Position numbers and translations under genes: made by a program. Under the pieces are notes generated by a model. That model was not told the DNA's origin, made no database searches, and saw nothing but the letters and a program-made list of their open reading frames with translations. 64,000 nucleotides of DNA from Phycisphaerales bacterium (GTDB lineage Bacteria > Planctomycetota > Phycisphaerae > Phycisphaerales > SM1A02): contig JAJDDB010000035.1 in the NCBI GenBank assembly GCA_029260575.1, positions 186,001 to 250,000 of the forward strand, written 5' to 3'. Numbering within the stretch: position 1 is the stretch's first letter; every line of letters starts with the position of its first letter. Positions 1 through 64,000 of the stretch are shown here, in pieces.

Positions 1-576
1 CTAACTTCAGAGTTCCTTAAACATAAATTCGACCAGGCACAGACTTTCGAATCATTCGTTGCCACCGGCGAAGCAGACAATCACCGCGGCAAATGGGATG
101 AGCGATACGGCAGGCTTGCACTCGATGAGGGCCAACTCGGTCTGATCCGTGGGTTTTCTCGCACGTATAACGTGCTCTGCCTGTCGGGCATCTGGTGCGG
201 CGATTGCGCATTGCAGGGTGCTGCAATGCAGCGCATTGCTGAGGCCAATCCCGACCGTATTAATCTGCGGTTCCTGGGGCGCACTGAAGACCACGCTGAC
301 CTTATCACGCGATGCCAGATCAACGCGGGCTTTCGTGTGCCGGTGACGTGGTTTCTGGCTGAGGACTTTGAACCGGTCAGCAGGTTCGGCGATCGAACAT
401 TAAGTCGGTATCGATCGATGGCTCGCAAGCAGCTTTCGGAAGGCGCAGTGCTCGTTCAAGCCCCCCCGCCGGTCGATCCCATCGCAACAGTGCTGCAGGA
501 GGTGCTCGATGAGTTTGAGCGCGTGCATCTGCTGCTGCGCACCAGCGGCCGGTTGCGCGCCAAACATGGCGATTGA
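1..576 (+). CDS. Thioredoxin-fold family protein, 5'-truncated
   Basis: The reading frame is open from the first base of the window, so the start lies outside it. About 191 codons are visible. The centre contains a WCGDC segment (codons near 175-190), the CxxC redox motif of a thioredoxin fold, preceded by a short hydrophobic strand (NVLCLSG) as in thioredoxin-like proteins. The stretch ending in GFRVPVTWFL fits the cis-proline region (VPVT). This suggests a cytoplasmic thiol-disulfide or bacillithiol-type thioredoxin_9-like protein. Substrate and partners cannot be told. A GTG at 172 could be mistaken for the start, but it would cut off the strand before the CxxC motif. It is followed 48 bases later by the HEAT/VWA genes on the same strand. 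Confidence 0.75.
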   Translation, partial: LTSEFLKHKFDQAQTFESFVATGEADNHRGKWDERYGRLALDEGQLGLIRGFSRTYNVLCLSGIWCGDCALQGAAMQRIAEANPDRINLRFLGRTEDHADLITRCQINAGFRVPVTWFLAEDFEPVSRFGDRTLSRYRSMARKQLSEGAVLVQAPPPVDPIATVLQEVLDEFERVHLLLRTSGRLRAKHGD

Positions 577-624
577 CGCCGGTCAATCGCATCTTGCACA
601 AGCCCGCGGCCGTACACTTGTGCG

Positions 625-2055
625 ATGATGCTGCGGACTGCATTACTCCTGTCTTTTGTCGTCCTGTTCGGTTTATCCGAACGATCGCAAACCGACGCCC
701 CCGTAGTTGCTGAGCACGTCGATGCGGCGACCGCGGAAGACGCCGATGCTCAGACGCGACGCCTCATGGTTGACACCATGGACGATCGGCACTGGCTGAT
801 CCGCGCGGTGGCGGCGCTTCGACTGGAAACGTGGCAGCACGCCGATGCTCTGGCTCTGCTTCAGCAACTTGCATCAGATTCGGACTGGCGCGTGCGCAGT
901 TTCGCGGTGCGCGCACTTGCACGTCGGGCCGACGGACAGCCGCTGCTTGCGAATCTCAACGATCGTTCGCCGCACGTCATGCGCACCGCTCTGCTCTACG
1001 GAATCACTGTGGATGTGAAACGGCTGCGCCAGCATATTGCCCGGCAACTCAGTGAAAGCAATCTCGACGATGTGCTGCTTGGCGTGGAACTTGCAGCTCT
1101 AAGCGCCGATGCGACCCTGCACGAACGGGCGCAAACAATCCTCGCAGAGCTCATCCCCCGGCTGGATGACAATGAACTACTCGTGCTCAGCGATCGCCTT
1201 GGTGCAGCGTGTGGATTGGCAGCCGAAGCAACGCGTGCCGACTGGCAGTTGTGGATCGATGATGACAGCGCTTCCATCGTCGTCAAACCTCGCACACATG
1301 CGCCGAGTTGGACGACAGTTGACAACGATGCGGCTGTCGACGATGCACAACCCGAAACACGCGCATCCATTGCCGCGCTCGACGACACACGATTTATCGC
1401 ATTTCGTGATGACTATCTGCGAAGTCTGCGGCGCCAGTCGATTGATCTTGTTATCTGTATTGATCGCTCGACATCAATGACGCAGACGATCAACGCAGTC
1501 AAGACAAGCACATCATTGCTGATAAATTTCATGGACAACGCATCTGCATCCGCGCGCGTCGGTGTGGTGACGTATGCAGGGCATCCGAGCGAGCTTACGG
1601 CATTACCGCTTTCGAATCGACCGGCACAGGTGCAGCAATTCGTACGCAGTATCGGGCTTGGCCATGGCTCGATCGAAACCGTGACCCTCGCGCTTACAAC
1701 TGCGCTGGATACAAATACATTTCGAAAGAATGCGCTGAAGGTCGTCATTCTGATCGGCGATGAGCCGTATCAGAAACGTAATCGCACTGAATTGCAGGCG
1801 CTGCTGGAGCGTGCGCTCGATGAAGAAATTGTTGTCTGCACTGTCAAAGCGGGCAGCGAAGAGCGCAGGAATGTTGCAGAAGGTGCGACGTTTCTGCCGG
1901 AGTTCGAGGAAATTGCCCGTAGTGGCGGAGGGCGCTGTGCTGATCTCTTTGAGCCGTCTGATGTCGCTCGGCTGATTCTGGCGCTGGCGATCGGAGGTTC
2001 CTGGCCGCAGCAGCTTGGTGATCTGCTGGCGGTATACAGTGAATGTGTGCCATAG
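625..2055 (+). CDS. Secreted HEAT-repeat/VWA-domain protein (paralogue 1 of 3)
   Basis: This 476-residue protein starts with a hydrophobic signal-like segment (residues 2-17). HEAT-like helical repeats with WLIRAVAALRL and WRVRSFAVRAL patterns follow (about 45-200). A C-terminal von Willebrand factor A domain spans about 265-470. The VWA metal site is the canonical DxSxS form (D280-R-S-T-S), so divalent-metal-dependent ligand binding is plausible. It is the first of three tandem genes with the same architecture. An ATG at 628 is an alternative start. The combination suggests an exported scaffold or adhesion protein. No enzyme activity is indicated and the true role is unknown. Confidence 0.8.
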   Translation: MMLRTALLLSFVVLFGLSERSQTDAPVVAEHVDAATAEDADAQTRRLMVDTMDDRHWLIRAVAALRLETWQHADALALLQQLASDSDWRVRSFAVRALARRADGQPLLANLNDRSPHVMRTALLYGITVDVKRLRQHIARQLSESNLDDVLLGVELAALSADATLHERAQTILAELIPRLDDNELLVLSDRLGAACGLAAEATRADWQLWIDDDSASIVVKPRTHAPSWTTVDNDAAVDDAQPETRASIAALDDTRFIAFRDDYLRSLRRQSIDLVICIDRSTSMTQTINAVKTSTSLLINFMDNASASARVGVVTYAGHPSELTALPLSNRPAQVQQFVRSIGLGHGSIETVTLALTTALDTNTFRKNALKVVILIGDEPYQKRNRTELQALLERALDEEIVVCTVKAGSEERRNVAEGATFLPEFEEIARSGGGRCADLFEPSDVARLILALAIGGSWPQQLGDLLAVYSECVP

Positions 2056-2120
2056 GGCACATTGACCGGAATGTCGGTCAGGTCTCGACGGATACCGGCA
2101 GCGGAGTTGTCTTTGTGAAT

Positions 2121-3593
2121 ATGGCTCTACTGTTTCTGCGCATGCTGGTCGTGGTCGTGCTGTGCGCCGCTGCGCCGGCTGTCGCTGTCCAGATGACGCC
2201 ACAGAATCCGGCTGGGCCTGCGCGCACGCCGTGGGAGCAGATGCCCAGCGGTGAACGCGAAGTGCTGCTGCAGATGCTCAGCTCATCGGACTGGCCGTTT
2301 CGCGTTTTCGGGTTGGAACGGCTGCAGCGCTACGAAGACGGCGAAGTGTTGAGACTGCTTGGCAACGCAATCAAGGATCCGCAGTGGCAGGTGCGCTGCT
2401 TCGCGCTGCGTCAGGCGCAGCAGATGGGGATCGTCGTCACGCCGTCTGACTTGGCCAGTGAAACGGACGGCAGAGTCATACGCGCTGCGCTGCAGCATGG
2501 CGTTGCCATACCGAACACAACTGTCGCGCCGGCTGCGCGGAAGCTGATGCGCAGTCAGGTCTTTGATGATGTCATGCTCGGCATCGAATTGGCAGCAGCA
2601 ACCGACGATGACACGCTGCGCAACGATGCTGCGGTTGTCGTCAAACGGATTATTCTCAACATGAACGATGCACTGGCTGCGTATCTCGGCAAACGACTGT
2701 CGAGGGTGGTCGGGCTGTCCGAGCCGATGCGCACCGCACGCACCTGGCGCGACTGGCTGAATATGGTGCGTGGCGAGATCGTCTTTGCAGCGCCGCCGGC
2801 AAAGCATGACCCGCTTGCAGGCACATCGTTTGTACATGAAGCGCCGATCATTGCAGAGATGGACAGCGCCGAATTCATACGGCTGATCGATTACCTGACA
2901 GCCCTGCGGCAGCGGGATCTTGACGTTGCCATCGCAATGGACAGCACGTCGTCGATGTTGCCGATGGTCAGCGAAGCCCGGGCGGGTGTGGATTCACTGA
3001 TTCAGTTTCTCAGCGATCTGTCACATACCATGCGCTTCGGCTTTGTTGCATATCGAGATCACGACAACCCGCCGGTCTGTCAGCATCATGAATTGAGCGA
3101 TGAGATTCAATCGATTCGCGCGTTTCTATTCAGTGTTCGCATTACCGGCGGGGCTGACTATCCCGAGGCAGTTCTTGACGGTCTGGAACGATGTGCAGAA
3201 CTGAATTTCCGGGGCACAGCAGAACGGCAGATTATTCTGGTCGGCGATGCGCCGCCGCATGCACGCGACGGCCAGCGCTTGCTGCGCGTGTTGGAACACT
3301 TCAGCGAGACAGGCATCACTGTGCATGCAGTACATGTTCCAATGGAGTTTCCGGAGCAGTACACGCGCGGGCTTTCAGCTGATCAGGCGCTTGCCTCTGA
3401 GCGTTTTCTGGAACAGTACAACGAGAGTACAGCCCGGGCCTTCAGCGAAATTGCTGATCAGGGTGCGGGGCGATTTATGAGCCTCAAACGGGCTGAGCAT
3501 CTTGTGCCTGCAGTGATGCATTTTTCAATCAATCGGCACTGGTGGCCGGTGTTCGACGACTTTTATGAGCAGTATCTGGAATTGTGCCGGTAA
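2121..3593 (+). CDS. Secreted HEAT-repeat/VWA-domain protein (paralogue 2 of 3)
   Basis: This is the second tandem paralogue, about 490 residues from ATG 2121. That start puts a clear signal peptide (MALLFLRMLVVVVLC, then Ala-rich to about residue 25) at the N-terminus. The frame stays open further upstream and overlaps the end of the previous gene, which is unlikely to be translated. HEAT-like repeats (WPFRVFGLERL, WQVRCFALRQA) precede a VWA domain with D274-S-T-S-S, so Thr replaces the usual second metal-site Ser. The domain also carries GGADYPEAVLDGL and ILVGDAPPH, typical of the VWA subgroup with a GGxDxPE loop. Its function is unknown and an extracytoplasmic location is inferred. Confidence 0.8.
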   Translation: MALLFLRMLVVVVLCAAAPAVAVQMTPQNPAGPARTPWEQMPSGEREVLLQMLSSSDWPFRVFGLERLQRYEDGEVLRLLGNAIKDPQWQVRCFALRQAQQMGIVVTPSDLASETDGRVIRAALQHGVAIPNTTVAPAARKLMRSQVFDDVMLGIELAAATDDDTLRNDAAVVVKRIILNMNDALAAYLGKRLSRVVGLSEPMRTARTWRDWLNMVRGEIVFAAPPAKHDPLAGTSFVHEAPIIAEMDSAEFIRLIDYLTALRQRDLDVAIAMDSTSSMLPMVSEARAGVDSLIQFLSDLSHTMRFGFVAYRDHDNPPVCQHHELSDEIQSIRAFLFSVRITGGADYPEAVLDGLERCAELNFRGTAERQIILVGDAPPHARDGQRLLRVLEHFSETGITVHAVHVPMEFPEQYTRGLSADQALASERFLEQYNESTARAFSEIADQGAGRFMSLKRAEHLVPAVMHFSINRHWWPVFDDFYEQYLELCR

Positions 3594-3636
3594 TCTGATG
3601 CAGCCGGGATTGGTCGCGAGCGTATAGCATGTCACT

Positions 3637-5052
3637 GTGCATCAAAGACTGACACGTGCGTGTTCGATCGTTTGTGCGTTGTGCCTGTCTACAACGGCAG
3701 CAGCGATGCAGGCGCAGGATGACGCGCCAGCGAATACTGCTGCCGATGCAACTGCCCCAGTCGATGTTCGCAGCGCACTGCGCGAAGTTGCACCGGTGGA
3801 ACGGCAAACGTTGACAGCACTGCTGCACAGTGAATCGTGGGCACGGCGAGCGATTGCAGCGGCGCGGCTGGAACGATATAGCGACGACGAGGCACGCACA
3901 ATTCTGAGAAATCTGCTCGACGATCGGGCGTGGCAAGTGCAGTGTTTTGCGGTCCGTTCACTCGCGCGCATCGGCGCATCCATTGACCCGGACTGGATCA
4001 ACAGGCAGGAAAACCCGCGGGTGCTGCGAGCACTGCTTCGACATCGGTATCCCATGGACCTGCAGCGTCTCAGCAAAGGCGTGGAAGCACTTGCAAAATC
4101 CGCTGATCTGCATAACAAAATGCTTGCTGTAGAGCTTGGTGCTGCAAGTGGTGATGCAACACTCATGGCGGTGGCAACGGAAACATTGCGCACGCTGGTG
4201 CTGCGGATGAAGCGAACTGATGCAGACCTGTCGCCACGCATTGCGCAGTTGACGAATGTCATCGATCCACATCGGACACACGCCTGGCGGCAGTGGATCA
4301 TGAAAAAAGGGCGCGGCCTGGAGCTGGAACATTGTTATGCGTTGCCGGCAGATGGAATTGCTGAACCTGCAGCGCTGGCGCTGCTGGAACCGCAGATGTT
4401 CAGTGATCTCGAGCAGTACATCGAGCAGCTTGGTGAACGGAATGTGGACCTGGCTATTGTGCTGGACTGCACAGCGAGTATGTATGGTGAACTTGCCCAG
4501 GCGCAGGGCGAAATTGATCAGATGATGCAGTTCATTGGTGATGTGGTTGCATCACTGCGCGTTGGCATTGTCGCGTATCGAGACCGGCGCGATCGCTTTG
4601 ATACCAAGGGGTGGGATTTCACCGCAGATATTGATGAAGCGCGGCGACGCTTGTGGACATTGACTGCTGAAGGCGGCGGCGACGGCCCGGAGATGGTCTA
4701 CGAAGCGCTCAAGGGTGCGTACATGAATCTGTCGTGGATGCGCGAGCATGAAAAGGTGCTGGTGTTGATAGGTGATGCGCCGCCACATGTCGGCTACGGC
4801 TCCAAGTGCGTCGATCTAGCACGCCGCGGTTTTGAGGAAGCGGAATTGATCACGCATGTTATTGAAGCGGACGGGCGCGATGATCGATCCGTCAAACACT
4901 TCCCGGCGATCGCTGAGGCAGGCGGCGGGCGCTGCGTTTCGCTGCTGGACAATGACTCACTGGTGGTTGAAATTACCGGCCTGACGCTTGGCACACGATT
5001 TGATGATGAGCTCACCGCGTTCTTTGGAATGTATCTGGAACTGTGCCGATAG
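3637..5052 (+). CDS. Secreted HEAT-repeat/VWA-domain protein (paralogue 3 of 3)
   Basis: This third paralogue has 471 residues and begins at GTG 3637, where the protein starts with a signal peptide (ACSIVCALCLSTTAAA, then MQAQDD after the likely cut). HEAT-like repeats (WARRAIAAARL, WQVQCFAVRSL) occupy about 65-200. The VWA domain at about 265-470 has D277-C-T-A-S (Thr in place of Ser), a GGGDGPE loop and VLIGDAPPH. All three proteins end with the related string YxECV or YLELCR, so the C-terminus is conserved and may matter. Only 43 bases separate it from paralogue 2, so co-transcription is likely. Confidence 0.8.
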   Translation: MHQRLTRACSIVCALCLSTTAAAMQAQDDAPANTAADATAPVDVRSALREVAPVERQTLTALLHSESWARRAIAAARLERYSDDEARTILRNLLDDRAWQVQCFAVRSLARIGASIDPDWINRQENPRVLRALLRHRYPMDLQRLSKGVEALAKSADLHNKMLAVELGAASGDATLMAVATETLRTLVLRMKRTDADLSPRIAQLTNVIDPHRTHAWRQWIMKKGRGLELEHCYALPADGIAEPAALALLEPQMFSDLEQYIEQLGERNVDLAIVLDCTASMYGELAQAQGEIDQMMQFIGDVVASLRVGIVAYRDRRDRFDTKGWDFTADIDEARRRLWTLTAEGGGDGPEMVYEALKGAYMNLSWMREHEKVLVLIGDAPPHVGYGSKCVDLARRGFEEAELITHVIEADGRDDRSVKHFPAIAEAGGGRCVSLLDNDSLVVEITGLTLGTRFDDELTAFFGMYLELCR

Positions 5053-5227
5053 TCTCGCGCAAACGGCGACATGATCCGATAATACCACTGCGGGCAAGGG
5101 TTGCATCGTTTATCGACGTTGCCTGACTGAACTGACCGGTTCAATGTGCCGAAACTGATGTGGATCATCGACGTGCGCGATCGCTCTGAGGGTGATCGAT
5201 GCCGTTGACACAACCACGAGAACAGTC

Positions 5228-6181
5228 ATGAAAAAACAACGCAATCACACGACCACGATTGTCACGTACGCATTGCTCGCAGCTATTGGAGCAGCGCCGT
5301 TTGCACTTCCCGATGCGTTCATCATCCCGACGGTGCAGGCTGCGACCTATACCGAACAGCCGCCCGTTCTTGAGCTGACGGGTATCGTGCGCGACTTCAA
5401 GGAATGGAATGTACCCGGCGGACACATCGACTTTGACAAGGACGGAAGAAGCAGCACGCTGATGGGCTGCAGCGGCCTTATCTGGTGCGGCAATGTGGCG
5501 ACGCAACTCGGCGCCGACGGCAATCCGACGTTTACCGGCAATGGATTTTCCGTCGACACCCAATGGACCGACAGCGGCGGCCAGTCGATCTGTTATGCAT
5601 TGTACGACGCCACGCTCGGAGACTCTGCGGGGACCAAGGCATGTGATTCCACGGGCGGCATCGACTCGCAGGCCAGCTTTGACCAGTGGTACACCGATGT
5701 CGCGGGTGTGAATATGTCCGCACCGCTGACGCTGCGATTGCTGCGCGAACCCGATGGCAGTTACGTTTTCGATGACAAAGTCGATCTCATCTATTCAACA
5801 CGTGGCGGATTCTTTCCGATTGATGAGCGTCTGTACGGCAACCCGCCGGTGAAGAAGAGCGTTGATCACAACTTCCACTTCACATTTGAATTGCATACTC
5901 GATTTACCTACGACGCCTCAGGTGCGCAGGTCTTCCAGTTCACGGGTGATGATGATGTGTGGGTGTTCGTCGATGGCAAGCTCGTGATTGATCTCGGCGG
6001 CATCCATGTTGCGCGTAGCCAGTACGTTGATCTGAATCGCCTCGGCCTGGAAGATGGCAAGACGTATTCGCTGGACTTCTTCTTCGCAGAGCGCAACCGC
6101 ACGCAATCGAATTTCCGGATTGTGACGAATCTGGAATTGCAGTCCCGTGATCTGACGGGCATTACCGAGCAGTTCGATTGA
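5228..6181 (+). CDS. Fibro-slime domain secreted protein
   Basis: This 317-residue exported protein starts at ATG 5228 with a Lys-rich then hydrophobic signal peptide ending near VQAATYTE. The frame runs 36 bases further upstream, but that start would bury the signal. It opens with the fibro-slime pattern ELTGIVRDFKEWN and ends with the family's best-conserved block: FTGDDDVWVFVDGKLVIDLGG, then H, then GKTYSLDFFFAERN. Fibro-slime domains, related to the PA14 beta-barrel, occur in Dictyostelium prespore-inducing proteins and in bacterial cell-surface or cellulose-associated proteins. A carbohydrate- or matrix-binding role outside the cell is inferred. It lies on the same strand as the VWA trio, 175 bases downstream, and ends at a hairpin terminator. 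Confidence 0.85.
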   Translation: MKKQRNHTTTIVTYALLAAIGAAPFALPDAFIIPTVQAATYTEQPPVLELTGIVRDFKEWNVPGGHIDFDKDGRSSTLMGCSGLIWCGNVATQLGADGNPTFTGNGFSVDTQWTDSGGQSICYALYDATLGDSAGTKACDSTGGIDSQASFDQWYTDVAGVNMSAPLTLRLLREPDGSYVFDDKVDLIYSTRGGFFPIDERLYGNPPVKKSVDHNFHFTFELHTRFTYDASGAQVFQFTGDDDVWVFVDGKLVIDLGGIHVARSQYVDLNRLGLEDGKTYSLDFFFAERNRTQSNFRIVTNLELQSRDLTGITEQFD

Positions 6182-6214
6182 ATTGACTACTACTGATAAC
6201 ACTCAACGAAAATG

Positions 6215-6248
6215 AAACGGCCCGGATCGAAAGTGATCCGGGCCGTTT
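6215..6248. terminator. Bidirectional hairpin terminator
   Basis: A perfect 14-base inverted repeat, aaacggcccggatc with loop gaaagt and then gatccgggccgttt, carries A tracts on one side and T tracts on the other. It lies between the convergent fibro-slime gene (+) and the Cys-rich gene (-) and could end transcripts from both. Confidence 0.85.
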
Positions 6249-6286
6249 CTGTTGTATCACGACAATGTCTGCAACAACGATTTGTG

Positions 6287-8254
6287 TTACGGACACGGCG
6301 TCGGCGACCAGAAGCCGAGCAGATCAAGCAGATCGAAGACATCAACGTTGTCAAACGGCGCTGCAATATCCGCGCCGTTTCCATTGGTGTTCCAGTTGGA
6401 CAGCAGTTCGAGCAGGTCGAAAACGTTGACAAGCCCATCCTGTCCCGGGCCATTGGAATCTGCGATGTCAGCAGGGCATGTTGTGCAATCATCGCAGGTC
6501 GTTCCGTGGCCGGCGTAGGTCGCATTGGGAATGCCTTCGCAGTTCGGCTGGGAATCGATAATGCAGCTTCCACTTTCAAGGCAGCATGCGCCGACCGCAG
6601 GGTTCTTCTCGCAGTCATCGGCTGTGCCGTTCATGTCCGCATCACCGCAGTCGGTGCCCATACCCTGCCAGGTAGCGCCGGGAATAGCGATGCAGTTGGC
6701 TTCGATTTCATTGATGCAGTTGCCGTTGGCCAGACAGCACGCGCCCACGGGTTGCGGGCAGAGGCCGGGCTCGCAGAAGACTTCGTGGCCCTGGAACGTT
6801 CCGCCCAAAGTGGCGCAGTCGGTCTCGAACTCATCAGTGCAGGAGCCATCAGGCATGCAGCATGCGCCGAAGGGATTACAGACGAACGTATTGCAGTCGG
6901 TGTCAATACCCTGGAAGTTTCCGCCGGCCACGCCACAGTTGCCGAACGACAACGTTACGCAATTGTTGTCAGAGAAGCAGCACGCGCCGAGCGAGTCGGG
7001 ACATGATGTGCCAACGCACTGCACGCCGGGGCCGGACCAGACGGAGAACATGCCGCTTCCGGGATCATTCCGCGTTGCGCACTCGGCTTCGGTTTCGAGC
7101 GCACATGTCGCGCCGGCCGGGCCGGGTGGGTCCTGCGGGAAGAAGCAGCATGCGCCGACGGGGTCGGGACAACCTTCGACATTACAGTCGGTGCCGTCGC
7201 CCTGGAAGGAGCCGCCTTGGTTGTTGCAGTTGATAAGGAAGTCGTCGGTGCAGGTTCCGTTGCTGAAACAACACGCGCCGAACGGTTCATCGGGGCAGTC
7301 AAACGGTTCGTAGGTGACGCGGATGTTCCAGTCGCCGGAGGGACGGAACGCGCCGAGGTTAGAGAAGCGATGCCACCCGCCTGGGCAGACGAACCCCGCC
7401 GGGGTACAGCCCGGCAAGCAATACAGCCAGTTCTGTGTCGGGAAGTTCGGGTTGTTGGGCACCGGTGTATCGGTTGTCGGAAACGCATTGGAGTTCGTCG
7501 GCGGCGGACAGCACGCAGCCTGTGTAAGCCCAAAGTTGCACGGCGCCGTCGGCGGGTTGTTGTGCTGGTCAATACGGTAGGCAACGGAGAAGGTATCGCT
7601 GCCATTATTCTGCACGACAATCTGATCGGGGTCAGTCGGGTCTACGGTCACCTGAATATTCAAACCGTTCGTGCCCGGCGGCATGACCGCGTGCGGCAAA
7701 ATCACGTCATCGGAAGAGAACGTAGCGACGAGATTGCCGGTGTCGGGTGTGCCTTCCCAGACAAGTATGGACCAATGCGTTGTCGTGGTGACTGTCGCAT
7801 TTTGCTGGGCGAGAATCATCTCGGTGGTGCGCACGATGATCGGGAATTCCGCAGGGTCCGCGACGATGGAGATACCTGCCATTTCTCCTTCGACGAATCC
7901 TGCCTGCAGGACGAATGTACCCCCGCCGAAGTCTGCTGAGGAATACGTAACCACCGGGGGCGGGCAGGCTGCGCCGCCTCGGGCTGCGCCGGGAGTCTGA
8001 AGCGCGCCGAGTGGAGTGATGTCTGCGTGCAGCAACGTCGGCTGTTGAATATCTGTTGCAATCTCGATCGGTTCCTGCAACGGAGGTATCTGTCGCTCGC
8101 TTTTCAGAGCCTTGGCAGACTGCGCGCTGGACTGCTGACTTGTTGCAGAAACGCCAGCAAGCGCAGCAAGCGCGATCAGGCTGAATCCTGCACCGAGGCG
8201 GGCGATTCCAGAGCGACGAACATTGGACGACAGCGTCGAAACGTGACCGTTCAT
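6287..8254 (-). CDS. Secreted Cys-rich GACC-repeat protein with dockerin-like C-terminus
   Basis: The protein has 655 residues. A signal peptide (about residues 18-45) is followed by a beta-rich region (about 95-320) with its own Cys pairs. Six Cys-rich repeats of about 40-55 residues then begin near 324, 366, 422, 462, 502 and 553. Each starts GACC and follows the plan GACC-x(3-4)-G-x-C ... C ... G-x-F/W-x-G ... C. The last 60 residues hold a dockerin-like pair (CPADIADSNG, then GLVNVFDLLELLSNW and NVDVFDLLDLLGFWS, ending TPCP), the tag seen on many Phycisphaerae exported proteins. The start is supported by GGAGG about 6 bases before ATG 8254. The function is probably structural or surface-binding; the cysteines imply an oxidising, extracytoplasmic place. 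Confidence 0.85.
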   Translation of the reverse strand: MNGHVSTLSSNVRRSGIARLGAGFSLIALAALAGVSATSQQSSAQSAKALKSERQIPPLQEPIEIATDIQQPTLLHADITPLGALQTPGAARGGAACPPPVVTYSSADFGGGTFVLQAGFVEGEMAGISIVADPAEFPIIVRTTEMILAQQNATVTTTTHWSILVWEGTPDTGNLVATFSSDDVILPHAVMPPGTNGLNIQVTVDPTDPDQIVVQNNGSDTFSVAYRIDQHNNPPTAPCNFGLTQAACCPPPTNSNAFPTTDTPVPNNPNFPTQNWLYCLPGCTPAGFVCPGGWHRFSNLGAFRPSGDWNIRVTYEPFDCPDEPFGACCFSNGTCTDDFLINCNNQGGSFQGDGTDCNVEGCPDPVGACCFFPQDPPGPAGATCALETEAECATRNDPGSGMFSVWSGPGVQCVGTSCPDSLGACCFSDNNCVTLSFGNCGVAGGNFQGIDTDCNTFVCNPFGACCMPDGSCTDEFETDCATLGGTFQGHEVFCEPGLCPQPVGACCLANGNCINEIEANCIAIPGATWQGMGTDCGDADMNGTADDCEKNPAVGACCLESGSCIIDSQPNCEGIPNATYAGHGTTCDDCTTCPADIADSNGPGQDGLVNVFDLLELLSNWNTNGNGADIAAPFDNVDVFDLLDLLGFWSPTPCP

Positions 8255-8490
8255 AGAGCTCCTCCGAGCGGGCGATGTGTTGAGTCCGGCAAACGCACCC
8301 CAAAGACTACCTACCCCAGCTTGCCAGCATCAACAGGTCGAGAATTGTGTGCTCCAGTTTGCCCGAAGCTTTGGGGCAGAACAAGCGAAATCGGTCAGCA
8401 ATACCCAACCGTTGCCCAAATGTAGATATGTTTCAACACACCATCCGGCCGAATCGGGCGTCCGGTTGCGGTGATTGCTTGTGAAGGGGT

Positions 8491-9531
8491 TTAGCTGCGG
8501 TTGGCGGTCCAGCCCGGGGCCGGCCTTTTGCAGGTCGCCCAGCAGGCTTCCAGCAGAGCGGAAATCCCTTCGCCGGAAGCCGAGCTGAATGCGTACACCT
8601 GATCAGCATCGGAGAGACCCAGTTCCGATGAAATTTCCGCAATGACCTTTTGCCGCTGCTCAGCGGGAATCATGTCGATCTTGCTGAGGGCAATGATTGC
8701 CTGCTTTTGCGCAAGTGTGCTTGAATAGCGATGCAGTTCGCTGCGGATTGCATGGTAGTTGGTTGCAGGATCGCTGCCATCCATCGGTTGCGGCTCGATA
8801 AGATGCAGCAGCACGGATGTTCGTTCGATGTGCCGAAGAAACTCGTGGCCGAGGCCAGCTCCTTCCGCTGCGCCTTCGATCAGGCCGGGCAAATCAGCAA
8901 ACACAAGCCGGCGCTGTATATCAAGTTCTACAATGCCCAGGCACGGCTCGAGTGTTGTAAATGGATAGTCCGCAACGCGCGGCGTTGCGCGGCTGATTGC
9001 GCGCACGAGCGTGCTTTTTCCCGCGTTGGGTTTGCCGACAAGGCCGACATCTGCGAGCAGGCGCAGTTCCAGTCGGAGCGTGCGATCTTCCCACTCGCCG
9101 CCGGGGGTTGATTCGCGCGGCGCCTGATTGGTTGCGCTCTTGAATCGATCGTTGCCGAGCCCGCCCCTGCCGCCGTGGGCAACGATCATCCGCTGGCCGT
9201 GTGCGGTGATGTCCGCAACGGGTTCGCCGGTTTCATCATCGACAACGATCGTGCCGACGGGCACTGCAATGACTTTGTCTTCGCCGCCTGCGCCGTGCAT
9301 TTTGGAGCCGGTGCCCTGCACGCCGCTGCCTGCACGAATGTGCGGATGTGCTGCGATCGGCAGCAGCGTGTTGACGGAATCATCACCAATGAGCACAACA
9401 TCACCGCCGTTGCCGCCATCACCGCCATCGGGCCCGCCCTTGGGGACGAACTTCTCACGCCGGAAACTGACGCAGCCATCGCCCCCCTTGCCGGAGCGAA
9501 CATAGATTTTGGCTTCGTCGATGAAGAGCAT
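8491..9531 (-). CDS. obg: GTPase Obg (ribosome-associated)
   Basis: This Spo0B-associated GTP-binding protein (346 residues) is an essential GTPase involved in late 50S assembly and stress signalling. The Gly-rich Obg fold lies at about 1-157 ([28 protein letters not shown]). The G domain follows, with G1 [10 protein letters not shown]3 DLPGL and a G4-type ALSKID. There is no C-terminal OCT domain, so it is the short form. ATG 9531 was chosen because [11 protein letters not shown] is the usual Obg N-terminus; the frame is open 57 bases further upstream. It lies downstream of rpmA, as in most bacteria, but a terminator separates the two. Confidence 0.97.
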
Positions 9532-9624
9532 GGGGTGATCGTACCGTAGCCAATGATTATGCGTTGCAGACGGAGGACTGGAGGCCACACACCTGTGTTC
9601 TCAATACTTGTGCAACTCAAATAA

Positions 9625-9654
9625 CAAACCGCGCGACTGGTGTCGCGCGGTTTG
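9625..9654 (-). terminator. Hairpin terminator after rpmA
   Basis: A perfect 13-base stem (caaaccgcgcgac, loop tggt, gtcgcgcggtttg) begins 26 bases after the rpmA stop. On the minus strand it runs into ttatttgag, a T-rich tail. obg must then rely on readthrough or a promoter in the ~95 bases before it. Confidence 0.8.
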
Positions 9655-9679
9655 AATCTGATCGTAGTTTGACTCTCGC

Positions 9680-9970
9680 TCAGCTTGCCTTGGCGATTTT
9701 CTCTGCAGCGATGAACTTCGGCATCGCCGGATCGCTGGGAAGGATATCGACGCACCGGCCGCGGAACTGGACGTTGCCTGCAGCCAGGGCGTACAGGGTG
9801 TCATCGCGGCCGCGGGCAACCAGATACCCGGGCTTGAACTTCGTGCCGCACTGGCGCACGAGAATGGAGCCGGCTTTGGCCTGCTCACCGCCGTAGAGCT
9901 TCACCCCGCGATACTGGGGGTTGGAGTCGCGACCGTTGCGGCTGGAGCCTTGTCCCTTTTTATGTGCCAT
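9680..9970 (-). CDS. rpmA: 50S ribosomal protein L27
   Basis: This 96-residue L27 lies at the peptidyl-transferase centre, where its N-terminal tail reaches the tRNA CCA end. It begins [20 protein letters not shown], the mature-type N-terminus, with no cleavable Firmicutes-style extension. [15 protein letters not shown] and [10 protein letters not shown] are typical of the family. The usual partner rplU (L21) is absent upstream; an unrelated exported-protein gene is there instead. obg follows downstream after a terminator. Confidence 0.97.
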
Positions 9971-10033
9971 AGCGTGAAGTCCGTTTTCAGAGTCTGGGGC
10001 TGGTTTCAGCGAGCCGCGTAGTGTACGAATCCC

Positions 10034-10687
10034 TTACCGCAAAATCCAGCGTTCATCGACGAGCCGAACCGGCTCGCTGCCGAGAGCTGCGGCATTGCCG
10101 GGGATCAGGTAATTGCGCTGCAGGGTCTTGCGAAGAACGATGGACTCGCCGGAGATGGGGTGCATCACCCGGGCGGTTTCGCCGCTGACGCCAGCGATAA
10201 AGAGGCTTATCTCATTGACCTTGAGATTGCGGGCCGGCCAGATAACGATGCCGTCAATGGCGTGCTCCGGCCCCTGGAAAACGTCGCCGATGGCTTCGTT
10301 TTGCTGTTCCAGAAGATCATTGCCGAGCAGCTCAATCAGCTCGGTGGTGATATCCGGCGGGACATCTCGGCCTGATTCGAGGATTTTGCCTGTATCGGTG
10401 AAAAGCGTGAATTGCGGGGCCCAGATACGGTCTGCCCCGGATTCGTTGGAAACGACGTAGGTGAAATACCAGTAGGACTCGCCGGTTTGCCGATCGAGAT
10501 ATAAGCGTAGTGGGCCGGGTTCGAAATCGAGCTCCCAGCTGCGTGAAACGGGGGCCGGCTTGGGATATCCAGCTGCAGCGATGGTTGCAAACAGCGTTGC
10601 CGCCAACAGGGCCAGCGAGCCAGGGGATATCGTTCGCGCTCGGCGAACTGTACGAGTCGTGGACTGAACCATCGTGGACTGAACCAT
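10034..10687 (-). CDS. Conserved exported protein of unknown function
   Basis: From ATG 10687 the protein has 217 residues. A basic stretch (RTVRRAR) precedes a hydrophobic segment (SLALLAATLFATIAAA) that looks like a signal peptide. The mature part is beta-rich (YWYFTYVVSN, IDGIVIWP, VNEISLFIAG) and ends VDERWILR. No catalytic motif was recognised. The start is ambiguous because a 15-base duplication (10659-10688) repeats the initiation codon, giving MVQST twice; ATG 10672 works equally well. The frame also stays open upstream to 10864, but that would bury the signal peptide and run into the divergent GNAT gene. Confidence 0.65.
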   Translation of the reverse strand: MVQSTMVQSTTRTVRRARTISPGSLALLAATLFATIAAAGYPKPAPVSRSWELDFEPGPLRLYLDRQTGESYWYFTYVVSNESGADRIWAPQFTLFTDTGKILESGRDVPPDITTELIELLGNDLLEQQNEAIGDVFQGPEHAIDGIVIWPARNLKVNEISLFIAGVSGETARVMHPISGESIVLRKTLQRNYLIPGNAAALGSEPVRLVDERWILR

Positions 10688-10688
10688 C
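10659..10688. repeat. 15-bp tandem duplication over a start codon
   Basis: gtggactgaaccatc occurs twice in a row without change. On the minus strand it duplicates the start codon and first residues (MVQST MVQST) of the exported-protein gene that ends at 10034. It is exactly in frame. Confidence 0.9.
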
Positions 10689-10782
10689 AGTGATACTCCG
10701 ATCGGGGCGAGCCGGGTATTGTAATGCAGGGCGCTGCGGACCGAAACCCGCAGCAGGCCCGACCTGAGGCGAAAGGCCGTCA

Positions 10783-11757
10783 ATGACTGTTTCGCAGAGC
10801 CAGAGACCGGGGATGCAGCCGAACGGCGGAGAATCTGCCAGCCGGGTCTATCGCGTGCCCGCACAGCGGCACATGGAGGCTCTGGAACAGTTGGTCAGTG
10901 CAGCAAGCGACACCGGCAGAGAGGCTGCCAAGCGGTTTCGTGAGTATGCCGAGCTCAATAAGATCAATCTGGATGCCATGTGGGCTGTTGACGACAAGCG
11001 CGGCCGAATCGAGCGAGCTTTGCTGGCGGTGCCGGCTCCCGGGCGTACAGCAATGGTGTTCGTCTCCCGCCCGACCCGGGCAGCAGATGTTGAGCCGTCC
11101 GGCGAGTTGATTGATGCAGCGGCTCGCGACATGGCCGCATTCAAGATCAGTCTGGCGCAAGTGTTAATCGACCCGCGCGACAGCCGGGAACTGCGAGCAT
11201 TCGAAGTTGGCGGGTTCACGAAACTTGCGGAGCTGAGCTATCTCGAACGTTCCATCCCGTCGGTTCAGATGGCCTCTCCGCCGAACTGGCCGGACGGCAT
11301 CAACGTTGAGGCGTGTGTGGATCCGTTTGCTTCGGATTGGTCGCAAACGCTTGAGCAGTCGTACGTTGACACACTTGATTGCCCTGGGCTGCTGGGACTG
11401 CGACGCATTGAAGATGTCATCGAAGGCCACAAGTCTGTTGGCGCATTTGAACCTGCTTTGTGGACGTTGCTGCGCGTGCAGGGCACACCAGCGGGTGTGT
11501 TGCTGCTGAACCCCACGCCGACAACACGCTCGATCGAACTCGTCTATCTGGGCCTTATACCGTCAGCACGAGGCAAGGGCCTGGCCACAAAGCTCCTTGA
11601 ATACGGGTTGTCGCTTGTTGCAGGGCGCGAGGAGCGCGTTATCACACTGGCAGTTGATGAGCAGAATACGCCTGCATTGCGGTTGTATACCGCTTCGGGG
11701 TTTCATCCGATGCTCCGCCGAGTTGCGTGCATCCGTTCAATCGAAGCGCCGGCCTGA
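10783..11757 (+). CDS. GNAT-family N-acetyltransferase
   Basis: This 324-residue protein has a C-terminal GNAT domain (about 220-320) with the acetyl-CoA pyrophosphate loop SARGKGLATKLLEYG, then VITLAVDEQNTPALRLYTASGF, the last beta-alpha unit of the fold. The N-terminal half may be a second, degenerate GNAT-like domain, as in mycothiol-synthase-type tandem acetyltransferases, but it lacks an obvious CoA loop. The substrate is unknown. ATG 10783 is preceded by AAAGG at good spacing. It is transcribed away from the exported-protein gene, with about 95 bases between their starts, and leads into the dnaA regulatory gap. Confidence 0.85.
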   Translation: MTVSQSQRPGMQPNGGESASRVYRVPAQRHMEALEQLVSAASDTGREAAKRFREYAELNKINLDAMWAVDDKRGRIERALLAVPAPGRTAMVFVSRPTRAADVEPSGELIDAAARDMAAFKISLAQVLIDPRDSRELRAFEVGGFTKLAELSYLERSIPSVQMASPPNWPDGINVEACVDPFASDWSQTLEQSYVDTLDCPGLLGLRRIEDVIEGHKSVGAFEPALWTLLRVQGTPAGVLLLNPTPTTRSIELVYLGLIPSARGKGLATKLLEYGLSLVAGREERVITLAVDEQNTPALRLYTASGFHPMLRRVACIRSIEAPA

Positions 11758-12378
11758 TTGGTACTCGGCGCTGCGCACTGCGAATGGACGTTGCTGCATT
11801 GGTATAACCTGTGGACAAACGTTTCGCTGTTGTTGCTGTATGTGATTGCGAGAGTTGCGCGCGTTTGATTGCGCAATGCGCGACAGACACGCGAACCATC
11901 CACGATTTGTTCGACCGGGTGGATAAAGTTTTTTTCACCGCCGAATGTGTCGGTACGTAAAGGACTTTCGCATTGTGGATGCGTTCAATTTTGGTTTTGA
12001 CATCTTGTCGAGCGCGCAAATATTCCGTACCTTTGCCGTGTTGCTCAGGGACGAGTGATGTGCAGGGTCGAGGGCACGGCTGCTGACGAAAACAGTGGGA
12101 CAACTCCGGATGCTCGCAACGAGAGTGTTCGGTTAAAACGCAATCGATAAATGATTGACCGCACAAAAGTGCATCGCGAGCGTTCCGCTCGGCAGGGCTA
12201 TCCGTGCGTCAACATCGAGGCGGCCGCTGCTTGGCGTCAGGAGCTACGACTGTGGCATTGGTTGGGGAGGGATTCCACTGACAGTTCACGCAAACCCGGT
12301 TCAATCGTCCAGCGGGACGAGCAGCAATCGGTGCATCGACACCATCAGGTCTGTCCTCAGGTGCAGGAGACAAAGGCA
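11758..12378. promoter_or_regulatory. Long dnaA upstream region with DnaA-box-like sites (candidate oriC or autoregulatory region)
   Basis: No convincing gene lies in this 620-base gap. Three 9-mers resemble the reversed DnaA box tgtggataa: tgtggacaa at 11810-11818 (one mismatch), ggtggataa at 11918-11926 (one mismatch) and tgtggatgc at 11974-11982 (two mismatches). The second runs straight into an A/T tract (aaagttttttt). A cluster beside dnaA is the usual place for oriC or for DnaA autoregulation. Against this, there is no dnaN/gyrB neighbourhood, and the encoded DnaA has an altered DNA-contact signature, so its box may differ. GC-skew analysis would settle it. Confidence 0.35.
11997..12024 (+). 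promoter_or_regulatory. Candidate sigma-70-type promoter for dnaA
   Basis: A perfect -35 hexamer ttgaca (11997-12002) is followed, after 16 bases, by aatatt (12019-12024), which matches 4 of 6 of the -10 consensus. The leader to ATG 12379 would be about 345 bases, which is long. Promoter preferences in this phylum are poorly known. Confidence 0.3.
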
Positions 12379-13974
12379 ATGGCCAATCGGGACACGTCCG
12401 CACACTCAACAACTCCTCCAACGTCCAAGACAAGGAGCCGACACGTCAGCAAAGTTCGCAGGATTGCTGAAAACATCAGCACCCAACTTGGTGATCGCAA
12501 ATACGACAAATGGTTCAGTCATACGCAATTTGAAATCACCGACAGCGGACTTCGCGTTTCCACAGGAAGCACATACGTCAAGAACTGGATTGATTCGAAC
12601 TTTGCGAAGGTACTGGAGAACGCAGCCCGCAAGGAAATCGGCGACAGCGCTTGCGTCACAATCGAGGTGGATGCAAATAACCCCGGTCCGGCAGCACCCG
12701 GTTCTGCGGCAACACCGACCAACAAACGGCATTCGGCCCGCCAGGCAGATTCAGACGGCAGCGGCCGCACCACGCAGTCAAAGACCAGCGGCAGCAACCG
12801 CCGTACACAAAGCGGCGCGGCAGGCCGCAGCCGATCAAACGACAGTGATTCGGCTCGATCCAACGAATTGAAACGGCTGGAAGACTTTGTCACCGGTTCG
12901 TGCAACGAACTTGCAAGCGCTGGTGCTTGCCGGATGGCTGATGATGACGAATCGGTGTCAATGAGCCCGTTCTTCGTACACAGCGCATGCGGGCTCGGAA
13001 AGACGCATCTCATGCAGGGCATTTGCAGGCGATACATCGAGCGCAATGGTCGCAGTCACCGCGCGCGCTACATGACCGGCGAACAGTTCACCAACGAATA
13101 CATCGCTTCTGTCAAGACCGGCTCGGTGGAGAGTTTCCGCAATCGAATGCGCCGGCTCGAAATGCTGGTCATTGATGATGTGCGCTTCTTGGCCAACAAG
13201 ATGCGCACGCAAAGCGAACTGCTGTACACACTTGATGAACTGGATTTGAAAGGCGCGCGGGTTGCGCTGTCGAGCGATCTGCATCCCCGAAAAATCCGCG
13301 GACTGCGCCAGCCGCTGGTGAGTCGTTTTCTGTCGGGGATGGTTGTCAGCCTGGATCGGCCGGATCGGCAGACTCGGCATCAACTCGTTGCCAGCCTCGC
13401 CAAGCGGCGCGGTCTGCAGCTCAATGACGCAGCAACGCAGGCGATCGCCGGCCAGTGCCTTGCGTCTGTTCGGGAAATGGAAGGCGCGTTGACGAATCTC
13501 AAGGCCCTGCGCGATCTGGCGGGAACTGAAGGCGAAATTGGTTTGATGCTGGTGCAGCAGGTCTTTGAAGAGGACGCCTGGCAGCCGACAAATCCCGTAC
13601 GGATTGCCACGGTCATTGATGCAGTCTGTGATCACCTTGCAGTCAGTCGTGCGGAACTCATCGGCAGTCGGCGCAATCGGCAGGTTGTGACAGCCCGCGG
13701 GCTGGTGGCGTATCTCGGCAGGGAGCTCACCTCGCACAGCTATCCCGAAATCGCTCAGGAAATGGGCCGGAAATACCATTCGACAGTGCATACCGCAGCA
13801 CAACGACTGAAACGGCAGCTTCGTGATGATGAAACTGTGCAGCTCGGCCGTGGCGACCCACCGATGCGCGTGCAGGAACTGGTAGACCAGATTCGCCATT
13901 CGATCATGCGCGGTGGCGCGTCGGCTGCGAGCCGCAGGAATCTCCACGGCAGCGATCGGGTACACTTCTCGTAA
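12379..13974 (+). CDS. dnaA: Chromosomal replication initiator protein DnaA (divergent)
   Basis: DnaA melts the origin and recruits helicase. From ATG 12379 (GGAGA upstream) it has 531 residues; the frame is open back to 12151, but that part is low-complexity and unlike DnaA. The N-terminal domain (about 18-95) is followed by a Ser/Gly/Arg-rich linker (about 97-158). The AAA+ domain has Walker A HSACGLGKTHLM (near 202-213, where YGGVGLGKT is usual), Walker B LVIDDVRFL, the SRF arginine-finger region and sensor-2 VREMEGAL. In domain IV the signature is G-R-K-Y-H-S-T-V (463-470) instead of GGRDHTTV: the base-contacting His is kept, but Asp is Tyr. The stop overlaps the next start by one base (TAATG). 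dnaN is not adjacent. Confidence 0.9.
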   Translation: MANRDTSAHSTTPPTSKTRSRHVSKVRRIAENISTQLGDRKYDKWFSHTQFEITDSGLRVSTGSTYVKNWIDSNFAKVLENAARKEIGDSACVTIEVDANNPGPAAPGSAATPTNKRHSARQADSDGSGRTTQSKTSGSNRRTQSGAAGRSRSNDSDSARSNELKRLEDFVTGSCNELASAGACRMADDDESVSMSPFFVHSACGLGKTHLMQGICRRYIERNGRSHRARYMTGEQFTNEYIASVKTGSVESFRNRMRRLEMLVIDDVRFLANKMRTQSELLYTLDELDLKGARVALSSDLHPRKIRGLRQPLVSRFLSGMVVSLDRPDRQTRHQLVASLAKRRGLQLNDAATQAIAGQCLASVREMEGALTNLKALRDLAGTEGEIGLMLVQQVFEEDAWQPTNPVRIATVIDAVCDHLAVSRAELIGSRRNRQVVTARGLVAYLGRELTSHSYPEIAQEMGRKYHSTVHTAAQRLKRQLRDDETVQLGRGDPPMRVQELVDQIRHSIMRGGASAASRRNLHGSDRVHFS

Positions 13975-15452
13975 TGAAACATGGTTCTGTTCGAACGATC
14001 CTCGTAGTGGCACTGCTGCTTCTGGGCACGTCACGCGCAACTGCTGATTCACTGTCCGCCTCCATTGGACAATTGGAGATGGCAGTCACCCCGCAGCGCG
14101 GCGGTGACCATCTGAATCTGTTGTTCGCGCTGCGGCAACTGCAGGCACCGGCGATGCGGCCGTTGTTCTACAAACTTGTGCAGCATGAAGAGTGGGCTGT
14201 ACAGGTGCATGCTGTGCTTGGGCTCGCAGCCCTCAGCGAAAGCAAGCAGATCGACCCGTGGTTGGTTCGTCAGATGAACCCCAACGGGCACGATGCGCTG
14301 ATCGCCAATGCACTGGATCTCGGCATGCTCGATCCTGAGCAGATGCGCGAGCTCATTCGACATGATGAACTCGGTCCGATGCCGCGGCTGCTCGTGCTCT
14401 CTGAACTCGTCTCGTTGGACGAACAAGCCTCGGCTGAACAGCTTCAGAAGCTGTGCGACCATGCGGACCTACACGTCAGCGCTTTGGCTGCTGCAGCGTT
14501 AGTGCAGACCGGTGATGAATCTAAGTTCAGCGCTGTACGCCAACGGCTCGCATCGATGAGCAACCGTGAGCGCCAGCTTCATTTGCAATGGCTTTTTGAA
14601 GCGATTCGGCAGTATGAATTTACAGCGCTGCTGCCGTGGATCAAACAGACACTGAATGATGAAACCCTGGATGAGCCTGTGCAGTTTGCAGCGGTGTTTG
14701 CACTTGCGGAACTTGGAGATTCGGATGTGATGGGCTTCTGGAGCGAGTCGCTCGGCGCAAAACCGCGGCACGTACAACTCATTCGCTACGCGCTCATTCT
14801 GCTGGTGTGCGCCGATGAAGTTCCGCTTGATGCATTTGATCAATTGCCCGCTGACGATGTGCTGCTCCAACAGATTGCTGCCACCGGTAGAGCGATTCGC
14901 TCGCAGCGCAATCAGGTGTTGGAATTAAAGAACCTGCTGGATCTGGAGCATCGCAAATCGACTGACCTGGCGATGCCGCATATCAAGAATCTTTCTGATA
15001 CGCAGGCAGCGGATATCTACGGCCACCTCATCGATCGGCTGGCAAGAACCGAAGCGCAGAACGCTGAGACGATTGCGGTCGGTGTTCGAGCGACGGGCGA
15101 GTTGATGAAGATCGATCCGATACTTGTACTCAATCGGTTGAAGACTGCTGAAGACGATTCAATTCATCAGCAAGCGATTCTCCTTGGCCTGATGGATGTA
15201 CACGATGAATCTGTCGGCGAAGCCGCATCGACGATTCGCCGAATAGGCGCAGGGCGTGCGGATTCATTGGCGCTGCTGCTGATGGCAAAGAACCTGCCGA
15301 CGCTTGAAGTCGAACAGATCAATCGGCTGGGCATGATTGCGTCCGGTGGCGGTCGTGTATCAGCAGTCCTGCAAACCCAGGCAGCGTGGCTGTACGTGCA
15401 GCACACTGGCAATGTCGAAAAAGCACTTGGTCGATTGTTTCCAGGTTCCTGA
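13974..15452 (+). CDS. Exported HEAT-repeat protein coupled to dnaA
   Basis: This 492-residue protein has a signal peptide (residues 7-25, ILVVALLLLGTSRATA) followed by helical repeats of HEAT type throughout, such as WAVQVHAVLGLAAL, HVSALAAAALVQTG and PVQFAAVFALAEL. No enzymatic motif is visible. Its ATG shares a base with the dnaA stop, so the two are probably translated together, although one product is cytoplasmic and the other exported. It recalls the HEAT portion of the proteins at 0.6-5 kb but lacks a VWA domain. It is presumably a protein-protein scaffold. The link to replication may be only an operon accident. Confidence 0.75.
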   Translation: MKHGSVRTILVVALLLLGTSRATADSLSASIGQLEMAVTPQRGGDHLNLLFALRQLQAPAMRPLFYKLVQHEEWAVQVHAVLGLAALSESKQIDPWLVRQMNPNGHDALIANALDLGMLDPEQMRELIRHDELGPMPRLLVLSELVSLDEQASAEQLQKLCDHADLHVSALAAAALVQTGDESKFSAVRQRLASMSNRERQLHLQWLFEAIRQYEFTALLPWIKQTLNDETLDEPVQFAAVFALAELGDSDVMGFWSESLGAKPRHVQLIRYALILLVCADEVPLDAFDQLPADDVLLQQIAATGRAIRSQRNQVLELKNLLDLEHRKSTDLAMPHIKNLSDTQAADIYGHLIDRLARTEAQNAETIAVGVRATGELMKIDPILVLNRLKTAEDDSIHQQAILLGLMDVHDESVGEAASTIRRIGAGRADSLALLLMAKNLPTLEVEQINRLGMIASGGGRVSAVLQTQAAWLYVQHTGNVEKALGRLFPGS

Positions 15453-15506
15453 GTTCGCTGCTCTTATTGCACAGAGCGCATTCCTGAACGAGACTGCGAG
15501 CCAGAC

Positions 15507-16691
15507 GTGTCCAATCAGATACCACTGAGTTATCCCGACATTACTGATGCAGAGATTCGCGCGGTCACTCAAACGCTGCGCAGCGGTCGCCTGAGCATCG
15601 GCCCCAAACTTGAAGAGTTCGAAGAACGTGTGGCTGACCGCGTCGGGCGCATGCATGGCATCGGCGTTAACAGCGGAACCAGCGGGCTGCATCTTGTGCT
15701 CAAAGCGCTTGATATCGGCCCCGGCGATGAAGTCATCACACCTGCGTTCAGTTTCGTCGCGTCTGCCAACTGCATCGAATACGTCGGCGCCAAGCCGGTC
15801 TTTGTTGATTGCGATCCGCGCACGTTGAATATCAACCTCGAAGCTGTCGAACGAGCGATCACCGACAAGACTCGCGCAATCGTCGGCGTGCATGTGTTCG
15901 GAAACCCTACAGGCATGGCGGCCCTTGCAGCGCTTGCCACCAAACACGAAATCTCGCTCGTTGAAGATGCCTGCGAAGGGCTCGGCGGATCGATCAACGG
16001 CGAGCAAATCGGCACGTTTGGCAGAGCTGCGGTGTTCGGCTTTTATCCAAACAAGCAGATCACGACCGGTGAAGGCGGGATGATCATCACCGATGATGAT
16101 CGCCTTGCTGATCTGTGTCGATCGATGCGCAATCAGGGTCGGCCGACGCCGAGACAGATGCCCGATGAGGATGATAACCCCAATGATCGCGAGATGGCAT
16201 CATGGTTGACTCATGAACGGCTTGGGTACAACTATCGCCTCAATGAAATGAGCGCAGCGCTCGGCGTCGAACAGATGAAACGCCTCGATGAACTTCTCGA
16301 AGCCCGTTCAATGGTGGCATCATCGTACATCCGCAGATTGGGCGCTGTGCCGCACCTCATACTGCCGACGATCGAATCAAATGTGAACATGAGCTGGTTC
16401 GTGTTCGTCGCGCGATTGAATGATCAGTTCACCTTTGACGATCGCGATGAGATCCTGCGTGGGTTACGCCGTCATGATGTCGGCGCGGGTGATTACTTTC
16501 CCGCAATTCCGATGCTGCCGTTTTATCGACAGAAGTACGGTTACCAGCCAGGCGACTTCCCGTGCGCCGAATCAGTGAGTCACCGCACGATCGCGCTGCC
16601 GTTTTTTACAAAACTGACCGAGCGCGAAGTCGACCTCATCAGCCAGACGCTGGAATTGATGATCTCACGAATCACCTTCGCACGGGACTAA
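15507..16691 (+). CDS. DegT/DnrJ/EryC1/StrS-family PLP aminotransferase
   Basis: This 394-residue sugar-aminotransferase-family enzyme uses pyridoxal phosphate, usually to aminate UDP- or dTDP-keto sugars for surface glycans or glycoproteins. The motifs are SGTSGLHL (phosphate cup), EDACEGLGG (cofactor Asp) and GFYPNKQITTGEGG, with K183 as the Schiff-base lysine. Translation starts at GTG 15507, giving SNQIPLSYPDI, the usual family N-terminus. The gene stands alone on the plus strand, converging with the flagellar block; a flagellin- or surface-glycosylation role is possible but not shown. A small palindrome (tgtgca-agcac-tgcaca, 16712-16728) after the stop may be a weak terminator. Confidence 0.93.
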   Translation: MSNQIPLSYPDITDAEIRAVTQTLRSGRLSIGPKLEEFEERVADRVGRMHGIGVNSGTSGLHLVLKALDIGPGDEVITPAFSFVASANCIEYVGAKPVFVDCDPRTLNINLEAVERAITDKTRAIVGVHVFGNPTGMAALAALATKHEISLVEDACEGLGGSINGEQIGTFGRAAVFGFYPNKQITTGEGGMIITDDDRLADLCRSMRNQGRPTPRQMPDEDDNPNDREMASWLTHERLGYNYRLNEMSAALGVEQMKRLDELLEARSMVASSYIRRLGAVPHLILPTIESNVNMSWFVFVARLNDQFTFDDRDEILRGLRRHDVGAGDYFPAIPMLPFYRQKYGYQPGDFPCAESVSHRTIALPFFTKLTEREVDLISQTLELMISRITFARD

Positions 16692-16755
16692 CCGAGACAT
16701 CAAGTTGCAGATGTGCAAGCACTGCACACGCCTCTGATGTTTGGCTTTCCAGTTC

Positions 16756-16953
16756 CTATGTCGTAGGAGTCATGCGGCGCAGGTGTCGGCCGTAGTCGAT
16801 CGTCTTGCTGACGATGACCGGCATCGACTCCTTCACGATGATGTGGTCGCCGTTGATCATCGTGATCACCGTGTCCGGATTCTGCTCCACTGAGCGAATC
16901 AAATCCGCGTTGATCACGACAGGCTTCTCATTGAGTCGGGTTAGTGTGATCAT
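16756..16953 (-). CDS. flbD: FlbD-family flagellar protein
   Basis: This 65-residue protein starts MITLTRLN and contains VVINADLIRSVEQNPDTVITMINGD, the pattern of the FlbD/swarming family found after flgE in many flagellar operons. It is a short beta-rich protein of unclear biochemical role. It is the last gene of the flagellar block seen here, 70 bases after flgE. Its start has no evident Shine-Dalgarno sequence, and heptamer repeats lie just before it. Confidence 0.88.
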   Translation of the reverse strand: MITLTRLNEKPVVINADLIRSVEQNPDTVITMINGDHIIVKESMPVIVSKTIDYGRHLRRMTPTT

Positions 16954-16964
16954 GGTGAATTCGT

Positions 16965-16999
16965 CAGAGGTTAGATGTCAGAGTTCAAATCTGATGTTT
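16965..16999. repeat. Heptamer repeat in the flgE-flbD spacer
   Basis: On the plus strand the sequence reads in clean 7-base steps: CAGAGGT, TAGATGT, CAGAGTT, CAAATCT, GATGTTT. It fills about half of the spacer that precedes the flbD start. The same unit appears at 28051 and 58377. Confidence 0.65.
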
Positions 17000-17023
17000 G
17001 GCTTGCCGGGTGTTTGGTTTTTC

Positions 17024-18790
17024 TTACCGGCCGAGCAGCAGGAGCTGATCGATGAGTTCATCGGTTGTGGTGATAACCCGGCTGGCTGCGGAATAGCCGG
17101 TTGAAGCAAGAATCAGGTTGATGAATTCTTCAGAGAGATCGACGTTGGACAGTTCCAGAGCTCCGCCGATGACTCGACCAGTGCCGAACTGCAGCGGCTG
17201 GGTGAGTACCGCCGGACCGGAGTTGGGTCCGACTCGGTAGTTATTGTTGCCGGTGTCCACGAGGCCGCCGGGGTTGGCAAACTTCGCAAGCGCGATCTGT
17301 CCGATGTCGCGCGTCAAGCCGTTTGTAAACGCGCCGGTGATGATGCCATCATTGCCGATTGAGAACGCGCTGAGTGTTCCGATGGGTGAGCCATCCTGAA
17401 ACACCGCTGCGAGTGAACTGTTGGTATCCGTCAGTGCGGTAATTGCATCCGTACCGGTTTCGAATTCAAGCTGGACTGACAGCGGACTGACTGCACCGTT
17501 ATCACGATCGATTGCGATTGCCTGGTTTGACGATGTAATGAAGTTGCCGTTTTGGTCAAACTCCACGACTCCGAAGCCGACAATGCGATCCTGTGCGTCA
17601 TTGTCGGATGATTCTGCGATGAATTGCCAGATGGTTCCCTCGCCGTCCTGTGTTTCCTGCAGCACGTAGGTGATGTCGACGGTGATCGGCGTGCCGAGTG
17701 AGTCGTAGACCACGAAACTTGTGCGCACGGATTCGCCATCTGCATCTGCGGTTCGGCTCATAACCAGCGGCTGGCTGATCGCTGCGCCGGCGTTGGTAGC
17801 TACAAGATTCGCACTTTCGATCGTCAGATTCTGGTCAATGCCTTCGTTACCTTCAATAACAATCTGACCCGTTGCAGCATCAAAGGACACACCGCCTCCG
17901 AGTGTTTGACCGGCAACCGTCGAACCATCCAGGCCGAGCACATCATCAATAAAGTCCATGTAGTCCTGCAGCGTTGTGCCGTTTGCATCAGCACCGGCGA
18001 CAGGTGTTGCGGAGAAGGCAAAGCTGTGCTGGCCCATGTCCTTGCCGCCCTTTTCGACGCCCGAGATCGTCAGAATCGTGCCAGCCCCACCTTCGAAGGC
18101 AAGAAATGACCCGCCTGCACCATCATCGATATACAGATCATTGCCCGGAACAGTCAGATCAATCGCAGCGCTGCCGAGTTGGGTCGTCAGACCAGCATCA
18201 GTGAAGAACGCACGGCTGCGATGTTCCGAACCTGTGCTTGCGACATTGCCTGCTGCGTTGAGGTTGCCGGTAAACGTGACGTTGCGGGTCGCTTCTGTCA
18301 GCGTCATCACGCCGACGGGAATATTCATTTCAACCAGATTTCCATCGAGTATGTCAAACTCGTTGTCAACGGTGTATCCCATAACCTTCGCGCCGGTGAG
18401 ATTTACAAGATCGTTATTTTCATTGCGCTGAAACGTTCCATCACGGGTGAACAGGCGCTCGCCGCCGAACTCAACGATGAAGAAACCATCGCCTTCGATT
18501 GCGAGATCGGTGGGGATTCCTGTCGAACCGATCGAGCCGTTGTTGAAATTGCGCTGCGTGCCTGCGATGGACACACCAAGCCCGACTTGCGTGGGGTTTG
18601 TGCCGCCGGAATTGTCGCCGGGCGAGGTTCCCAGGCCGAAGTTCTGTGTGAACGCGCTGGAAAACTGCATGCGATTGGACTTGTAGCCGGTGGTATTGAC
18701 GTTGGCGATATTGTTACCAATGACGTCAAGTCGCCGTGCATGTGCGGAGAGGCCGCTGAGTCCAGTAAACAGTGAAATGGTTGAGGCCAT
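17024..18790 (-). CDS. flgE: Flagellar hook protein FlgE
   Basis: This 588-residue hook subunit has the conserved N-terminal rod/hook segment (SLFTGLSGLSAHARRLDVIG, then NNIANVNTTGYKSNR). The middle is enlarged and variable (about 150-450). The C-terminal helix EEFINLILASTGYSAASRVI is the other conserved axial part. Length compares with about 400 in E. coli; long hooks with extra surface domains are common in other phyla. It follows the TIGR02530-like gene by 15 bases in the hook cluster fliK-flgD-flgE. Confidence 0.96.
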   Translation of the reverse strand: MASTISLFTGLSGLSAHARRLDVIGNNIANVNTTGYKSNRMQFSSAFTQNFGLGTSPGDNSGGTNPTQVGLGVSIAGTQRNFNNGSIGSTGIPTDLAIEGDGFFIVEFGGERLFTRDGTFQRNENNDLVNLTGAKVMGYTVDNEFDILDGNLVEMNIPVGVMTLTEATRNVTFTGNLNAAGNVASTGSEHRSRAFFTDAGLTTQLGSAAIDLTVPGNDLYIDDGAGGSFLAFEGGAGTILTISGVEKGGKDMGQHSFAFSATPVAGADANGTTLQDYMDFIDDVLGLDGSTVAGQTLGGGVSFDAATGQIVIEGNEGIDQNLTIESANLVATNAGAAISQPLVMSRTADADGESVRTSFVVYDSLGTPITVDITYVLQETQDGEGTIWQFIAESSDNDAQDRIVGFGVVEFDQNGNFITSSNQAIAIDRDNGAVSPLSVQLEFETGTDAITALTDTNSSLAAVFQDGSPIGTLSAFSIGNDGIITGAFTNGLTRDIGQIALAKFANPGGLVDTGNNNYRVGPNSGPAVLTQPLQFGTGRVIGGALELSNVDLSEEFINLILASTGYSAASRVITTTDELIDQLLLLGR

Positions 18791-18805
18791 GTGTTGTCGT
18801 CCTCA

Positions 18806-19351
18806 TCAACTGTTGGTGTCAGTCATGGTTGCATCCTGCGGCACAGTCGCAGCCGCAGAGTTTTCAAGAAGCAACGCGCGTTCCAGTTGCTGGGCCACAG
18901 CTCCCGGAACCAGCCCGGAGCCCGGAAACGGCGGTAGTGCAGCGTCAGCGTCATCATCAGCGCCGGCCACGTAAACCGCTGCGTCAACATGTGTGAATGA
19001 TTTTGCGCTGGATCGCGCGGAAACTTCGGTGTCGATAACCCGTAATGGCACATCCATCACGAGTGCCCTGCCGTCGATGATCATCACCGCGCGGTTGGCG
19101 CCTTCTGATTCGGCTTGATCAGCAGCAGAACCGAGTCGACCAAGCTGCGCTTCATCGAGCGGCGGCTCCAAATCGCATTCGCAAAGCACCGGGCGATCTG
19201 TGTGCAATTCGCCGGTCGAAACGAGCTTGAGGAGCGAGTCAAAGTCACGCTGCTCGATCGGCGCGTGCGGATTGCGATGCACAGCCCCAGCGCCTTTTGG
19301 ACGAACAGCCGGTTCGAGTCGCCTTAGAAGTTGTGCAGGGTCAATCGGCAT
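18806..19351 (-). CDS. TIGR02530-like flagellar operon protein
   Basis: This 181-residue protein lies between flgD and flgE, exactly where the poorly described TIGR02530 family (putative flagellar operon protein) is found. The diagnostic part is about 55-135: RDFDSLLKLVSTG, then LGRLGSAADQAESEGANRAV and the beta segment VMIIDGRALVMDVPLRVIDTEV. The N-terminus (MPIDPAQLLRRLEP) resembles the family's start. The role is probably in hook assembly. Assignment rests on position plus a partial match, so it is less certain than its neighbours. Confidence 0.7.
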   Translation of the reverse strand: MPIDPAQLLRRLEPAVRPKGAGAVHRNPHAPIEQRDFDSLLKLVSTGELHTDRPVLCECDLEPPLDEAQLGRLGSAADQAESEGANRAVMIIDGRALVMDVPLRVIDTEVSARSSAKSFTHVDAAVYVAGADDDADAALPPFPGSGLVPGAVAQQLERALLLENSAAATVPQDATMTDTNS

Positions 19352-19359
19352 CAGGATTC

Positions 19360-19905
19360 TTACGGTTGTTCATCACCCGAGTCGTCGCCGCCTTCATCCC
19401 CACCAGCGTCTCCAGAGTCATCGCCTTCACTGCTGTCGTCAGTTTCATCAACCTCGTCGACTGGGCCATCGTCTGCAATCGATTCAATAACGGATGGATC
19501 AACTATGGTTTCGACGTTGTTGACATTCACGAACCAGCCGTTGTCCAGTTCGACTGCAATGTCATCATTCTGTCGAACAACAGAAACGACGTAGCCGGCA
19601 ACGCGCTGCGCGTCATCAGTCAGGCCGCCGACGAAGGTGCCGAGCATGCTTGATGCGGAGGCAAGTTGGTTTTCGGTGACGAGCGATTCAAGCTTGTTGG
19701 TCAGATTCAGATCGGATTCGATTGATCGAATCGAATCGAGCTGTTGCAACAATGCGCTTGTGTCGCTGGGATCAAGCGGATCCTGATTCTGCAATTCAGT
19801 GAAGATCACGCGAATGAAATCTTCGCTTGTCATCTCATTGAAGCCGGTGGCGCCTGCGGAACGCGGATCAAGACCAACTGCTGCTGTACTGCTGATTTGT
19901 GACAT
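19360..19905 (-). CDS. flgD: Flagellar hook capping protein FlgD
   Basis: FlgD caps the growing hook so that FlgE can polymerise. The 181-residue protein has the N-terminal export and capping region SEDFIRVIFTELQNQDPLDPSDTSALLQQL and then TENQLASASSMLGTFVGG. The C-terminal fibronectin-like part is reduced and replaced by a strongly acidic Asp/Glu/Gly/Ser tail of about 35 residues, which is unusual. Its ATG overlaps the fliK stop (TAATG), so translation is coupled. Confidence 0.93.
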   Translation of the reverse strand: MSQISSTAAVGLDPRSAGATGFNEMTSEDFIRVIFTELQNQDPLDPSDTSALLQQLDSIRSIESDLNLTNKLESLVTENQLASASSMLGTFVGGLTDDAQRVAGYVVSVVRQNDDIAVELDNGWFVNVNNVETIVDPSVIESIADDGPVDEVDETDDSSEGDDSGDAGGDEGGDDSGDEQP

Positions 19906-21515
19906 TACGAGGCTCCTGCCTCAATGGTGTGTTGTTCGGAATACGAAGTATTGTTCAGTTCGTCGTGCGCGAACTGTGCGAAACTCTGTTGTTGCTGATC
20001 GCTTGAAGCATGTTCACCGCGCCCGCGGCTGGCGTTGCCGCCTGCATTATGCTGACTGTCCTGTTGGGATTGTTCAGCAAGTTGGTCGCCGAGGTTCTGG
20101 CCGGTGGTCTGCTGGCCCTGCGACGGCTGATGCACCTGCACGGTAAGTCGTTCGACAGTGAGGCCGTGGCGTTCGAGAGCGGTGCGGAGTGTCGCAATGT
20201 TGCGCTCCAGAATTGTCTGCGCCTGTGCGGTTGCGGCCTGGAATTGCGCAGTCACAGAACCCTGCTGAATGTTCATCTGCACGCGAAGCTGGCCGAGCTC
20301 CGGCGGATCGAGACGCATGTGCATGACACCGCCACGTTGATTGACCAGCGCGCTCAGGCCGCGAACGACATTGCCCGTAGCAGCAGCTTCATCGACAGGT
20401 TGACCGGCCTGGAGCATCACCGGCTGCGCTGTTGTACGTGTCTGCACGCCGAGATCCAGCGACGCAGCGCCCGGGATGACAGTCGTCACCGGCGAGCTTG
20501 CGACATTTTCAATTGAAATCGGTTTTGCGCCGGTTGTCTGCTCAAACTGCACGTTGGCGTTGACTTGGCCAGCTCGGCGTTCTGCTGCGGTCTGTGCATC
20601 AGCATCAACGGTGCTGTTCTCTGCAATGGCTTGCTGCACCTGCTGGCGGAGATGTTGCGATTGCGAATTCGTCGATTGCTGCTGCGGATTCTGGTCGCCA
20701 GCAAACTGCGAATCGGATTGGCCAGCCTGCTGCGGAGAGACTGAAGAAACGGAACGCGCATCGATGTGTGCATCCGAGTTTGTGTTCGAGTTGACTGCTT
20801 CAGTGCGAATGGGCTGTTGGGCCGATTCGGGTCGAACAGCAGCAACTGCTGCTTGCTGTACACCGTCTCCGCCAACTGTGTCGGCAGTGGCCGGCGCAGT
20901 ATTCGGAATCGCAACTGTTGTTTCAGCCACAGGAGTTGACCTTGCCGTCTGTGGGATGTCGCTTTGTGACAGTGGCTGGGCCGGATTTTGTTGGTTGACT
21001 GCTTGGGATTGATTCGCAGTCTCATTGCTCTGCCCAACTCCTGTTGCTGACGGCGAAATTACCGTTGGAGTTGTCTCGAGGTTCAGTGCTTGAGCATTGC
21101 TCTGTATGGAACTGGCCGTGGTGGTCGTAGTTGTACTGCCCGATTCACTGTTCGCGCCGGCCGGTTCGCTGGTTGTTTGCGACTCTACGCGAGAATCTCC
21201 CGCTGTATCGCTGGTCGTTTCGGTGGATGTCGTTGAATCGCCACCGTTTGTGTTGTTCTCGACCGGTTGATCGGCGGCGTTGGTGATTGCCGGATCATCG
21301 TTGTTGTCCTGATCGACGGGCCTGGAATGTTCTTGAAGTTTGTGCTCCGACGCTTTTTGCAATGCATCGCTGAAACGCTCGGGAGGCGCAGCTTCCGCGC
21401 GGTTGTCGCGCAGTGAACGCGCGGCCTCGGCGCGGTTTCGGCCGAGGCGCGAAGCGGTTGAATCAGCGTTGTGGGTCGGTGGTGGGGTCTGCAGCGCTAG
21501 CAACGGTGCGTTCAT
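19905..21515 (-). CDS. fliK: Flagellar hook-length control protein FliK
   Basis: FliK is the molecular ruler that stops hook growth and switches export to filament proteins. From ATG 21515 (AGGA 8 bases upstream) it has 536 residues. The first 380 are a low-complexity Gln/Asn/Ser/Thr ruler region. The C-terminal switch domain carries LDPPELGQLRVQMNIQQGSV, a form of the LxPxxLGxV motif, and RTALERHGLTVERLTVQVH. The start lies inside the preceding gene, an overlap of about 50 bases. ATG 21524 is an alternative. Confidence 0.93.
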   Translation of the reverse strand: MNAPLLALQTPPPTHNADSTASRLGRNRAEAARSLRDNRAEAAPPERFSDALQKASEHKLQEHSRPVDQDNNDDPAITNAADQPVENNTNGGDSTTSTETTSDTAGDSRVESQTTSEPAGANSESGSTTTTTTASSIQSNAQALNLETTPTVISPSATGVGQSNETANQSQAVNQQNPAQPLSQSDIPQTARSTPVAETTVAIPNTAPATADTVGGDGVQQAAVAAVRPESAQQPIRTEAVNSNTNSDAHIDARSVSSVSPQQAGQSDSQFAGDQNPQQQSTNSQSQHLRQQVQQAIAENSTVDADAQTAAERRAGQVNANVQFEQTTGAKPISIENVASSPVTTVIPGAASLDLGVQTRTTAQPVMLQAGQPVDEAAATGNVVRGLSALVNQRGGVMHMRLDPPELGQLRVQMNIQQGSVTAQFQAATAQAQTILERNIATLRTALERHGLTVERLTVQVHQPSQGQQTTGQNLGDQLAEQSQQDSQHNAGGNASRGRGEHASSDQQQQSFAQFAHDELNNTSYSEQHTIEAGAS

Positions 21516-22209
21516 TGGATTCATCCTGCGATTCGGCGTCCAACACGCCGAACGTTCGCAGTTCTTCCAGCAATTGCTTTGCCAACTCTGTCTCGGCAGC
21601 GGTTTTGAACTCGCGAATGATCTTCGAAGCCGCCCGGGCATTCATCGCATCTAGATACGCCACAGCCTGTTGCATGGCCCCGTCGGCCACGAGAGCAGTC
21701 ATCATCGCCTGGGCCTGCTTCGGCGGGATCGATTCGTACAGCTTCAAAGCCTGCTGAAACTGCTCATCCTGCTTGCGCTGGCGATCGTCTTCGATTGACG
21801 CATACCACTGCTGCTGTTGCTGTTGGAATGTCTGCTGCGAATCTTCATATTCGCGATGAACGCCGTCCAGTTGGGCCAGCAGAAGATCGCGTTCGTCTTC
21901 CAGCCGAGCGATGGCGCGTTGCTGCTGCTCGCGCACGAGGTTAACGGCTGCAATCTGCTGCGGCGCGGGCATCGGCGGGTCACTCCTGCGGGCCTGTTCA
22001 TGTTGCTCCGCCTGCACTTGCTGCGCAACCGCCGCAGCGTCACGTGCCTGCTCGATGTCCTGAGCATTGGTCGTTGCCAGCACTGTGCGCAACTCCTCGA
22101 TACGCTCGGTCGAAAGCCGATCGCTTTGCCACAGCCAGCCGACAAAGCCGAGCAATGCCAGCAGATTCACGACGGCAAGAAAACTCACGATATTCCATGC
22201 GGTGCGCAT
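21463..22209 (-). CDS. MotE/FlaA-chaperone-like flagellar coiled-coil membrane protein
   Basis: This 248-residue protein has one N-terminal membrane helix (about 7-27, VSFLAVVNLLALLGFVGWLW) and a long Gln/Glu/Arg-rich coiled coil (about 60-150). The C-terminal domain LKLYESIPPKQAQAMMTAL followed by MNARAASKIIREF matches the MgtE-N-like region of MotE-type proteins. MotE is a periplasmic chaperone for the stator protein MotC in some bacteria; the gene lies between fliJ and fliK in many flagellar operons, as here. Start ATG 22209 overlaps the fliJ stop (TAATG). No motA/motB genes lie in the window to support a stator role. Confidence 0.75.
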   Translation of the reverse strand: MRTAWNIVSFLAVVNLLALLGFVGWLWQSDRLSTERIEELRTVLATTNAQDIEQARDAAAVAQQVQAEQHEQARRSDPPMPAPQQIAAVNLVREQQQRAIARLEDERDLLLAQLDGVHREYEDSQQTFQQQQQQWYASIEDDRQRKQDEQFQQALKLYESIPPKQAQAMMTALVADGAMQQAVAYLDAMNARAASKIIREFKTAAETELAKQLLEELRTFGVLDAESQDESNERTVASAADPTTDPQR

Positions 22210-22658
22210 TACCAATGCTCCTGTCGAGCGGCTGCGATGACTGCCAGTTCGTCCATTGCAGCAGTCTCAGCCCTGTTCTGTGCGTTCTTCCACTGTTGCA
22301 ATCGGCGGTTGCGTAGCAGTTCAATCGCCCGCCGGGCCCGTGTTGCTTCAATGAGTGCAGCGCGAATAGCTTGCAATCGCTTGTGTACGCCGGCCAGTTC
22401 AACCGCCGATTGCTGGGCCGCTCGAATTCCCTGCACGGTTGCTGATGCATGTCCGCGAAGCTCATCCGTATCCAGAACACCGACCAGTCTGCCGCGCAGG
22501 CCGTCCTTGTCCGCAGTGATGATCTGTTGCTGGCGGCGAAGTTTCTGTTCGATCTGCACGCGTTGGACGTTCACCTGTGCCAAGGCGCGCTGTACCTGCT
22601 GCTCCTGGCGAAGTCGCATGTCAAGCAACGGCTGCAATGTAAATACAAATTGCGGCAT
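22209..22658 (-). CDS. fliJ: Flagellar export chaperone FliJ
   Basis: FliJ is the small coiled-coil protein that sits in the FliI hexamer and activates the export gate. This 149-residue protein is almost entirely helical, with FVFTLQPLLDMRLRQEQQVQRAL at the N-terminus, the usual FliJ opening. It lies directly after fliI (7 bases) and overlaps the motE-like start. Sequence conservation in this family is low, so position is an important part of the evidence. Confidence 0.88.
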   Translation of the reverse strand: MPQFVFTLQPLLDMRLRQEQQVQRALAQVNVQRVQIEQKLRRQQQIITADKDGLRGRLVGVLDTDELRGHASATVQGIRAAQQSAVELAGVHKRLQAIRAALIEATRARRAIELLRNRRLQQWKNAQNRAETAAMDELAVIAAARQEHW

Positions 22659-22665
22659 GATTCAA

Positions 22666-24072
22666 TCAGTTCGTGGCCTGAGCATTTGCATGACGATTAG
22701 CAACTTCACGCGCATTTTTCTGCTGTGCTGCGGCATCGCTCCGTGCCGTTGCGTCAGCAGAGAGTTCGAGAAGACGCCGGCAGGTCTGGGGATACGCGGT
22801 TGCATCAGTTGGTTGCTGGCGCAGAAATTCATCCATTGCGGGTTTCAATGCGATGGCTGTGTCACAATCCGGATTCGAACCGGCGACATACGCGCCGATG
22901 TTGATGAGTTCTTCTGCTTCTGCGTATGCTGCAAGCAGGCGCTGCATATGCTGGCGGGCAGCTGCGTGGTTGGCATCGCTGACGCGTTCAGCGACGCGCG
23001 AAATCGATTCGAGCACGTCGATTGCCGGGTAGTGACCGCGTGATGCAAGTTTTCGCGACAGTGCTATATGCCCGTCAAGAATGCCGCGCACCGCATCAGA
23101 GACCGGTTCAGTCAGATCATCGCCCTCGACAAGTACCGCATACAACCCGGTAATGGAACCGCCGCCATCAATCGCGCCGGCCCGTTCCAGCAGAACCGGA
23201 AGCAGCGCGAACACCGACGGCGTGTATCCCTTGGTTGCGGGTTGTTCGCCGACGGTCAATCCGATCTGCCGCTGGGCCTGCGCAAAGCGGGTGATTGAAT
23301 CCATGATGAGCATGACATCAGCGCCGAGATCTCGAAAATGCTCCGCAACAGAACATGCGGCCATAGCTGCACGCACGCGCAGCAGCGGCGATTCATCACC
23401 CGTTGCGACAATGACAACTGATCGTTTCAGGCCATCTTCGCCAAGTGTTTCTTCGATGAACTCGCGCACTTCCCTGCCACGCTCGCCGACAAGCGCGATG
23501 ACGTTGATGTCTGCTGCGGTGTTGCGTGCGATTGTTGCGAGCAAGGTTGACTTCCCTACACCCGGGCCGGCAAAGACACCGACACGTTGCCCTTTGCCGA
23601 GTGTGATCATCGAATCAACAGCTCGCACGCCGGTGGGCAGCGGGTCAAGTACACGGCGGCGCTGCAATGCTGCGGTCGGCGGCGGATTCAGCGGTACGGG
23701 AATCGTATCACTGAGCGCTTTGCCACCATCAATCGGCTCACCAAGCGCATTGAGAACGCGCCCCAGCAGGCTTCGGCCGACCTGCATAGTCTGCGCCGAT
23801 TGTTCGCCGATGATGCGCACACCAGGTGCGATGCCATGCGTCTGGCCGAACAGCATGACGACTGTGCGCCGACCGTCGAAGCCGACAATTTCGCCGCGGC
23901 ATAGTGAACTGGTTCTGGAAGCGACCGGAGTTTCAATGCGCACCTGCGTGCCGACGGGCAATGCCAGGTCTTCTGCGAGAATCGTCAACCCGCGCACCGC
24001 GACTACTGTCCCTGCAACCTGCCGGGATTGCAGTCGATGTAGCGTGTCGAGTTGGGGCGCGAGGATCGACAT
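22666..24072 (-). CDS. fliI: Flagellum-specific ATPase FliI
   Basis: FliI energises and unloads substrates for the flagellar type III export system. The 468-residue protein is F1-beta-like: Walker A GVFAGPGVGKSTLLATIARN (near 160-180), Walker B LIMDSITRFAQAQRQIGL, and the GYTPSVFALLPVLLERAG and GSITGLYAVLVEGDD blocks. ATG 24072 gives MSILAPQLDTLHRL; the frame stays open upstream but overlaps fliH. It sits between fliH and fliJ, its usual partners. Confidence 0.97.
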   Translation of the reverse strand: MSILAPQLDTLHRLQSRQVAGTVVAVRGLTILAEDLALPVGTQVRIETPVASRTSSLCRGEIVGFDGRRTVVMLFGQTHGIAPGVRIIGEQSAQTMQVGRSLLGRVLNALGEPIDGGKALSDTIPVPLNPPPTAALQRRRVLDPLPTGVRAVDSMITLGKGQRVGVFAGPGVGKSTLLATIARNTAADINVIALVGERGREVREFIEETLGEDGLKRSVVIVATGDESPLLRVRAAMAACSVAEHFRDLGADVMLIMDSITRFAQAQRQIGLTVGEQPATKGYTPSVFALLPVLLERAGAIDGGGSITGLYAVLVEGDDLTEPVSDAVRGILDGHIALSRKLASRGHYPAIDVLESISRVAERVSDANHAAARQHMQRLLAAYAEAEELINIGAYVAGSNPDCDTAIALKPAMDEFLRQQPTDATAYPQTCRRLLELSADATARSDAAAQQKNAREVANRHANAQATN

Positions 24073-24076
24073 TGTT

Positions 24077-24820
24077 TCACGTCGGCGGAGCGTTGTCCTC
24101 GGATTGCAGAGTGTCAGCATCACGTTTGTGTGGCAGCAGCGCCGCAGCCAGGCGCTGCAGTTGCGTTTCGAGCGTCGCATCCACACTGCCGCCTTGTGTG
24201 CGAACAGCACATCCGCCGCGCGCAAATGAAGCGTCGGTGACGACATCTGCATGCTCGCATGTACCGATGCGCTGCAGCAGCTTCGGCAGAACTTCATGCA
24301 CAAGCTGCTGGTCGTCCGGATGCACCGCAATCGTGAGTGCAGTCGGTTGATTCAAGAGTTGCAGCGCCGCTTCAAGCTGTTGTTGCACGATCGTCGGATC
24401 ATGCTCGACTGCCCGGCTGATGACTTTCGAGGCAAGTTCAAACGAAAACGTTAGCACATCTTCTCGAGCCTGCAACAACATATCGTTGCGCTGCTGCTCC
24501 CACGCCTGTAGAGCTATCTCCCATGATTCGGTGATCTGCTCAAGCTGCGGTTTGAGGTTGTTCATGATTTCGGTGCGTGCATTGGCAGCACCGGTGGCTG
24601 CGCCTTCCTGCTCGCCGCGTGCGGTTCCCTCTGCCATCCCCTGCTCATGCGCTTGGGCGCGCAGGCGCTCAGCTTCCTGTTGCGCGTCCACAAGAATCTG
24701 CCCGGCTTCAGCCCGAGCGTTGTCGAGCAGGCGCTGCGCCTGCTCGCCGAGGTCTGAAAGATCCAGCACGACGGCGTTGGAACTCTTCGGACAAGTTTGA
24801 TTGTGTTTGAGGACCGTCAT
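24077..24820 (-). CDS. fliH: Flagellar assembly protein FliH
   Basis: FliH binds FliI and tethers it to the C ring. The 247-residue protein has a long Ala/Glu/Gln-rich coiled coil (about 25-95, QRLLDNARAEAGQILVDAQQ), an AxxxG-type segment EQGMAEGTARGEQEGAATGA, and a globular end with LTIAVHPDDQQLV and SFARGGCAVRTQGGSVDATL, typical of FliH/YscL. It lies 30 bases after fliG and 4 bases before fliI. Confidence 0.93.
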   Translation of the reverse strand: MTVLKHNQTCPKSSNAVVLDLSDLGEQAQRLLDNARAEAGQILVDAQQEAERLRAQAHEQGMAEGTARGEQEGAATGAANARTEIMNNLKPQLEQITESWEIALQAWEQQRNDMLLQAREDVLTFSFELASKVISRAVEHDPTIVQQQLEAALQLLNQPTALTIAVHPDDQQLVHEVLPKLLQRIGTCEHADVVTDASFARGGCAVRTQGGSVDATLETQLQRLAAALLPHKRDADTLQSEDNAPPT

Positions 24821-24850
24821 TTGATTTGGCTCACTACATCGATGCGGTGG

Positions 24851-25891
24851 TTACACCACCAGGTCATCGTCACCGCCTCTGCCGGAGATGATGATCTCGC
24901 CAACCTCTTCGAGTCGGCGCACGATGTCAACGATGCGCTGCTGTGCCGATTCGACATCGGACAGTCGGACAGGCCCCATGTATTCCATGTCTTCCTTGAT
25001 GAGCTGAGCCGCACGTGCGGACATGTTGGTGAAAATCTTCTCTCGCAGTTCGTCGCTTGCGGTCTTGAGCGCGGTACACAGTTCATCGTTGTCAACTTCC
25101 TTGAGCACAGACTGAATGCCCTTGTCGTTGACCATGAGAATGTCTTCAAAGACGAACATCAGCCGACGAATGCTCTCGACAAGATCTGGATCTTCCGCTT
25201 CGATGCCTTCGAGGATAGATCGTTCACTGGCGCGATCACACAGATTGAGAATCTCCGCAACAGTCTCGACGCCGCCGACGCGCTCCACCGGATGCATCAA
25301 CATGTTCGCCAGGCGCGATTCAAGACCTCTTTCAACTTCGGTGATGACCGATGGATTTGTCTGCTCCATATTTGCCACACGACGGACAACTTCGATCTGT
25401 TTTGCTGCTTCCAGGCCGGTCAGAATTTCCGATGCTTTGTGGTGCGGCAGGTGGCTGACAATCAGCGCGATCGTCTGCGGATGTTCATCCTGAATAAAGG
25501 TTCGCAGGTTCTCGCTCTCAGCCTTTTGCAGGAACGAGAACGGAGTCTTCTGCACATGCGTCTGGATCTGTTGAATAATGCGATCTGCAAGACTCGGATC
25601 AAGCGATTCCTTGAGCAGGAGTTTGGCGTAGTCGAGACCGCCTTCCTTGAACGAATCCGCATTCATTCGCTGCAGGTAGAATTCTTCCACGACCTTGTCG
25701 CGCAGCGTTGCAGGAACATCGCCGACCTGTGCTAGGACACGCGTCACTTCTTCGACGAGTTCCGTATCAAGCTCGCGCAGCAGCCGCCCCGCAGCTTCGG
25801 GGCTCAGCGCGAGTACGAGCACGGCTGCTTTGGTGACGCCATCCAGTTCATCCGGATTATTCGGCAGTTTCTTTGCGATCCGCATTGCCAT
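24851..25891 (-). CDS. fliG: Flagellar motor switch protein FliG
   Basis: FliG forms the rotor ring that meets the stators and sets rotation direction. The 346 residues include KAAVLVLALSPEAAGRLLREL (N domain), HPQTIALIVSHLPHHKASEIL (the EHPQ middle-domain motif as DEHPQ) and the C-terminal torque helix DERSILEGIEAEDPDLVESI-type region followed by MFVFEDILMVNDKGIQSVL. Length and order are normal. It follows fliF after 42 bases. Confidence 0.97.
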   Translation of the reverse strand: MAMRIAKKLPNNPDELDGVTKAAVLVLALSPEAAGRLLRELDTELVEEVTRVLAQVGDVPATLRDKVVEEFYLQRMNADSFKEGGLDYAKLLLKESLDPSLADRIIQQIQTHVQKTPFSFLQKAESENLRTFIQDEHPQTIALIVSHLPHHKASEILTGLEAAKQIEVVRRVANMEQTNPSVITEVERGLESRLANMLMHPVERVGGVETVAEILNLCDRASERSILEGIEAEDPDLVESIRRLMFVFEDILMVNDKGIQSVLKEVDNDELCTALKTASDELREKIFTNMSARAAQLIKEDMEYMGPVRLSDVESAQQRIVDIVRRLEEVGEIIISGRGGDDDLVV

Positions 25892-25933
25892 AGCTATTCG
25901 TGACGCAGCACTCTGTAGCGCGTTGCCACGTCG

Positions 25934-27610
25934 TTACTCCGTATTCTTCATCCAGCGTTTGAGCAGACTTGCAGACTGTTCGGGTGCTTCAAGTGTCAGG
26001 TCATTGATCTGTTTGAGCATCTGCTGGCGCTGCAGCGCTTGCTCATCAAGTTCCATTCCTTCCATCGGCAAACTCGTTTCGCCGGCCTCGCCAACCAGAT
26101 CTGAATCTTCATTCTTCAGCGACGGCGGCAGGCCGACCAGTTCTTCAATGGTCGGCAGTTCCTCGCGCACGGTTGCCTTGCGCACCAGAAGCACCATCAT
26201 GCCCACGCTCAACAGCGCGAGCCCCCCGAGGCTGACGTAGCGAACGATCGCGCCGGAGCCACCTGCATCTGCAATCAGGCCTGCACTACCCGCACTTGCC
26301 CCGCCGGCACCGCCCGGCCCGTCGATCAATGACGCAAGCGCAAAATCGTGATACATCGACACCTGCACGACGCCGGGCATCGCGCCTTCAATTGCATCAG
26401 TCTCGATCAGCGGCGCGACATCAATTCGAATGCGCTCCGATTCACTTGCAATAAGCGTCTGCAGTGTCGGTTCATCGGGCTCAGCTGCCGGATCATTTTG
26501 CTCGGCACGATAGACACCGACAAAATACGACCTCGGCACGCTGACTGTGGCGTTGATCTTCAGGGGATAGCCCTTGTGGTCAACACGGTGGGTGATGTCG
26601 CTGGGAATCTTGGAGCGCATCTGTGCAGCACTGGACTCACGCGAGACTTCCGAGCTGCCACCGCCGGAATCTGCGATGCTTACACCTGCGTTGGAGCGCA
26701 CACCCGGCTCCGATGCTGTGCGCATATTCCGCGCATTGTAGGTTTCGCTCTTTTCACTGACGGGCGCGACGATCGCATCACTGAACGTGTTCCGCCGACT
26801 CTCTTCGTGAGCGGTGTCGACCTGTGCGTTGACCGCAACTCGAACGTTGGGGATGTAACTCAGATAGTCCTGCAGCGTATTCGTGACGTGCTTTTCAGCT
26901 GCCAGCTTTATATCCATGTATTTCGTTGCGGACAGATCAGACTCGTTGCGAGCGCTGAAGGCTCTGCCGGTGCGGGCGTCTATCACCTGCACCCGATGAA
27001 TCTGCAGGCCGGCATGCGAACCGGCGACAAGTCGAGCAATCGCGTCAACAGTCGTCTGGTTCATCTCGCTGCCCGCTGTCTTGACCGAAACAGAAGCGGA
27101 CGGCGTGAGGTTCGGCTGGCCGATCGGCGTCGATCGAACAGGTTGATCGATCACGACGGTCGCTTCATCCACGCCACGCATCTGGCTGATGGTGCGGGCC
27201 AGCACGTTCATTTTCGCAACAAGATAGCGCTTGCGATTTTCCTCTCGGCTGCGGAATGGGCTGTCATCCTGCAGCAGCGAATCGAAATCAATCTGGTCAG
27301 GTTCGATGAGCTGGTTGTCGGTGAGGTTCGCCAGGATCGTATAACGCTGTTCCGCAGGGACGAGGACATCGTTTCCCGATTCACGAAACTGAATGTTCGC
27401 CGTCTCGAGATATGCGATCGTGCGCGTACGGGCTTCGCCGGTGTTCGGAATAGGCAGAGCAACCATCGACGGCTTGGCGGTGTAGACCGACACAAGCAGC
27501 AAAGCCATGGCAAGGATGACCAGCATGGAGCCGATCAGCAGCTTGCTGGTCGAATTGAGCGTGCGAAGCTGATTCAGAATGCGGATGATGGACCGCTGAA
27601 GGACCTGCAT
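25934..27610 (-). CDS. fliF: Flagellar MS-ring protein FliF
   Basis: FliF forms the inner-membrane ring on which the basal body is built. The 558-residue protein has an N-terminal membrane helix (about 24-46, LLIGSMLVILAMALLLVSVY), the ring-building motifs (RTIAYLETANIQFRESGNDV, VARTISQMRGVDEATVVIDQ-like, PSASVSVKT) and a second membrane helix near 460-480 (YVSLGGLALLSVGMMVLLV). It ends in the cytoplasmic FliG-binding tail. A textbook AGGAGG lies 8 bases before ATG 27610, unlike most genes here. Confidence 0.96.
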   Translation of the reverse strand: MQVLQRSIIRILNQLRTLNSTSKLLIGSMLVILAMALLLVSVYTAKPSMVALPIPNTGEARTRTIAYLETANIQFRESGNDVLVPAEQRYTILANLTDNQLIEPDQIDFDSLLQDDSPFRSREENRKRYLVAKMNVLARTISQMRGVDEATVVIDQPVRSTPIGQPNLTPSASVSVKTAGSEMNQTTVDAIARLVAGSHAGLQIHRVQVIDARTGRAFSARNESDLSATKYMDIKLAAEKHVTNTLQDYLSYIPNVRVAVNAQVDTAHEESRRNTFSDAIVAPVSEKSETYNARNMRTASEPGVRSNAGVSIADSGGGSSEVSRESSAAQMRSKIPSDITHRVDHKGYPLKINATVSVPRSYFVGVYRAEQNDPAAEPDEPTLQTLIASESERIRIDVAPLIETDAIEGAMPGVVQVSMYHDFALASLIDGPGGAGGASAGSAGLIADAGGSGAIVRYVSLGGLALLSVGMMVLLVRKATVREELPTIEELVGLPPSLKNEDSDLVGEAGETSLPMEGMELDEQALQRQQMLKQINDLTLEAPEQSASLLKRWMKNTE

Positions 27611-27741
27611 CGATTCGGCCTCCTGCCTTCGATGAGTTCAAATGAAAATCAGGCAGACGCCGTGGCCATCCTGGCGGTGGGCATGCCGTGCGAACACTTA
27701 CTTATCGAGTGGTTGGGCTGCAGACTTGAAACAGTCGCGCA

Positions 27742-28050
27742 TCAGACGCGCACTTGTTTGATCTCATCAAGCGCAGACATGACCTTATTGCGCACCTGCA
27801 GCAACATTCGGAAGGCAGTGTCTGCCTTTTGGGTGGCAATGATGACGCCTTCCATATCATCGCGCCGACCGGCAGCGAGATCTTCGACCGCTTCCTTGGC
27901 GTCCTGCTGCAACTGGTTGACCTCAGCAATCTCACTTTCCAGCACCGAACGGAACGTCCCCGCCGTGTTGGCAGCGCGATCCGTCCGCACCGGCGTAAGA
28001 TCGCGGCTGAGACCGGAAGAACCAGAGACAAGGCCAAGTGGGTCGGACAT
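27742..28050 (-). CDS. fliE: Flagellar hook-basal body complex protein FliE
   Basis: FliE links the MS ring to the proximal rod. The 102 residues have the usual plan: a variable N-terminus, then TFRSVLESEIAEVNQLQQDA and the C-terminal helix pair IIATQKADTAFRMLLQVRNK followed by VMSALDEIKQVRV. It lies between flgC and fliF. No Shine-Dalgarno is visible; the bases just before the ATG belong to the heptamer repeat. Confidence 0.95.
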   Translation of the reverse strand: MSDPLGLVSGSSGLSRDLTPVRTDRAANTAGTFRSVLESEIAEVNQLQQDAKEAVEDLAAGRRDDMEGVIIATQKADTAFRMLLQVRNKVMSALDEIKQVRV

Positions 28051-28078
28051 GAGAGGTCAGATCTCAGAAGTTAAAGAT
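28051..28078. repeat. Heptamer repeat in the flgC-fliE spacer
   Basis: The whole 31-base spacer is made of 7-base steps on the plus strand: GAGAGGT, CAGATCT, CAGAAGT, TAAAGAT. It touches the fliE start codon and occupies the place where a Shine-Dalgarno would be. Confidence 0.6.
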
Positions 28079-28081
28079 CAA

Positions 28082-28486
28082 TCAGGCGAGCATTTCCAGG
28101 GCCACGGACATCATCGACTTGGTGGCCTCGACAGCGGCAATGTTTGCTTCATAGCTTCGCATTGCCGCCATCGCATTGAGTTGTTCGATCACCGGGCTGA
28201 TGTTCGGATAGTTCACGTACCCATCCTTGTCAGCAAACGGCGAGCCAGGTTCATACTTCGGCACAGGCGGCGCTTCATCCAGCGCAATCGCTGCAACATG
28301 CACACCTTCGCTGGAGCCGGTTGTCGGATCACCCGCTGCCAGCATCGTAATGCGCCGGCGAAACGGCTCGTATTCACCATCGGCATTGAGAATCGTCTGC
28401 TGATTGGCAATATTCAGCGAACTGACTGTCAGTCGAGTGCGCTGGGCAATCAGGCCGGAGGTCGAAATATCAAGGGCACCATACAT
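28082..28486 (-). CDS. flgC: Flagellar basal-body rod protein FlgC
   Basis: This proximal rod subunit has 134 residues. It opens MYGALDISTSGLIAQRTRL, then SSLNIANQQTI (variant of the ANAxT rod signature), and closes YPNISPVIEQLNAMAAMRSYEANIAAVEATKSM, which is the classic FlgC C-terminus. The order flgB-flgC-fliE is conserved widely. Confidence 0.97.
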   Translation of the reverse strand: MYGALDISTSGLIAQRTRLTVSSLNIANQQTILNADGEYEPFRRRITMLAAGDPTTGSSEGVHVAAIALDEAPPVPKYEPGSPFADKDGYVNYPNISPVIEQLNAMAAMRSYEANIAAVEATKSMMSVALEMLA

Positions 28487-28528
28487 GCAAGAGTCCTGGT
28501 GTTGGAGTTCCGCGCAATCCTGAATCTA

Positions 28529-28963
28529 TCAGATGCGTTCACGAATAGCGGTGTTGATCAGATCAAAGCGACTGCGCATCAATTGCGCAGCTGTGCGGAA
28601 TGCAGTGAAGTTTTCGACCAGATCCTGCATCGTGCGTTCCAGATCGCGATCATTGCGATCGTGAAACATGATGTTCTCTCCGGTAGGTTGAGGGTTCAAT
28701 GTCATGCCATCGCGCTCAAATGACACCTGCTCGGTGTCCTCGGTGCGCAGCGACCCTCCGGCGTTGCCGTGCCGCTCGCGCCGTTCGTCGATTGCGCCGC
28801 GCAGCTCTGTCTGGAAGGCATCAATCGAGACATCAACCGGCCGGAAGTTCGGCGTGTCGAGGTTGGCAATGTTGTGGGTGATCACGCGATGGCGGGCGCC
28901 GGCGAATTGCATCATTCGCTCCAGCACCGGCAAGGCATCTGCATTGATCACACCGTTAATCAT
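28529..28963 (-). CDS. flgB: Flagellar basal-body rod protein FlgB
   Basis: This rod subunit has 144 residues, with LERMMQFAGARHRVITHNIANLDTPNF near the N-terminus, the typical FlgB rod signature, and DLVENFTAFRTAAQLMRSRF at the end. It is the first structural gene of the block after the two regulators. A 98-base gap separates it from the sigma-54 activator gene, so a promoter could lie there, but none was convincing. Confidence 0.95.
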   Translation of the reverse strand: MINGVINADALPVLERMMQFAGARHRVITHNIANLDTPNFRPVDVSIDAFQTELRGAIDERRERHGNAGGSLRTEDTEQVSFERDGMTLNPQPTGENIMFHDRNDRDLERTMQDLVENFTAFRTAAQLMRSRFDLINTAIRERI

Positions 28964-29061
28964 GACTCGTAAGTTCCTGCTGCAAATTGCGGACCGGCTC
29001 TATCACCCTGTGCAATGACCTGTGACACGTACGTATAGACATCAGGCGCAAACCTTGCGCA

Positions 29062-30579
29062 TCACAGTGTCTGCGCGACGAGGTTTTCTTCCTTCCACTT
29101 CTTAAGCTTGAGCCCGAGCGTGCGGACGCCGATGCCCAGCGCCTTCGCGCTTTTTTGTCTGTGGCCATTGAAGTGCTTAAGCGTGGCGACGATGGTTTCC
29201 CGCTCGACATCATCAAGCGTGCAATCGCCATCACAAATCACCGGCAACCAATCATCAGGATCGATCGAACCGTCGCCGTTGGGCGACAGTTCAATCATGG
29301 AAGCCGGCCGCGCGACTGCTGGCTGGCAGATGCTCGACACATCCGGCGTATTTGACGCTCCTGATGTTGCAATGGTCTGCGGTATGAATGCTGCAGCCCG
29401 GCCGGTCAGCCAGGGCGCAATCAACTCCGCAGCAATAACATCCCCGGTGCTGAGCACTGCAGCACGCTCGCAGATGTTTTGCAACTCACGCACATTGCCC
29501 GGCCAGGAATAATGCTTCATCAGTTCCAGAGCCTGGGGTTCGACAGTTTTGACTGCCTTGCCTTCGCGGGTGGCGACCTGGGCCAGGAAGTGCGCAGCAA
29601 GCTCATCGATATCGCCAAGATGATTGCGTAGCGGCGGCATCGGCACTGGCAGCACGTTCAGCCGGAAATACACATCCTGACGGAATCGGCCCGCTGCGAC
29701 TTCTGAGGGAAGATCGCGGTTGGTCGTTGCGATGACGCGTACATCTACGCTGCGCGATGTGCTTGACCCGACGCGCTCAAAAGTGTGTTCCTGCAAAACG
29801 CGCAGGAGTTTGGCTTGAATCTCGGGTGCGATCTCGCTGATTTCATCCAGCAGAAGCGTTCCACCATCAGCCAGTTCGAAGCGACCTTTGCGAAGTTTGT
29901 CAGCACCGGTGAATGCGCCCTTCTCGTGGCCGAAGAGTTCTGATTCGAGCAGATTCGTCGACAGCGCGGCGCAGTTGATCGCAAGAAACGGTTTGTCGGC
30001 GCGCGGGCTGTGCTCGTGTAAGCAGCGGGCGGCAACTTCCTTGCCCGAGCCAGATTCACCGCTGATGAGCACCGTGCCGTGGCTGTCAGCAATCTGCTCA
30101 AGACGCGTGCGGAGATCATTGATCGTCGTGCTGGTGCCGATGAGTTCGTGTGCGGAGTCAATCGGCGTACCGGTTCCTGAAATTGACGCACGTAGAATCT
30201 GATTTTCACGCAGCAGTTTGCCGTGTTCGATTGCGCGTTCGACAGCGACGAGCAGTTCATCGCCTGAAAACGGCTTGGTGATGAAATCGTACGCGCCGTC
30301 TTTCATTGCTGCGACGGCTGTCTCGATTGTGCCGTACGCAGTCATGAGGATCACCGGAAGTTGCTCATCGATCTTGCGAATCTCGCGCAGTAGATCCATG
30401 CCGTCCATCTCCGGCATTTGAAAGTCGGTGATAACTGCATCGCACGGCTTCTGCACGAGTTTCTCCAGCGCAGCAGCCGCCCCGTTGACTGTCACGACCG
30501 TATGCCCGCGTCGCACCAAAGTGGTTGCAACGGAATCGCGCATCATTTCCTTATCATCGACAACGAGAATCCGGCTCAC
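29062..30579 (-). CDS. Sigma-54-dependent response regulator (FlrC/FleR type)
   Basis: This NtrC-family activator has 505 residues. The receiver domain (1-120) has the acidic pair D8/D9, phosphoacceptor D52 (ITDFQMPEMDG) and ITKPFS. The AAA+ domain (about 145-380) has Walker A GESGSGKE and the sigma-54 loop ELFGHEKGAFTGA. A Fis-type helix-turn-helix is at the end (RQKSAKALGIGVRTLGLKLKKW). Translation starts at GTG 30579, overlapping the kinase stop (GTGA). Place and partner suggest control of flagellar middle/late genes, as with FlrBC, FleSR and FlgSR. That is inferred from context. Confidence 0.92.
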   Translation of the reverse strand: MSRILVVDDKEMMRDSVATTLVRRGHTVVTVNGAAAALEKLVQKPCDAVITDFQMPEMDGMDLLREIRKIDEQLPVILMTAYGTIETAVAAMKDGAYDFITKPFSGDELLVAVERAIEHGKLLRENQILRASISGTGTPIDSAHELIGTSTTINDLRTRLEQIADSHGTVLISGESGSGKEVAARCLHEHSPRADKPFLAINCAALSTNLLESELFGHEKGAFTGADKLRKGRFELADGGTLLLDEISEIAPEIQAKLLRVLQEHTFERVGSSTSRSVDVRVIATTNRDLPSEVAAGRFRQDVYFRLNVLPVPMPPLRNHLGDIDELAAHFLAQVATREGKAVKTVEPQALELMKHYSWPGNVRELQNICERAAVLSTGDVIAAELIAPWLTGRAAAFIPQTIATSGASNTPDVSSICQPAVARPASMIELSPNGDGSIDPDDWLPVICDGDCTLDDVERETIVATLKHFNGHRQKSAKALGIGVRTLGLKLKKWKEENLVAQTL

Positions 30580-31580
30580 AATTGACTCCTCAAAAGTTCT
30601 GTCTGTTTCGGCACAGCTGTGGCGCTACGCCGTGATGAATTGCGTGTGTGTGTTGATATTTCGATCTGTGGACTGTTGTCCGCAGACTGCGCAACGGCAG
30701 CGACAACCGGCGGCAGGCACAATTCAAAACGCGCCCCGCCGACTGCGTTGTTGCGCACATTGATGTGTCCGCCGTGCGCATCGATGATTCGATGCACAAT
30801 GGCAAGCCCCAGTCCGGTGCCGGTGGCTCGAGTCGTAAAAAATGGGTTGAACATGCGCTTGATGATGTCATCGCTGATGCCCGCGCCGTTGTCTTCCACT
30901 GCAAGCACTGCTCGTGACTGCCGATCTCCAGATGGACAGCGCACATTCTTCACGCAGGATTCCAGCAGTACGCGTGGTGTGTCCGGCAACGTATCCGCAG
31001 CTGCTTCTGCAGCATTTCGAATGAGATTCGTCAACGCCTGGGACAGTAATGTCGCATCGCCCGTGATGATCAATCCGTCTTCATAATGCTCTTCGACATG
31101 TACATGGCGATCACGAATGATCGATGCGCAGCTGCTGAGAGCGGTGGCGAACAGTTCTTCAGCCGGAATTTCCTGCGGCCTGATGACAGTATCGCGAGCA
31201 AACAGAAGTACATCGCGGACGATTGCATCCAGCCCGGTGACAGCTTTGTTGACCTTTCGACACAGGCTTACGTGCGCATCACAGTCGGCAAGATCCTCTT
31301 CGAGCATTTGCACATACAGTTGTATCGAAGCGAGGGGATTCCGCAGTTCATGAGCGATGCCTGCTGCCATTTCGCCAAGCGCAGCAAGTTGCTTCGATCG
31401 GCGCAGTTGACTATTTGCTTCGGCAAGTTCCGTCTGCAGCCGCGCGACTTGTTGATGCAGCGTGTCATGGGTTGCCTGCAACTGTTCGGTGCTATCCGTA
31501 ACCGTCTGCAGCAAGACCCACAGATCCTCGACGCCGAGTTCAGCAGGCAGATTCGAAATGTCCGCAGTCGCTGTGGCCAT
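30576..31580 (-). CDS. Cytoplasmic sensor histidine kinase (FlrB/FleS-like)
   Basis: This 334-residue kinase has a short coiled coil (about 28-62), a dimerisation/phosphoacceptor helix with H77 in GIAHELRNPLASI, and an ATPase domain with the N box NLIRNAAEA, G1 VEDNGAGIS and G2 GTGLGLAIV. There is no membrane helix and no PAS domain, so it probably senses an internal cue, such as basal-body assembly through a partner. The gene overlaps the sigma-54 activator by four bases. ATG 31580 was preferred because longer frames run into the FlgN-like gene. Confidence 0.9.
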   Translation of the reverse strand: MATATADISNLPAELGVEDLWVLLQTVTDSTEQLQATHDTLHQQVARLQTELAEANSQLRRSKQLAALGEMAAGIAHELRNPLASIQLYVQMLEEDLADCDAHVSLCRKVNKAVTGLDAIVRDVLLFARDTVIRPQEIPAEELFATALSSCASIIRDRHVHVEEHYEDGLIITGDATLLSQALTNLIRNAAEAAADTLPDTPRVLLESCVKNVRCPSGDRQSRAVLAVEDNGAGISDDIIKRMFNPFFTTRATGTGLGLAIVHRIIDAHGGHINVRNNAVGGARFELCLPPVVAAVAQSADNSPQIEISTHTRNSSRRSATAVPKQTELLRSQL

Positions 31581-31584
31581 TGAA

Positions 31585-32058
31585 CTACCCTTTTCGATCC
31601 GTGTATCGCGGCGCGCTGCCGGCCTGCACGCGGTAAGCAGTGTTTGCCTGACGGTTTGCGCCGACTTTTTCGAGATCATCAACAACGTCGCTGCGGGCAG
31701 ATTCGAGGCGCTTCTGATCTTGCGCGTCTGTCTGCATGACGTCTGCCAGCAGTGCGCTGATGCGATCGATCCGGCTGCGTACGTTGTCGCGTTTCTCGCC
31801 CGCAAGGGTGTCAAGACGCTGATCGAGATCTGCAGTCAATTCTGCAAACCGATTCTGCGTCGTCAGGAAATCGTTGACAAGTTGTTGTCGCTGCGCGAGC
31901 AGATTCAGCAGCGCATCAGTTTCTTGTCCGTCTATGAGTTGTTGCTGCTGTCCTGCCAGAGCTGCCAGTTGATCTGCTAATGTCTGCTGACGATCAAGTA
32001 CAGCGAGCAGTTCTTCAGTCCAGTTTGTGGTTTCGCGTACTTCCATATCGGCATCCAT
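31585..32058 (-). CDS. FlgN-like flagellar chaperone (putative)
   Basis: From ATG 32058 (GGTGA upstream) it has 157 residues and is all helical, with EELLAVLDRQQTLADQLAAL, LIDGQETDALLNLLAQRQQL and NRFAELTADLDQRLD. This length and pattern, with the Q/L-rich pair around a short loop, fits FlgN, the chaperone of the hook-filament junction proteins FlgK and FlgL. Neither flgK nor flgL is in the window. Location next to the flagellar kinase supports the call, but low-complexity helical proteins are easily over-assigned. Confidence 0.6.
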   Translation of the reverse strand: MDADMEVRETTNWTEELLAVLDRQQTLADQLAALAGQQQQLIDGQETDALLNLLAQRQQLVNDFLTTQNRFAELTADLDQRLDTLAGEKRDNVRSRIDRISALLADVMQTDAQDQKRLESARSDVVDDLEKVGANRQANTAYRVQAGSAPRYTDRKG

Positions 32059-32100
32059 GCCTTCACCTACACTGCGCATCCAAGCGCATGGTTTGCATCG

Positions 32101-34674
32101 TTACGAATCGACCGCAGCAAGCGACTGGCCGGGCGGATTATTCGCCAGCCAGCGTTCCCACGCTGCCCTGTCCATCAGTGCATCATCTGCCTCGAACGCA
32201 CTCGCAGGAAGTTGCTTGAGCCGCACACGGGCCCGTTGTTCGGCTGTGTGGGCTCGCTGCGGATCACTCAATCCGTAGTAACAGTTGACAATCTGGATCA
32301 ATGCGATCAGCGAACTATGCTGATCGGAGTACTGTCGGGCTGTTTCGTCGTACAGTGCGATAGCCTGTTCAAAATCCTTGAGCAGAAACGCGCAGTCTGC
32401 ACGGTACAGATGCGCACGACGATTGAAATCTTGTTGCAACGCGTCGAGTTGCGTCGTTGGGCGATCACCATATGCCCGCACAACGGCATCGAAGAGCGTT
32501 TGCGCCTTCTCAAGCTCGGCGACGCGCTGTTCCAGGAATGCCTGTCGCCCGGCCGGTGTCAGCGTCGCGTCCGTCTCGGCCCTGTCTTCGAGTTCCAGAC
32601 CGTACCTGCGGTGCGAATCCGCGAGGCGGAAGCGCACTTCATTGATGCGCGGATCGTCCGGATAGCGTTTGACTGCTGCATCGAGATGTTCAATAGCACG
32701 TGCATACTGTCCAGATTCATACTGCAGGCCGCCCAGGTGCATCAGCGCATCTCGATAGTCAGTCGCATCGGGCTGAATAACATGATCGCCCTGCACGACC
32801 TGCACGAGCAATTGCTCCGCTTCCGGGCGGCGATCGAGATGCTGTAACACCCTGGCCAACGGCACAAACGAACTTGTTGCAAAGGTCGAGCGCGGATGTT
32901 CATCAAGCACCTGCTGGTAGCGCTTCGCTGCGTTTTCAAAGTCCATCAGTGCTTCATGCGTCTGTGCGAGCCGGAACATAGCCTCGGGCCGGCGCGGGTC
33001 AATTTCGCTGCGCGTGCCGAGGTACTCCCGGAACATCAGCACCGCCTGATCATGCAGGCCTGCCTTGTCGTAACTGTCGCCCGCCAACCACAGCGAATGG
33101 GCCCAGGCGTCCTGTTCGTTTACATCAGTGCGTGTCGCCCGAGCGTGCTGCACAGACCACTCGGCAGCCTGTTCGTACATCTGACTGGCTTCGTATCGAA
33201 TTTCAGGATCCACTCGATCAAGTGGGATTGATGCACCGGTCTCGTCGTTGTGCTGCGCGCTGCTCAGTACATTGTCTGCTATCTGCCGGGATGTTGAAGC
33301 GTGCCGCAACAACACGTCCGGCTTCGGATCAAACTGCTCAGAAATAGGCTTGGTGACATCCAGGTACTTCAGCGCGATGTGCAAACGCCCCATTGCGAGC
33401 GCTGCGTCATGCCGATTGACAAGGCTTTCGACCAGCCGATCGATAGTGACTTGTACCTGCCGGGAAAAGCGCAGCAGCACATCGCGTAGCGCAATGTAGT
33501 CAGCAATCGCCTGTTCGTGCTCGCCGATAATGCTGAATACCGCTGCACGCCCGAGCAGCGCCGGCTGCCGACACGGCGACGCTTCGAAGTTGCGCACCAC
33601 AAAGTCAAAATGCTCCAGCGCTGTCTCATACCGGCCGTGGTCGCTGTCAATCTGACCAAGCACAACATGCGCCCAGCCGCTGGGCACTTCCGAACCCTGG
33701 AAGTATTCAAGCGACTTCTGAAGATTGAACTGGGCGTGCGCATCGTTGCCGCTGCGCTGGTATGCCCGGCCGAGGATCATGTACAGCTCACCGAATGCCG
33801 CGCGATCCGCGGCGGTAATACGTGACTCCAGCCGCCGCATTTCGATCAGAAGATGGTCGATCGCCTTTTGTGGTTCGGCTGCGTCGATGCGCAACTCTGC
33901 CTGTCGGGCAACCGCCCAGATTTCATTGTCAATGTCCAGAAGACTATCGCGACGGTAATTCTCGAGAATGGAACTGAGCTTGGCAAAATCCTGGTCCGGC
34001 TCGTTCAGCGCGAATTTCACGATCCGGCGGAAAACGCGGTTTCGGCGAGCCTGTGCATCGGGTCCACTGGATTGCGAAGCCAGCAAGGCCTCCAGATCGT
34101 GCAGTCTCGCGTAGGCATCATCAAGGCGACCAAGCTCGACGAGGGCGATGGCCCACCGCTCAAGCCGGTTGTCGCTCAGCATCATCCCGGTGGATGTCGC
34201 CTTCTGATATTCCTCGTCAATGAGGATGTTGTTCTTTTCGAGACTGACGCCCTGCTCCTGCTGGGTCATTGCGATCCAGTCAGCGACAATCGCATGGAAG
34301 CGAGCCTCATCCATCGGCCCGGCCTCGTGCAGACGGGTTTTGACATCACTTTCGAGATAGGCCGCCGTTGTTTCGAGTTGGGAATCGGCGATCAACTCCT
34401 CCGCGTGATCGAGCAGCAGCGACAAAGCCGGTGGCTCTTCACGCTGCATTGCAGACCACACGCCGATCCCGATGAGCGCGATGCTCAATACGATGGCCGG
34501 CACCTGCCAGAGCGATGACCAGGATGTCCAATCGCGATCATCGATCGGTGCATCATTATGATGGTCGGCTGCAGCGTTGGCTGCGAGATCAGCATCGAAC
34601 GCATCGGGCGCATCGACGGATCGCACATCTGCCGACCCGTCACCGGGTTGCGGATTTGATTGAGCCTCGGCCAC
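32101..34674 (-). CDS. Single-span membrane TPR-repeat protein
   Basis: This protein of about 857 residues has one membrane helix near the N-terminus (VPAIVLSIALIGIGVWSAM) and a long array of tetratricopeptide-type repeats behind it. Examples are AIADYIALRDVLLRFSRQ, AAKRYQQVLDEHPRSTFATS and AIEHLDAAVKRYPDDPRINE. It resembles YfgC/BamD-like or Tol-Pal-type TPR scaffolds in shape only. GTG 34674 is favoured by AGAGGA six bases upstream; an in-frame ATG at 34749 would add a basic stretch. It is co-directional with the flagellar block, but a flagellar function is not indicated. Confidence 0.75.
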   Translation of the reverse strand: MAEAQSNPQPGDGSADVRSVDAPDAFDADLAANAAADHHNDAPIDDRDWTSWSSLWQVPAIVLSIALIGIGVWSAMQREEPPALSLLLDHAEELIADSQLETTAAYLESDVKTRLHEAGPMDEARFHAIVADWIAMTQQEQGVSLEKNNILIDEEYQKATSTGMMLSDNRLERWAIALVELGRLDDAYARLHDLEALLASQSSGPDAQARRNRVFRRIVKFALNEPDQDFAKLSSILENYRRDSLLDIDNEIWAVARQAELRIDAAEPQKAIDHLLIEMRRLESRITAADRAAFGELYMILGRAYQRSGNDAHAQFNLQKSLEYFQGSEVPSGWAHVVLGQIDSDHGRYETALEHFDFVVRNFEASPCRQPALLGRAAVFSIIGEHEQAIADYIALRDVLLRFSRQVQVTIDRLVESLVNRHDAALAMGRLHIALKYLDVTKPISEQFDPKPDVLLRHASTSRQIADNVLSSAQHNDETGASIPLDRVDPEIRYEASQMYEQAAEWSVQHARATRTDVNEQDAWAHSLWLAGDSYDKAGLHDQAVLMFREYLGTRSEIDPRRPEAMFRLAQTHEALMDFENAAKRYQQVLDEHPRSTFATSSFVPLARVLQHLDRRPEAEQLLVQVVQGDHVIQPDATDYRDALMHLGGLQYESGQYARAIEHLDAAVKRYPDDPRINEVRFRLADSHRRYGLELEDRAETDATLTPAGRQAFLEQRVAELEKAQTLFDAVVRAYGDRPTTQLDALQQDFNRRAHLYRADCAFLLKDFEQAIALYDETARQYSDQHSSLIALIQIVNCYYGLSDPQRAHTAEQRARVRLKQLPASAFEADDALMDRAAWERWLANNPPGQSLAAVDS

Positions 34675-34832
34675 CTGAGATCCTCTCGCGGACCGCGCAA
34701 TACTGCGCGCCGCGCGTCTCCCGCGCGCGACAATCACCGGTAAATCCATTCACCGATCGGCCCTGTTATCGGCGTCAGCCGGGACGTGACTGCAGCAAGT
34801 TTTGCCTGCTTGAACACATGGATGACAAACGA

Positions 34833-36482
34833 TTATCGGTCGTCGCTCGAAGCTGCCTTCTCTTCTTCAGGTTCGTGAACAACAAGCGTTCGCCCCAGGA
34901 GATCGTCGACCCCCTGATAGTTGCGGTTGAGCAGTCCGAAGACCGCAATAGGCAGTACCAGCAGGGTCAGCAGCTTGCCGAACGCTCGCAGCAGGCATGC
35001 TCCGATTCCGGGCTTTTCGCCTGCTGCTGTCAGAACCCGAGCACCGAGCATCGCCTTGCCGAGCGTTGTCCCGGTTGCGATCTCGCTGATCGTCGAATGC
35101 ACAAGCGTCAGTCCGATCAGAATCAGATACGCGTCTGACATGATGAGCTTTGGCGTCACGAGCGGCGCCTGCAGCAGTTCTGCGATCGAACATCGCGTGA
35201 TCAACAGTGTGACAACGGCCGCGGGGAAGGCATCGATCACCAATGAAACAAGTCGCTGCATGGGTGGCAGCAGCTCGACACCTTTGGGAAGCTCGACCGC
35301 ATCTTTGGGAGCTGGTCGCAACAGTACGATCAGCAGCGCAATGCTGACCGAACCGGCAAGTATCAGGGCGACAAACCAGATTCGCGCGCTCTTGGACTTG
35401 TGGACGCGCAATTCCTGCGCTTCGAATTGTTCGCCGGTGATGGCGTCAATACTCACCGTCGTCGGCGGGTTGTCCGGACTGCTCGTGATCAACTGCAGTT
35501 TGCTCGACGTGCCAACAATGAACCACAGGGGGCTCGGCACATCTACAACGGCCAGCTCGATGACGCCGGTTTGCCTGAGGTATCCAAGACGTATGTTGGT
35601 GTCGCTGCCGGTCTGCTGGATGATTGCTGCCTGTCCTCCGGATCGGGTGATGTCACGCACGGACTGAAGATCCAGCGCAATGGTTTCACTCTTCCAGGAG
35701 TCCTTATCCTGCTGGGATTCGTCACCGATCAGCCGATGGACGACACACTGGCCGGCGTCCGAGGACATCGGTTCGATGAGCATGAGTTGGTCGCCCGCCT
35801 GGCCGGTGGTTGCCACTCGCAGCAGTTGATCGCTGCCGGTCTGAACGGGTGGCATCAGGAAGTGAAACCAACCGCCGGTACGAAGTTGCATTAACTGCAG
35901 GCCGTATGCGGTGATCGATTCCTCAGAAGCGTCTGCATTTGGATCAAACGGGATATCCAGCAGAACGACCAACGATCCACCGTGATCTGCAAGATCCACA
36001 ATCGTGCCGCCGGGCAGCGGATCGTGCAGTTCCATACGATCGCGCGGCAGAGCGTAGTACACATCAAACGGCTCGTTATGAGCGACCGAAATCGAAAAGA
36101 CATCAAAGCCGGCTGCGGGGTCGTCTCGCGCGCTGATCATGAACGCGTGATCGCCTACTGCCAGGAAGTGCTCAGGCAGCGCAGCAAGCGCGCGAAGCGG
36201 TGCGAACATCCCAGCCGCCATAGCCGGGCCGTGATAGCAAAGCTGATACGGCCGCTCTTCATCCGCTTTCCGGGGTGTAGAGTCCTCTGCCAGGTCAGCG
36301 TCCTTGATGATCAACCAGAAATGTTCGCCCGATGCCGATGCCGCCTCAACAGTGCCGGTCCATAGCGAACCACCAGCATCCTGTGCGCTGGCAGTTGTGC
36401 ATGCGAGCAGCAGCCAACAGATGAAAACTGCTGCACGTAGTGTGCCGTTGGGACGGTTGCGGTGCTGGCGTGTGCGAAACAT
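34833..36482 (-). CDS. RDD-family membrane protein with large exported domain
   Basis: This 549-residue protein has a signal peptide (about 15-34, AAVFICWLLLACTTASAQ), an exported beta-rich domain of about 320 residues (possibly propeller-like), a membrane helix near 375-395 (IWFVALILAGSVSIALLIVLL), then an RDD domain. In that domain PPMQRLVSLVIDAFPAAVVTLL and GTTLGKAMLGARVL are typical. RDD proteins are poorly understood; some are linked to ion transport. The fusion of an exported domain to RDD is notable. The gene lies between a TPR protein and a lipoprotein, which suggests an envelope-related set. Confidence 0.75.
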   Translation of the reverse strand: MFRTRQHRNRPNGTLRAAVFICWLLLACTTASAQDAGGSLWTGTVEAASASGEHFWLIIKDADLAEDSTPRKADEERPYQLCYHGPAMAAGMFAPLRALAALPEHFLAVGDHAFMISARDDPAAGFDVFSISVAHNEPFDVYYALPRDRMELHDPLPGGTIVDLADHGGSLVVLLDIPFDPNADASEESITAYGLQLMQLRTGGWFHFLMPPVQTGSDQLLRVATTGQAGDQLMLIEPMSSDAGQCVVHRLIGDESQQDKDSWKSETIALDLQSVRDITRSGGQAAIIQQTGSDTNIRLGYLRQTGVIELAVVDVPSPLWFIVGTSSKLQLITSSPDNPPTTVSIDAITGEQFEAQELRVHKSKSARIWFVALILAGSVSIALLIVLLRPAPKDAVELPKGVELLPPMQRLVSLVIDAFPAAVVTLLITRCSIAELLQAPLVTPKLIMSDAYLILIGLTLVHSTISEIATGTTLGKAMLGARVLTAAGEKPGIGACLLRAFGKLLTLLVLPIAVFGLLNRNYQGVDDLLGRTLVVHEPEEEKAASSDDR

Positions 36483-36544
36483 GTGCCGATCATACCGGCG
36501 AGGACGGGGCGTGGGGCAAGCTGCACAGCCAGACTGCGCACGAT

Positions 36545-37450
36545 TCAGTGTTCTGACAGTTCCGGCTGCGTATTGGCCGGCCCATTGATCTGCTGCGGCT
36601 CGAGCGCCCGCTTGAGCATGTCCAGATTAAAGACACGGCCGAGCAGTTCCTTGTCCACTGCCGCTGACATATCGTTGTTGAGCGCCAGAAGCACCGAACC
36701 CTCAGATGCGGTCGATGTGATATTGATTGATGTCGCCATCTTCGGCCAGTTGAGCAGGTTCGTCCCGGCAATTCGAACTGATGCCGGCTCCCGCAGAACA
36801 CTTGTCGCAATGGCTTGCCCTGCTTCATCCAGGGTTTCAACACCTACAAGAACCTTCGACTGGCGACTGAATCGCAAGTGCAGCGGTCCGCGTTGACCGA
36901 TGACGCGAAGCAGCAATTGACCTGTGGCTGCATCAATTTCGACAGTCTCGGCATCTGCCGGTTGTACCGGCGTAATCCCGATCAGGTCCAGCAGTGTCAA
37001 CGGATGCACCGGTCCGATCGCCAGTCCGCCGGTGTCAAGCTCTGACTGCAGAGCGTCGGTGTACAACGTACGAGGATCGGATGTGAGGTCAAACAGCCAC
37101 CACGACTGGTCATCACTTCCGAGCCAGAGGAGGACTTCGCCTTCCTTGTCGATGCGCAGGGCTGAACGACTCGGCTGTTGAATCCAGAGTTCTGCATCAC
37201 CCTGGGCGTAATGTTTGCCATCGTCATCCGTCCAGCGCAGCTCGATCACGCCGTATGCGTTTATCTGCTGCAGCTTGGCTGCCCGTGCGTTGTGTGCTTC
37301 GATGAGTTCAGCAGCCGTTACTGTCAGGACCGGTTCGTCATCAAGTGCAATGTCATTATCTGCGCCGCAGCCGGGTAGCATGGCTGTGTACAGTACGAAC
37401 ACTGCCATCCAGCATATTCCCCGTTGTTGTCGAACAGTCTTCACAGCCAT
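36545..37450 (-). CDS. Putative lipoprotein, LolA-like
   Basis: This 301-residue protein has a lipobox (LPGC, Cys 28) at the end of a hydrophobic segment, so it is probably lipid-anchored. The mature part is a beta-rich domain (GVIELRWTDDDGKHYAQGDA, ALRIDKEGEVLLWLGSDDQS, WWLFDLT) reminiscent of the LolA/LolB fold, though no family signature was confirmed. ATG 37450 is preferred, with AGGTG just upstream; ATG 37462 is an alternative. It follows the zinc-finger-like gene closely and precedes the RDD gene. Confidence 0.65.
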   Translation of the reverse strand: MAVKTVRQQRGICWMAVFVLYTAMLPGCGADNDIALDDEPVLTVTAAELIEAHNARAAKLQQINAYGVIELRWTDDDGKHYAQGDAELWIQQPSRSALRIDKEGEVLLWLGSDDQSWWLFDLTSDPRTLYTDALQSELDTGGLAIGPVHPLTLLDLIGITPVQPADAETVEIDAATGQLLLRVIGQRGPLHLRFSRQSKVLVGVETLDEAGQAIATSVLREPASVRIAGTNLLNWPKMATSINITSTASEGSVLLALNNDMSAAVDKELLGRVFNLDMLKRALEPQQINGPANTQPELSEH

Positions 37451-37464
37451 GCACACCTGCATCG

Positions 37465-37992
37465 TCAAAGTTCTGCGTGCAGCACTTCGCTGAGCTGATC
37501 CGTCAACTCGCGAACATCATCATCTGTCAACTTCGGATTCAGCAGTTCGATCGGCGGGTCGTCCGCATCAGCGCCGCGCGGTTTCAGCAGCCAGAGCTCC
37601 GTCTCTGTAGCATCCTTTTCAGCCCGGCCGATGAATCGCAACAAACGCTTGCGCATCAGAATTAACCCCAGCACGAATCGAAATGCCTGGCGCTGGGGAC
37701 GCTCGTCTTCTGCTAAACGTTCAAACAGATCCATCAGGACCGCATCATCTACGAGCAGTTTGCGCTGCTCGGTAGGCTCGGGAACAACTGTTTTCCAATA
37801 ACTGAACAGACCTTCGGGCCGATTGCCTGATTCCCATGCGTCCGCGGAGTAATCCAGGCGTTCAAACGCATCGTCATCTTCACGCTCCACAAGGCAGGCA
37901 ATGCAGTGCTGGCCGGGTTCGAGCAATTCGCCGCTGCCAGCACATCGACCGGTGGGCGGAGCAACCTTGTAGTCAGTTCCGAATCGGCTCAT
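37465..37992 (-). CDS. Conserved hypothetical protein with N-terminal Cys cluster
   Basis: This 175-residue protein begins MSRFGTDYKVAPPTGRCAGSG and continues with EPGQHCIACLVE. The Cys-x(n)-C-x-x-C arrangement (near 17, 30 and 33) looks like a small zinc-binding site. The rest is charged and helical (LVDDAVLMDLFERLAEDER, FVLGLILMRKRLLRFIG). Similar proteins occur across planctomycetes as far as I recognise them, but no function is known to me. The stop lies just before the lipoprotein start. Confidence 0.6.
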   Translation of the reverse strand: MSRFGTDYKVAPPTGRCAGSGELLEPGQHCIACLVEREDDDAFERLDYSADAWESGNRPEGLFSYWKTVVPEPTEQRKLLVDDAVLMDLFERLAEDERPQRQAFRFVLGLILMRKRLLRFIGRAEKDATETELWLLKPRGADADDPPIELLNPKLTDDDVRELTDQLSEVLHAEL

Positions 37993-38247
37993 AACAGAGA
38001 TGGTAGCTGGATGCTCTCGTGGCCGCGCGCGACGATGATCAATCTTCGGCTCATTGTTCGTTCAGCGGGTCGTAACAATTCTCGATGCGGGCTGGGTTTT
38101 CTCACCAAACACACAAGTCCGGAGGCATGTCGACCCATCATGCCGATATACTACGATACATAGACGGTGATCGATGGACCTCAGGCGATCGTTGTCTGCC
38201 CAATTGATCAGAGACCACATAACCACACGGGAGCCCCGCCGCAGCAG

Positions 38248-39192
38248 ATGTTCAACAGCCTTCGTCAGCTCCTGAACAGCTATCAGCTGTATGAAGTTAT
38301 CGTCGAGATGGCGGTGATCTGGGTATGCGTCTACCTCGTCATCCGATTCCTGCGGGGCACGCGCGGGGCCGGCGTCATCAAAGGCGTGATCGTTCTGCTG
38401 GTCGTGGTCACTTTGTTGATCCGCCTGCTCGGCCAGACCACCGATGCCTTCGGCCGCCTCAGTTTCATATATACGCAATTTCTCGGCTTGCTTGCCATAC
38501 TCATGATTGTTGTATTCCAACCGGAACTGCGGCAGGCCATGATTCGCATCGGGCACACGCGCCTGCTCGGCTTTACCAATCGAAACCGCAGCCACGTCAT
38601 CGACGCTGTCGTCGAAGCTGTCGAGCTGCTGAGCAAACAACAGGTTGGTGCGCTGATTGCGATCGAGCGCGAAGTAAAGCTCGGAAATCTTGTTGCAGGT
38701 GGTGAAGAACTTGACGCACGAGTCAGCGCCCGGCTGCTCGGTTCGATCTTCTGGCCGAACAGCCCGTTGCATGATCTGGGTGTCGTCATCCGAGGCGATC
38801 GCGTGGTCGCAGCAAATGTGCAATTTCCACTTGCTGAAGATGTCCTTCTTCCACTGCACTACGGCAGCCGGCACCGCGCAGCAGTCGGGGTGACGCTGGA
38901 AAGTGATTGCATTGCAGTCATTGTCAGCGAAGAGACCGGCAGAATCAGCCTTGCTGAGCAGGGTCGCATTGAACCGAACATCGCGCCTCAGGATGTGGCC
39001 GAAGCGCTGCGGCGCAAGTTGGAAGTCAGTCCGAACGATGACAAAGCCTCAGCATCCGTCAATGCGAGCACTCCGGCAAACGATGCTGCGCCATCAACCG
39101 CTGAAGAACCGGCGAAACAAAGTGATACGAAACGAGACCAGCCACCTGCGTCACAAACCGACGAACCGGCAATCACCCGGGAGGCTGTCTGA
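38248..39192 (+). CDS. cdaA: Diadenylate cyclase CdaA (variant DGA motif)
   Basis: CdaA makes cyclic di-AMP from two ATP at the membrane. From ATG 38248 it has 314 residues: three membrane helices (about 12-30, 36-56, 62-80), then a DAC domain (about 95-265) and a Thr/Ala/Glu-rich tail. The RHR motif is intact (GSRHRAAVG, R208-H209-R210). The DGA motif reads PLHDLGVVI (D176-L177-G178), so the aspartate stays but the two small residues are changed. The frame is also open from GTG 38167; ATG 38248 fits the usual start. Its stop overlaps cdaR (TGATG). glmM, the common third partner, is missing. Confidence 0.88.
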   Translation: MFNSLRQLLNSYQLYEVIVEMAVIWVCVYLVIRFLRGTRGAGVIKGVIVLLVVVTLLIRLLGQTTDAFGRLSFIYTQFLGLLAILMIVVFQPELRQAMIRIGHTRLLGFTNRNRSHVIDAVVEAVELLSKQQVGALIAIEREVKLGNLVAGGEELDARVSARLLGSIFWPNSPLHDLGVVIRGDRVVAANVQFPLAEDVLLPLHYGSRHRAAVGVTLESDCIAVIVSEETGRISLAEQGRIEPNIAPQDVAEALRRKLEVSPNDDKASASVNASTPANDAAPSTAEEPAKQSDTKRDQPPASQTDEPAITREAV

Positions 39193-40238
39193 TGGAGCGG
39201 CCGCGCGTGCGCAATGAATTCTGGACTATCTTGCTTGTGACGATTGTAACTGTGCTCATCTGGGCATGGGCGGCCGGTGAAACACTCGAGAACAGCCGGG
39301 AAACAGTTCGCCTTCAATTCACAGCTCCCGATGCCGCGTCATGGATTATTGTCGCTGCGCAGGAACAAGTGCATGTCACGGTCGAGGGTTCCAAACGAGC
39401 TGTTGAAGCGTTTACCGAACGTACAAGCTCGCCGCTTGTCATTCGCCTTGGTTCTGAATCACTTCCCGCGCAGGCGGGATCGCACACGCTTGCGCTGCAG
39501 AGTGTTCTGTCTGAGCATCCGGACTTGAGCAAACTCGGCGTGCGCATTGTGGAATGTGAACCTGCTGCTATTCAGGTTGATGTCGATGAGATGGTGCGTG
39601 TGCAGGCTGAGATTCGCCCGATGCTGCCCGGCGTGCAACAGGCTGGCGAGATCAATGTCGAGCCGTCAACCGCAGAGATTGCAGTTCCCGGGCGCATTCG
39701 TTCGGAATTGACTGGCACTTTGTACGTCAACGCTGAAGCGGAACCGTGGCAGCTTGCTGCTCTGGAAGCAGATGTGCCGCAATCGCTCGTCGTGAATTTG
39801 ACACCCCCCGATGCTCTGGTTGGCATCGCAAACGTTCGAATCAAACCTGTCACTGCAACCGTTGCGTTCACGATTCGATCGCAGATTCGAGAGCTGAACA
39901 TCGCCAGTGTGCGCGTGCAGATCTCCGCCACGCCGGAGAATGTTGATGAATACCACGTGGAAGTCGAACCGCGTCAGTTGCGCGACGTCGTGATTCGCGC
40001 CGACGGTGCGTTGATCCGCCGAATCGAACGCGAGTCCATTCCCGTCGTGGCATTTGTACATCTGACTTCACTCGAACTCGAGCAGCAGATCGCAATCAAA
40101 CCCGTGTCGTATTTCATGGCCATGGTTCCCGACGGTCCCGGTGGCGCACTCCGTGGTGTTGCTGTTGATGCCGAGCGATCCGACGGGGTCAATCGACCGA
40201 CTATCCAGTTGAAGATTTCTGAACGCACGCCGCAATAA
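39192..40238 (+). CDS. cdaR: YbbR-domain protein, CdaR-like
   Basis: This 348-residue protein has a single N-terminal membrane helix (about 12-28, TILLVTIVTVLIWAWAAG) followed by extracytoplasmic YbbR-type beta repeats (VQLQFTAP-like, VTVEGSKRAVEAF, AEIAVPGRIRSEL). In Firmicutes CdaR binds CdaA and regulates c-di-AMP synthesis. Overlap with cdaA supports that relation here. The gene symbol is inferred from domain and place. Confidence 0.8.
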   Translation: MERPRVRNEFWTILLVTIVTVLIWAWAAGETLENSRETVRLQFTAPDAASWIIVAAQEQVHVTVEGSKRAVEAFTERTSSPLVIRLGSESLPAQAGSHTLALQSVLSEHPDLSKLGVRIVECEPAAIQVDVDEMVRVQAEIRPMLPGVQQAGEINVEPSTAEIAVPGRIRSELTGTLYVNAEAEPWQLAALEADVPQSLVVNLTPPDALVGIANVRIKPVTATVAFTIRSQIRELNIASVRVQISATPENVDEYHVEVEPRQLRDVVIRADGALIRRIERESIPVVAFVHLTSLELEQQIAIKPVSYFMAMVPDGPGGALRGVAVDAERSDGVNRPTIQLKISERTPQ

Positions 40239-40273
40239 GGAGTACGCGTGTTCAAGAAAGGGAAGGGGCCACG

Positions 40274-41380
40274 ATGCCCGGAGGTAGATCAACAAAGGAA
40301 TCGCTCGCAACGAAGAAGAACACACGACCTGTTGAAGTAACAGCCGCGCCCGCCGAATTGAGCAACGGCGCGAACGGCGCACCGCCACAGCGGTTGCAGC
40401 GACTGCTTCGCTTGATGATTCTCGTGCAGGGCAGACGCGGCGCGACCGCAACGTCACTTGCGCAAAGCCTTGGCGTGAGTCGGCGGACTGTCTTCCGCGA
40501 TCTCAGGGTGCTGCAGGAAGCTGAAGTGCCCGTCCGCAGCATTCCCGGGCGCGGGTACATTCTCGATCCTGAATTCCAGGCTGCGCTGCAGGATTTCGGC
40601 GCGTCAGAAATGCTCGGGCTCATGCTGCTTGCGAAAGTCGCCCAAGCGCTGCCGGAACAGCCGCTGCTGCGCCCGGCACACGAAGCAGTCATGAAGATCA
40701 TTGCCCGGCTGCCTTCGACCGTGCGAGGGTTCTACCAGGAGTTGTTGAGTAACGTGACATTCTCACCCGGCGCTGCGCGCATGGATGCCGAAGTACCTGC
40801 ACGATTCAGCACGTTGCAGCGTTGCATCGAAGAGCGCACAGTCTGCCGGGTTCGCTACTCCCCGGTCACGCCTCACAAACCACTTGCCGGTCGAGTGCAT
40901 CCGCTGCATCTGCACTTTTACAAACACACATGGTACGTGCTTGGGTTCAGCGAGCCCCATGATGAAGTGCGGATGTTCAATCTGTCGCGTTTCGAATCTC
41001 TTGATGCCACCGATGAAATCTTTCCGCCTATGCCGTTTTCGATCGAGGAATACCTCAGCGACGCCTGGGGAATCATTCCCGGCTACGAAACGTACGACGT
41101 TGCTGTGCAATTCACCGCCCGAGTCACACGCAATGTCATTGAAATCAATTGGCATTACAGCCAGAAGGTGCAGATGCATGACGATGGTTCATGTACCGTC
41201 CGCTTCCGCGTGGCCGGCATTGATGAAATCAAATGGTGGGTCATCGGTTACGGCGACCAGGCCCACGTTCTCGAACCCGCTGAACTCCGTGAAGAACTTG
41301 CTGCTATGTCTCGATCAATGACGGCACTGTACGATCGTCCCGCCACATCAACAAATGACTCAAATGTTCGTTCGAAGTGA
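40274..41380 (+). CDS. WYL-domain transcriptional regulator (HTH_11 type)
   Basis: This 368-residue protein has an N-terminal winged HTH (about 38-95, RLLRLMILVQGRRGATATSL, LGVSRRTVFRDLRVLQEAEV) and a WYL domain (about 165-260). In the latter HPLHLHFYKHTWYVLGFSEP carries the WYL motif as WYV, and EVRMFNLSRFESLD follows. A WCX-like C-terminal part follows. Such regulators sense ligands, often nucleotides or nucleic acids, and several control DNA-damage or defence genes. AAGGGG lies 5-8 bases before ATG 40274. It is 35 bases after cdaR, so it may share its transcript. It is convergent with tyrS, with only two bases between the stops. Confidence 0.9.
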   Translation: MPGGRSTKESLATKKNTRPVEVTAAPAELSNGANGAPPQRLQRLLRLMILVQGRRGATATSLAQSLGVSRRTVFRDLRVLQEAEVPVRSIPGRGYILDPEFQAALQDFGASEMLGLMLLAKVAQALPEQPLLRPAHEAVMKIIARLPSTVRGFYQELLSNVTFSPGAARMDAEVPARFSTLQRCIEERTVCRVRYSPVTPHKPLAGRVHPLHLHFYKHTWYVLGFSEPHDEVRMFNLSRFESLDATDEIFPPMPFSIEEYLSDAWGIIPGYETYDVAVQFTARVTRNVIEINWHYSQKVQMHDDGSCTVRFRVAGIDEIKWWVIGYGDQAHVLEPAELREELAAMSRSMTALYDRPATSTNDSNVRSK

Positions 41381-41382
41381 AG

Positions 41383-42705
41383 TCACATCCAGCGCGTCGC
41401 GTGCCAGTTTTTCTTGCCACGGCGCAGCAAAAGTAACGTGCCATGCAGCAGGTCCGATGTGGTTAATCGATACTCCGCTGCAACCTTCTCGCCGTTCACA
41501 CTGACGGCGCCGTTACCGAGAAATTCCCGGGCTTCGCGCTTGGATTTCGCAAGCGATGTTTCCGGCAGCAGCTCGACCAACTCCAATCCATCTCCTTCCA
41601 GGAGTGCGCAACTGTGCTCGGTGCTGGGCGCTTCCGCAAAGACTTCGTTGAGCGTCTGCTCGTCCAAGCCGCGTACATCACCGGAGAATAATGCTTTTGA
41701 CGCTGCGATCGCGCGATCCAGTTCGGACCGGCCATGCACCATTGCGGTCATGTGCCCGGCAAGCTCGCGCTGAGCGTGTCGCTCATGCGGCGCGGAATCG
41801 CGCTGCTGGGTAATCGCTTCAATCTGCTCGCGCGGCAACAGCGTAAACAGCTTCAGCCACGCCACCGCATCTTCATCAGGGAGATTTATGAAGTATTGAT
41901 AGAACGCGTAGACGCTGGTTGCGTCTTTCGTGTCAGCGGACAGCCATATCGCAGAGCCTTCTGACTTGCTCATTTTCTTACCGTCGCTGCGCTTGATCAG
42001 CGGCGCGGTGATGCCGAACGCTTCGCCCTGTTCGTGGCCGAATTCTCTGCGAATCAGGTCGATGCCTGAGACGATATTGCCGTATTGATCCTGCCCGCCG
42101 AGCTGGACGGTGCAGTTGTGTTCTCTTCTCAGATGCAGGAAGTCAAACGCCTGCAGGATTGCGTAGCTGAATTCGGTGTAGCTGATCCCCTGCTCGCGCT
42201 CTTCCAGACGACGTTTGACGGATTCGCGCTGCACCATCTCGTTGATCGAAAAGTGTTTGCCGACGTCGCGCAGCATGTCGATGTACGACATCCGATCCAG
42301 CCAGTCGATGTTGTTGACGAGCATTGCGCTGTTGGAGAGGCTGCTGCTGAAATCCAGAAGCCGTTCGAAGATGCGCTTCTGCGATTGCACGTTGGCATCG
42401 ACGTGTTCACGGCTGATGAGATCGCGTTCGTTGTCTCTGCCGGAGGGATCACCGATGAGTCCGGTGCCGCCGCCCATGACCGCAATCGGGACGTGGCCGT
42501 GCCGCTGCCAGTGCATCAGCAGCGTCAGCGGAATAAGGTGTCCTATGTGCAGCGAATCACTGGTCGGATCAAACCCTGCGTAGGCCACTCTGCCGGGCGA
42601 CGACAGATGCTCACGCAGCGGCTGCTCCGCTGTGCTCTGATACAGCAACCCACGCCAAGTCAGCTCATCGATGAAGTCCGTAGCGCGTTTGGTTGTGGGA
42701 CACAT
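41383..42705 (-). CDS. tyrS: Tyrosine--tRNA ligase
   Basis: TyrRS charges tRNA-Tyr. This 440-residue class I enzyme has the HIGH-type motif PTSDSLHIGHL, the tyrosine-pocket region FDFLHLRREHNCTVQLGGQDQ and KMSKS as DGKKMSKSEG. It ends in an S4-like RNA-binding domain (AREFLGNGAVSVNGEKVA). ATG 42705 matches the usual length. A GTG at 42765 with AGGGG upstream would add 20 residues and cannot be excluded. Confidence 0.96.
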   Translation of the reverse strand: MCPTTKRATDFIDELTWRGLLYQSTAEQPLREHLSSPGRVAYAGFDPTSDSLHIGHLIPLTLLMHWQRHGHVPIAVMGGGTGLIGDPSGRDNERDLISREHVDANVQSQKRIFERLLDFSSSLSNSAMLVNNIDWLDRMSYIDMLRDVGKHFSINEMVQRESVKRRLEEREQGISYTEFSYAILQAFDFLHLRREHNCTVQLGGQDQYGNIVSGIDLIRREFGHEQGEAFGITAPLIKRSDGKKMSKSEGSAIWLSADTKDATSVYAFYQYFINLPDEDAVAWLKLFTLLPREQIEAITQQRDSAPHERHAQRELAGHMTAMVHGRSELDRAIAASKALFSGDVRGLDEQTLNEVFAEAPSTEHSCALLEGDGLELVELLPETSLAKSKREAREFLGNGAVSVNGEKVAAEYRLTTSDLLHGTLLLLRRGKKNWHATRWM

Positions 42706-42782
42706 AAGGTCATCCGGCGGTGTGGGTGTGAGGTCCAACTGAGGGTTCAGGACATCATCGTCCACCGCACCGCCCCTGTTTG

Positions 42783-43289
42783 TCAACCGCCGTGGGAATG
42801 CCCGTGATCGTGCTCGTCAGGATAGTACTGGCCGATCGTCTCGATCGATTCCCGCAATGTCGCAGCGACCGCGCCGTCGACCGTCTGTTTGGTCTTCATC
42901 GCATTGACCATAACCGCGTGATGCTGCGTCAACCGGGTGACGTAGTCATCCCAGCCGTCAGTGCCTCGCGCCGCCGGCTTGATCCGCTGATGCATGAAGT
43001 ATTGCGCAATCGTGTTCTGAATCCGGGTTGCGTGCTCTTCCTTGTTGGAAATCCAGCGGGTCATCTGATTGATGCTCTGCGCATCGGACTTGGTGTTGAG
43101 CTCCTGAATCTGCGCGATAGATTTCTCAATCGTATTGCAGTCTTCGAGCATCTGCTGAATGCGCAAGTGATCGTTGTAGATGCCGCAGGGAATTTCGCAG
43201 TGCGCAAGTGCAGTTGGTCGCAGAGCAGCAAGAAACAGTGCTGCGGTACAACCTGCAAGAACAGCGGTAAGCAGTACAGAACGGCGCAT
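42783..43289 (-). CDS. sodN: Nickel superoxide dismutase with signal peptide
   Basis: Ni-SOD converts superoxide to oxygen and hydrogen peroxide. The Ni-hook is HCEIPCGIYND: His 30, Cys 31 and Cys 35 of the precursor, numbered 1, 2 and 6 in the mature enzyme. A Sec-type signal peptide (2-29, LLTAVLAGCTAALFLAAL ending TALA) stands directly before the His, so signal peptidase cutting after ALA would produce the required free N-terminal His. No SodX-type protease gene is adjacent. A His-rich tail (HDHGHSHGG) could bind nickel. ATG 43289 has AAGGAG 8 bases upstream. The mature length, about 139, is longer than the usual 117. Location is inferred to be outside the cytoplasm. Confidence 0.92.
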   Translation of the reverse strand: MRRSVLLTAVLAGCTAALFLAALRPTALAHCEIPCGIYNDHLRIQQMLEDCNTIEKSIAQIQELNTKSDAQSINQMTRWISNKEEHATRIQNTIAQYFMHQRIKPAARGTDGWDDYVTRLTQHHAVMVNAMKTKQTVDGAVAATLRESIETIGQYYPDEHDHGHSHGG

Positions 43290-43424
43290 GGATCGGCTCC
43301 TTCTCGCTTTGAGTTCGAATCGCGCGAAGCGACATTCATAAGGCCTCGCAGGACTTAGGATAGCCCGTGCTGCATTGGGTTGCAGAATTCGGAATCCGTT
43401 CGGCATCCAGACGACAGCGAGTCG

Positions 43425-44057
43425 CTATCGGGTTGGCCAGTGTTTGATCTGATCTTTGATCTTCCGACGTGAAAGATAGAAACCGAGGAAGATCGGATAG
43501 ATGGCAACAATCCCACTGAACACGGCAGAGTTGATAATCAACCCGCGATGAATGTCTTCATCGCTTGGAATCGGATTCGGCTCCCTGCCGTTCTTGATCA
43601 TCTGCCGGTTGCCCGCTTCGATTATCGCCTTTTGCATCTCGATCTGACTCGGGGCGATCACCACAGTGAGAAGCGCGCCGACAAGAAGCAGACACATGCG
43701 CAGGACGGCCCATCGCGTGAGCAACTTCACGCCTTGTCGCTTGCGGCGCAGCAGTGCGACTGCACCCATCACCATCATGATGCCGAGCACAAGATTTGCC
43801 ACACCGAGCGAGAGATACGCAACCTTTACACCCATTGGAAGTGTCACATCTGCGTCCATCATCTTTGCCATGAACGTGCCGATGAAAACAGTCCACACGC
43901 TCAGGCCGACGCTGCACAGCAACCCGCCCAGCGTGTAGATCAACGAGAAGATGCCGATGACCTTCGGCCACTTTGCGGTGTCTTCAGGCGGCAGTGCAGT
44001 CGGGTCAAACTCTGTCGGCGGCGCCTTTGCCGGCTTGACGGGTGATGTTTCACTCAT
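43425..44057 (-). CDS. Four-helix membrane protein of unknown function
   Basis: This 210-residue protein has a Pro-rich N-terminus and about four hydrophobic segments: IGIFSLIYTLGGLLCSVGLS, VAYLSLGVANLVLGIMMVMG, MCLLLVGALLTVVIAP and GLIINSAVFSGIVAIYPIFLGFYL. No family motif was recognised. ATG 44057 was preferred to a GTG four codons earlier. It lies between pheS and sodN on the same strand. Confidence 0.7.
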   Translation of the reverse strand: MSETSPVKPAKAPPTEFDPTALPPEDTAKWPKVIGIFSLIYTLGGLLCSVGLSVWTVFIGTFMAKMMDADVTLPMGVKVAYLSLGVANLVLGIMMVMGAVALLRRKRQGVKLLTRWAVLRMCLLLVGALLTVVIAPSQIEMQKAIIEAGNRQMIKNGREPNPIPSDEDIHRGLIINSAVFSGIVAIYPIFLGFYLSRRKIKDQIKHWPTR

Positions 44058-44146
44058 GCGGGTTCCCACTACAACTGTTGTGTCAGAGCAGTCTTATTCC
44101 GAAATGCAGTCTGCGGGTTCCGCATCGTTTGGCCGCTCATTCATGC

Positions 44147-45130
44147 TCAGAACTGGCGAAGAAATCGCGCATCGTTCTCATACAACCAGCGAATATCCGC
44201 GATGCCGTACTTGCGCATGGCGATGCGTTCAATACCCAGACCGAACGCAAAGCCGGTCCACTGCTCGGGGTCGTAGCCGACAGCTGTAAATACGTTGGGG
44301 TCGACCATGCCGCAGCCGCCGAGTTCGACCCATTGCCACTGCCCTTTGACCTTCATTTTCATGTCGACTTCAGCGCTGGGTTCGGTGAACGGGAAGAAGC
44401 TCGGCCGAATGCGCACCTCCGCTTCCGGGCCGAAATACGCCTGGGCAAACTGAAACAGTGTCGTCTTCAGACCCACCATCGTGACATTTCGATCAACGTA
44501 TAAGCCTTCAACCTGGTTGAACATCGAGTAATGCGTCGCATCATGCGTGTCCGGGCGGTACACCCTGCCGATGGAAATAATCTTCAACGGCGGCTCGGTC
44601 TTTTCCATCGTGCGAATCTGCACGGTCGATGTCTGCGAGCGCAGCAGCAGATCATCTTCCAGATAGAAATTGTCGATTGGATCGCGTGCGGGATGATCAT
44701 CGGGAATGTTCAGTGCGACGAAGTTGTGCCGTTCGTCTTCCACCTCCGGGCCGTAGGCAACGGTGAAACCCATGCGCGCGAAGACTTCGATGATCTCATC
44801 GATCGTTCGGCTGAGGATGTGTCGTCTGCCTGCGCCAATGGGCAGGCCCGGCTCGGTGACGTCGTAGCTGGGGCCGGCCTTTGCGGCACCGGCCAGTGAC
44901 GATTTGCGCTGTTCGTAGGCAGCTTCAAGCGTTCGCTTGGCTTCATTGAAGCGCTGCCCGACAGCAGAACGTTGTTCTGCAGGCACTTCGCGCATGTTCG
45001 GGGCGGCGGTCTTTACAGCACCTTTGCTGCCGAGATACTTGATCCGCCACTGCTCAAGCACATCGTTGTCGTGCGCCGTTGCAAGTGCAGCCAAGGCATC
45101 GTTTTCGAGTTTGTCCAACTGATCCAGCAT
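44147..45130 (-). CDS. pheS: Phenylalanine--tRNA ligase alpha subunit
   Basis: The catalytic subunit of PheRS has 327 residues. It has an N-terminal coiled coil, then class II motif 1 (DEIIEVFARMGFTVAYGPEVE), motif 2 (ISIGRVYRPDTHDATHYSMF) and motif 3 (WTGFAFGLGIERIAMRKYGI). The beta subunit gene pheT, usually next to it, is not in the window. The gene is co-directional with the small hypothetical upstream. Confidence 0.97.
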   Translation of the reverse strand: MLDQLDKLENDALAALATAHDNDVLEQWRIKYLGSKGAVKTAAPNMREVPAEQRSAVGQRFNEAKRTLEAAYEQRKSSLAGAAKAGPSYDVTEPGLPIGAGRRHILSRTIDEIIEVFARMGFTVAYGPEVEDERHNFVALNIPDDHPARDPIDNFYLEDDLLLRSQTSTVQIRTMEKTEPPLKIISIGRVYRPDTHDATHYSMFNQVEGLYVDRNVTMVGLKTTLFQFAQAYFGPEAEVRIRPSFFPFTEPSAEVDMKMKVKGQWQWVELGGCGMVDPNVFTAVGYDPEQWTGFAFGLGIERIAMRKYGIADIRWLYENDARFLRQF

Positions 45131-45177
45131 GGATTGTGCAGTGTAGCGGCTTCGGTGCGAGGTTCCGGCTGCGTCAT

Positions 45178-45435
45178 TCAGCCTTCTGCAAGCTGATAGA
45201 ACCCCCGGCCGGCGTCGGTGAGTTTGCCCTGGCGGACGAGTTCATCCCAGACGGCTTTGTCGTATTGGTGCGGCGGCATGATCGCCATGACCTGCGACTG
45301 CTTGCCGCTGGTCAGCGGATTACGGCCGATCTTCGATTCCTCGTTGAGTTTGGTCAGCTTCATGCGCTTGCGAAACGCTTTCATGGCGGCCTTGAGCTGC
45401 TCCGACGGGATTGCGGGTGGGGTGTCTTCGCACAT
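45178..45435 (-). CDS. Small conserved hypothetical protein
   Basis: This 85-residue, basic protein has SEQLKAAMKAFRKRMKLTKL, NPLTSGKQSQVMAIMPPHQY and an end predicted to be a small winged-helix-like fold (VWDELVRQGKLTDAGRGFYQ). It is not recognised by name. It sits between rplQ and pheS, with a terminator between it and rplQ. Confidence 0.6.
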   Translation of the reverse strand: MCEDTPPAIPSEQLKAAMKAFRKRMKLTKLNEESKIGRNPLTSGKQSQVMAIMPPHQYDKAVWDELVRQGKLTDAGRGFYQLAEG

Positions 45436-45524
45436 GGGATGAGATTGTAGATCACTTTCGCCAAATCAACCTGCGTCGGCGAAGACTCAGACACGGCTTC
45501 TGTGAAATGTGACCTCAAAAGCAA

Positions 45525-45556
45525 ACAAGCCGCCGGAACATGGTCCGGCGGCTTGT
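45525..45556 (-). terminator. Terminator of the ribosomal protein operon
   Basis: A perfect 13-base stem acaagccgccgga, loop acatgg, tccggcggcttgt begins 31 bases after the rplQ stop. On the minus strand it is followed by ttgcttttgagg. It ends the operon that starts at rpsJ. Confidence 0.85.
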
Positions 45557-45586
45557 AGAGTTGCGATTCAAACGATGAGCAGTAGA

Positions 45587-46297
45587 TCAGTCTTTGGATT
45601 CCGTCTCGTCGGTGGCTTCGGATGTGACATCCTCATCGACGGGAGCAGCCGCGTCCTCCGGCTCAGCAACTGCGGTTGCGGTTGCTGCGTCGTCCTCAAC
45701 TGCTTCCTGCTTTTTCGCGCCGCCGGAATTCTTGCGAAGGCTGGATGCGAATTCAGCACGACGGTTGGCCCGGCGTTTTCGTCCGGAACCTGCGCCGCCG
45801 ATTTCGGGGCCGTCTTCCTGACCGACGAATTGCAGAATGACGAGATCAGCGCCATCGCCGAGGCGGTGCGTGCCGAGCTTGACGATGCGGGTATAGCCGC
45901 CATTGCGATCGGCAAACATCGGCGCGACATTTGTCAGTACATGCTGCACCAGCCGAGGTGCTTTGCGCACTTCGCCGTAACGGTTGAACTCAATGTCGCT
46001 TTCGCTTGGCAGATCGAAGTAGGGATTGTCCTTCTTTGATTCGCTGACGTTGGGGTCAGCAACCCAACTGTGGATCTTGCGATCGTTGAGTCGCTGCTCC
46101 AGCAGACGCCGTGCACGAAAGTCGCCGCGCTTGGCGATTGTGATTAATCGTTCGATGAACGGCTGGACCGCCTTCGCCTTGGGAAGCGTGGTCTGAATCT
46201 CGCCGTGCTCGAACAACGCCGCAGCAAGGTTTCGGAACATCGCCCTGCGATGTTCGCTGGTGCGGTTGAGTTGTCTGCCGCCAATTCGATGACGCAT
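45587..46297 (-). CDS. rplQ: 50S ribosomal protein L17 with C-terminal extension
   Basis: L17 opens MRHRIGGRQLNRTSEHRRAM and continues with MFRNLAAALFEHGEIQTTLPKAK, as in all L17. The core ends near residue 145. It carries a further 90 residues: first basic (GRKRRANRRAEFASSLRKNSGG), then acidic Ala/Glu/Asp-rich to the end. E. coli L17 has 127 residues. It is the last gene of the operon. Confidence 0.95.
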   Translation of the reverse strand: MRHRIGGRQLNRTSEHRRAMFRNLAAALFEHGEIQTTLPKAKAVQPFIERLITIAKRGDFRARRLLEQRLNDRKIHSWVADPNVSESKKDNPYFDLPSESDIEFNRYGEVRKAPRLVQHVLTNVAPMFADRNGGYTRIVKLGTHRLGDGADLVILQFVGQEDGPEIGGAGSGRKRRANRRAEFASSLRKNSGGAKKQEAVEDDAATATAVAEPEDAAAPVDEDVTSEATDETESKD

Positions 46298-46361
46298 AGC
46301 CGTACTCCTTCAACCTCGAACGTGACGCGATCCGACCGTTCGGGTCTCAAACAAAATCCAA

Positions 46362-47381
46362 TCAGACTTCCGCAGAAGTGCTTGATGTTCCTGCGACGCC
46401 TTCGGGTAGCGTCATTCCAAAGCTCAGACCCAATTCTTCGAGCTTGCGTTTCACTTCACGAAGCGACGTCTTGCCGAAGCTTCGAACGGACAACAAATCC
46501 TGCTCATCACGTTGCACAAGTTCGCCGACGGATGCGATGTTGGCTGATTCCAGGCAGTTGTTGGCCCGGACGGTCAGATTCATCTCGTCGATGGTCATCT
46601 GCATCTTGCGGATGAATTCATCATCAACACTCGCTGCGGCGCTTGCCTCCGGTGAGACGCGCTTTTCACCAAGATCAAAATATTGCACAAACGGGTTGAG
46701 GTGCTTACGCAGAATCTTGGCCGCCTCGACCATCGCCATCTCCGGCGACACCGTTCCGTCGGTCCACAGGTCAAGAATCAATTTGTCATAGTCGGTGCGT
46801 TGGCCGATACGAGCATCTTCCACACGATAGCGCACGCGCTGCACGGGGCTGAAGATCGCATCAACCGGAATCTCGCCGATGATCTGCTCATCACGGTTGG
46901 CGAAGTATTCACTGGCGGGGCGATAGCCTCGGCCCTTGTCGACGTTGATCTCCGCTTCGAAGTCAACCTCATCGGTCAACGTGCAGATAATGTGCTCCGG
47001 GTTGTCAATCATGATGCTGGTGTCCGCTTCGATCAGATCAGCGGTGACTTCGCCCGGGCCGGTGGCTGCGAGGCGCATCGTGCGTGGGCCTTCGCCGTCG
47101 AGACTGACGATCAAGCCCTTCATATTCAGGATGATGTCGGTGACGTCTTCCATCACACCGGGCATGGTTGAGAATTCATGCTCAACGCCCTGAATGCGAG
47201 CCGAGACGACAGCAGCGCCTTCGATGCTCGACAGCAGAATACGACGAAGGCTGTTGCCGATGGTCGTACCAAAGCCGCGCTCGAAAGGCTCAGCAACGAA
47301 ACGTGCGAATGTATCGCTGCTGCTCTTTTCATCAATTTCCACCCTAGCGGGCAGTTCCAGTCCGCGCCAGCGAACATGCAT
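46362..47381 (-). CDS. rpoA: DNA-directed RNA polymerase subunit alpha
   Basis: This 339-residue protein dimerises and begins core enzyme assembly. The N-terminal domain has the conserved VAEPFERGFGTTIGNSLRRILLSSIEGAAV. The C-terminal domain (about 265-330) has NLTVRANNCLESANIASVGELVQ and LLSVRSFGKTSLREVKRKL, which contact UP elements and activators. Met at 47381 (MHVRWRGLELP) was chosen over 47420. rpsD (S4), often just upstream, is missing; rpsK is the neighbour. Confidence 0.97.
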   Translation of the reverse strand: MHVRWRGLELPARVEIDEKSSSDTFARFVAEPFERGFGTTIGNSLRRILLSSIEGAAVVSARIQGVEHEFSTMPGVMEDVTDIILNMKGLIVSLDGEGPRTMRLAATGPGEVTADLIEADTSIMIDNPEHIICTLTDEVDFEAEINVDKGRGYRPASEYFANRDEQIIGEIPVDAIFSPVQRVRYRVEDARIGQRTDYDKLILDLWTDGTVSPEMAMVEAAKILRKHLNPFVQYFDLGEKRVSPEASAAASVDDEFIRKMQMTIDEMNLTVRANNCLESANIASVGELVQRDEQDLLSVRSFGKTSLREVKRKLEELGLSFGMTLPEGVAGTSSTSAEV

Positions 47382-47561
47382 GGGAATACTCCAAACCTTC
47401 AGCAGAGCCTTAAGGGGCACACCTCCGGGAGCACGGAGCTGGTCGATTCCTGCTGAGCGAATCGCCGGTCCTTCTGTCCCGTCGGGAAAACAATCATGTC
47501 AAACGACGTTGCACCGAATGAAGGTGACAACGTGTGCGGGCATCCAGCCCGGATTCCAAGG

Positions 47562-47936
47562 TCAGACGCGGCGCTTCTTCGGCGGCCGGCATCCGTTGTG
47601 CGGGATCGGTGTGTGATCTTCCACTGCGGTAATCCGCAGACCCGCCTGCTCAAGGCTGGTGATTGCTGACTCTCGGCCGGAGCCGGGGCCCTTCACACGC
47701 ACTTCGACTTCACGCATACCCATGCGCCGCGCCTTCTGCGCACAACGTTCGGCTGCGCGGTTGGCGGCAAACGGCGTCGCCTTGCGAGCACCTTTGAAAC
47801 CGACCGTGCCGGCGGAATCCCAGCACAGGGTTTCGCCGTTCATGTCGGTGACGGTCACCATGGTGTTGTTGAAGGTGGCGTTGATGTGGACGATGCCCTT
47901 GATCACACCTTTTCGAATCTTCTTTTTCTTTGCCAT
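47562..47936 (-). CDS. rpsK: 30S ribosomal protein S11
   Basis: S11 (124 residues) lies in the 30S platform. It opens [20 protein letters not shown] and then [11 protein letters not shown]; the C-terminus [18 protein letters not shown] is invariant. ATG 47936 was chosen; the frame remains open upstream. Confidence 0.97.
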
Positions 47937-48032
47937 AGCTTCTGCAAATCCTCTCGCTGAATGCAGTTCCTTCTCCGGCGATCCCGGCAGGAACCTCACG
48001 AGTCACACTGACGGCACGCAGCCGACAGTCAA

Positions 48033-48410
48033 TTATCCCTTGACGCCCTTCTTTCCGGCGACCGTCTTCTTGCGGCCCTTGCGGGTGCGAGCATTACATC
48101 GTGTGCGCTGTCCGCGAACCGGCAGGCCACGTCGATGACGTTCACCGCGATAGCTGCGAATGTCGCGCAGCCGCTGAATATTCTGCTGAATCTGACGACG
48201 CAGCACACCTTCGACCACATAACCGGAGTCGATGATTTCAGCGATGCGGCTGACTTCCTGATCCGACAGATCCTTCGCTTTGGTATCCGGATCGATGCCG
48301 GTCTCAGCGAGAATTTCGTCCGCAAACTTCGGGCCGATACCGTAGATGTACCGAAGCGAGTAGCGAATCTTTTTCTGTTCCGGAATGTCAACACCGGCGA
48401 TACGAGGCAT
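48033..48410 (-). CDS. rpsM: 30S ribosomal protein S13
   Basis: S13 (125 residues) contacts the 50S subunit and the P-site t[34 protein letters not shown] and [20 protein letters not shown] are family hallmarks. It is located between rpmJ and rpsK in the normal order. Confidence 0.98.
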
Positions 48411-48442
48411 GGTTCACTCCTGACGGTGCGCGAATACCGCGC

Positions 48443-48559
48443 TCAACCCTGTCGTTGCTTCAGACGGGGGTTCTTCTTATTGATGACGTACCTTTTGCCT
48501 TTGCGGATGACGATCTGGCAATCTTTGGTGCGTCGCTTGATGCTTGACTGAACTTTCAT
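48443..48559 (-). CDS. rpmJ: 50S ribosomal protein L36, zinc-free form
   Basis: This small gene translates to 38 residues: [20 protein letters not shown], then [18 protein letters not shown]. The typical L36 zinc site C11-C14-C27-H33 is here T11-C14-N27-L33, so it cannot bind zinc in the usual way. It lies between infA and rpsM, the standard place for rpmJ. Confidence 0.95.
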
Positions 48560-48587
48560 TACTTCAACTCTCGTTTCGATTTCGCTG

Positions 48588-48803
48588 TCAGTGGCGGTAG
48601 ACGATTCGTCCCTTGGTCATGTCGTACGGACTCATCTCCACCGTCACGCGGTCGCCCGGCAGAATCCGGATAAAGAACTTCCGCATCTTGCCACTGACGT
48701 AGGCAAGAATTTCCTGGTCGTTCTCGAGCTTCACTTTGAACCGGGCATCGGGCAACGCCTCGGTTACCTCTGCGTCCAAAGTGATCTTTTCTTCCTTAGC
48801 CAT
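48588..48803 (-). CDS. infA: Translation initiation factor IF-1
   Basis: IF-1 (71 residues) blocks the A site in initiation. It has a complete S1/OB fold: [40 protein letters not shown] and [20 protein letters not shown] 48803 was chosen; the open frame extends upstream to 48962 without homology. It follows secY; adk and map, often in between, are absent. Confidence 0.97.
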
Positions 48804-48997
48804 ACGCTTCCAATTGGGTGCTTGGGCACCCGACGAACATCGCCGACCGACGCCGTCACTGCTATTCATTTTCGAATCCAGTTCGGCCGCCCCGGAAAAA
48901 TCCGCCACCAACGGCCAGAGAACGTGAATCGAGAAGTATATCGAGGCGTGCAATCGAGACAAGTTTGCCTGCCTCGACGCCTCTGGTTGTCTGGCCG

Positions 48998-50407
48998 TCA
49001 GCCCTTGCGGCTGCGAATACGGCCGGGTTTACTGCCCTCGCCTCCGCCGATCAGACCGGAATAGTTCCGCATCAGCAGGTTGGCTTCGATCCGCTGGATC
49101 AGGTCCAGGATCACAGCGACCACGATCAGCAGACCGGTGCCGCCGAGAAAGCTTGCCACAAAGAACGGCACGCCCATTTCAGTCGCCACAAGCGATGGGA
49201 TAATGGCAATGATCGCCAGGAACCCGCCGCCGACATATGTAATTCGTTCGACCACAGTCTCAAGATATTCAGCCGTTCGCGGCCCCGGCCGAAGACCGGG
49301 AATGAAGCTTCCGGATTCTCGAAGCTGCTTGGCCATATCTTCGGGGCTGAAAACGACAGTCGTCCAGAAGAAACTGAAGAAGTAGATCAGCAGGATTTCG
49401 ATGACGACGTACGGCCACATGCCCATCTGGAAGTTGTCCGCAAGGAAGGACGTCGTGTTGGCCCACCAGTCCGGACCGCTTGCAGACGCCTGCGTCCGCA
49501 TCCATCCGAAAATCGTGGATGGGAAGATCATCAGACTGCTTGCGAAGATGATCGGCATGACGCCGGCGTGGTTGATGCGCAGCGGCAGGTAATGTCGCTG
49601 CCCGCCATACACCTTCCGGCCGCGCGTGTGCTTGGCTTGCTGAATTGGTATGCGCCGCTGGGCCACCGTTATCACGATCGCGCCTGCCACAACAAAGACG
49701 AACGCAGCAGCGAGGAAAATGATCCCCATCACGCCGATGCCGCCCTCGCTGGATTGCTGGCTGACTTCGAAGTTCTCCACCAGCCACATGATCGCGCCGG
49801 GAAGCTGGGCGATGATTCCTGCTGTCAGAATCAGCGACACACCATTCCCGATGCCGTATTTGTCAATCTGCTCGCCGAGCCACATCAGGAAGATGCTGCC
49901 TGCGGTCAGGCCGGTGAGGCCGGCCGCATAGAACATCAGCTTTGCGCCTGGTGTTGCGAATGCTGGGGTTACGAGGCCTGAGCCTTCCATGAACTTCATC
50001 CACATCACGCCCTGCACGACACACATGGCGACCGTGGCGTAGCGCGTCCATTCCTGAATCTTCTGTTGGCCGCTTGCACCTTCCTTCTTCAGTTCCTGCA
50101 AGCGCGGCACTGCCGTCTGCAGAAGCTGGAAGATGATCGCTGCGGTGATGTACGGCATGATGCCCAGGCCGAAGATCGTCGACTGGCTGAGCGTGCCGCC
50201 GGAGAAAATCGAAGCGTATTGCAGCAGCCGCCCGAAGCCGTCGCTGTCGGTCTGCGAAGATTGGGCGAGCTGCTTGAGCGCGTTCTGGTCAACGCCCGGA
50301 AGCGGAATCCAGAATCCGATCCGATAGATCAGCAGCATGCCCAGCGTAAAAAGCACGCGGGTGCGCAGGTCGGCGATTCGGAAGATATTGATCAGTGCCT
50401 GGATCAT
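48998..50407 (-). CDS. secY: Protein translocase subunit SecY
   Basis: SecY (469 residues) is the central channel protein for export. About ten membrane helices are visible. Family features include [17 protein letters not shown] near the N-terminus, [20 protein letters not shown], the cytoplasmic loop [13 protein letters not shown] and the [17 protein letters not shown] block. It is located after rplO in the spc part. Confidence 0.97.
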
Positions 50408-50468
50408 GTGACTGTTCGGCTCTAGAGCGTGTCGTGGTCGTAGAGATTAGCGAGCAATAGTGTTTGAA

Positions 50469-51029
50469 TCAGGATTCTTCGGTCTTCGCAGGGGCAACAA
50501 CTGCACCGCCGGACTTCTGCGCATCAAGACGGCGCTGACGTTTCTTGCCAACCGGAGCATTTGCGCGAATCCACTTTGTGGGTCCGGCTTCGGTCGCGGT
50601 GCCGCCTGCTTTTTCGATCTTTTCCTTTGCTGCCTTGGAAAACTTGGCTGCGGTGATTATGAGCTTCTTGGTGATCTCGCCATCGCCGAGCACTTTCAGC
50701 GGCTGCCGATCGTTACGAATGAGTCCGAGCTTGGATAACGATGTGGCATCAACGGTCGCGCCGTCGTCCACGCGCGCTTCAAGATCGCGGAGGTTCACGA
50801 TGTGATATTCGGTACGGAAGTTGAAGTTGGAGAAACCACGCTTGGGCAGACGCCGGGTGATCGGCATCTGTCCACCTTCAAACGCAGGACGTCGGCTGTA
50901 ACCAGCGCGACTCTTGGCACCTTTGTGTCCCCGGCCGGCCGTTCCACCCTGCCCGCTCGCTTCACCTCGTCCGATGCGCTTGCGGGCCGGCTTCTTGCCA
51001 ACCTTCTCAGTGATATCGTGAATCATCAT
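50469..51029 (-). CDS. rplO: 50S ribosomal protein L15
   Basis: This L15 of about 186 residues opens with IHDITEKVGKKPARKRIGRG and contains the Gly-rich SGQGGTAGRGHKGAKSRAGY and FEGGQMPITRRLPKRGF. The C-terminus is some 40 residues longer than in E. coli (RRLDAQKSGGAVVAPAKTEE). The L30 gene, rpmD, normally between rpsE and rplO, is missing. Confidence 0.96.
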   Translation of the reverse strand: MMIHDITEKVGKKPARKRIGRGEASGQGGTAGRGHKGAKSRAGYSRRPAFEGGQMPITRRLPKRGFSNFNFRTEYHIVNLRDLEARVDDGATVDATSLSKLGLIRNDRQPLKVLGDGEITKKLIITAAKFSKAAKEKIEKAGGTATEAGPTKWIRANAPVGKKRQRRLDAQKSGGAVVAPAKTEES

Positions 51030-51098
51030 GGCCAATTGCTCACAGTGTTACTCGGGAAAGCGCGAAACCCTTCCCGCAAATTCATCGTGTTCTCGTAC

Positions 51099-51851
51099 TC
51101 AGTTATCCGGGGTCGACTCACTCTGAGGCGATGTTTCTGCGGCTGGTGCGGCAGGGGCAGATTCAGCCGGGGCAGATTCAGCCGGTGCAGGTGCAGGGGA
51201 AGCCTGTTCTTGGGGAGCGGGCTTCCGCGGTTTCTGCTTGGGTGCATCAGTCCGCCGCGTCTTGGGCTTCGGCGCTGCCGATTCACCGTTGGCTTGCTTG
51301 TCATCAGGCGCAACAGCACCAGCGAAGGCATTGCCGCGCTCAATGGCGTCTTCCACCATTGTCTTGCCGAGGTCCATGCCGCGAAGCTGTTCGATGCGAC
51401 CCTTGGATTGCAGCTTGTTCAGGCCGTCAAATACAGCCTTGACGAGATTCTTGCTGTTGTTGGAGCCGTATGACTTGGTCAGGCAATCCTGAATGCCGAG
51501 CATTTCCAGTGGCGCGCGAACAGGAGCGCCTGCAATGACGCCGGTACCCGGCGATGCCGGAAGCAGCAGCACACTGCACGCTCCGAATCGGCCGGTCACT
51601 GCATGCGGCAGCGTGCGCCCCTGCAGCGGATAGCGCTTCATGCGCCGCCTGGCTTCTTTCTGCGCTTTCTCGATTGCTGGCGGAACCTGGTTGGCCTTGC
51701 CATAGCCAAAGCCCACGCTGCCGTTGCGGTCGCCCACAACAACCATTGAGCTGAAGCTGAATCGTCGACCACCTTTGACGGTGGCGGCGGTGCGAAACAC
51801 ACCTACCGTTGTCGATTCCAATGCTGCGCTGTCGTCGAGTCTTTCTGCCAT
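51099..51851 (-). CDS. rpsE: 30S ribosomal protein S5 with long C-terminal extension
   Basis: S5 helps decoding accuracy. The core has [39 protein letters not shown] and [19 protein letters not shown]. After residue ~175 there is a tail of about 75 residues, first Lys/Pro/Arg-rich and then Ala/Pro/Glu/Ser-rich; E. coli S5 ends near 167. The start may be ATG 51851 (AAAGG 10 bases before) or 51860. Confidence 0.95.
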
Positions 51852-51906
51852 CGAATTCATGCCTTTAGCAAATGGCGAAACCGGCATCGTGCCGGCCGCC
51901 GAATAT

Positions 51907-52284
51907 TCAGAACTTCAGTCCAGCTTCGCGAGCACCATCAGCAAACGCCTTGATCCTGCCGTGATACCGGAATCCGGATCGGTCAAACACCACTGTTTCG
52001 ACGCCGGCTTCCTTGGCCCGTGCACCGAGCTTCTTGCCGAGTTCAGCAGTCACGCTGCAGTTGCACACCGCTTTGCTCGCGCCTTTCTCATTCGTCGAAG
52101 CCGAAGCAAGTGTCCGACCCGCCATGTCGTCAATAATCTGCGCGTAGAAATGACAGTTGCTCCGGAACACGGACAAGCGCGGTCGATCCGGCATGCCGAT
52201 GATCCGCTTGCGCAGACCGCGCTTTCGTCGCATGCGACGCGCCAGGGAAGGACTCTTGTATTGTTTCGTCTTTGTAGTAGTCAT
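51907..52284 (-). CDS. rplR: 50S ribosomal protein L18
   Basis: L18 (125 residues) binds 5S rRNA. It has LARRMRRKRGLRKRIIG, RPRLSVFRSNCHFYAQIIDD and the C-terminus FDRSGFRYHGRIKAFADGAR. ATG 52284 was chosen. Order rplF-rplR-rpsE is normal. Confidence 0.97.
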   Translation of the reverse strand: MTTTKTKQYKSPSLARRMRRKRGLRKRIIGMPDRPRLSVFRSNCHFYAQIIDDMAGRTLASASTNEKGASKAVCNCSVTAELGKKLGARAKEAGVETVVFDRSGFRYHGRIKAFADGAREAGLKF

Positions 52285-52318
52285 TTCAATGCCGCCAATT
52301 GTGCGCGATTGATCTTGC

Positions 52319-52876
52319 TTACGCGCCGAAGACCTTGCCCTGCTTGCGCATGATGATCTCATCCGTGTACTTGATGCCTTTGCCGTTGTATGGCTCCGGC
52401 GGACGCTTGGACCGCACCACTGCTGCGAACTGCCCGACTGCCTGCTTATCAGGGCCGGTGATCGTGACGAACTGACCATCGACAGCGAATTCCACCGAAG
52501 CGGGCGGGGTGAGATCAACCGGGTGGCAGAATCCGATGTTCAGTCGCAGTGTCTTGCCCTGCGGCTGCGCGTTCCAACCCACGCCGACAATCTCGAGTTT
52601 CTTCTGATAGCCGTCTGCTGCCCCGGTGATGAGATTTTGAATGCGCGCCCGGGAGGTGCCCCAGAATGCACGGATCCGGCGAATCTCCATCTGATCTTCT
52701 GGAACAGTGCAGACGATCTGCTTTTCGTTTTCATCCCACGTGACAGTCACTTCCGGCGACCAGGTGTATGACAACTTGCCTTTGGGGCCGTCCACGTTGA
52801 TGGTGCGCGACTTCGCATCAAGGTTGACCTTGACGTTCCCGGGCACCGTGATGGGTTTTTTTCCTATACGAGACAT
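52319..52876 (-). CDS. rplF: 50S ribosomal protein L6
   Basis: L6 (185 residues) lies near the factor-binding site. It opens MSRIGKKPITVPGNVKVNLD and ends with the L6 signature PEPYNGKGIKYTDEIIMRKQ. It has two similar alpha/beta halves and the normal family length. Confidence 0.97.
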   Translation of the reverse strand: MSRIGKKPITVPGNVKVNLDAKSRTINVDGPKGKLSYTWSPEVTVTWDENEKQIVCTVPEDQMEIRRIRAFWGTSRARIQNLITGAADGYQKKLEIVGVGWNAQPQGKTLRLNIGFCHPVDLTPPASVEFAVDGQFVTITGPDKQAVGQFAAVVRSKRPPEPYNGKGIKYTDEIIMRKQGKVFGA

Positions 52877-52913
52877 TTCAAACTGCTCCTCGCTGCTGCC
52901 TGCAACGAATGGT

Positions 52914-53312
52914 TTACATCACGATGGCGACGACCTCTCCGCCGACGTTCTTTTCCCTGCACGCACGATCGCTTAGCACGCCGTGACTGGTGGAGATGAC
53001 CGCAATGCCGAGGCCCTGCAACGGCCGGGGAATATCCTCGACCTGTTTATAGACCCGACAACCAGGCTTGGAGACGCGCTGGATCGAGTTGATCAGGCGT
53101 TCGCCGCGCGGGCCGTATTTGAGCTTGACGTTCAACACCCGACGGGGACCGTTTTCAACAGCCTCGTAGCCATCGATGTAGCCCTCGCTCTGCAACACGC
53201 TCAGCACGCCGCGGTTGAGCTTATTGTCCAGCGCAGTGAGGTTCCGAGCGTCATTGCGCGCAGCATTGCGGATGCGCGTCAGTAAATCTGCTGTGAGATC
53301 GTTCAGTGCCAT
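52914..53312 (-). CDS. rpsH: 30S ribosomal protein S8
   Basis: S8 (132 residues) is a primary 16S binder and, in E. coli, the translational repressor of the spc operon. It has LTADLLTRIRNAARND, SKPGCRVYKQVEDIPRPLQG and ISTSHGVLSDRACREKNVGG, the conserved C-terminus. Confidence 0.97.
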   Translation of the reverse strand: MALNDLTADLLTRIRNAARNDARNLTALDNKLNRGVLSVLQSEGYIDGYEAVENGPRRVLNVKLKYGPRGERLINSIQRVSKPGCRVYKQVEDIPRPLQGLGIAVISTSHGVLSDRACREKNVGGEVVAIVM

Positions 53313-53349
53313 CGTTATCTCCGATGACCGCGCGTCTGCGCGGTCGTGT

Positions 53350-53535
53350 TCACCAACTTGCCTTACGCATTCCCGGAACCATCCCCCGCAGCGCGAGTTC
53401 GCGCAGCACAATTCGGCTGACGCCGAACTTGCGGTAATACCCGCGGGCCCGACCGGTGATTTGACACCGATTGACCTTGCGGCTCGAGAACTTCGGGGTC
53501 TTTTTCATTTTGGCGAACTTTGCCTTACTGGCCAT
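53350..53535 (-). CDS. rpsN: 30S ribosomal protein S14, short form without zinc site
   Basis: This 61-residue S14 has the length and frame of the type-Z, zinc-binding S14: [20 protein letters not shown], then [19 protein letters not shown] and PGMRKASW. In the type-Z proteins the zinc ligands are C24, C27, C40 and C43; here they are C24, T27, S40 and V43. So it is a zinc-free short S14. It sits in the usual position between rplE and rpsH. Confidence 0.96.
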
Positions 53536-53593
53536 ATCGTTGCTTTCTGTCTGGGGTCTCTGAAACTGCTTCAGTACGTTGCCGATCTTGATG

Positions 53594-54190
53594 CTATGCC
53601 GCAGCGCCTTCCTTCTTCTCGAAGGGCATGCCGATTTCCGACAGAACGAACTGGCTCATCTGCGGCGTGGAGTTCTCAAACACGAGCGTGATGTGCATGC
53701 CGTGGTTAAAATTCACCTTGGCGATGTTGATCTCCGGCCAGACGGCCTGCTCGCTGAGTCCCATCGAATAACTTCCGCCGGGATCGAAGCTCTTGGTCTT
53801 CACTCCGCGGAAGTCCTTGATACGCGGAATTGCCAGGTTGATCAGTCGATCCAGGAAATTCCACATGCGCTCTCTGCGAAGCGTGACCATCACCGCAGAC
53901 GGCGCACCCTCGCGAACTTTGAAGTTCGCCACAGATCGACGTGCCTTGACCATGATCGGGCGCTGGCCCGTAATGGTCGAAAGCGTGTCAATCACGGTGT
54001 CTCGGATCTCCGGCTTGAGCTTCTGGTTCTCCAGGAACCGGCCAACACCGCTGTTAATCACGATCTTGGACAATCGCGGCAACTGGTGACGGTTGTCCAG
54101 TCCGAATTCCTTCTGCACCTTCTCAGCGATCTGCTCATCAAAGAGCTTCTTCAGCCGGGGTTCGATTTTTTCAGCAGCTTCAGCAGCCAT
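53594..54190 (-). CDS. rplE: 50S ribosomal protein L5
   Basis: L5 (198 residues) binds 5S rRNA and the P-site tRNA. It has [40 protein letters not shown] and [23 protein letters not shown] 54190 was chosen. It is slightly longer than the usual 180 at the N-terminus. Confidence 0.97.
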
Positions 54191-54244
54191 TACTTCATTC
54201 CTCTGCACCGCTGCGGGCATCACATTCGCCCGCATGTCGGTTGG

Positions 54245-54577
54245 TTAACCTTTTGCCCCGCGAAGTGTGTGCAGCGCTTTGCCGTTGCGGGCTGCGATGC
54301 GCACTTTGGAGCCGTCCTTTTTTGTTTCAAACCGCACGCGTGACGGCATGCCGTCGACAACGGGGCTGACATTGCTGATATGCACCGGCATCTCGCGCCG
54401 AATCATGCCGCCCTGTGGGTTGGCCTGCGTTGGCTTGAGGTGCTTGGTACGGACGTTGACGCCCTGCACGATGACGCGGTTGTCATCTGGATAGACGCGC
54501 AACACCTCGCCGGTGACGCCCTTGTCGTTGCCTGCGGTCATGATGACCGTGTCGCCCTTGCGAATATGCCGTGCCAT
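54245..54577 (-). CDS. rplX: 50S ribosomal protein L24
   Basis: L24 (110 residues) starts 50S assembly. It has the KOW motif: MARHIRKGDTVIMTAGNDKG, VTGEVLRVYPDDNRVIVQGV and TKHLKPTQANPQGGMIRREM. Its ATG lies three bases after the rplN stop. Confidence 0.97.
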   Translation of the reverse strand: MARHIRKGDTVIMTAGNDKGVTGEVLRVYPDDNRVIVQGVNVRTKHLKPTQANPQGGMIRREMPVHISNVSPVVDGMPSRVRFETKKDGSKVRIAARNGKALHTLRGAKG

Positions 54578-54579
54578 GG

Positions 54580-54966
54580 TCAAACGACCTCCGAAGCCAG
54601 TGAAACGATCTTCATGTAGTTCTTTTCCCGAAGCTCGCGAGCCACTGCCCCGAAAATGCGTGTCCCTCTCGGGTTGCCTTCCGGGTCAATGATCACGCAC
54701 GCGTTGGAATCGAACCGAACGTACGAGCCGTCGTCACGGCGCGTGGGATACTTTGTGCGAACGATGACGGCGCGAACTTTGTCGCCAGCCTTGACGTCCG
54801 AGTTGGGCAGGGACTTCTTGACCGCACACACGATGCGATCACCGACGCCTGCCGTTCGACGAGTGAACCGACCGCGAGCGGTGGAACCGCCCAGCACGCC
54901 GATCACCTGAACGATCTTGGCGCCGCTGTTGTCCGCGACATCGATTCTGCTTTCCTTCTGAATCAT
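54580..54966 (-). CDS. rplN: 50S ribosomal protein L14
   Basis: L14 (128 residues) forms an intersubunit bridge. It has [36 protein letters not shown] and [20 protein letters not shown]. It is of normal length and position. Confidence 0.98.
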
Positions 54967-55003
54967 GGGTGTTGGTCCTTTGACCGGCTTGCGGCCGGGC
55001 TCC

Positions 55004-55294
55004 TTAGCGCGTCACCGCCTCCGGCGCTGACTCCAATACACGGAGCAGCACCCAGGACTTTGTCTTTGAAACCGGTCGGCATTCGGCAACTTCCACCCGG
55101 TCGCCGACCTTCGATGCGTTGTCTTCATCATGCACGTGCAGAACCGTTCGCCGACGCATGTACTTGCCGTACTTCGGGTGCTTCACCGAAAACGCGATTG
55201 CAACCTTGCATGTCTTATCGCGCGCGTCAGACTGAACGACACCCACTCGGCGGGGCGCCTGTTCTGAAACTTTGATTTCTGTCGCTTGACTCAC
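55004..55294 (-). CDS. rpsQ: 30S ribosomal protein S17
   Basis: S17 has an OB fold: [40 protein letters not shown] and [23 protein letters not shown] 55294 gives about 96 residues, near the family length. A GTG at 55378, inside rpmC, would add 28 residues that do not look like S17. Confidence 0.95.
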
Positions 55295-55352
55295 GTTCGA
55301 TTCGTCCGTTTCTGCTTGTGCCCTGGGTCTAACTGAACCCGATGCAGGGCGA

Positions 55353-55550
55353 TTACGCTGTTGCCGCTGCTCGTCCACTTTGTTCGGTCTTCAGCCGCGC
55401 AAGGTCCTTGCGGATCTTGCGGAACTGCGATGTGTCTTCGATCTTTTCCGTCACCGACTGGTTGCGAAGTTCGAACAGCCGCCCACGCAACCGTTTGACT
55501 TCGATGTCCAGTTCTTCTTCGCTGAGCTTGTGAACTTCTTTGGCTTTCAT
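55353..55550 (-). CDS. rpmC: 50S ribosomal protein L29
   Basis: L29 (65 residues) lies at the tunnel exit. It opens [20 protein letters not shown] and continues with [20 protein letters not shown], the helix pair typical of L29. The standard order rplP-rpmC-rpsQ is kept. Confidence 0.96.
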
Positions 55551-55637
55551 TACTGCTCACGCAATCCTTCGTAACTTCGTTGCTTCTAACTGCTCGTGCA
55601 CTGTTGCCGGCCATCGCCGGCGAACCCGCACGTTTGA

Positions 55638-56057
55638 TCACACTGCGATACGCCTGCCGACGAACCGGCACCGAACCGGCATCTTGTGGGCGATACGCGC
55701 CAGTGCCTGCTTGGCGATGTCTTCGGGAACGCCTGCGATTTCATACAGCATCGTGCCCGGCTTCACCCGTGCAGCCCAAAAATCCGTGTCCGCCTTGCCC
55801 TTACCCATTCGTGTTTCCAGCGGCTTCTTGGAAATCGGCTTGTCCGGAAAGATGCGAATGAAGACCTTGCCCTGACGACGCAGGAAGTGCTGCGCTGCAA
55901 TACGGCCGGCCTCGATCTGACGGGCGCTGACCCAATGCGTCTCCAGTGCCTGCAGACCGTATTCGCCATACGACACGTAATTGCCTCGCGTCGCATTGCC
56001 GCGCATCTTGCCGCGCTGCTGCTTGCGAAACTTGATTCTCTTGGGCATCCGGGGCAT
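55638..56057 (-). CDS. rplP: 50S ribosomal protein L16
   Basis: L16 (139 residues) contacts A-site tRNA. It has PKRIKFRKQQRGKMRGNATR, GYGLQAL as YGLQALETHWVSARQIEAGR, and RMGKGKADTDFWAARVKPG. ATG 56057 has AAGGA upstream. Confidence 0.97.
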   Translation of the reverse strand: MPRMPKRIKFRKQQRGKMRGNATRGNYVSYGEYGLQALETHWVSARQIEAGRIAAQHFLRRQGKVFIRIFPDKPISKKPLETRMGKGKADTDFWAARVKPGTMLYEIAGVPEDIAKQALARIAHKMPVRCRFVGRRIAV

Positions 56058-56132
56058 CGAAACAATCCTTACAAATCAAATCCTTGGAACCGCCTCTACA
56101 CAATCGAAGAAACGGCAGTCGTTCTCAATCAA

Positions 56133-56837
56133 TCAACGTCGGCCACGGGCACGAGCGCGAGCGCCTGCTGCACGTGAATCCAGTTGCTCCTCTTCAGCAT
56201 CGGTATACATCCCTTTGTAGACCCACACCTTCACGCCGATGATCCCGTATGTCGTGCCTGCGTGAATGCAGGCGTAATCAACGTTGGCTTGCAACGTCGA
56301 CAACGGGATCGAACCCAGACGCGTATCGAACCGACGGGACATTTCCGCACCGCCAAGACGACCGGACACCTGGATGCGAACACCTTTGGCACCGTTTTGC
56401 ATTGCGGCTTCGCAGCGCTGCTTGAGTAGACGCCGGAAGTTCGCACGCTTTTTCATTTGTTCGCCGATGGCTTCGCCGATCAGCGCTGCGTTTGTGTCTG
56501 GGCTGTTGATCTCGAGAATCTTGATCGAGACCTTTCGACCTGTCAGCGCCATCAGATCCTGCGACAACCGATCGATCTCCGCACCCTTGGGGCCGATGAC
56601 GAGACCAGGCCGTGCGGTCTTGACCAGCACGGTCAATTCCTCACGAGTGCGCTCAATATGAATATCACTGACAGCAGCAAACGGCGGCGTGCGATTGAGT
56701 CGCTTGTCGACGTATTGGCGGATGCGATAATCCTCGACCAGCAGCTCAGCGAACAGCGCCTTGGGCGCGTACCACCGACTGCGGTGTACTTCCGTCACGC
56801 CAACGCGAAATCCAAGTGGGTGTGTCTTTTGTCCCAT
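56133..56837 (-). CDS. rpsC: 30S ribosomal protein S3
   Basis: S3 (234 residues) forms part of the mRNA entry. It has MGQKTHPLGFRVGVTEVHRS, the KH domain PGLVIGPKGAEIDRLSQDLM, and GRLGGAEMSRRFDTRLGSIP. It ends in an Arg-rich tail (RAAGARARARGRR). Confidence 0.97.
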   Translation of the reverse strand: MGQKTHPLGFRVGVTEVHRSRWYAPKALFAELLVEDYRIRQYVDKRLNRTPPFAAVSDIHIERTREELTVLVKTARPGLVIGPKGAEIDRLSQDLMALTGRKVSIKILEINSPDTNAALIGEAIGEQMKKRANFRRLLKQRCEAAMQNGAKGVRIQVSGRLGGAEMSRRFDTRLGSIPLSTLQANVDYACIHAGTTYGIIGVKVWVYKGMYTDAEEEQLDSRAAGARARARGRR

Positions 56838-56840
56838 GAA

Positions 56841-57173
56841 TCAGGCCTTCTCTTCCACTGCCAGATGCAGATGACTGCTGCGTTTGAGAATCGGATGTGC
56901 ACGACCGCGGTCTTTCGGCTGCCAACGCTTCATGACCGGTCCTTCGTCCACGCGAGCTTCGCTGATGACCAGCGTTTCAACCGACGCGTCCTGCTCTTCA
57001 GCATTGGCGATCGCGCTGGTCAGCACCGCTTTGTAGTACGCAGCGCCGCGACGCTTGGACATCTCGAGCTGGTTCATCGCATCAGCAACAGGCAGCCCGC
57101 GGATCAGGTCCGCTATCAGCCGTGCCTTCCGCGGCGCGATGCGTGCAAATCGATGTATTGCTTTGTATGCCAT
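56841..57173 (-). CDS. rplV: 50S ribosomal protein L22
   Basis: L22 (110 residues) lines the peptide exit tunnel. It has RIAPRKARLIADLIRGLPVA, LTSAIANAEEQ and the C-terminal tunnel-loop region (KRWQPKDRGRAHPILKRSSH). The Met at 57173 (MAYKAIHRFARIAP) was chosen. Confidence 0.97.
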   Translation of the reverse strand: MAYKAIHRFARIAPRKARLIADLIRGLPVADAMNQLEMSKRRGAAYYKAVLTSAIANAEEQDASVETLVISEARVDEGPVMKRWQPKDRGRAHPILKRSSHLHLAVEEKA

Positions 57174-57197
57174 AACTGTCAACCGTCCCAAGCGACT

Positions 57198-57485
57198 TTA
57201 CTTCTTGCCGCCCCTGATGCCTTCCTTCTTGTTCGTGTGCCCACGGAACAAACGCGTCGGGCTGAATTCGCCAAGCTTGTGTCCCACCATGTCTTCAGTG
57301 ATGAACACATCAATGAAGTGTCGGCCGTTGTGCACCTGGAAAGTCGTGCCCACAAATTCAGGCACAACTGTGCATGAACGCGCCCACGTGCGAATCGGTT
57401 GACGCGCACCGGTATCCTGTTGCCGCATCACTTTCGTGTACAGCTTCTCGTCGACGTACGGACCTTTTTTCAGCGATCGTGACAT
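57198..57485 (-). CDS. rpsS: 30S ribosomal protein S19
   Basis: S19 (95 residues) is in the 30S head. It has [35 protein letters not shown] and [20 protein letters not shown]. It is between rplB and rplV as usual. Confidence 0.98.
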
Positions 57486-57508
57486 AGGGGGTTCTCAGTG
57501 AAAATCTG

Positions 57509-58366
57509 TCAAAGCTTAAGCTGACCGTAGCGCTTGCTCTTGCGCCGACGGAGAATGCGATTGTCTGTCCAACGGCCGCGCGGTCGCGTGCGTCCGCCCT
57601 TGGCCTTCGTGCCCGATGCACTTGCCGGCTCACGGCCGCCCTTGGAACGACCTTCGCCACCGCCCAGCGGATGCGAAGCGTGATCCTTTGCGACGCCACG
57701 AACCTTCGGCTTCCGGCCGCGCCAACGATTGCGGCCGGCCTTGCCGAGCTTAATGTTCTGATGATCGGTGTTGCCAAGCTCGCCGATCGTTGCACGACAT
57801 TCGATAGACACCTGGCGGATTTCACCCGACGGCAACACCAGTGTGGCCCAACGACCTTCACGGTTGGTCAGTCGCGCGCCGCTTCCGGCTGAGCGACAAA
57901 GTTTGCCGCCCTTGCCCGGCTCGAACTCAATGTTGTGCACGGTCAAACCAGTCGGGATGAACTTCAGCGGCATGCAGTTGCCTGCTGCCGGTTCAACTGC
58001 GCTATTGAAGGAACTGACCACTTCAGCGCCGTCCTTCAATCCGCGCGGCGCGAGGATGTACCGCTTCGTGCCGTCTTCGTATTCCAGCAGTGCGATATGG
58101 CACGTACGATTCGGGTCATATTCGATGCCGATGACTTTGGCAGTCATGTCATCTTTATTGCGCCGGAAATCGATCATGCGGTATCGGCGTTTGTGTCCGC
58201 CGCCACGGCCGCGCACGGTGATCTTGCCCTGGTTGTTGCGCCCGCCGGTTTTCTTCAACGGCTTCAACAGGGATTTCTCCGGCGTGTTCTTGGTCACCTC
58301 GACGTGGAGGTTGACCGAAGCATTTCGCCGGCCGTTTGTGGTTGGCTTGTAAACTCGAATAGCCAT
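57509..58366 (-). CDS. rplB: 50S ribosomal protein L2
   Basis: L2 (285 residues) supports the peptidyl transferase centre. It has VRGRGGGHKRRYRMIDFRRN, the RNA-binding core, and DHASHPLGGGEGRSKGGREP near the end. No Shine-Dalgarno is visible; a heptamer repeat lies 10 bases before the ATG. Confidence 0.98.
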   Translation of the reverse strand: MAIRVYKPTTNGRRNASVNLHVEVTKNTPEKSLLKPLKKTGGRNNQGKITVRGRGGGHKRRYRMIDFRRNKDDMTAKVIGIEYDPNRTCHIALLEYEDGTKRYILAPRGLKDGAEVVSSFNSAVEPAAGNCMPLKFIPTGLTVHNIEFEPGKGGKLCRSAGSGARLTNREGRWATLVLPSGEIRQVSIECRATIGELGNTDHQNIKLGKAGRNRWRGRKPKVRGVAKDHASHPLGGGEGRSKGGREPASASGTKAKGGRTRPRGRWTDNRILRRRKSKRYGQLKL

Positions 58367-58376
58367 GTGTAAAAAC

Positions 58377-58400
58377 CAGAAGTCAGGGGTCAGAAGTCAG
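58377..58400. repeat. Heptamer repeat in the rplW-rplB spacer
   Basis: The plus strand reads CAGAAGT, CAGGGGT, CAGAAGT, CAG: three full 7-base units and a partial one. It lies 10 bases from the rplB start codon. The same unit occurs in two flagellar-operon spacers. Confidence 0.75.
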
Positions 58401-58436
58401 TACGCCGCTGTCGGCGTCGCGATACTCGATTCAATT

Positions 58437-58715
58437 TCAGAACAACTCGATCCGATCATCCGGGTGCACCTTGATGGTGGCCCGTTTCATTTCCTTGCTG
58501 CGCCAGTAGCCGAACTTGTTGCGACGTTTCTGGCCCTTACGATTCTGCGTCGCCACGCCGAGCACGCGCACGCTGTACAGATCTTCAACTGCCTTCTTGA
58601 TCTGATCCTTGGTGGCGTGTCGATCGACGATGAAACTCACGCGATTCTGTTCGCTTGCCTGGAACGTCGTCTTTTCAGTGACGAGCGGCTTGTGAATGAT
58701 TTGGGTCGCTTCCAT
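58437..58715 (-). CDS. rplW: 50S ribosomal protein L23
   Basis: L23 (92 residues) docks factors at the exit tunnel. It has IIHKPLVTEKTTFQASEQNR, FIVDRHATKDQIKKAVEDLY and a shortened loop. Its ATG overlaps the rplD stop (TGATG), so translation is coupled. Confidence 0.96.
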   Translation of the reverse strand: MEATQIIHKPLVTEKTTFQASEQNRVSFIVDRHATKDQIKKAVEDLYSVRVLGVATQNRKGQKRRNKFGYWRSKEMKRATIKVHPDDRIELF

Positions 58716-59380
58716 CAGGCTGCTTCCTTTCCACCTGCAGCGACGGCAGTCCACAACGTGCCATCCAGGAATGCCTTCAGGCTGTCGCGATCAATCACCA
58801 CGTAGCGATGGTTCAGCAACTCAAACGCATTGAGTTGATCCGTGCGAATAGTGCTGACGTTATCCAGATTCCGAGCTGACAGCGCCGCGTTGCGGTTGGC
58901 GGGATCAAGCGCGACGAGACACGTGCGGTCGATTCCAAGTGCATCGAGCAGGCTCTTGAACTGGCTGGTCTTTGGTTCGTTGAATTTCAAACCATCGATG
59001 CACTTGACTTCACTGTCCACGAGTTTGGCAAGCAGAGCATTACGATTGGCGAGACGGCGCATCTTCTTGGGCATGTCCTTGCGGTATGCCTCGCGCTGTT
59101 TGGTCTTTGCAAATGCAACGCCGCCGCCCTTGCGAATCACGGTTCGCCGGGAACCTGCCCGGGCATTACCTGTGCCTTTTTGGCGATACAGCTTTCGCGT
59201 TGAACCGGACACCATCGAACGACTCTTGGTTCGTGCAGAACCCTGTCGCTGATTCGCGTGGAACATGACGTATGCCTGTTTGAGCAGCGCGGGTTTCACC
59301 TCGCCGCCAAGCTGGCTCTCGTCAATGGAAAGCGTGTCTACTTCCTTGCCGCTCGTGTTGTATACGGGCAGATCAATCAT
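58715..59380 (-). CDS. rplD: 50S ribosomal protein L4
   Basis: L4 (221 residues) binds 23S rRNA; in E. coli it also represses its own operon. It has the conserved loop RQKGTGNARAGSRRTVIRKG-type region and SLLDALGIDRTCLVALDPAN. ATG 59380 was chosen of three successive ATG codons because AGGTG lies at good spacing. A hairpin (59393-59407) stands just upstream. Confidence 0.95.
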   Translation of the reverse strand: MIDLPVYNTSGKEVDTLSIDESQLGGEVKPALLKQAYVMFHANQRQGSARTKSRSMVSGSTRKLYRQKGTGNARAGSRRTVIRKGGGVAFAKTKQREAYRKDMPKKMRRLANRNALLAKLVDSEVKCIDGLKFNEPKTSQFKSLLDALGIDRTCLVALDPANRNAALSARNLDNVSTIRTDQLNAFELLNHRYVVIDRDSLKAFLDGTLWTAVAAGGKEAA

Positions 59381-59392
59381 CATCATCACCTG

Positions 59393-59407
59393 GTAGCCCG
59401 AGGCTAC
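59393..59407 (-). promoter_or_regulatory. Small hairpin just before the rplD Shine-Dalgarno
   Basis: The stem gtagcc / ggctac has a 3-base loop and ends 3-4 bases before AGGTG of rplD. It could modulate initiation. It lies in the 176-base rplC-rplD spacer, which holds no gene. Confidence 0.35.
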
Positions 59408-59556
59408 TCGTCTCGCCGCACCCTCCAGCCGACTGTTCAGCAACGTGCTCGTTGCCGACTGGCAGGGATCTTGACTCGGTCGTCTTCAGTCATGCTGTCG
59501 TGACCGTGTGGTTCCCTGTGCGGGTGCACATCCGGGCCTTCACGATCGATCGGCTC

Positions 59557-60246
59557 TTACGAACCGGCCTTGAGCAGCGCCTGCTTTCTCCTGTTCAAAC
59601 GAACGGCTTCCTGCACAAACAACAATCCCCCGTTGGCACCGGGCACCGGGCCCTTGACCAGCAGGAGATTCTGCACAGGATCAATCTTGACTATCTCAAG
59701 CGAACGCTCGGACACACGGGCATCACCCATATGGCCAGCCATGCGCTTGCCTTTTTTCAACTTTGGGCCGGTACCAAGGTTGGTGCCGTGGCCACTGATC
59801 GAACCGGAGGTACGGTGGCTGCGCTGCACGCCGTGCGACGCTTCCTTGCCGCGGAAGTTGTGGCGTTTCATCACGCCCTGAAATCCCTTGCCCTTGCTCC
59901 GGCCGACGACGTCGACGTACTTCACATCTTCAAACGCGCTGACATCAATGCTCTGGCCGAGCTCAAACTGCTGCGCATCATCATCACTGTCCAAACGGTA
60001 TTCGCGATGCCAATGCAGCGGACCGCTTCCAGCCTTGGCGTCGTGACCGATCACCGGCATGGTGCTTCGCTGCGCGCGGCGCTCACTGAAGCCAAGCTGC
60101 ACCGCGCTGTACCCATCGCGCTCGGTGGTCTTCACCTGCGTGACGATGCACGGACCGGCTTCGATCACGGTGACCGGCATGTTGCGGCCGTCTTCCGTGA
60201 AGAAACGAGTCATTCCAACTTTTCGTCCTAGCAGTGCAGCGGACAT
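59557..60246 (-). CDS. rplC: 50S ribosomal protein L3
   Basis: L3 (229 residues) initiates 50S assembly. It has LLGRKVGMTRFFTEDGRNMP, GRSKGKGFQGVMKRHNFRG and SHGVQRSHRTSGSISG. ATG 60246 was chosen (MSAALLGRKVGMT). Confidence 0.97.
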   Translation of the reverse strand: MSAALLGRKVGMTRFFTEDGRNMPVTVIEAGPCIVTQVKTTERDGYSAVQLGFSERRAQRSTMPVIGHDAKAGSGPLHWHREYRLDSDDDAQQFELGQSIDVSAFEDVKYVDVVGRSKGKGFQGVMKRHNFRGKEASHGVQRSHRTSGSISGHGTNLGTGPKLKKGKRMAGHMGDARVSERSLEIVKIDPVQNLLLVKGPVPGANGGLLFVQEAVRLNRRKQALLKAGS

Positions 60247-60321
60247 TGTGACTTCAACTCCAGGTCCGAACAATTCCGGAAAAAACAAGCGACGACTGAT
60301 GCATTCAGCCGCCGCAAAAAA

Positions 60322-60630
60322 CTATGCCTTGATCTTGATAAAGACGCCAGCCGGAACGACGAGACGGTTGAGTGCTTCAACCGTGCGCGCGTTCGGATCG
60401 CTGATGTCAATGATCCTTTTGTGTGTACGAATCTCAAACTGCTCACGAGACTTCTTGTCAATGAACGCAGAACGATTGACCGTGTATACCTCGCGGCGCG
60501 TTGGCAGCGGGATCGGACCGGCCACGTTCGCACCAGTTCGCTTGGCGTGATCAACGATTTCTTTCGCTGACACATCAAGAGCCTGATGGTCATACGCTTC
60601 CATACGGATTCGAATCTTGCCGTCGCTCAT
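60322..60630 (-). CDS. rpsJ: 30S ribosomal protein S10
   Basis: S10 (102 residues) is the first gene of the operon. It has [40 protein letters not shown] and the [15 protein letters not shown] signature. ATG 60630 was chosen. In many phyla str-operon genes (rpsL, rpsG, fusA, tuf) precede it; here the gene upstream is unrelated and divergent. Confidence 0.98.
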
Positions 60631-60645
60631 CGAAGAGTACGTCCC

Positions 60646-60661
60646 TGCTGGTCGGCCAGCA
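60646..60661 (-). promoter_or_regulatory. Leader hairpin before rpsJ
   Basis: Stem tgctgg / ccagca with a 4-base loop lies 16-31 bases before the rpsJ start, next to its agggac Shine-Dalgarno-like stretch. The leader holds two or three other short hairpins. A role in autogenous control, as by L4 in E. coli, is possible. Confidence 0.3.
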
Positions 60662-60789
60662 CGCTTCAAGTTCAAAGTCGTCTAAGACAGTTTGACCCCG
60701 CCACGGCTTCTCGATCCTGCCAGAAGCAGGCATCAATCCATGCCACGATGGGGTCCCCACCAAATGCTCGCTCGTGGAGCGAATCGGCG

Positions 60790-60817
60790 ATGATATTCAC
60801 CTTCCCGGCCCTGTCAA
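60790..60817 (-). promoter_or_regulatory. Promoter of the S10-spc-alpha operon
   Basis: On the minus strand ttgaca (60817-60812) is followed after 16 bases by tatcat (60795-60790), matching 6/6 and 5/6 of the sigma-70 consensus. It gives a leader of about 150 bases before rpsJ. It lies in the 287-base gap that separates rpsJ from the divergent exported-protein gene; the remainder of the gap holds no gene. Confidence 0.65.
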
Positions 60818-60917
60818 CTCAATCAGCCGATTGAAGCCAAACCATTTTGCCAACTTTCTCGCCATGACGTCATGTCGATCACATGCCGATTGCGCCTCTC
60901 GGGGATACAGTCACCAT

Positions 60918-62393
60918 ATGCGATACCCCTCCTACTCCGTCGCCTGTCGCCACGCACTGATCTGCATACTTCTTGGCAGCCTCGGGCAGCCTGTTCTTGC
61001 TCAGACAGTCCGCAGCAGTCGCCAAACCCCCCCCGAAACCGACCAGACGATCGATCTAACGCTTGATCCGATCCCGTTGAAGGTCGAATCCCTCGGCCTG
61101 TCCATGCACCCGCCCGCTGCAGCAAATGTCAGCGCACAGCGAGCCAATGACAAGGTTTCGGTATCGCTGACTGAGCCGATCGCCAACCCACGCTGGTCGA
61201 TGACGCTGCAACTGCTGAGCTCAACATTGCAAAACCCGACCGCCAAAGCTCAGGTACAGGACCATCTGGATTCGTTGGCAAGCCGCGGGGCACAATTCGA
61301 AGTTATTAGTAATAAGTCAGTTACGATCAATACCATCGACGGCCAGCTCTGCTATCTCCGTCAGACGACAACCGCCGGCCAGCAATACATCGCTGGGTGG
61401 CTGATCCTCCCCGCCGGCCGCCAGTCCTTCCTAGTCGCATCCTCTTTAGTCATGCCCGACGTCTTCGAGGAATTCCTGCCCACGCTCGAAGCCAGCATGC
61501 ACACCATCGAAATCACCAGCCAGGAGGAGCTCTCACTGCGAATTCGGGCTCAGATCGAATCCGGCCGGGAGGTGCTTGAATCAATCACGCCGGAGAAGAT
61601 TCAGTCCATCGCTGAAAATACAGCTCCACAGTGGCGTCGAATCTATCGGCCGTCGGATTCCGCGGTGCCCGATCAGGAAATCGGATACATGGTGCTCAAT
61701 GTCTTCGCCGGCAAGCGTGGGCTACTCACGCCCAGCCGCCACGAAATTGACTACGACGCAGCCGAGCACGAGGTCGGCCTCATCGTCCGGGCCAACGTCC
61801 GTGTGCTGGAAGCCCGAGATGTTCGCGATGTCGAAATGCTGTACTGGATGAGCTTCGACCAGGCAGAAGAGGGCTTCTCTGTCCGCGCGACCCGCAAACA
61901 GGGCGAAGCCTCTGCCAGCGAAGCGATTTCAGGCGTGCGCACACGCCCCACCACCGGCGACCCCATACCACTGCTCACTGTCATCACTATGGGTGAGTTC
62001 ACCCGGGCCCGCGAACCCGTGCAGTGGAACGTCCCCGATGTCTATCTCTCGCAAGCTCTGAACTGGATTCTCCCCCGCGTGCTGCCACGTGACGGCGCAC
62101 AGCACACCTATTCCTACTACTTCTTTGACATGTCTATTGCCAACCCGTCATTGCAGCGGCGCATCGATCTGTGGAAACCCGCAGACACCGGAGCCGAACA
62201 GTGGCAACTCACAAGCACCGTCGGCAATAACGACAAATCCATAGTCAGCATCTATGACCCCGCAGGCCAACTCATCCGCAGAGAACATCCCGATGGCTCG
62301 CGCACCGAACCCGTTGATCTCATCGAACTGCGACGCATCTGGGTTTCCAAGAACCTGCCGCTGAATGCTGAGGATCTCCAAAAACGAAAGTGA
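60918..62393 (+). CDS. Secreted protein of unknown function
   Basis: From ATG 60918 the protein has 491 residues, with a signal peptide (HALICILLGSLGQPVLAQ, cut near residue 29). The mature part has a domain reminiscent of a small stress/lipid-binding beta sheet (SMTLQLLSSTLQNPTAKAQV, INTIDGQLCYLRQTTTAGQQ, AGWLILPAGRQSFLVASSLV). A second beta-rich domain near 210-470 follows (IGYMVLNVFAGKRGLLTPSR, DVEMLYWMSFD). No catalytic motif was recognised. The next gene, a lipoprotein, is 16 bases downstream and shares themes (tests of tail-to-tail YRISGGDHDD-type beta strands), so the two probably form an operon. Confidence 0.7.
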   Translation: MRYPSYSVACRHALICILLGSLGQPVLAQTVRSSRQTPPETDQTIDLTLDPIPLKVESLGLSMHPPAAANVSAQRANDKVSVSLTEPIANPRWSMTLQLLSSTLQNPTAKAQVQDHLDSLASRGAQFEVISNKSVTINTIDGQLCYLRQTTTAGQQYIAGWLILPAGRQSFLVASSLVMPDVFEEFLPTLEASMHTIEITSQEELSLRIRAQIESGREVLESITPEKIQSIAENTAPQWRRIYRPSDSAVPDQEIGYMVLNVFAGKRGLLTPSRHEIDYDAAEHEVGLIVRANVRVLEARDVRDVEMLYWMSFDQAEEGFSVRATRKQGEASASEAISGVRTRPTTGDPIPLLTVITMGEFTRAREPVQWNVPDVYLSQALNWILPRVLPRDGAQHTYSYYFFDMSIANPSLQRRIDLWKPADTGAEQWQLTSTVGNNDKSIVSIYDPAGQLIRREHPDGSRTEPVDLIELRRIWVSKNLPLNAEDLQKRK

Positions 62394-62409
62394 GAACAAG
62401 GCTTTCATC

Positions 62410-63150
62410 ATGATGCGAAGCATTTACGCATTGACTTTGCTGATCGCAGTTGGGTGCAGAACCCTGCCCGGCTCCGACGGTTCCGAATCGTTGGTGATAC
62501 TGGAGGAATCCACCGGGACAGCAATTGCGGTCGGTGCGCTGCTCACCCATCCCGAAGAAACGGGCACACGCACGTACAGAATCTCCGGCGGCGATCATGA
62601 CGACAGACTCGTACACCGCGAAACCACCCCGACCGACCAGTTCAATGCAGACTGGATAACCGTGGAATCAATCGTCACAGATGACGGCCCGATCCCGCGA
62701 CGCACGGAGTACTGGTCAATCAACAGTGCGGGCGATGCAGTGCTGCACGCCACTGTCGATCACGAAGAACACGCGATGACACTGTTCAAACCGCCGCTCG
62801 TGACAATGCCCGCGGAGTTGAAACCCGGCAATACGAAGACGTTCGATGCGGACGTGCGCATCGTCGAAGAAGATGACATCAAACGCCGTAAGGAAAGCGG
62901 CACCGCAACGCAGGCCATTGCCTATACAGGAAGCGTGCGCATGCGCACCACCCGTGGTGAAGTCGATGCAGCGAAGATCGTGATCGAATTCGAAGCTGAC
63001 CTTGCCTTGGCGGATGCAATCGAACGAACTGTGCGCTATGTCACTGCAGAAAATGGAATCGTTGCAATACAGCGCACGCGCACAGTGAAGATTCTCGGCA
63101 TGGGCGGCACCGAACACAGCGAAACACTGCAACTCGTACGCACAAAATAG
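62410..63150 (+). CDS. Putative lipoprotein of unknown function
   Basis: From ATG 62410 (AAGG upstream; a second ATG follows at once) the protein has 246 residues. A short hydrophobic segment ends in AVGC (Cys 16), a weak lipobox. The rest is beta-rich, with repeated charged strands (ETGTRTYRISGGDHDDRLVH, TGSVRMRTTRGEVDAAKIVI). It ends with VKILGMGGTEHSETLQLVRT. It is not recognised as a known family. It follows the secreted-protein gene by 16 bases. Confidence 0.65.
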   Translation: MMRSIYALTLLIAVGCRTLPGSDGSESLVILEESTGTAIAVGALLTHPEETGTRTYRISGGDHDDRLVHRETTPTDQFNADWITVESIVTDDGPIPRRTEYWSINSAGDAVLHATVDHEEHAMTLFKPPLVTMPAELKPGNTKTFDADVRIVEEDDIKRRKESGTATQAIAYTGSVRMRTTRGEVDAAKIVIEFEADLALADAIERTVRYVTAENGIVAIQRTRTVKILGMGGTEHSETLQLVRTK

Positions 63151-63210
63151 TCCTGCGCTCCTATGCCGTGTAACAGCGCAACGTGCTCATCACTGTTGCG
63201 CACGATGCTT

Positions 63211-63738
63211 TCACCGCGGCTGAAGAATCCCCAGGTACTTCCCCCACACGCCGACGTAATTTCTGTACTCATGCGCCATCGTTGAGCAGATCTGCGCGAT
63301 GTGATGCAGATCATGCACAACCCACGCACCCAGCAGTTGCCGTGCGTTCACGCGGCCGAGTTCCGGATGCATGCCCGGCAATTCAAGCTGCGCTTCTGTC
63401 AACTTCAATGCGCGCAGATCATCGAGATTGCCCGCACGCTCAGTTGCAAACGCACCCAACAAGTCGTTGATTGACTTGCCATTGCTGCTTTCATACATCG
63501 CATAACGATCAAACGGTTCGAACGGCTGCGCATCGCCACGTTTGAGAATGATGCGCAAGCGTTTCATCCAGTCATCGCGCTCACCGTGCAACAGGTGGCC
63601 GACGACATCAAACGGACTGAACGTCTCCGGGCCGGTGTTGGAAATAATCCAGTCATTGCTCAGCCCGCCGAGCAACCCCCGCAACACCGCCGGCGTATTG
63701 GTGAGGACTTCGATCGATCGATCCACCGTGCATTGCAT
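63211..63738 (-). CDS. DinB/YfiT-fold putative metal-dependent protein
   Basis: This 175-residue, four-helix-type protein has the DinB-like His pattern: DVVGHLLHGERDDWMKRL, then HDLHHIAQICSTMAHEY near the end, giving the usual three metal-binding histidines. Family members include bacillithiol transferases and DNA-damage-induced proteins; the substrate here is unknown. It converges with the lipoprotein gene. A weak stem (gcgcaac / gttgcgc, about 63176-63203) lies between the two stops. Confidence 0.85.
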   Translation of the reverse strand: MQCTVDRSIEVLTNTPAVLRGLLGGLSNDWIISNTGPETFSPFDVVGHLLHGERDDWMKRLRIILKRGDAQPFEPFDRYAMYESSNGKSINDLLGAFATERAGNLDDLRALKLTEAQLELPGMHPELGRVNARQLLGAWVVHDLHHIAQICSTMAHEYRNYVGVWGKYLGILQPR

Positions 63739-63811
63739 CGCATCTCCTTTCGCGCATCGCGCCGCAATGGAGATCGAACGTACGTCGGAAGTGTCTCATT
63801 CTCGTCTAGCG

Positions 63812-63827
63812 GGCGAGTTTGCTCGCC
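63812..63827. repeat. Short hairpin, stem ggcgag/ctcgcc
   Basis: A 6-base stem with a 4-base loop, in the 171-base gap between the DinB-like gene and the partial gene at the right end. Confidence 0.4.
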
Positions 63828-63876
63828 GTTTCGGCCCGAATGTCGATTCCGACCCGCTCCAACTCCGAGCGCCAGA

Positions 63877-63892
63877 GCGGGGCAAGCCCCGC
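63877..63892 (-). terminator. GC-rich hairpin after the partial gene
   Basis: gcggggc-aa-gccccgc is a perfect 7-base stem with a 2-base loop, 18 bases after the stop of the partial minus-strand gene. There is no T tract, so it may be a REP-like element rather than a true terminator. Confidence 0.35.
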
Positions 63893-63909
63893 CGCTATAC
63901 GGCTATCCC

Positions 63910-64000
63910 TCACGCCTCCACCTGTACGCGCTGTGGCTTGGGTTGTGGCCAATCGAGATGGAAGAACCGTTCGCGCGGCTGATCGATGCGCTCGTACGTA
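63910..64000 (-). CDS. C-terminal end of an unidentified gene (truncated by the window)
   Basis: The minus strand has an open frame from the window edge to a TGA at 63912-63910. It encodes about 29 residues, RIDQPRERFFHLDWPQPKPQ and then RVQVEA at the end, which looks like natural protein and not shadow sequence. Nothing more can be said about its identity; the main part lies outside. Confidence 0.4.
   Translation of the reverse strand, partial: TYERIDQPRERFFHLDWPQPKPQRVQVEA

Follow-up and report, generated by a model that had tools for sequence, protein, structure and literature searches.

A widespread, uncharacterised variant of nickel superoxide dismutase, very probably exported and matured without SodX

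The gene and its product

The window analysed here is a stretch of 64,000 nucleotides from contig JAJDDB010000035.1 of a Phycisphaerales bacterium (assembly GCA_029260575.1). Its minus strand carries a gene for a nickel superoxide dismutase (Ni-SOD), the only copy found in this genome (41 contigs, 95.3% complete), whose parts are collected in Table 1. The precursor begins at an ATG and reads MRRSVLLTAVLAGCTAALFLAALRPTALA up to the predicted cut and HCEIPCGIY...YYPDEHDHGHSHGG beyond it. An earlier note on this DNA had placed a Ni-SOD here with ALA abutting HCEIPCG, and the assignment was confirmed, along with the leader, the cut position and the His-rich end that it described; the counts in relatives given below show that these features are not accidental. 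Next to the gene lies a frame for a hydrophobic protein of 214 residues (window 43425-44069), which matched neither a Pfam family nor any NCBIfam model above its cut-off. For the tyrS reading frame (window 41383-42786) the listed start is a TTG bordering the Ni-SOD stop codon, and an ATG further inside is likelier; homologues of tyrS and pheS also sit close to the Ni-SOD gene at two other loci, L085 and L098.

Table 1. Features of the Ni-SOD gene and its predicted precursor (window coordinates)
Feature	Position	Strand	Basis
Ni-SOD gene, exported type, precursor of 168 aa	42783..43289	(-)	PF09055 E=1.9e-34 and ORF; coordinates include stop
Shine-Dalgarno-like AAGGAG, 7 nt ahead of ATG	43297..43302	(-)	sequence
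Predicted signal peptide, 29 aa: MRR n-region, long hydrophobic core, RPTALA c-region	43203..43289	(-)	sequence; hydropathy 2.48; layout as in L084 and L085
ALA, predicted signal peptidase I site abutting His1	43203..43211	(-)	A/G/S at -1 and small residue at -3 in 100/106 relatives
Nickel hook HCEIPCGIY, mature residues 1-9	43176..43202	(-)	H1, C2, P5, C6 and G7 invariant in A1 and A2, partly by selection
Four-helix core (predicted), mature residues 11-124	42831..43172	(-)	AlphaFold2 pLDDT 91.4; best PDB matches all Ni-SOD
His-rich C-terminal tail HDHGHSHGG, predicted disordered	42786..42812	(-)	pLDDT <50 at mature residues 134-139; His enrichment in exported type

The Pfam Sod_Ni family (PF09055) matches the protein at 119.4 bits against a cut-off of 25 (E=1.9e-34), and HCEIPCGIY conforms to the hook pattern HCxxPCxxY. 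The NCBIfam equivalog model of canonical SodN, TIGR02753, gives just 34.6 bits against a cut-off of 90, and automatic annotation may therefore miss the whole exported class, described below, as sodN. Divergence from characterised enzymes is deep: the structure matches put identity to solved Ni-SOD at 12-18%, phmmer with the protein alone returned no match in the PDB, and a profile search of the PDB ranked a Ni-SOD entry first at E=0.01, short of a safe threshold. Because these searches were too weak, we relied on an AlphaFold2 model and a fold search. The model, made from 73 aligned sequences, has four helices and a mean pLDDT of 91.4, with the hook uncertain and the tail disordered. Its first 16 Foldseek hits are without exception Ni-SOD chains (probability 1.00, TM by target ~0.7), albeit at E values of only 0.01-0.1, and VIA-align against 1t6u gives Z 14.2 and an rmsd of 2.4 over 111 residues, the first unrelated helical protein following at Z 11.9. 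Predicted fold and hook together identify the protein as a Ni-SOD.

Two types of leader and the distribution of SodX

Ni-SOD genes occur in 46 of 294 genomes of the phylum, and the 50 matches comprise 14 short-leader loci with an HCD hook, 35 loci of an exported type—in which a hydrophobic leader precedes an HCE or HCQ hook—and one unclassified fragment. The short-leader type is present in 14 genomes, three of which hold both types, and 32 genomes have the exported type only. A scan of a genome collection yielded at least 572 confirmed stretches; the best 80 of these derive, by record title, from Planctomycetota, Verrucomicrobiota, Acidobacteriota, Desulfobacteraceae and other proteobacteria, Neomarinimicrobiota, Latescibacterota and others, and all 80 have a hydrophobic leader, allowing for misplaced starts in L113, L116 and L148. 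The arrangement is no peculiarity of one gene but the mark of a large class: a known enzyme in a variant form that is widespread and uncharacterised. Among the matches listed, the nearest relatives of the window protein are L084 (67%) and L085 (60%).

The two types separate fully in a FastTree tree covering 18 short-leader and 106 exported-type sequences; support is 1.0 for the side of the 18 and, after midpoint rooting, 0.69 for that of the 106. Loci were picked by the hook pattern HCxxPC, which by itself fixes His1, Cys2 and Cys6 in our counts. Hook position 3 is Q in 74 and E in 32 of the 106 exported-type sequences, and D in all 18 of the short-leader type. Position 9 is F in 10 of the 106, the same change known as the Y9F mutant among solved structures.

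The types also differ in the hydropathy of their leaders. The best 10-residue value within the last 26 leader residues runs from 0.85 to 3.35 in the exported type (median 2.60, n=106) and from -0.44 to 1.61 in the short-leader type (median 0.36, n=18), ranges that overlap slightly; with chosen start codons, across 49 phylum loci, there is no overlap save for L017, whose start is misplaced. The window leader, at 2.48 against -0.44 to 1.58 in the 14 short-leader loci, is not a short non-hydrophobic leader. By rule it carries the features of a signal peptidase I substrate—charged n-region, hydrophobic core, A-x-A—and by eye the only plausible cut site after the core is the junction of ALA and His1.

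The earlier note had argued for ordinary signal peptidase from the ALA before HCEIPCG. That argument is weak, and we rejected ALA as a diagnostic of export: the short-leader sequences, whose leaders are of the SodX type, likewise have A-x-A abutting His1, and all 18 obey the rule of A, G or S at -1 with a small residue at -3, as do 100 of 106 exported-type sequences (six fail). With ALA common to both types, it is the hydrophobic core that carries the case for export; an ALA that follows such a core is informative.

Cleavage at a single site does not account for every member of the class. L025 has T at -1. In four sequences that group in the tree (L073, L074, L077 and L078) and in a pair (L096 and L113), a plausible signal site precedes His1 by a few to ~25 residues. 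One cut by signal peptidase would not suffice to expose His1 in these proteins, and the extra residues suggest that either a further cut is made or the hook has been lost. These two subgroups and L025 limit a one-cut model to the majority, the window protein included.

The genome search for SodX that the earlier note had called for came back empty: TIGR02754 has no match in this 95.3% complete genome (nor does it exceed its cut-off in E. coli, taken as a control), and no SodX lies near any of 115 exported-type loci, where a neighbour search using a six-protein SodX profile gave one weak match only (L150, E=0.0014). The same profile found a SodX-like ORF near 13 of the 14 short-leader loci, the exception, L002, sitting 87 bases from a contig end. 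Across the phylum, TIGR02754 scores above cut-off in nine of 294 genomes, each of which has SodX and a short-leader Ni-SOD on one contig, and weaker matches adjoin the short-leader gene in four more (G044, G072, G100 and G249). A second set of 42 named genomes with the exported type, at least one of which repeats a genome of the phylum set, has SodX above cut-off in one and a weaker match beside Ni-SOD in three. These four are exactly the genomes with a second Ni-SOD, of the short-leader type (L164-L167) and within ~130 nt of the SodX-like gene; the remaining 38 have one Ni-SOD each. As for the weak match at L150 (L150:518-1852), it lies directly downstream of Ni-SOD and looks by eye like signal peptidase I, the sole such case in the 115 loci. 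The earlier note was mistaken in naming SodT as a special protease alongside SodX, for SodT is described as a nickel transporter of the UreH family (PMC4284471).

How the hook would be made, and where the enzyme would work

A hydrophobic leader, the -1/-3 rule and the lack of a SodX match together support the proposal, made in the earlier note, that export and signal-peptide removal free His1. Judged from its sequence, the enzyme is very probably exported, and we consider it highly likely that it is matured by the general protein-export route and not by SodX. The precursor would cross the inner membrane via Sec, and signal peptidase I would cut after ALA, leaving both the amino group and the side chain of His1 free. 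The HCEIPCG hook would then bind nickel as in known Ni-SOD chemistry, and would do so outside the cytoplasm, after the cut, which is what creates its N-terminal ligand. In support of the need for a free N-terminus, work on model peptides reports that N-terminal acetylation leaves the mimic inactive and that His1 matters for full activity of the enzyme (PMC5722923). The assembled four-helix subunits would then destroy superoxide in the periplasm or on the cell surface, beyond the reach of the organism's own cytosolic Fe/Mn-SOD. One signal peptidase I gene was found in the genome, with a 543-aa frame and PF10502. This sole copy (G000:C6:37667-39052, L031) has an unusually long frame with a large insert between conserved stretches.

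Export could instead proceed by Tat, with the apo-subunit folding inside and signal peptidase freeing the hook outside. The leader does have RR at positions 2-3, followed by S-V-L, and MRRS is kept in L084 and L085, but among the 106 exported-type sequences just 26 have RR in the 36 residues preceding His1, and a three-residue n-region with a strongly hydrophobic core suits Sec better; we regard Tat export as improbable. It is equally unlikely, in our judgement, that a dedicated, unrecognised peptidase makes the cut, or that signal peptidase trims first and another enzyme finishes. A second cut must exist in the two subgroups with extra residues if their hooks are used, yet in the window leader the ALA-His1 junction stands alone as a plausible site past the core, and the exported type has no recurrent neighbour gene besides Ni-SOD itself. 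The recurrent clusters of neighbouring genes around exported-type loci consist of Ni-SOD, apparent antisense or overlapping frames of Ni-SOD, and synteny confined to a lineage (tyrS and pheS, for example); recurrent nickel-handling genes were not found among them.

It is very unlikely that the LAGC of the window leader, though it fits the lipobox pattern, marks a lipoprotein cut by signal peptidase II before Cys14, with the residues ahead of His1 trimmed later or no hook formed: this reading is weakened by the lack of Cys in the leaders of the closest listed relatives, L084 and L085, lipobox-like strings occur in just three of 106 exported-type leaders, the residues past Cys14 are still hydrophobic, and position 14 is short for a lipobox Cys. 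Equally unlikely is a leader that persists as an uncleaved membrane anchor, or a loss of SOD activity with the hook as a remnant. The core is long (~20 residues), and position 3 is E or Q where the 18 short-leader sequences have D. Yet A, S or G is kept at -1 in 100 of 106, for which an anchor would have no need, and the hook residues do not vary among the sequences sampled, in part because of how these were selected.

Maturation by general export would place the enzyme outside the cytoplasm, and the distribution of other SODs fits such a location. Of the 14 phylum genomes with the short-leader type one has Fe/Mn-SOD, and of the 11 in which that type stands alone none does; the enzyme is present in 24 of the 32 genomes limited to the exported type and in 185 of the 248 that lack Ni-SOD. 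The comparison of short-leader with exported gives p=4e-5 and that of exported with none p=1.0, with kinship not fully corrected. Counted by families with any Fe/Mn-SOD, the figures are 1 of 9 for the short-leader and 15 of 19 for the exported type (p=0.0012, again with kinship not fully corrected), and within one family, f62, seven of eight exported-type-only genomes have the enzyme. The named genomes show the same contrast, with Fe/Mn-SOD in none of the four that hold both types and in 30 of the 38 with the exported type only (p=0.0044, kinship likewise not fully corrected). From its near absence alongside the short-leader type, and its background rate alongside the exported type, short-leader Ni-SOD seems to replace cytosolic Fe/Mn-SOD and exported Ni-SOD seems not to. 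The window's own genome has one Fe/Mn-SOD, with no visible leader, and no Cu/Zn-SOD was found in it, which leaves the Ni-SOD as the sole candidate for an extracytoplasmic SOD among the three families. Cu/Zn-SOD is present in five of 14 phylum genomes with the short-leader type. Its replacement by the exported type was considered and set aside, the difference lying in the expected direction and not being significant (3/32 exported-only versus 47/248 without Ni-SOD, p=0.23).

The tail HDHGHSHGG is present as the earlier note had it, and His enrichment at the C-terminus is shared across the exported type. The last 14 residues hold a mean of 1.78 His in exported-type sequences (two or more in 62 of 106) versus 0.00 in the 18 short-leader sequences, and an internal stretch of equal length in the exported type holds 0.23; the enrichment of C-terminal over internal sequence marks the tail as a real trait of the class. 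That so short a tail may collect nickel locally is speculative, and zinc or copper binding would look alike.

Relation to known systems and meaning

Dupont and colleagues reportedly surveyed sodN in 2008, and SodX is said to have been the subject of a paper by Eitinger in 2004. With the canonical, SodX-dependent SodN of Streptomyces and marine cyanobacteria the window protein shares PF09055, the His1-Cys2-x-x-Pro-Cys6 hook and a four-helix subunit. It departs from SodN in its leader (a hydrophobic signal peptide, not a short polar sequence), in lacking SodX, in the class-wide E or Q at hook position 3 and in a His-rich C-terminus, as well as in the low identity and TIGR02753 score given above. 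In an algal ubiquitin-NiSOD fusion, removal of ubiquitin exposes His1. This fusion, as reported, resembles the exported type in having an alternative N-terminal partner in place of a SodX-type leader, and is unlike it in that the partner is ubiquitin rather than a signal peptide and the host is eukaryotic (PMC6332867). Periplasmic Cu/Zn-SOD (SodC) is alike in its reaction and in the compartment proposed here, but is an unrelated protein with other metals and was not found in the window's genome.

The nearest precedent comes from a signal-strapping study, whose Table 1 includes a planctomycete Ni-SOD, Roseiconus lacunae WP_230780104.1, with a signal peptide ending in ASA that abuts His (PMC12537917). 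In the available portion of that study this protein serves solely as a search query, its signal peptide retrieving many Ni-SODs; an N-terminal His site made by signal removal, and a planctomycete example, are therefore already in print. Other secreted metalloproteins are described there as acquiring an N-terminal His ligand in the same way. LPMO, CopC and DUF4198 proteins are examples in which signal-peptide removal creates a metal ligand (PMC12537917), although these have other folds and are mostly copper enzymes or have metal-transport roles. Ni-SOD is described as cytosolic and dependent on SodX; for cyanobacteria, one account calls it cytoplasmic and considers strains without SodX possibly unable to use it (PMC8346466). 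Our literature search found no account of an exported, SodX-free Ni-SOD class, of its distribution or of the Fe/Mn-SOD contrast; older subscription literature lay outside its scope, and an earlier description is possible.

It is conceivable, though we hold it to be doubtful, that Ni-SOD comprises two compartment lineages: a cytosolic one that is matured by SodX and replaces Fe/Mn-SOD, and an exported one, spread over many phyla, that would depend on housekeeping signal peptidase and be loaded with nickel outside with the help of its own His tail. The A-x-A of the cytosolic type would then be a signal-peptide relic and SodX a tamed relative of signal peptidase, with the exported form possibly ancestral. 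A large SodX-free class built to expose His1 alters how Ni-SOD genes should be counted and located. It also makes testable both the route by which nickel would reach an enzyme outside the cytoplasm and the possible origin of the SodX route from ordinary signal-peptide removal.
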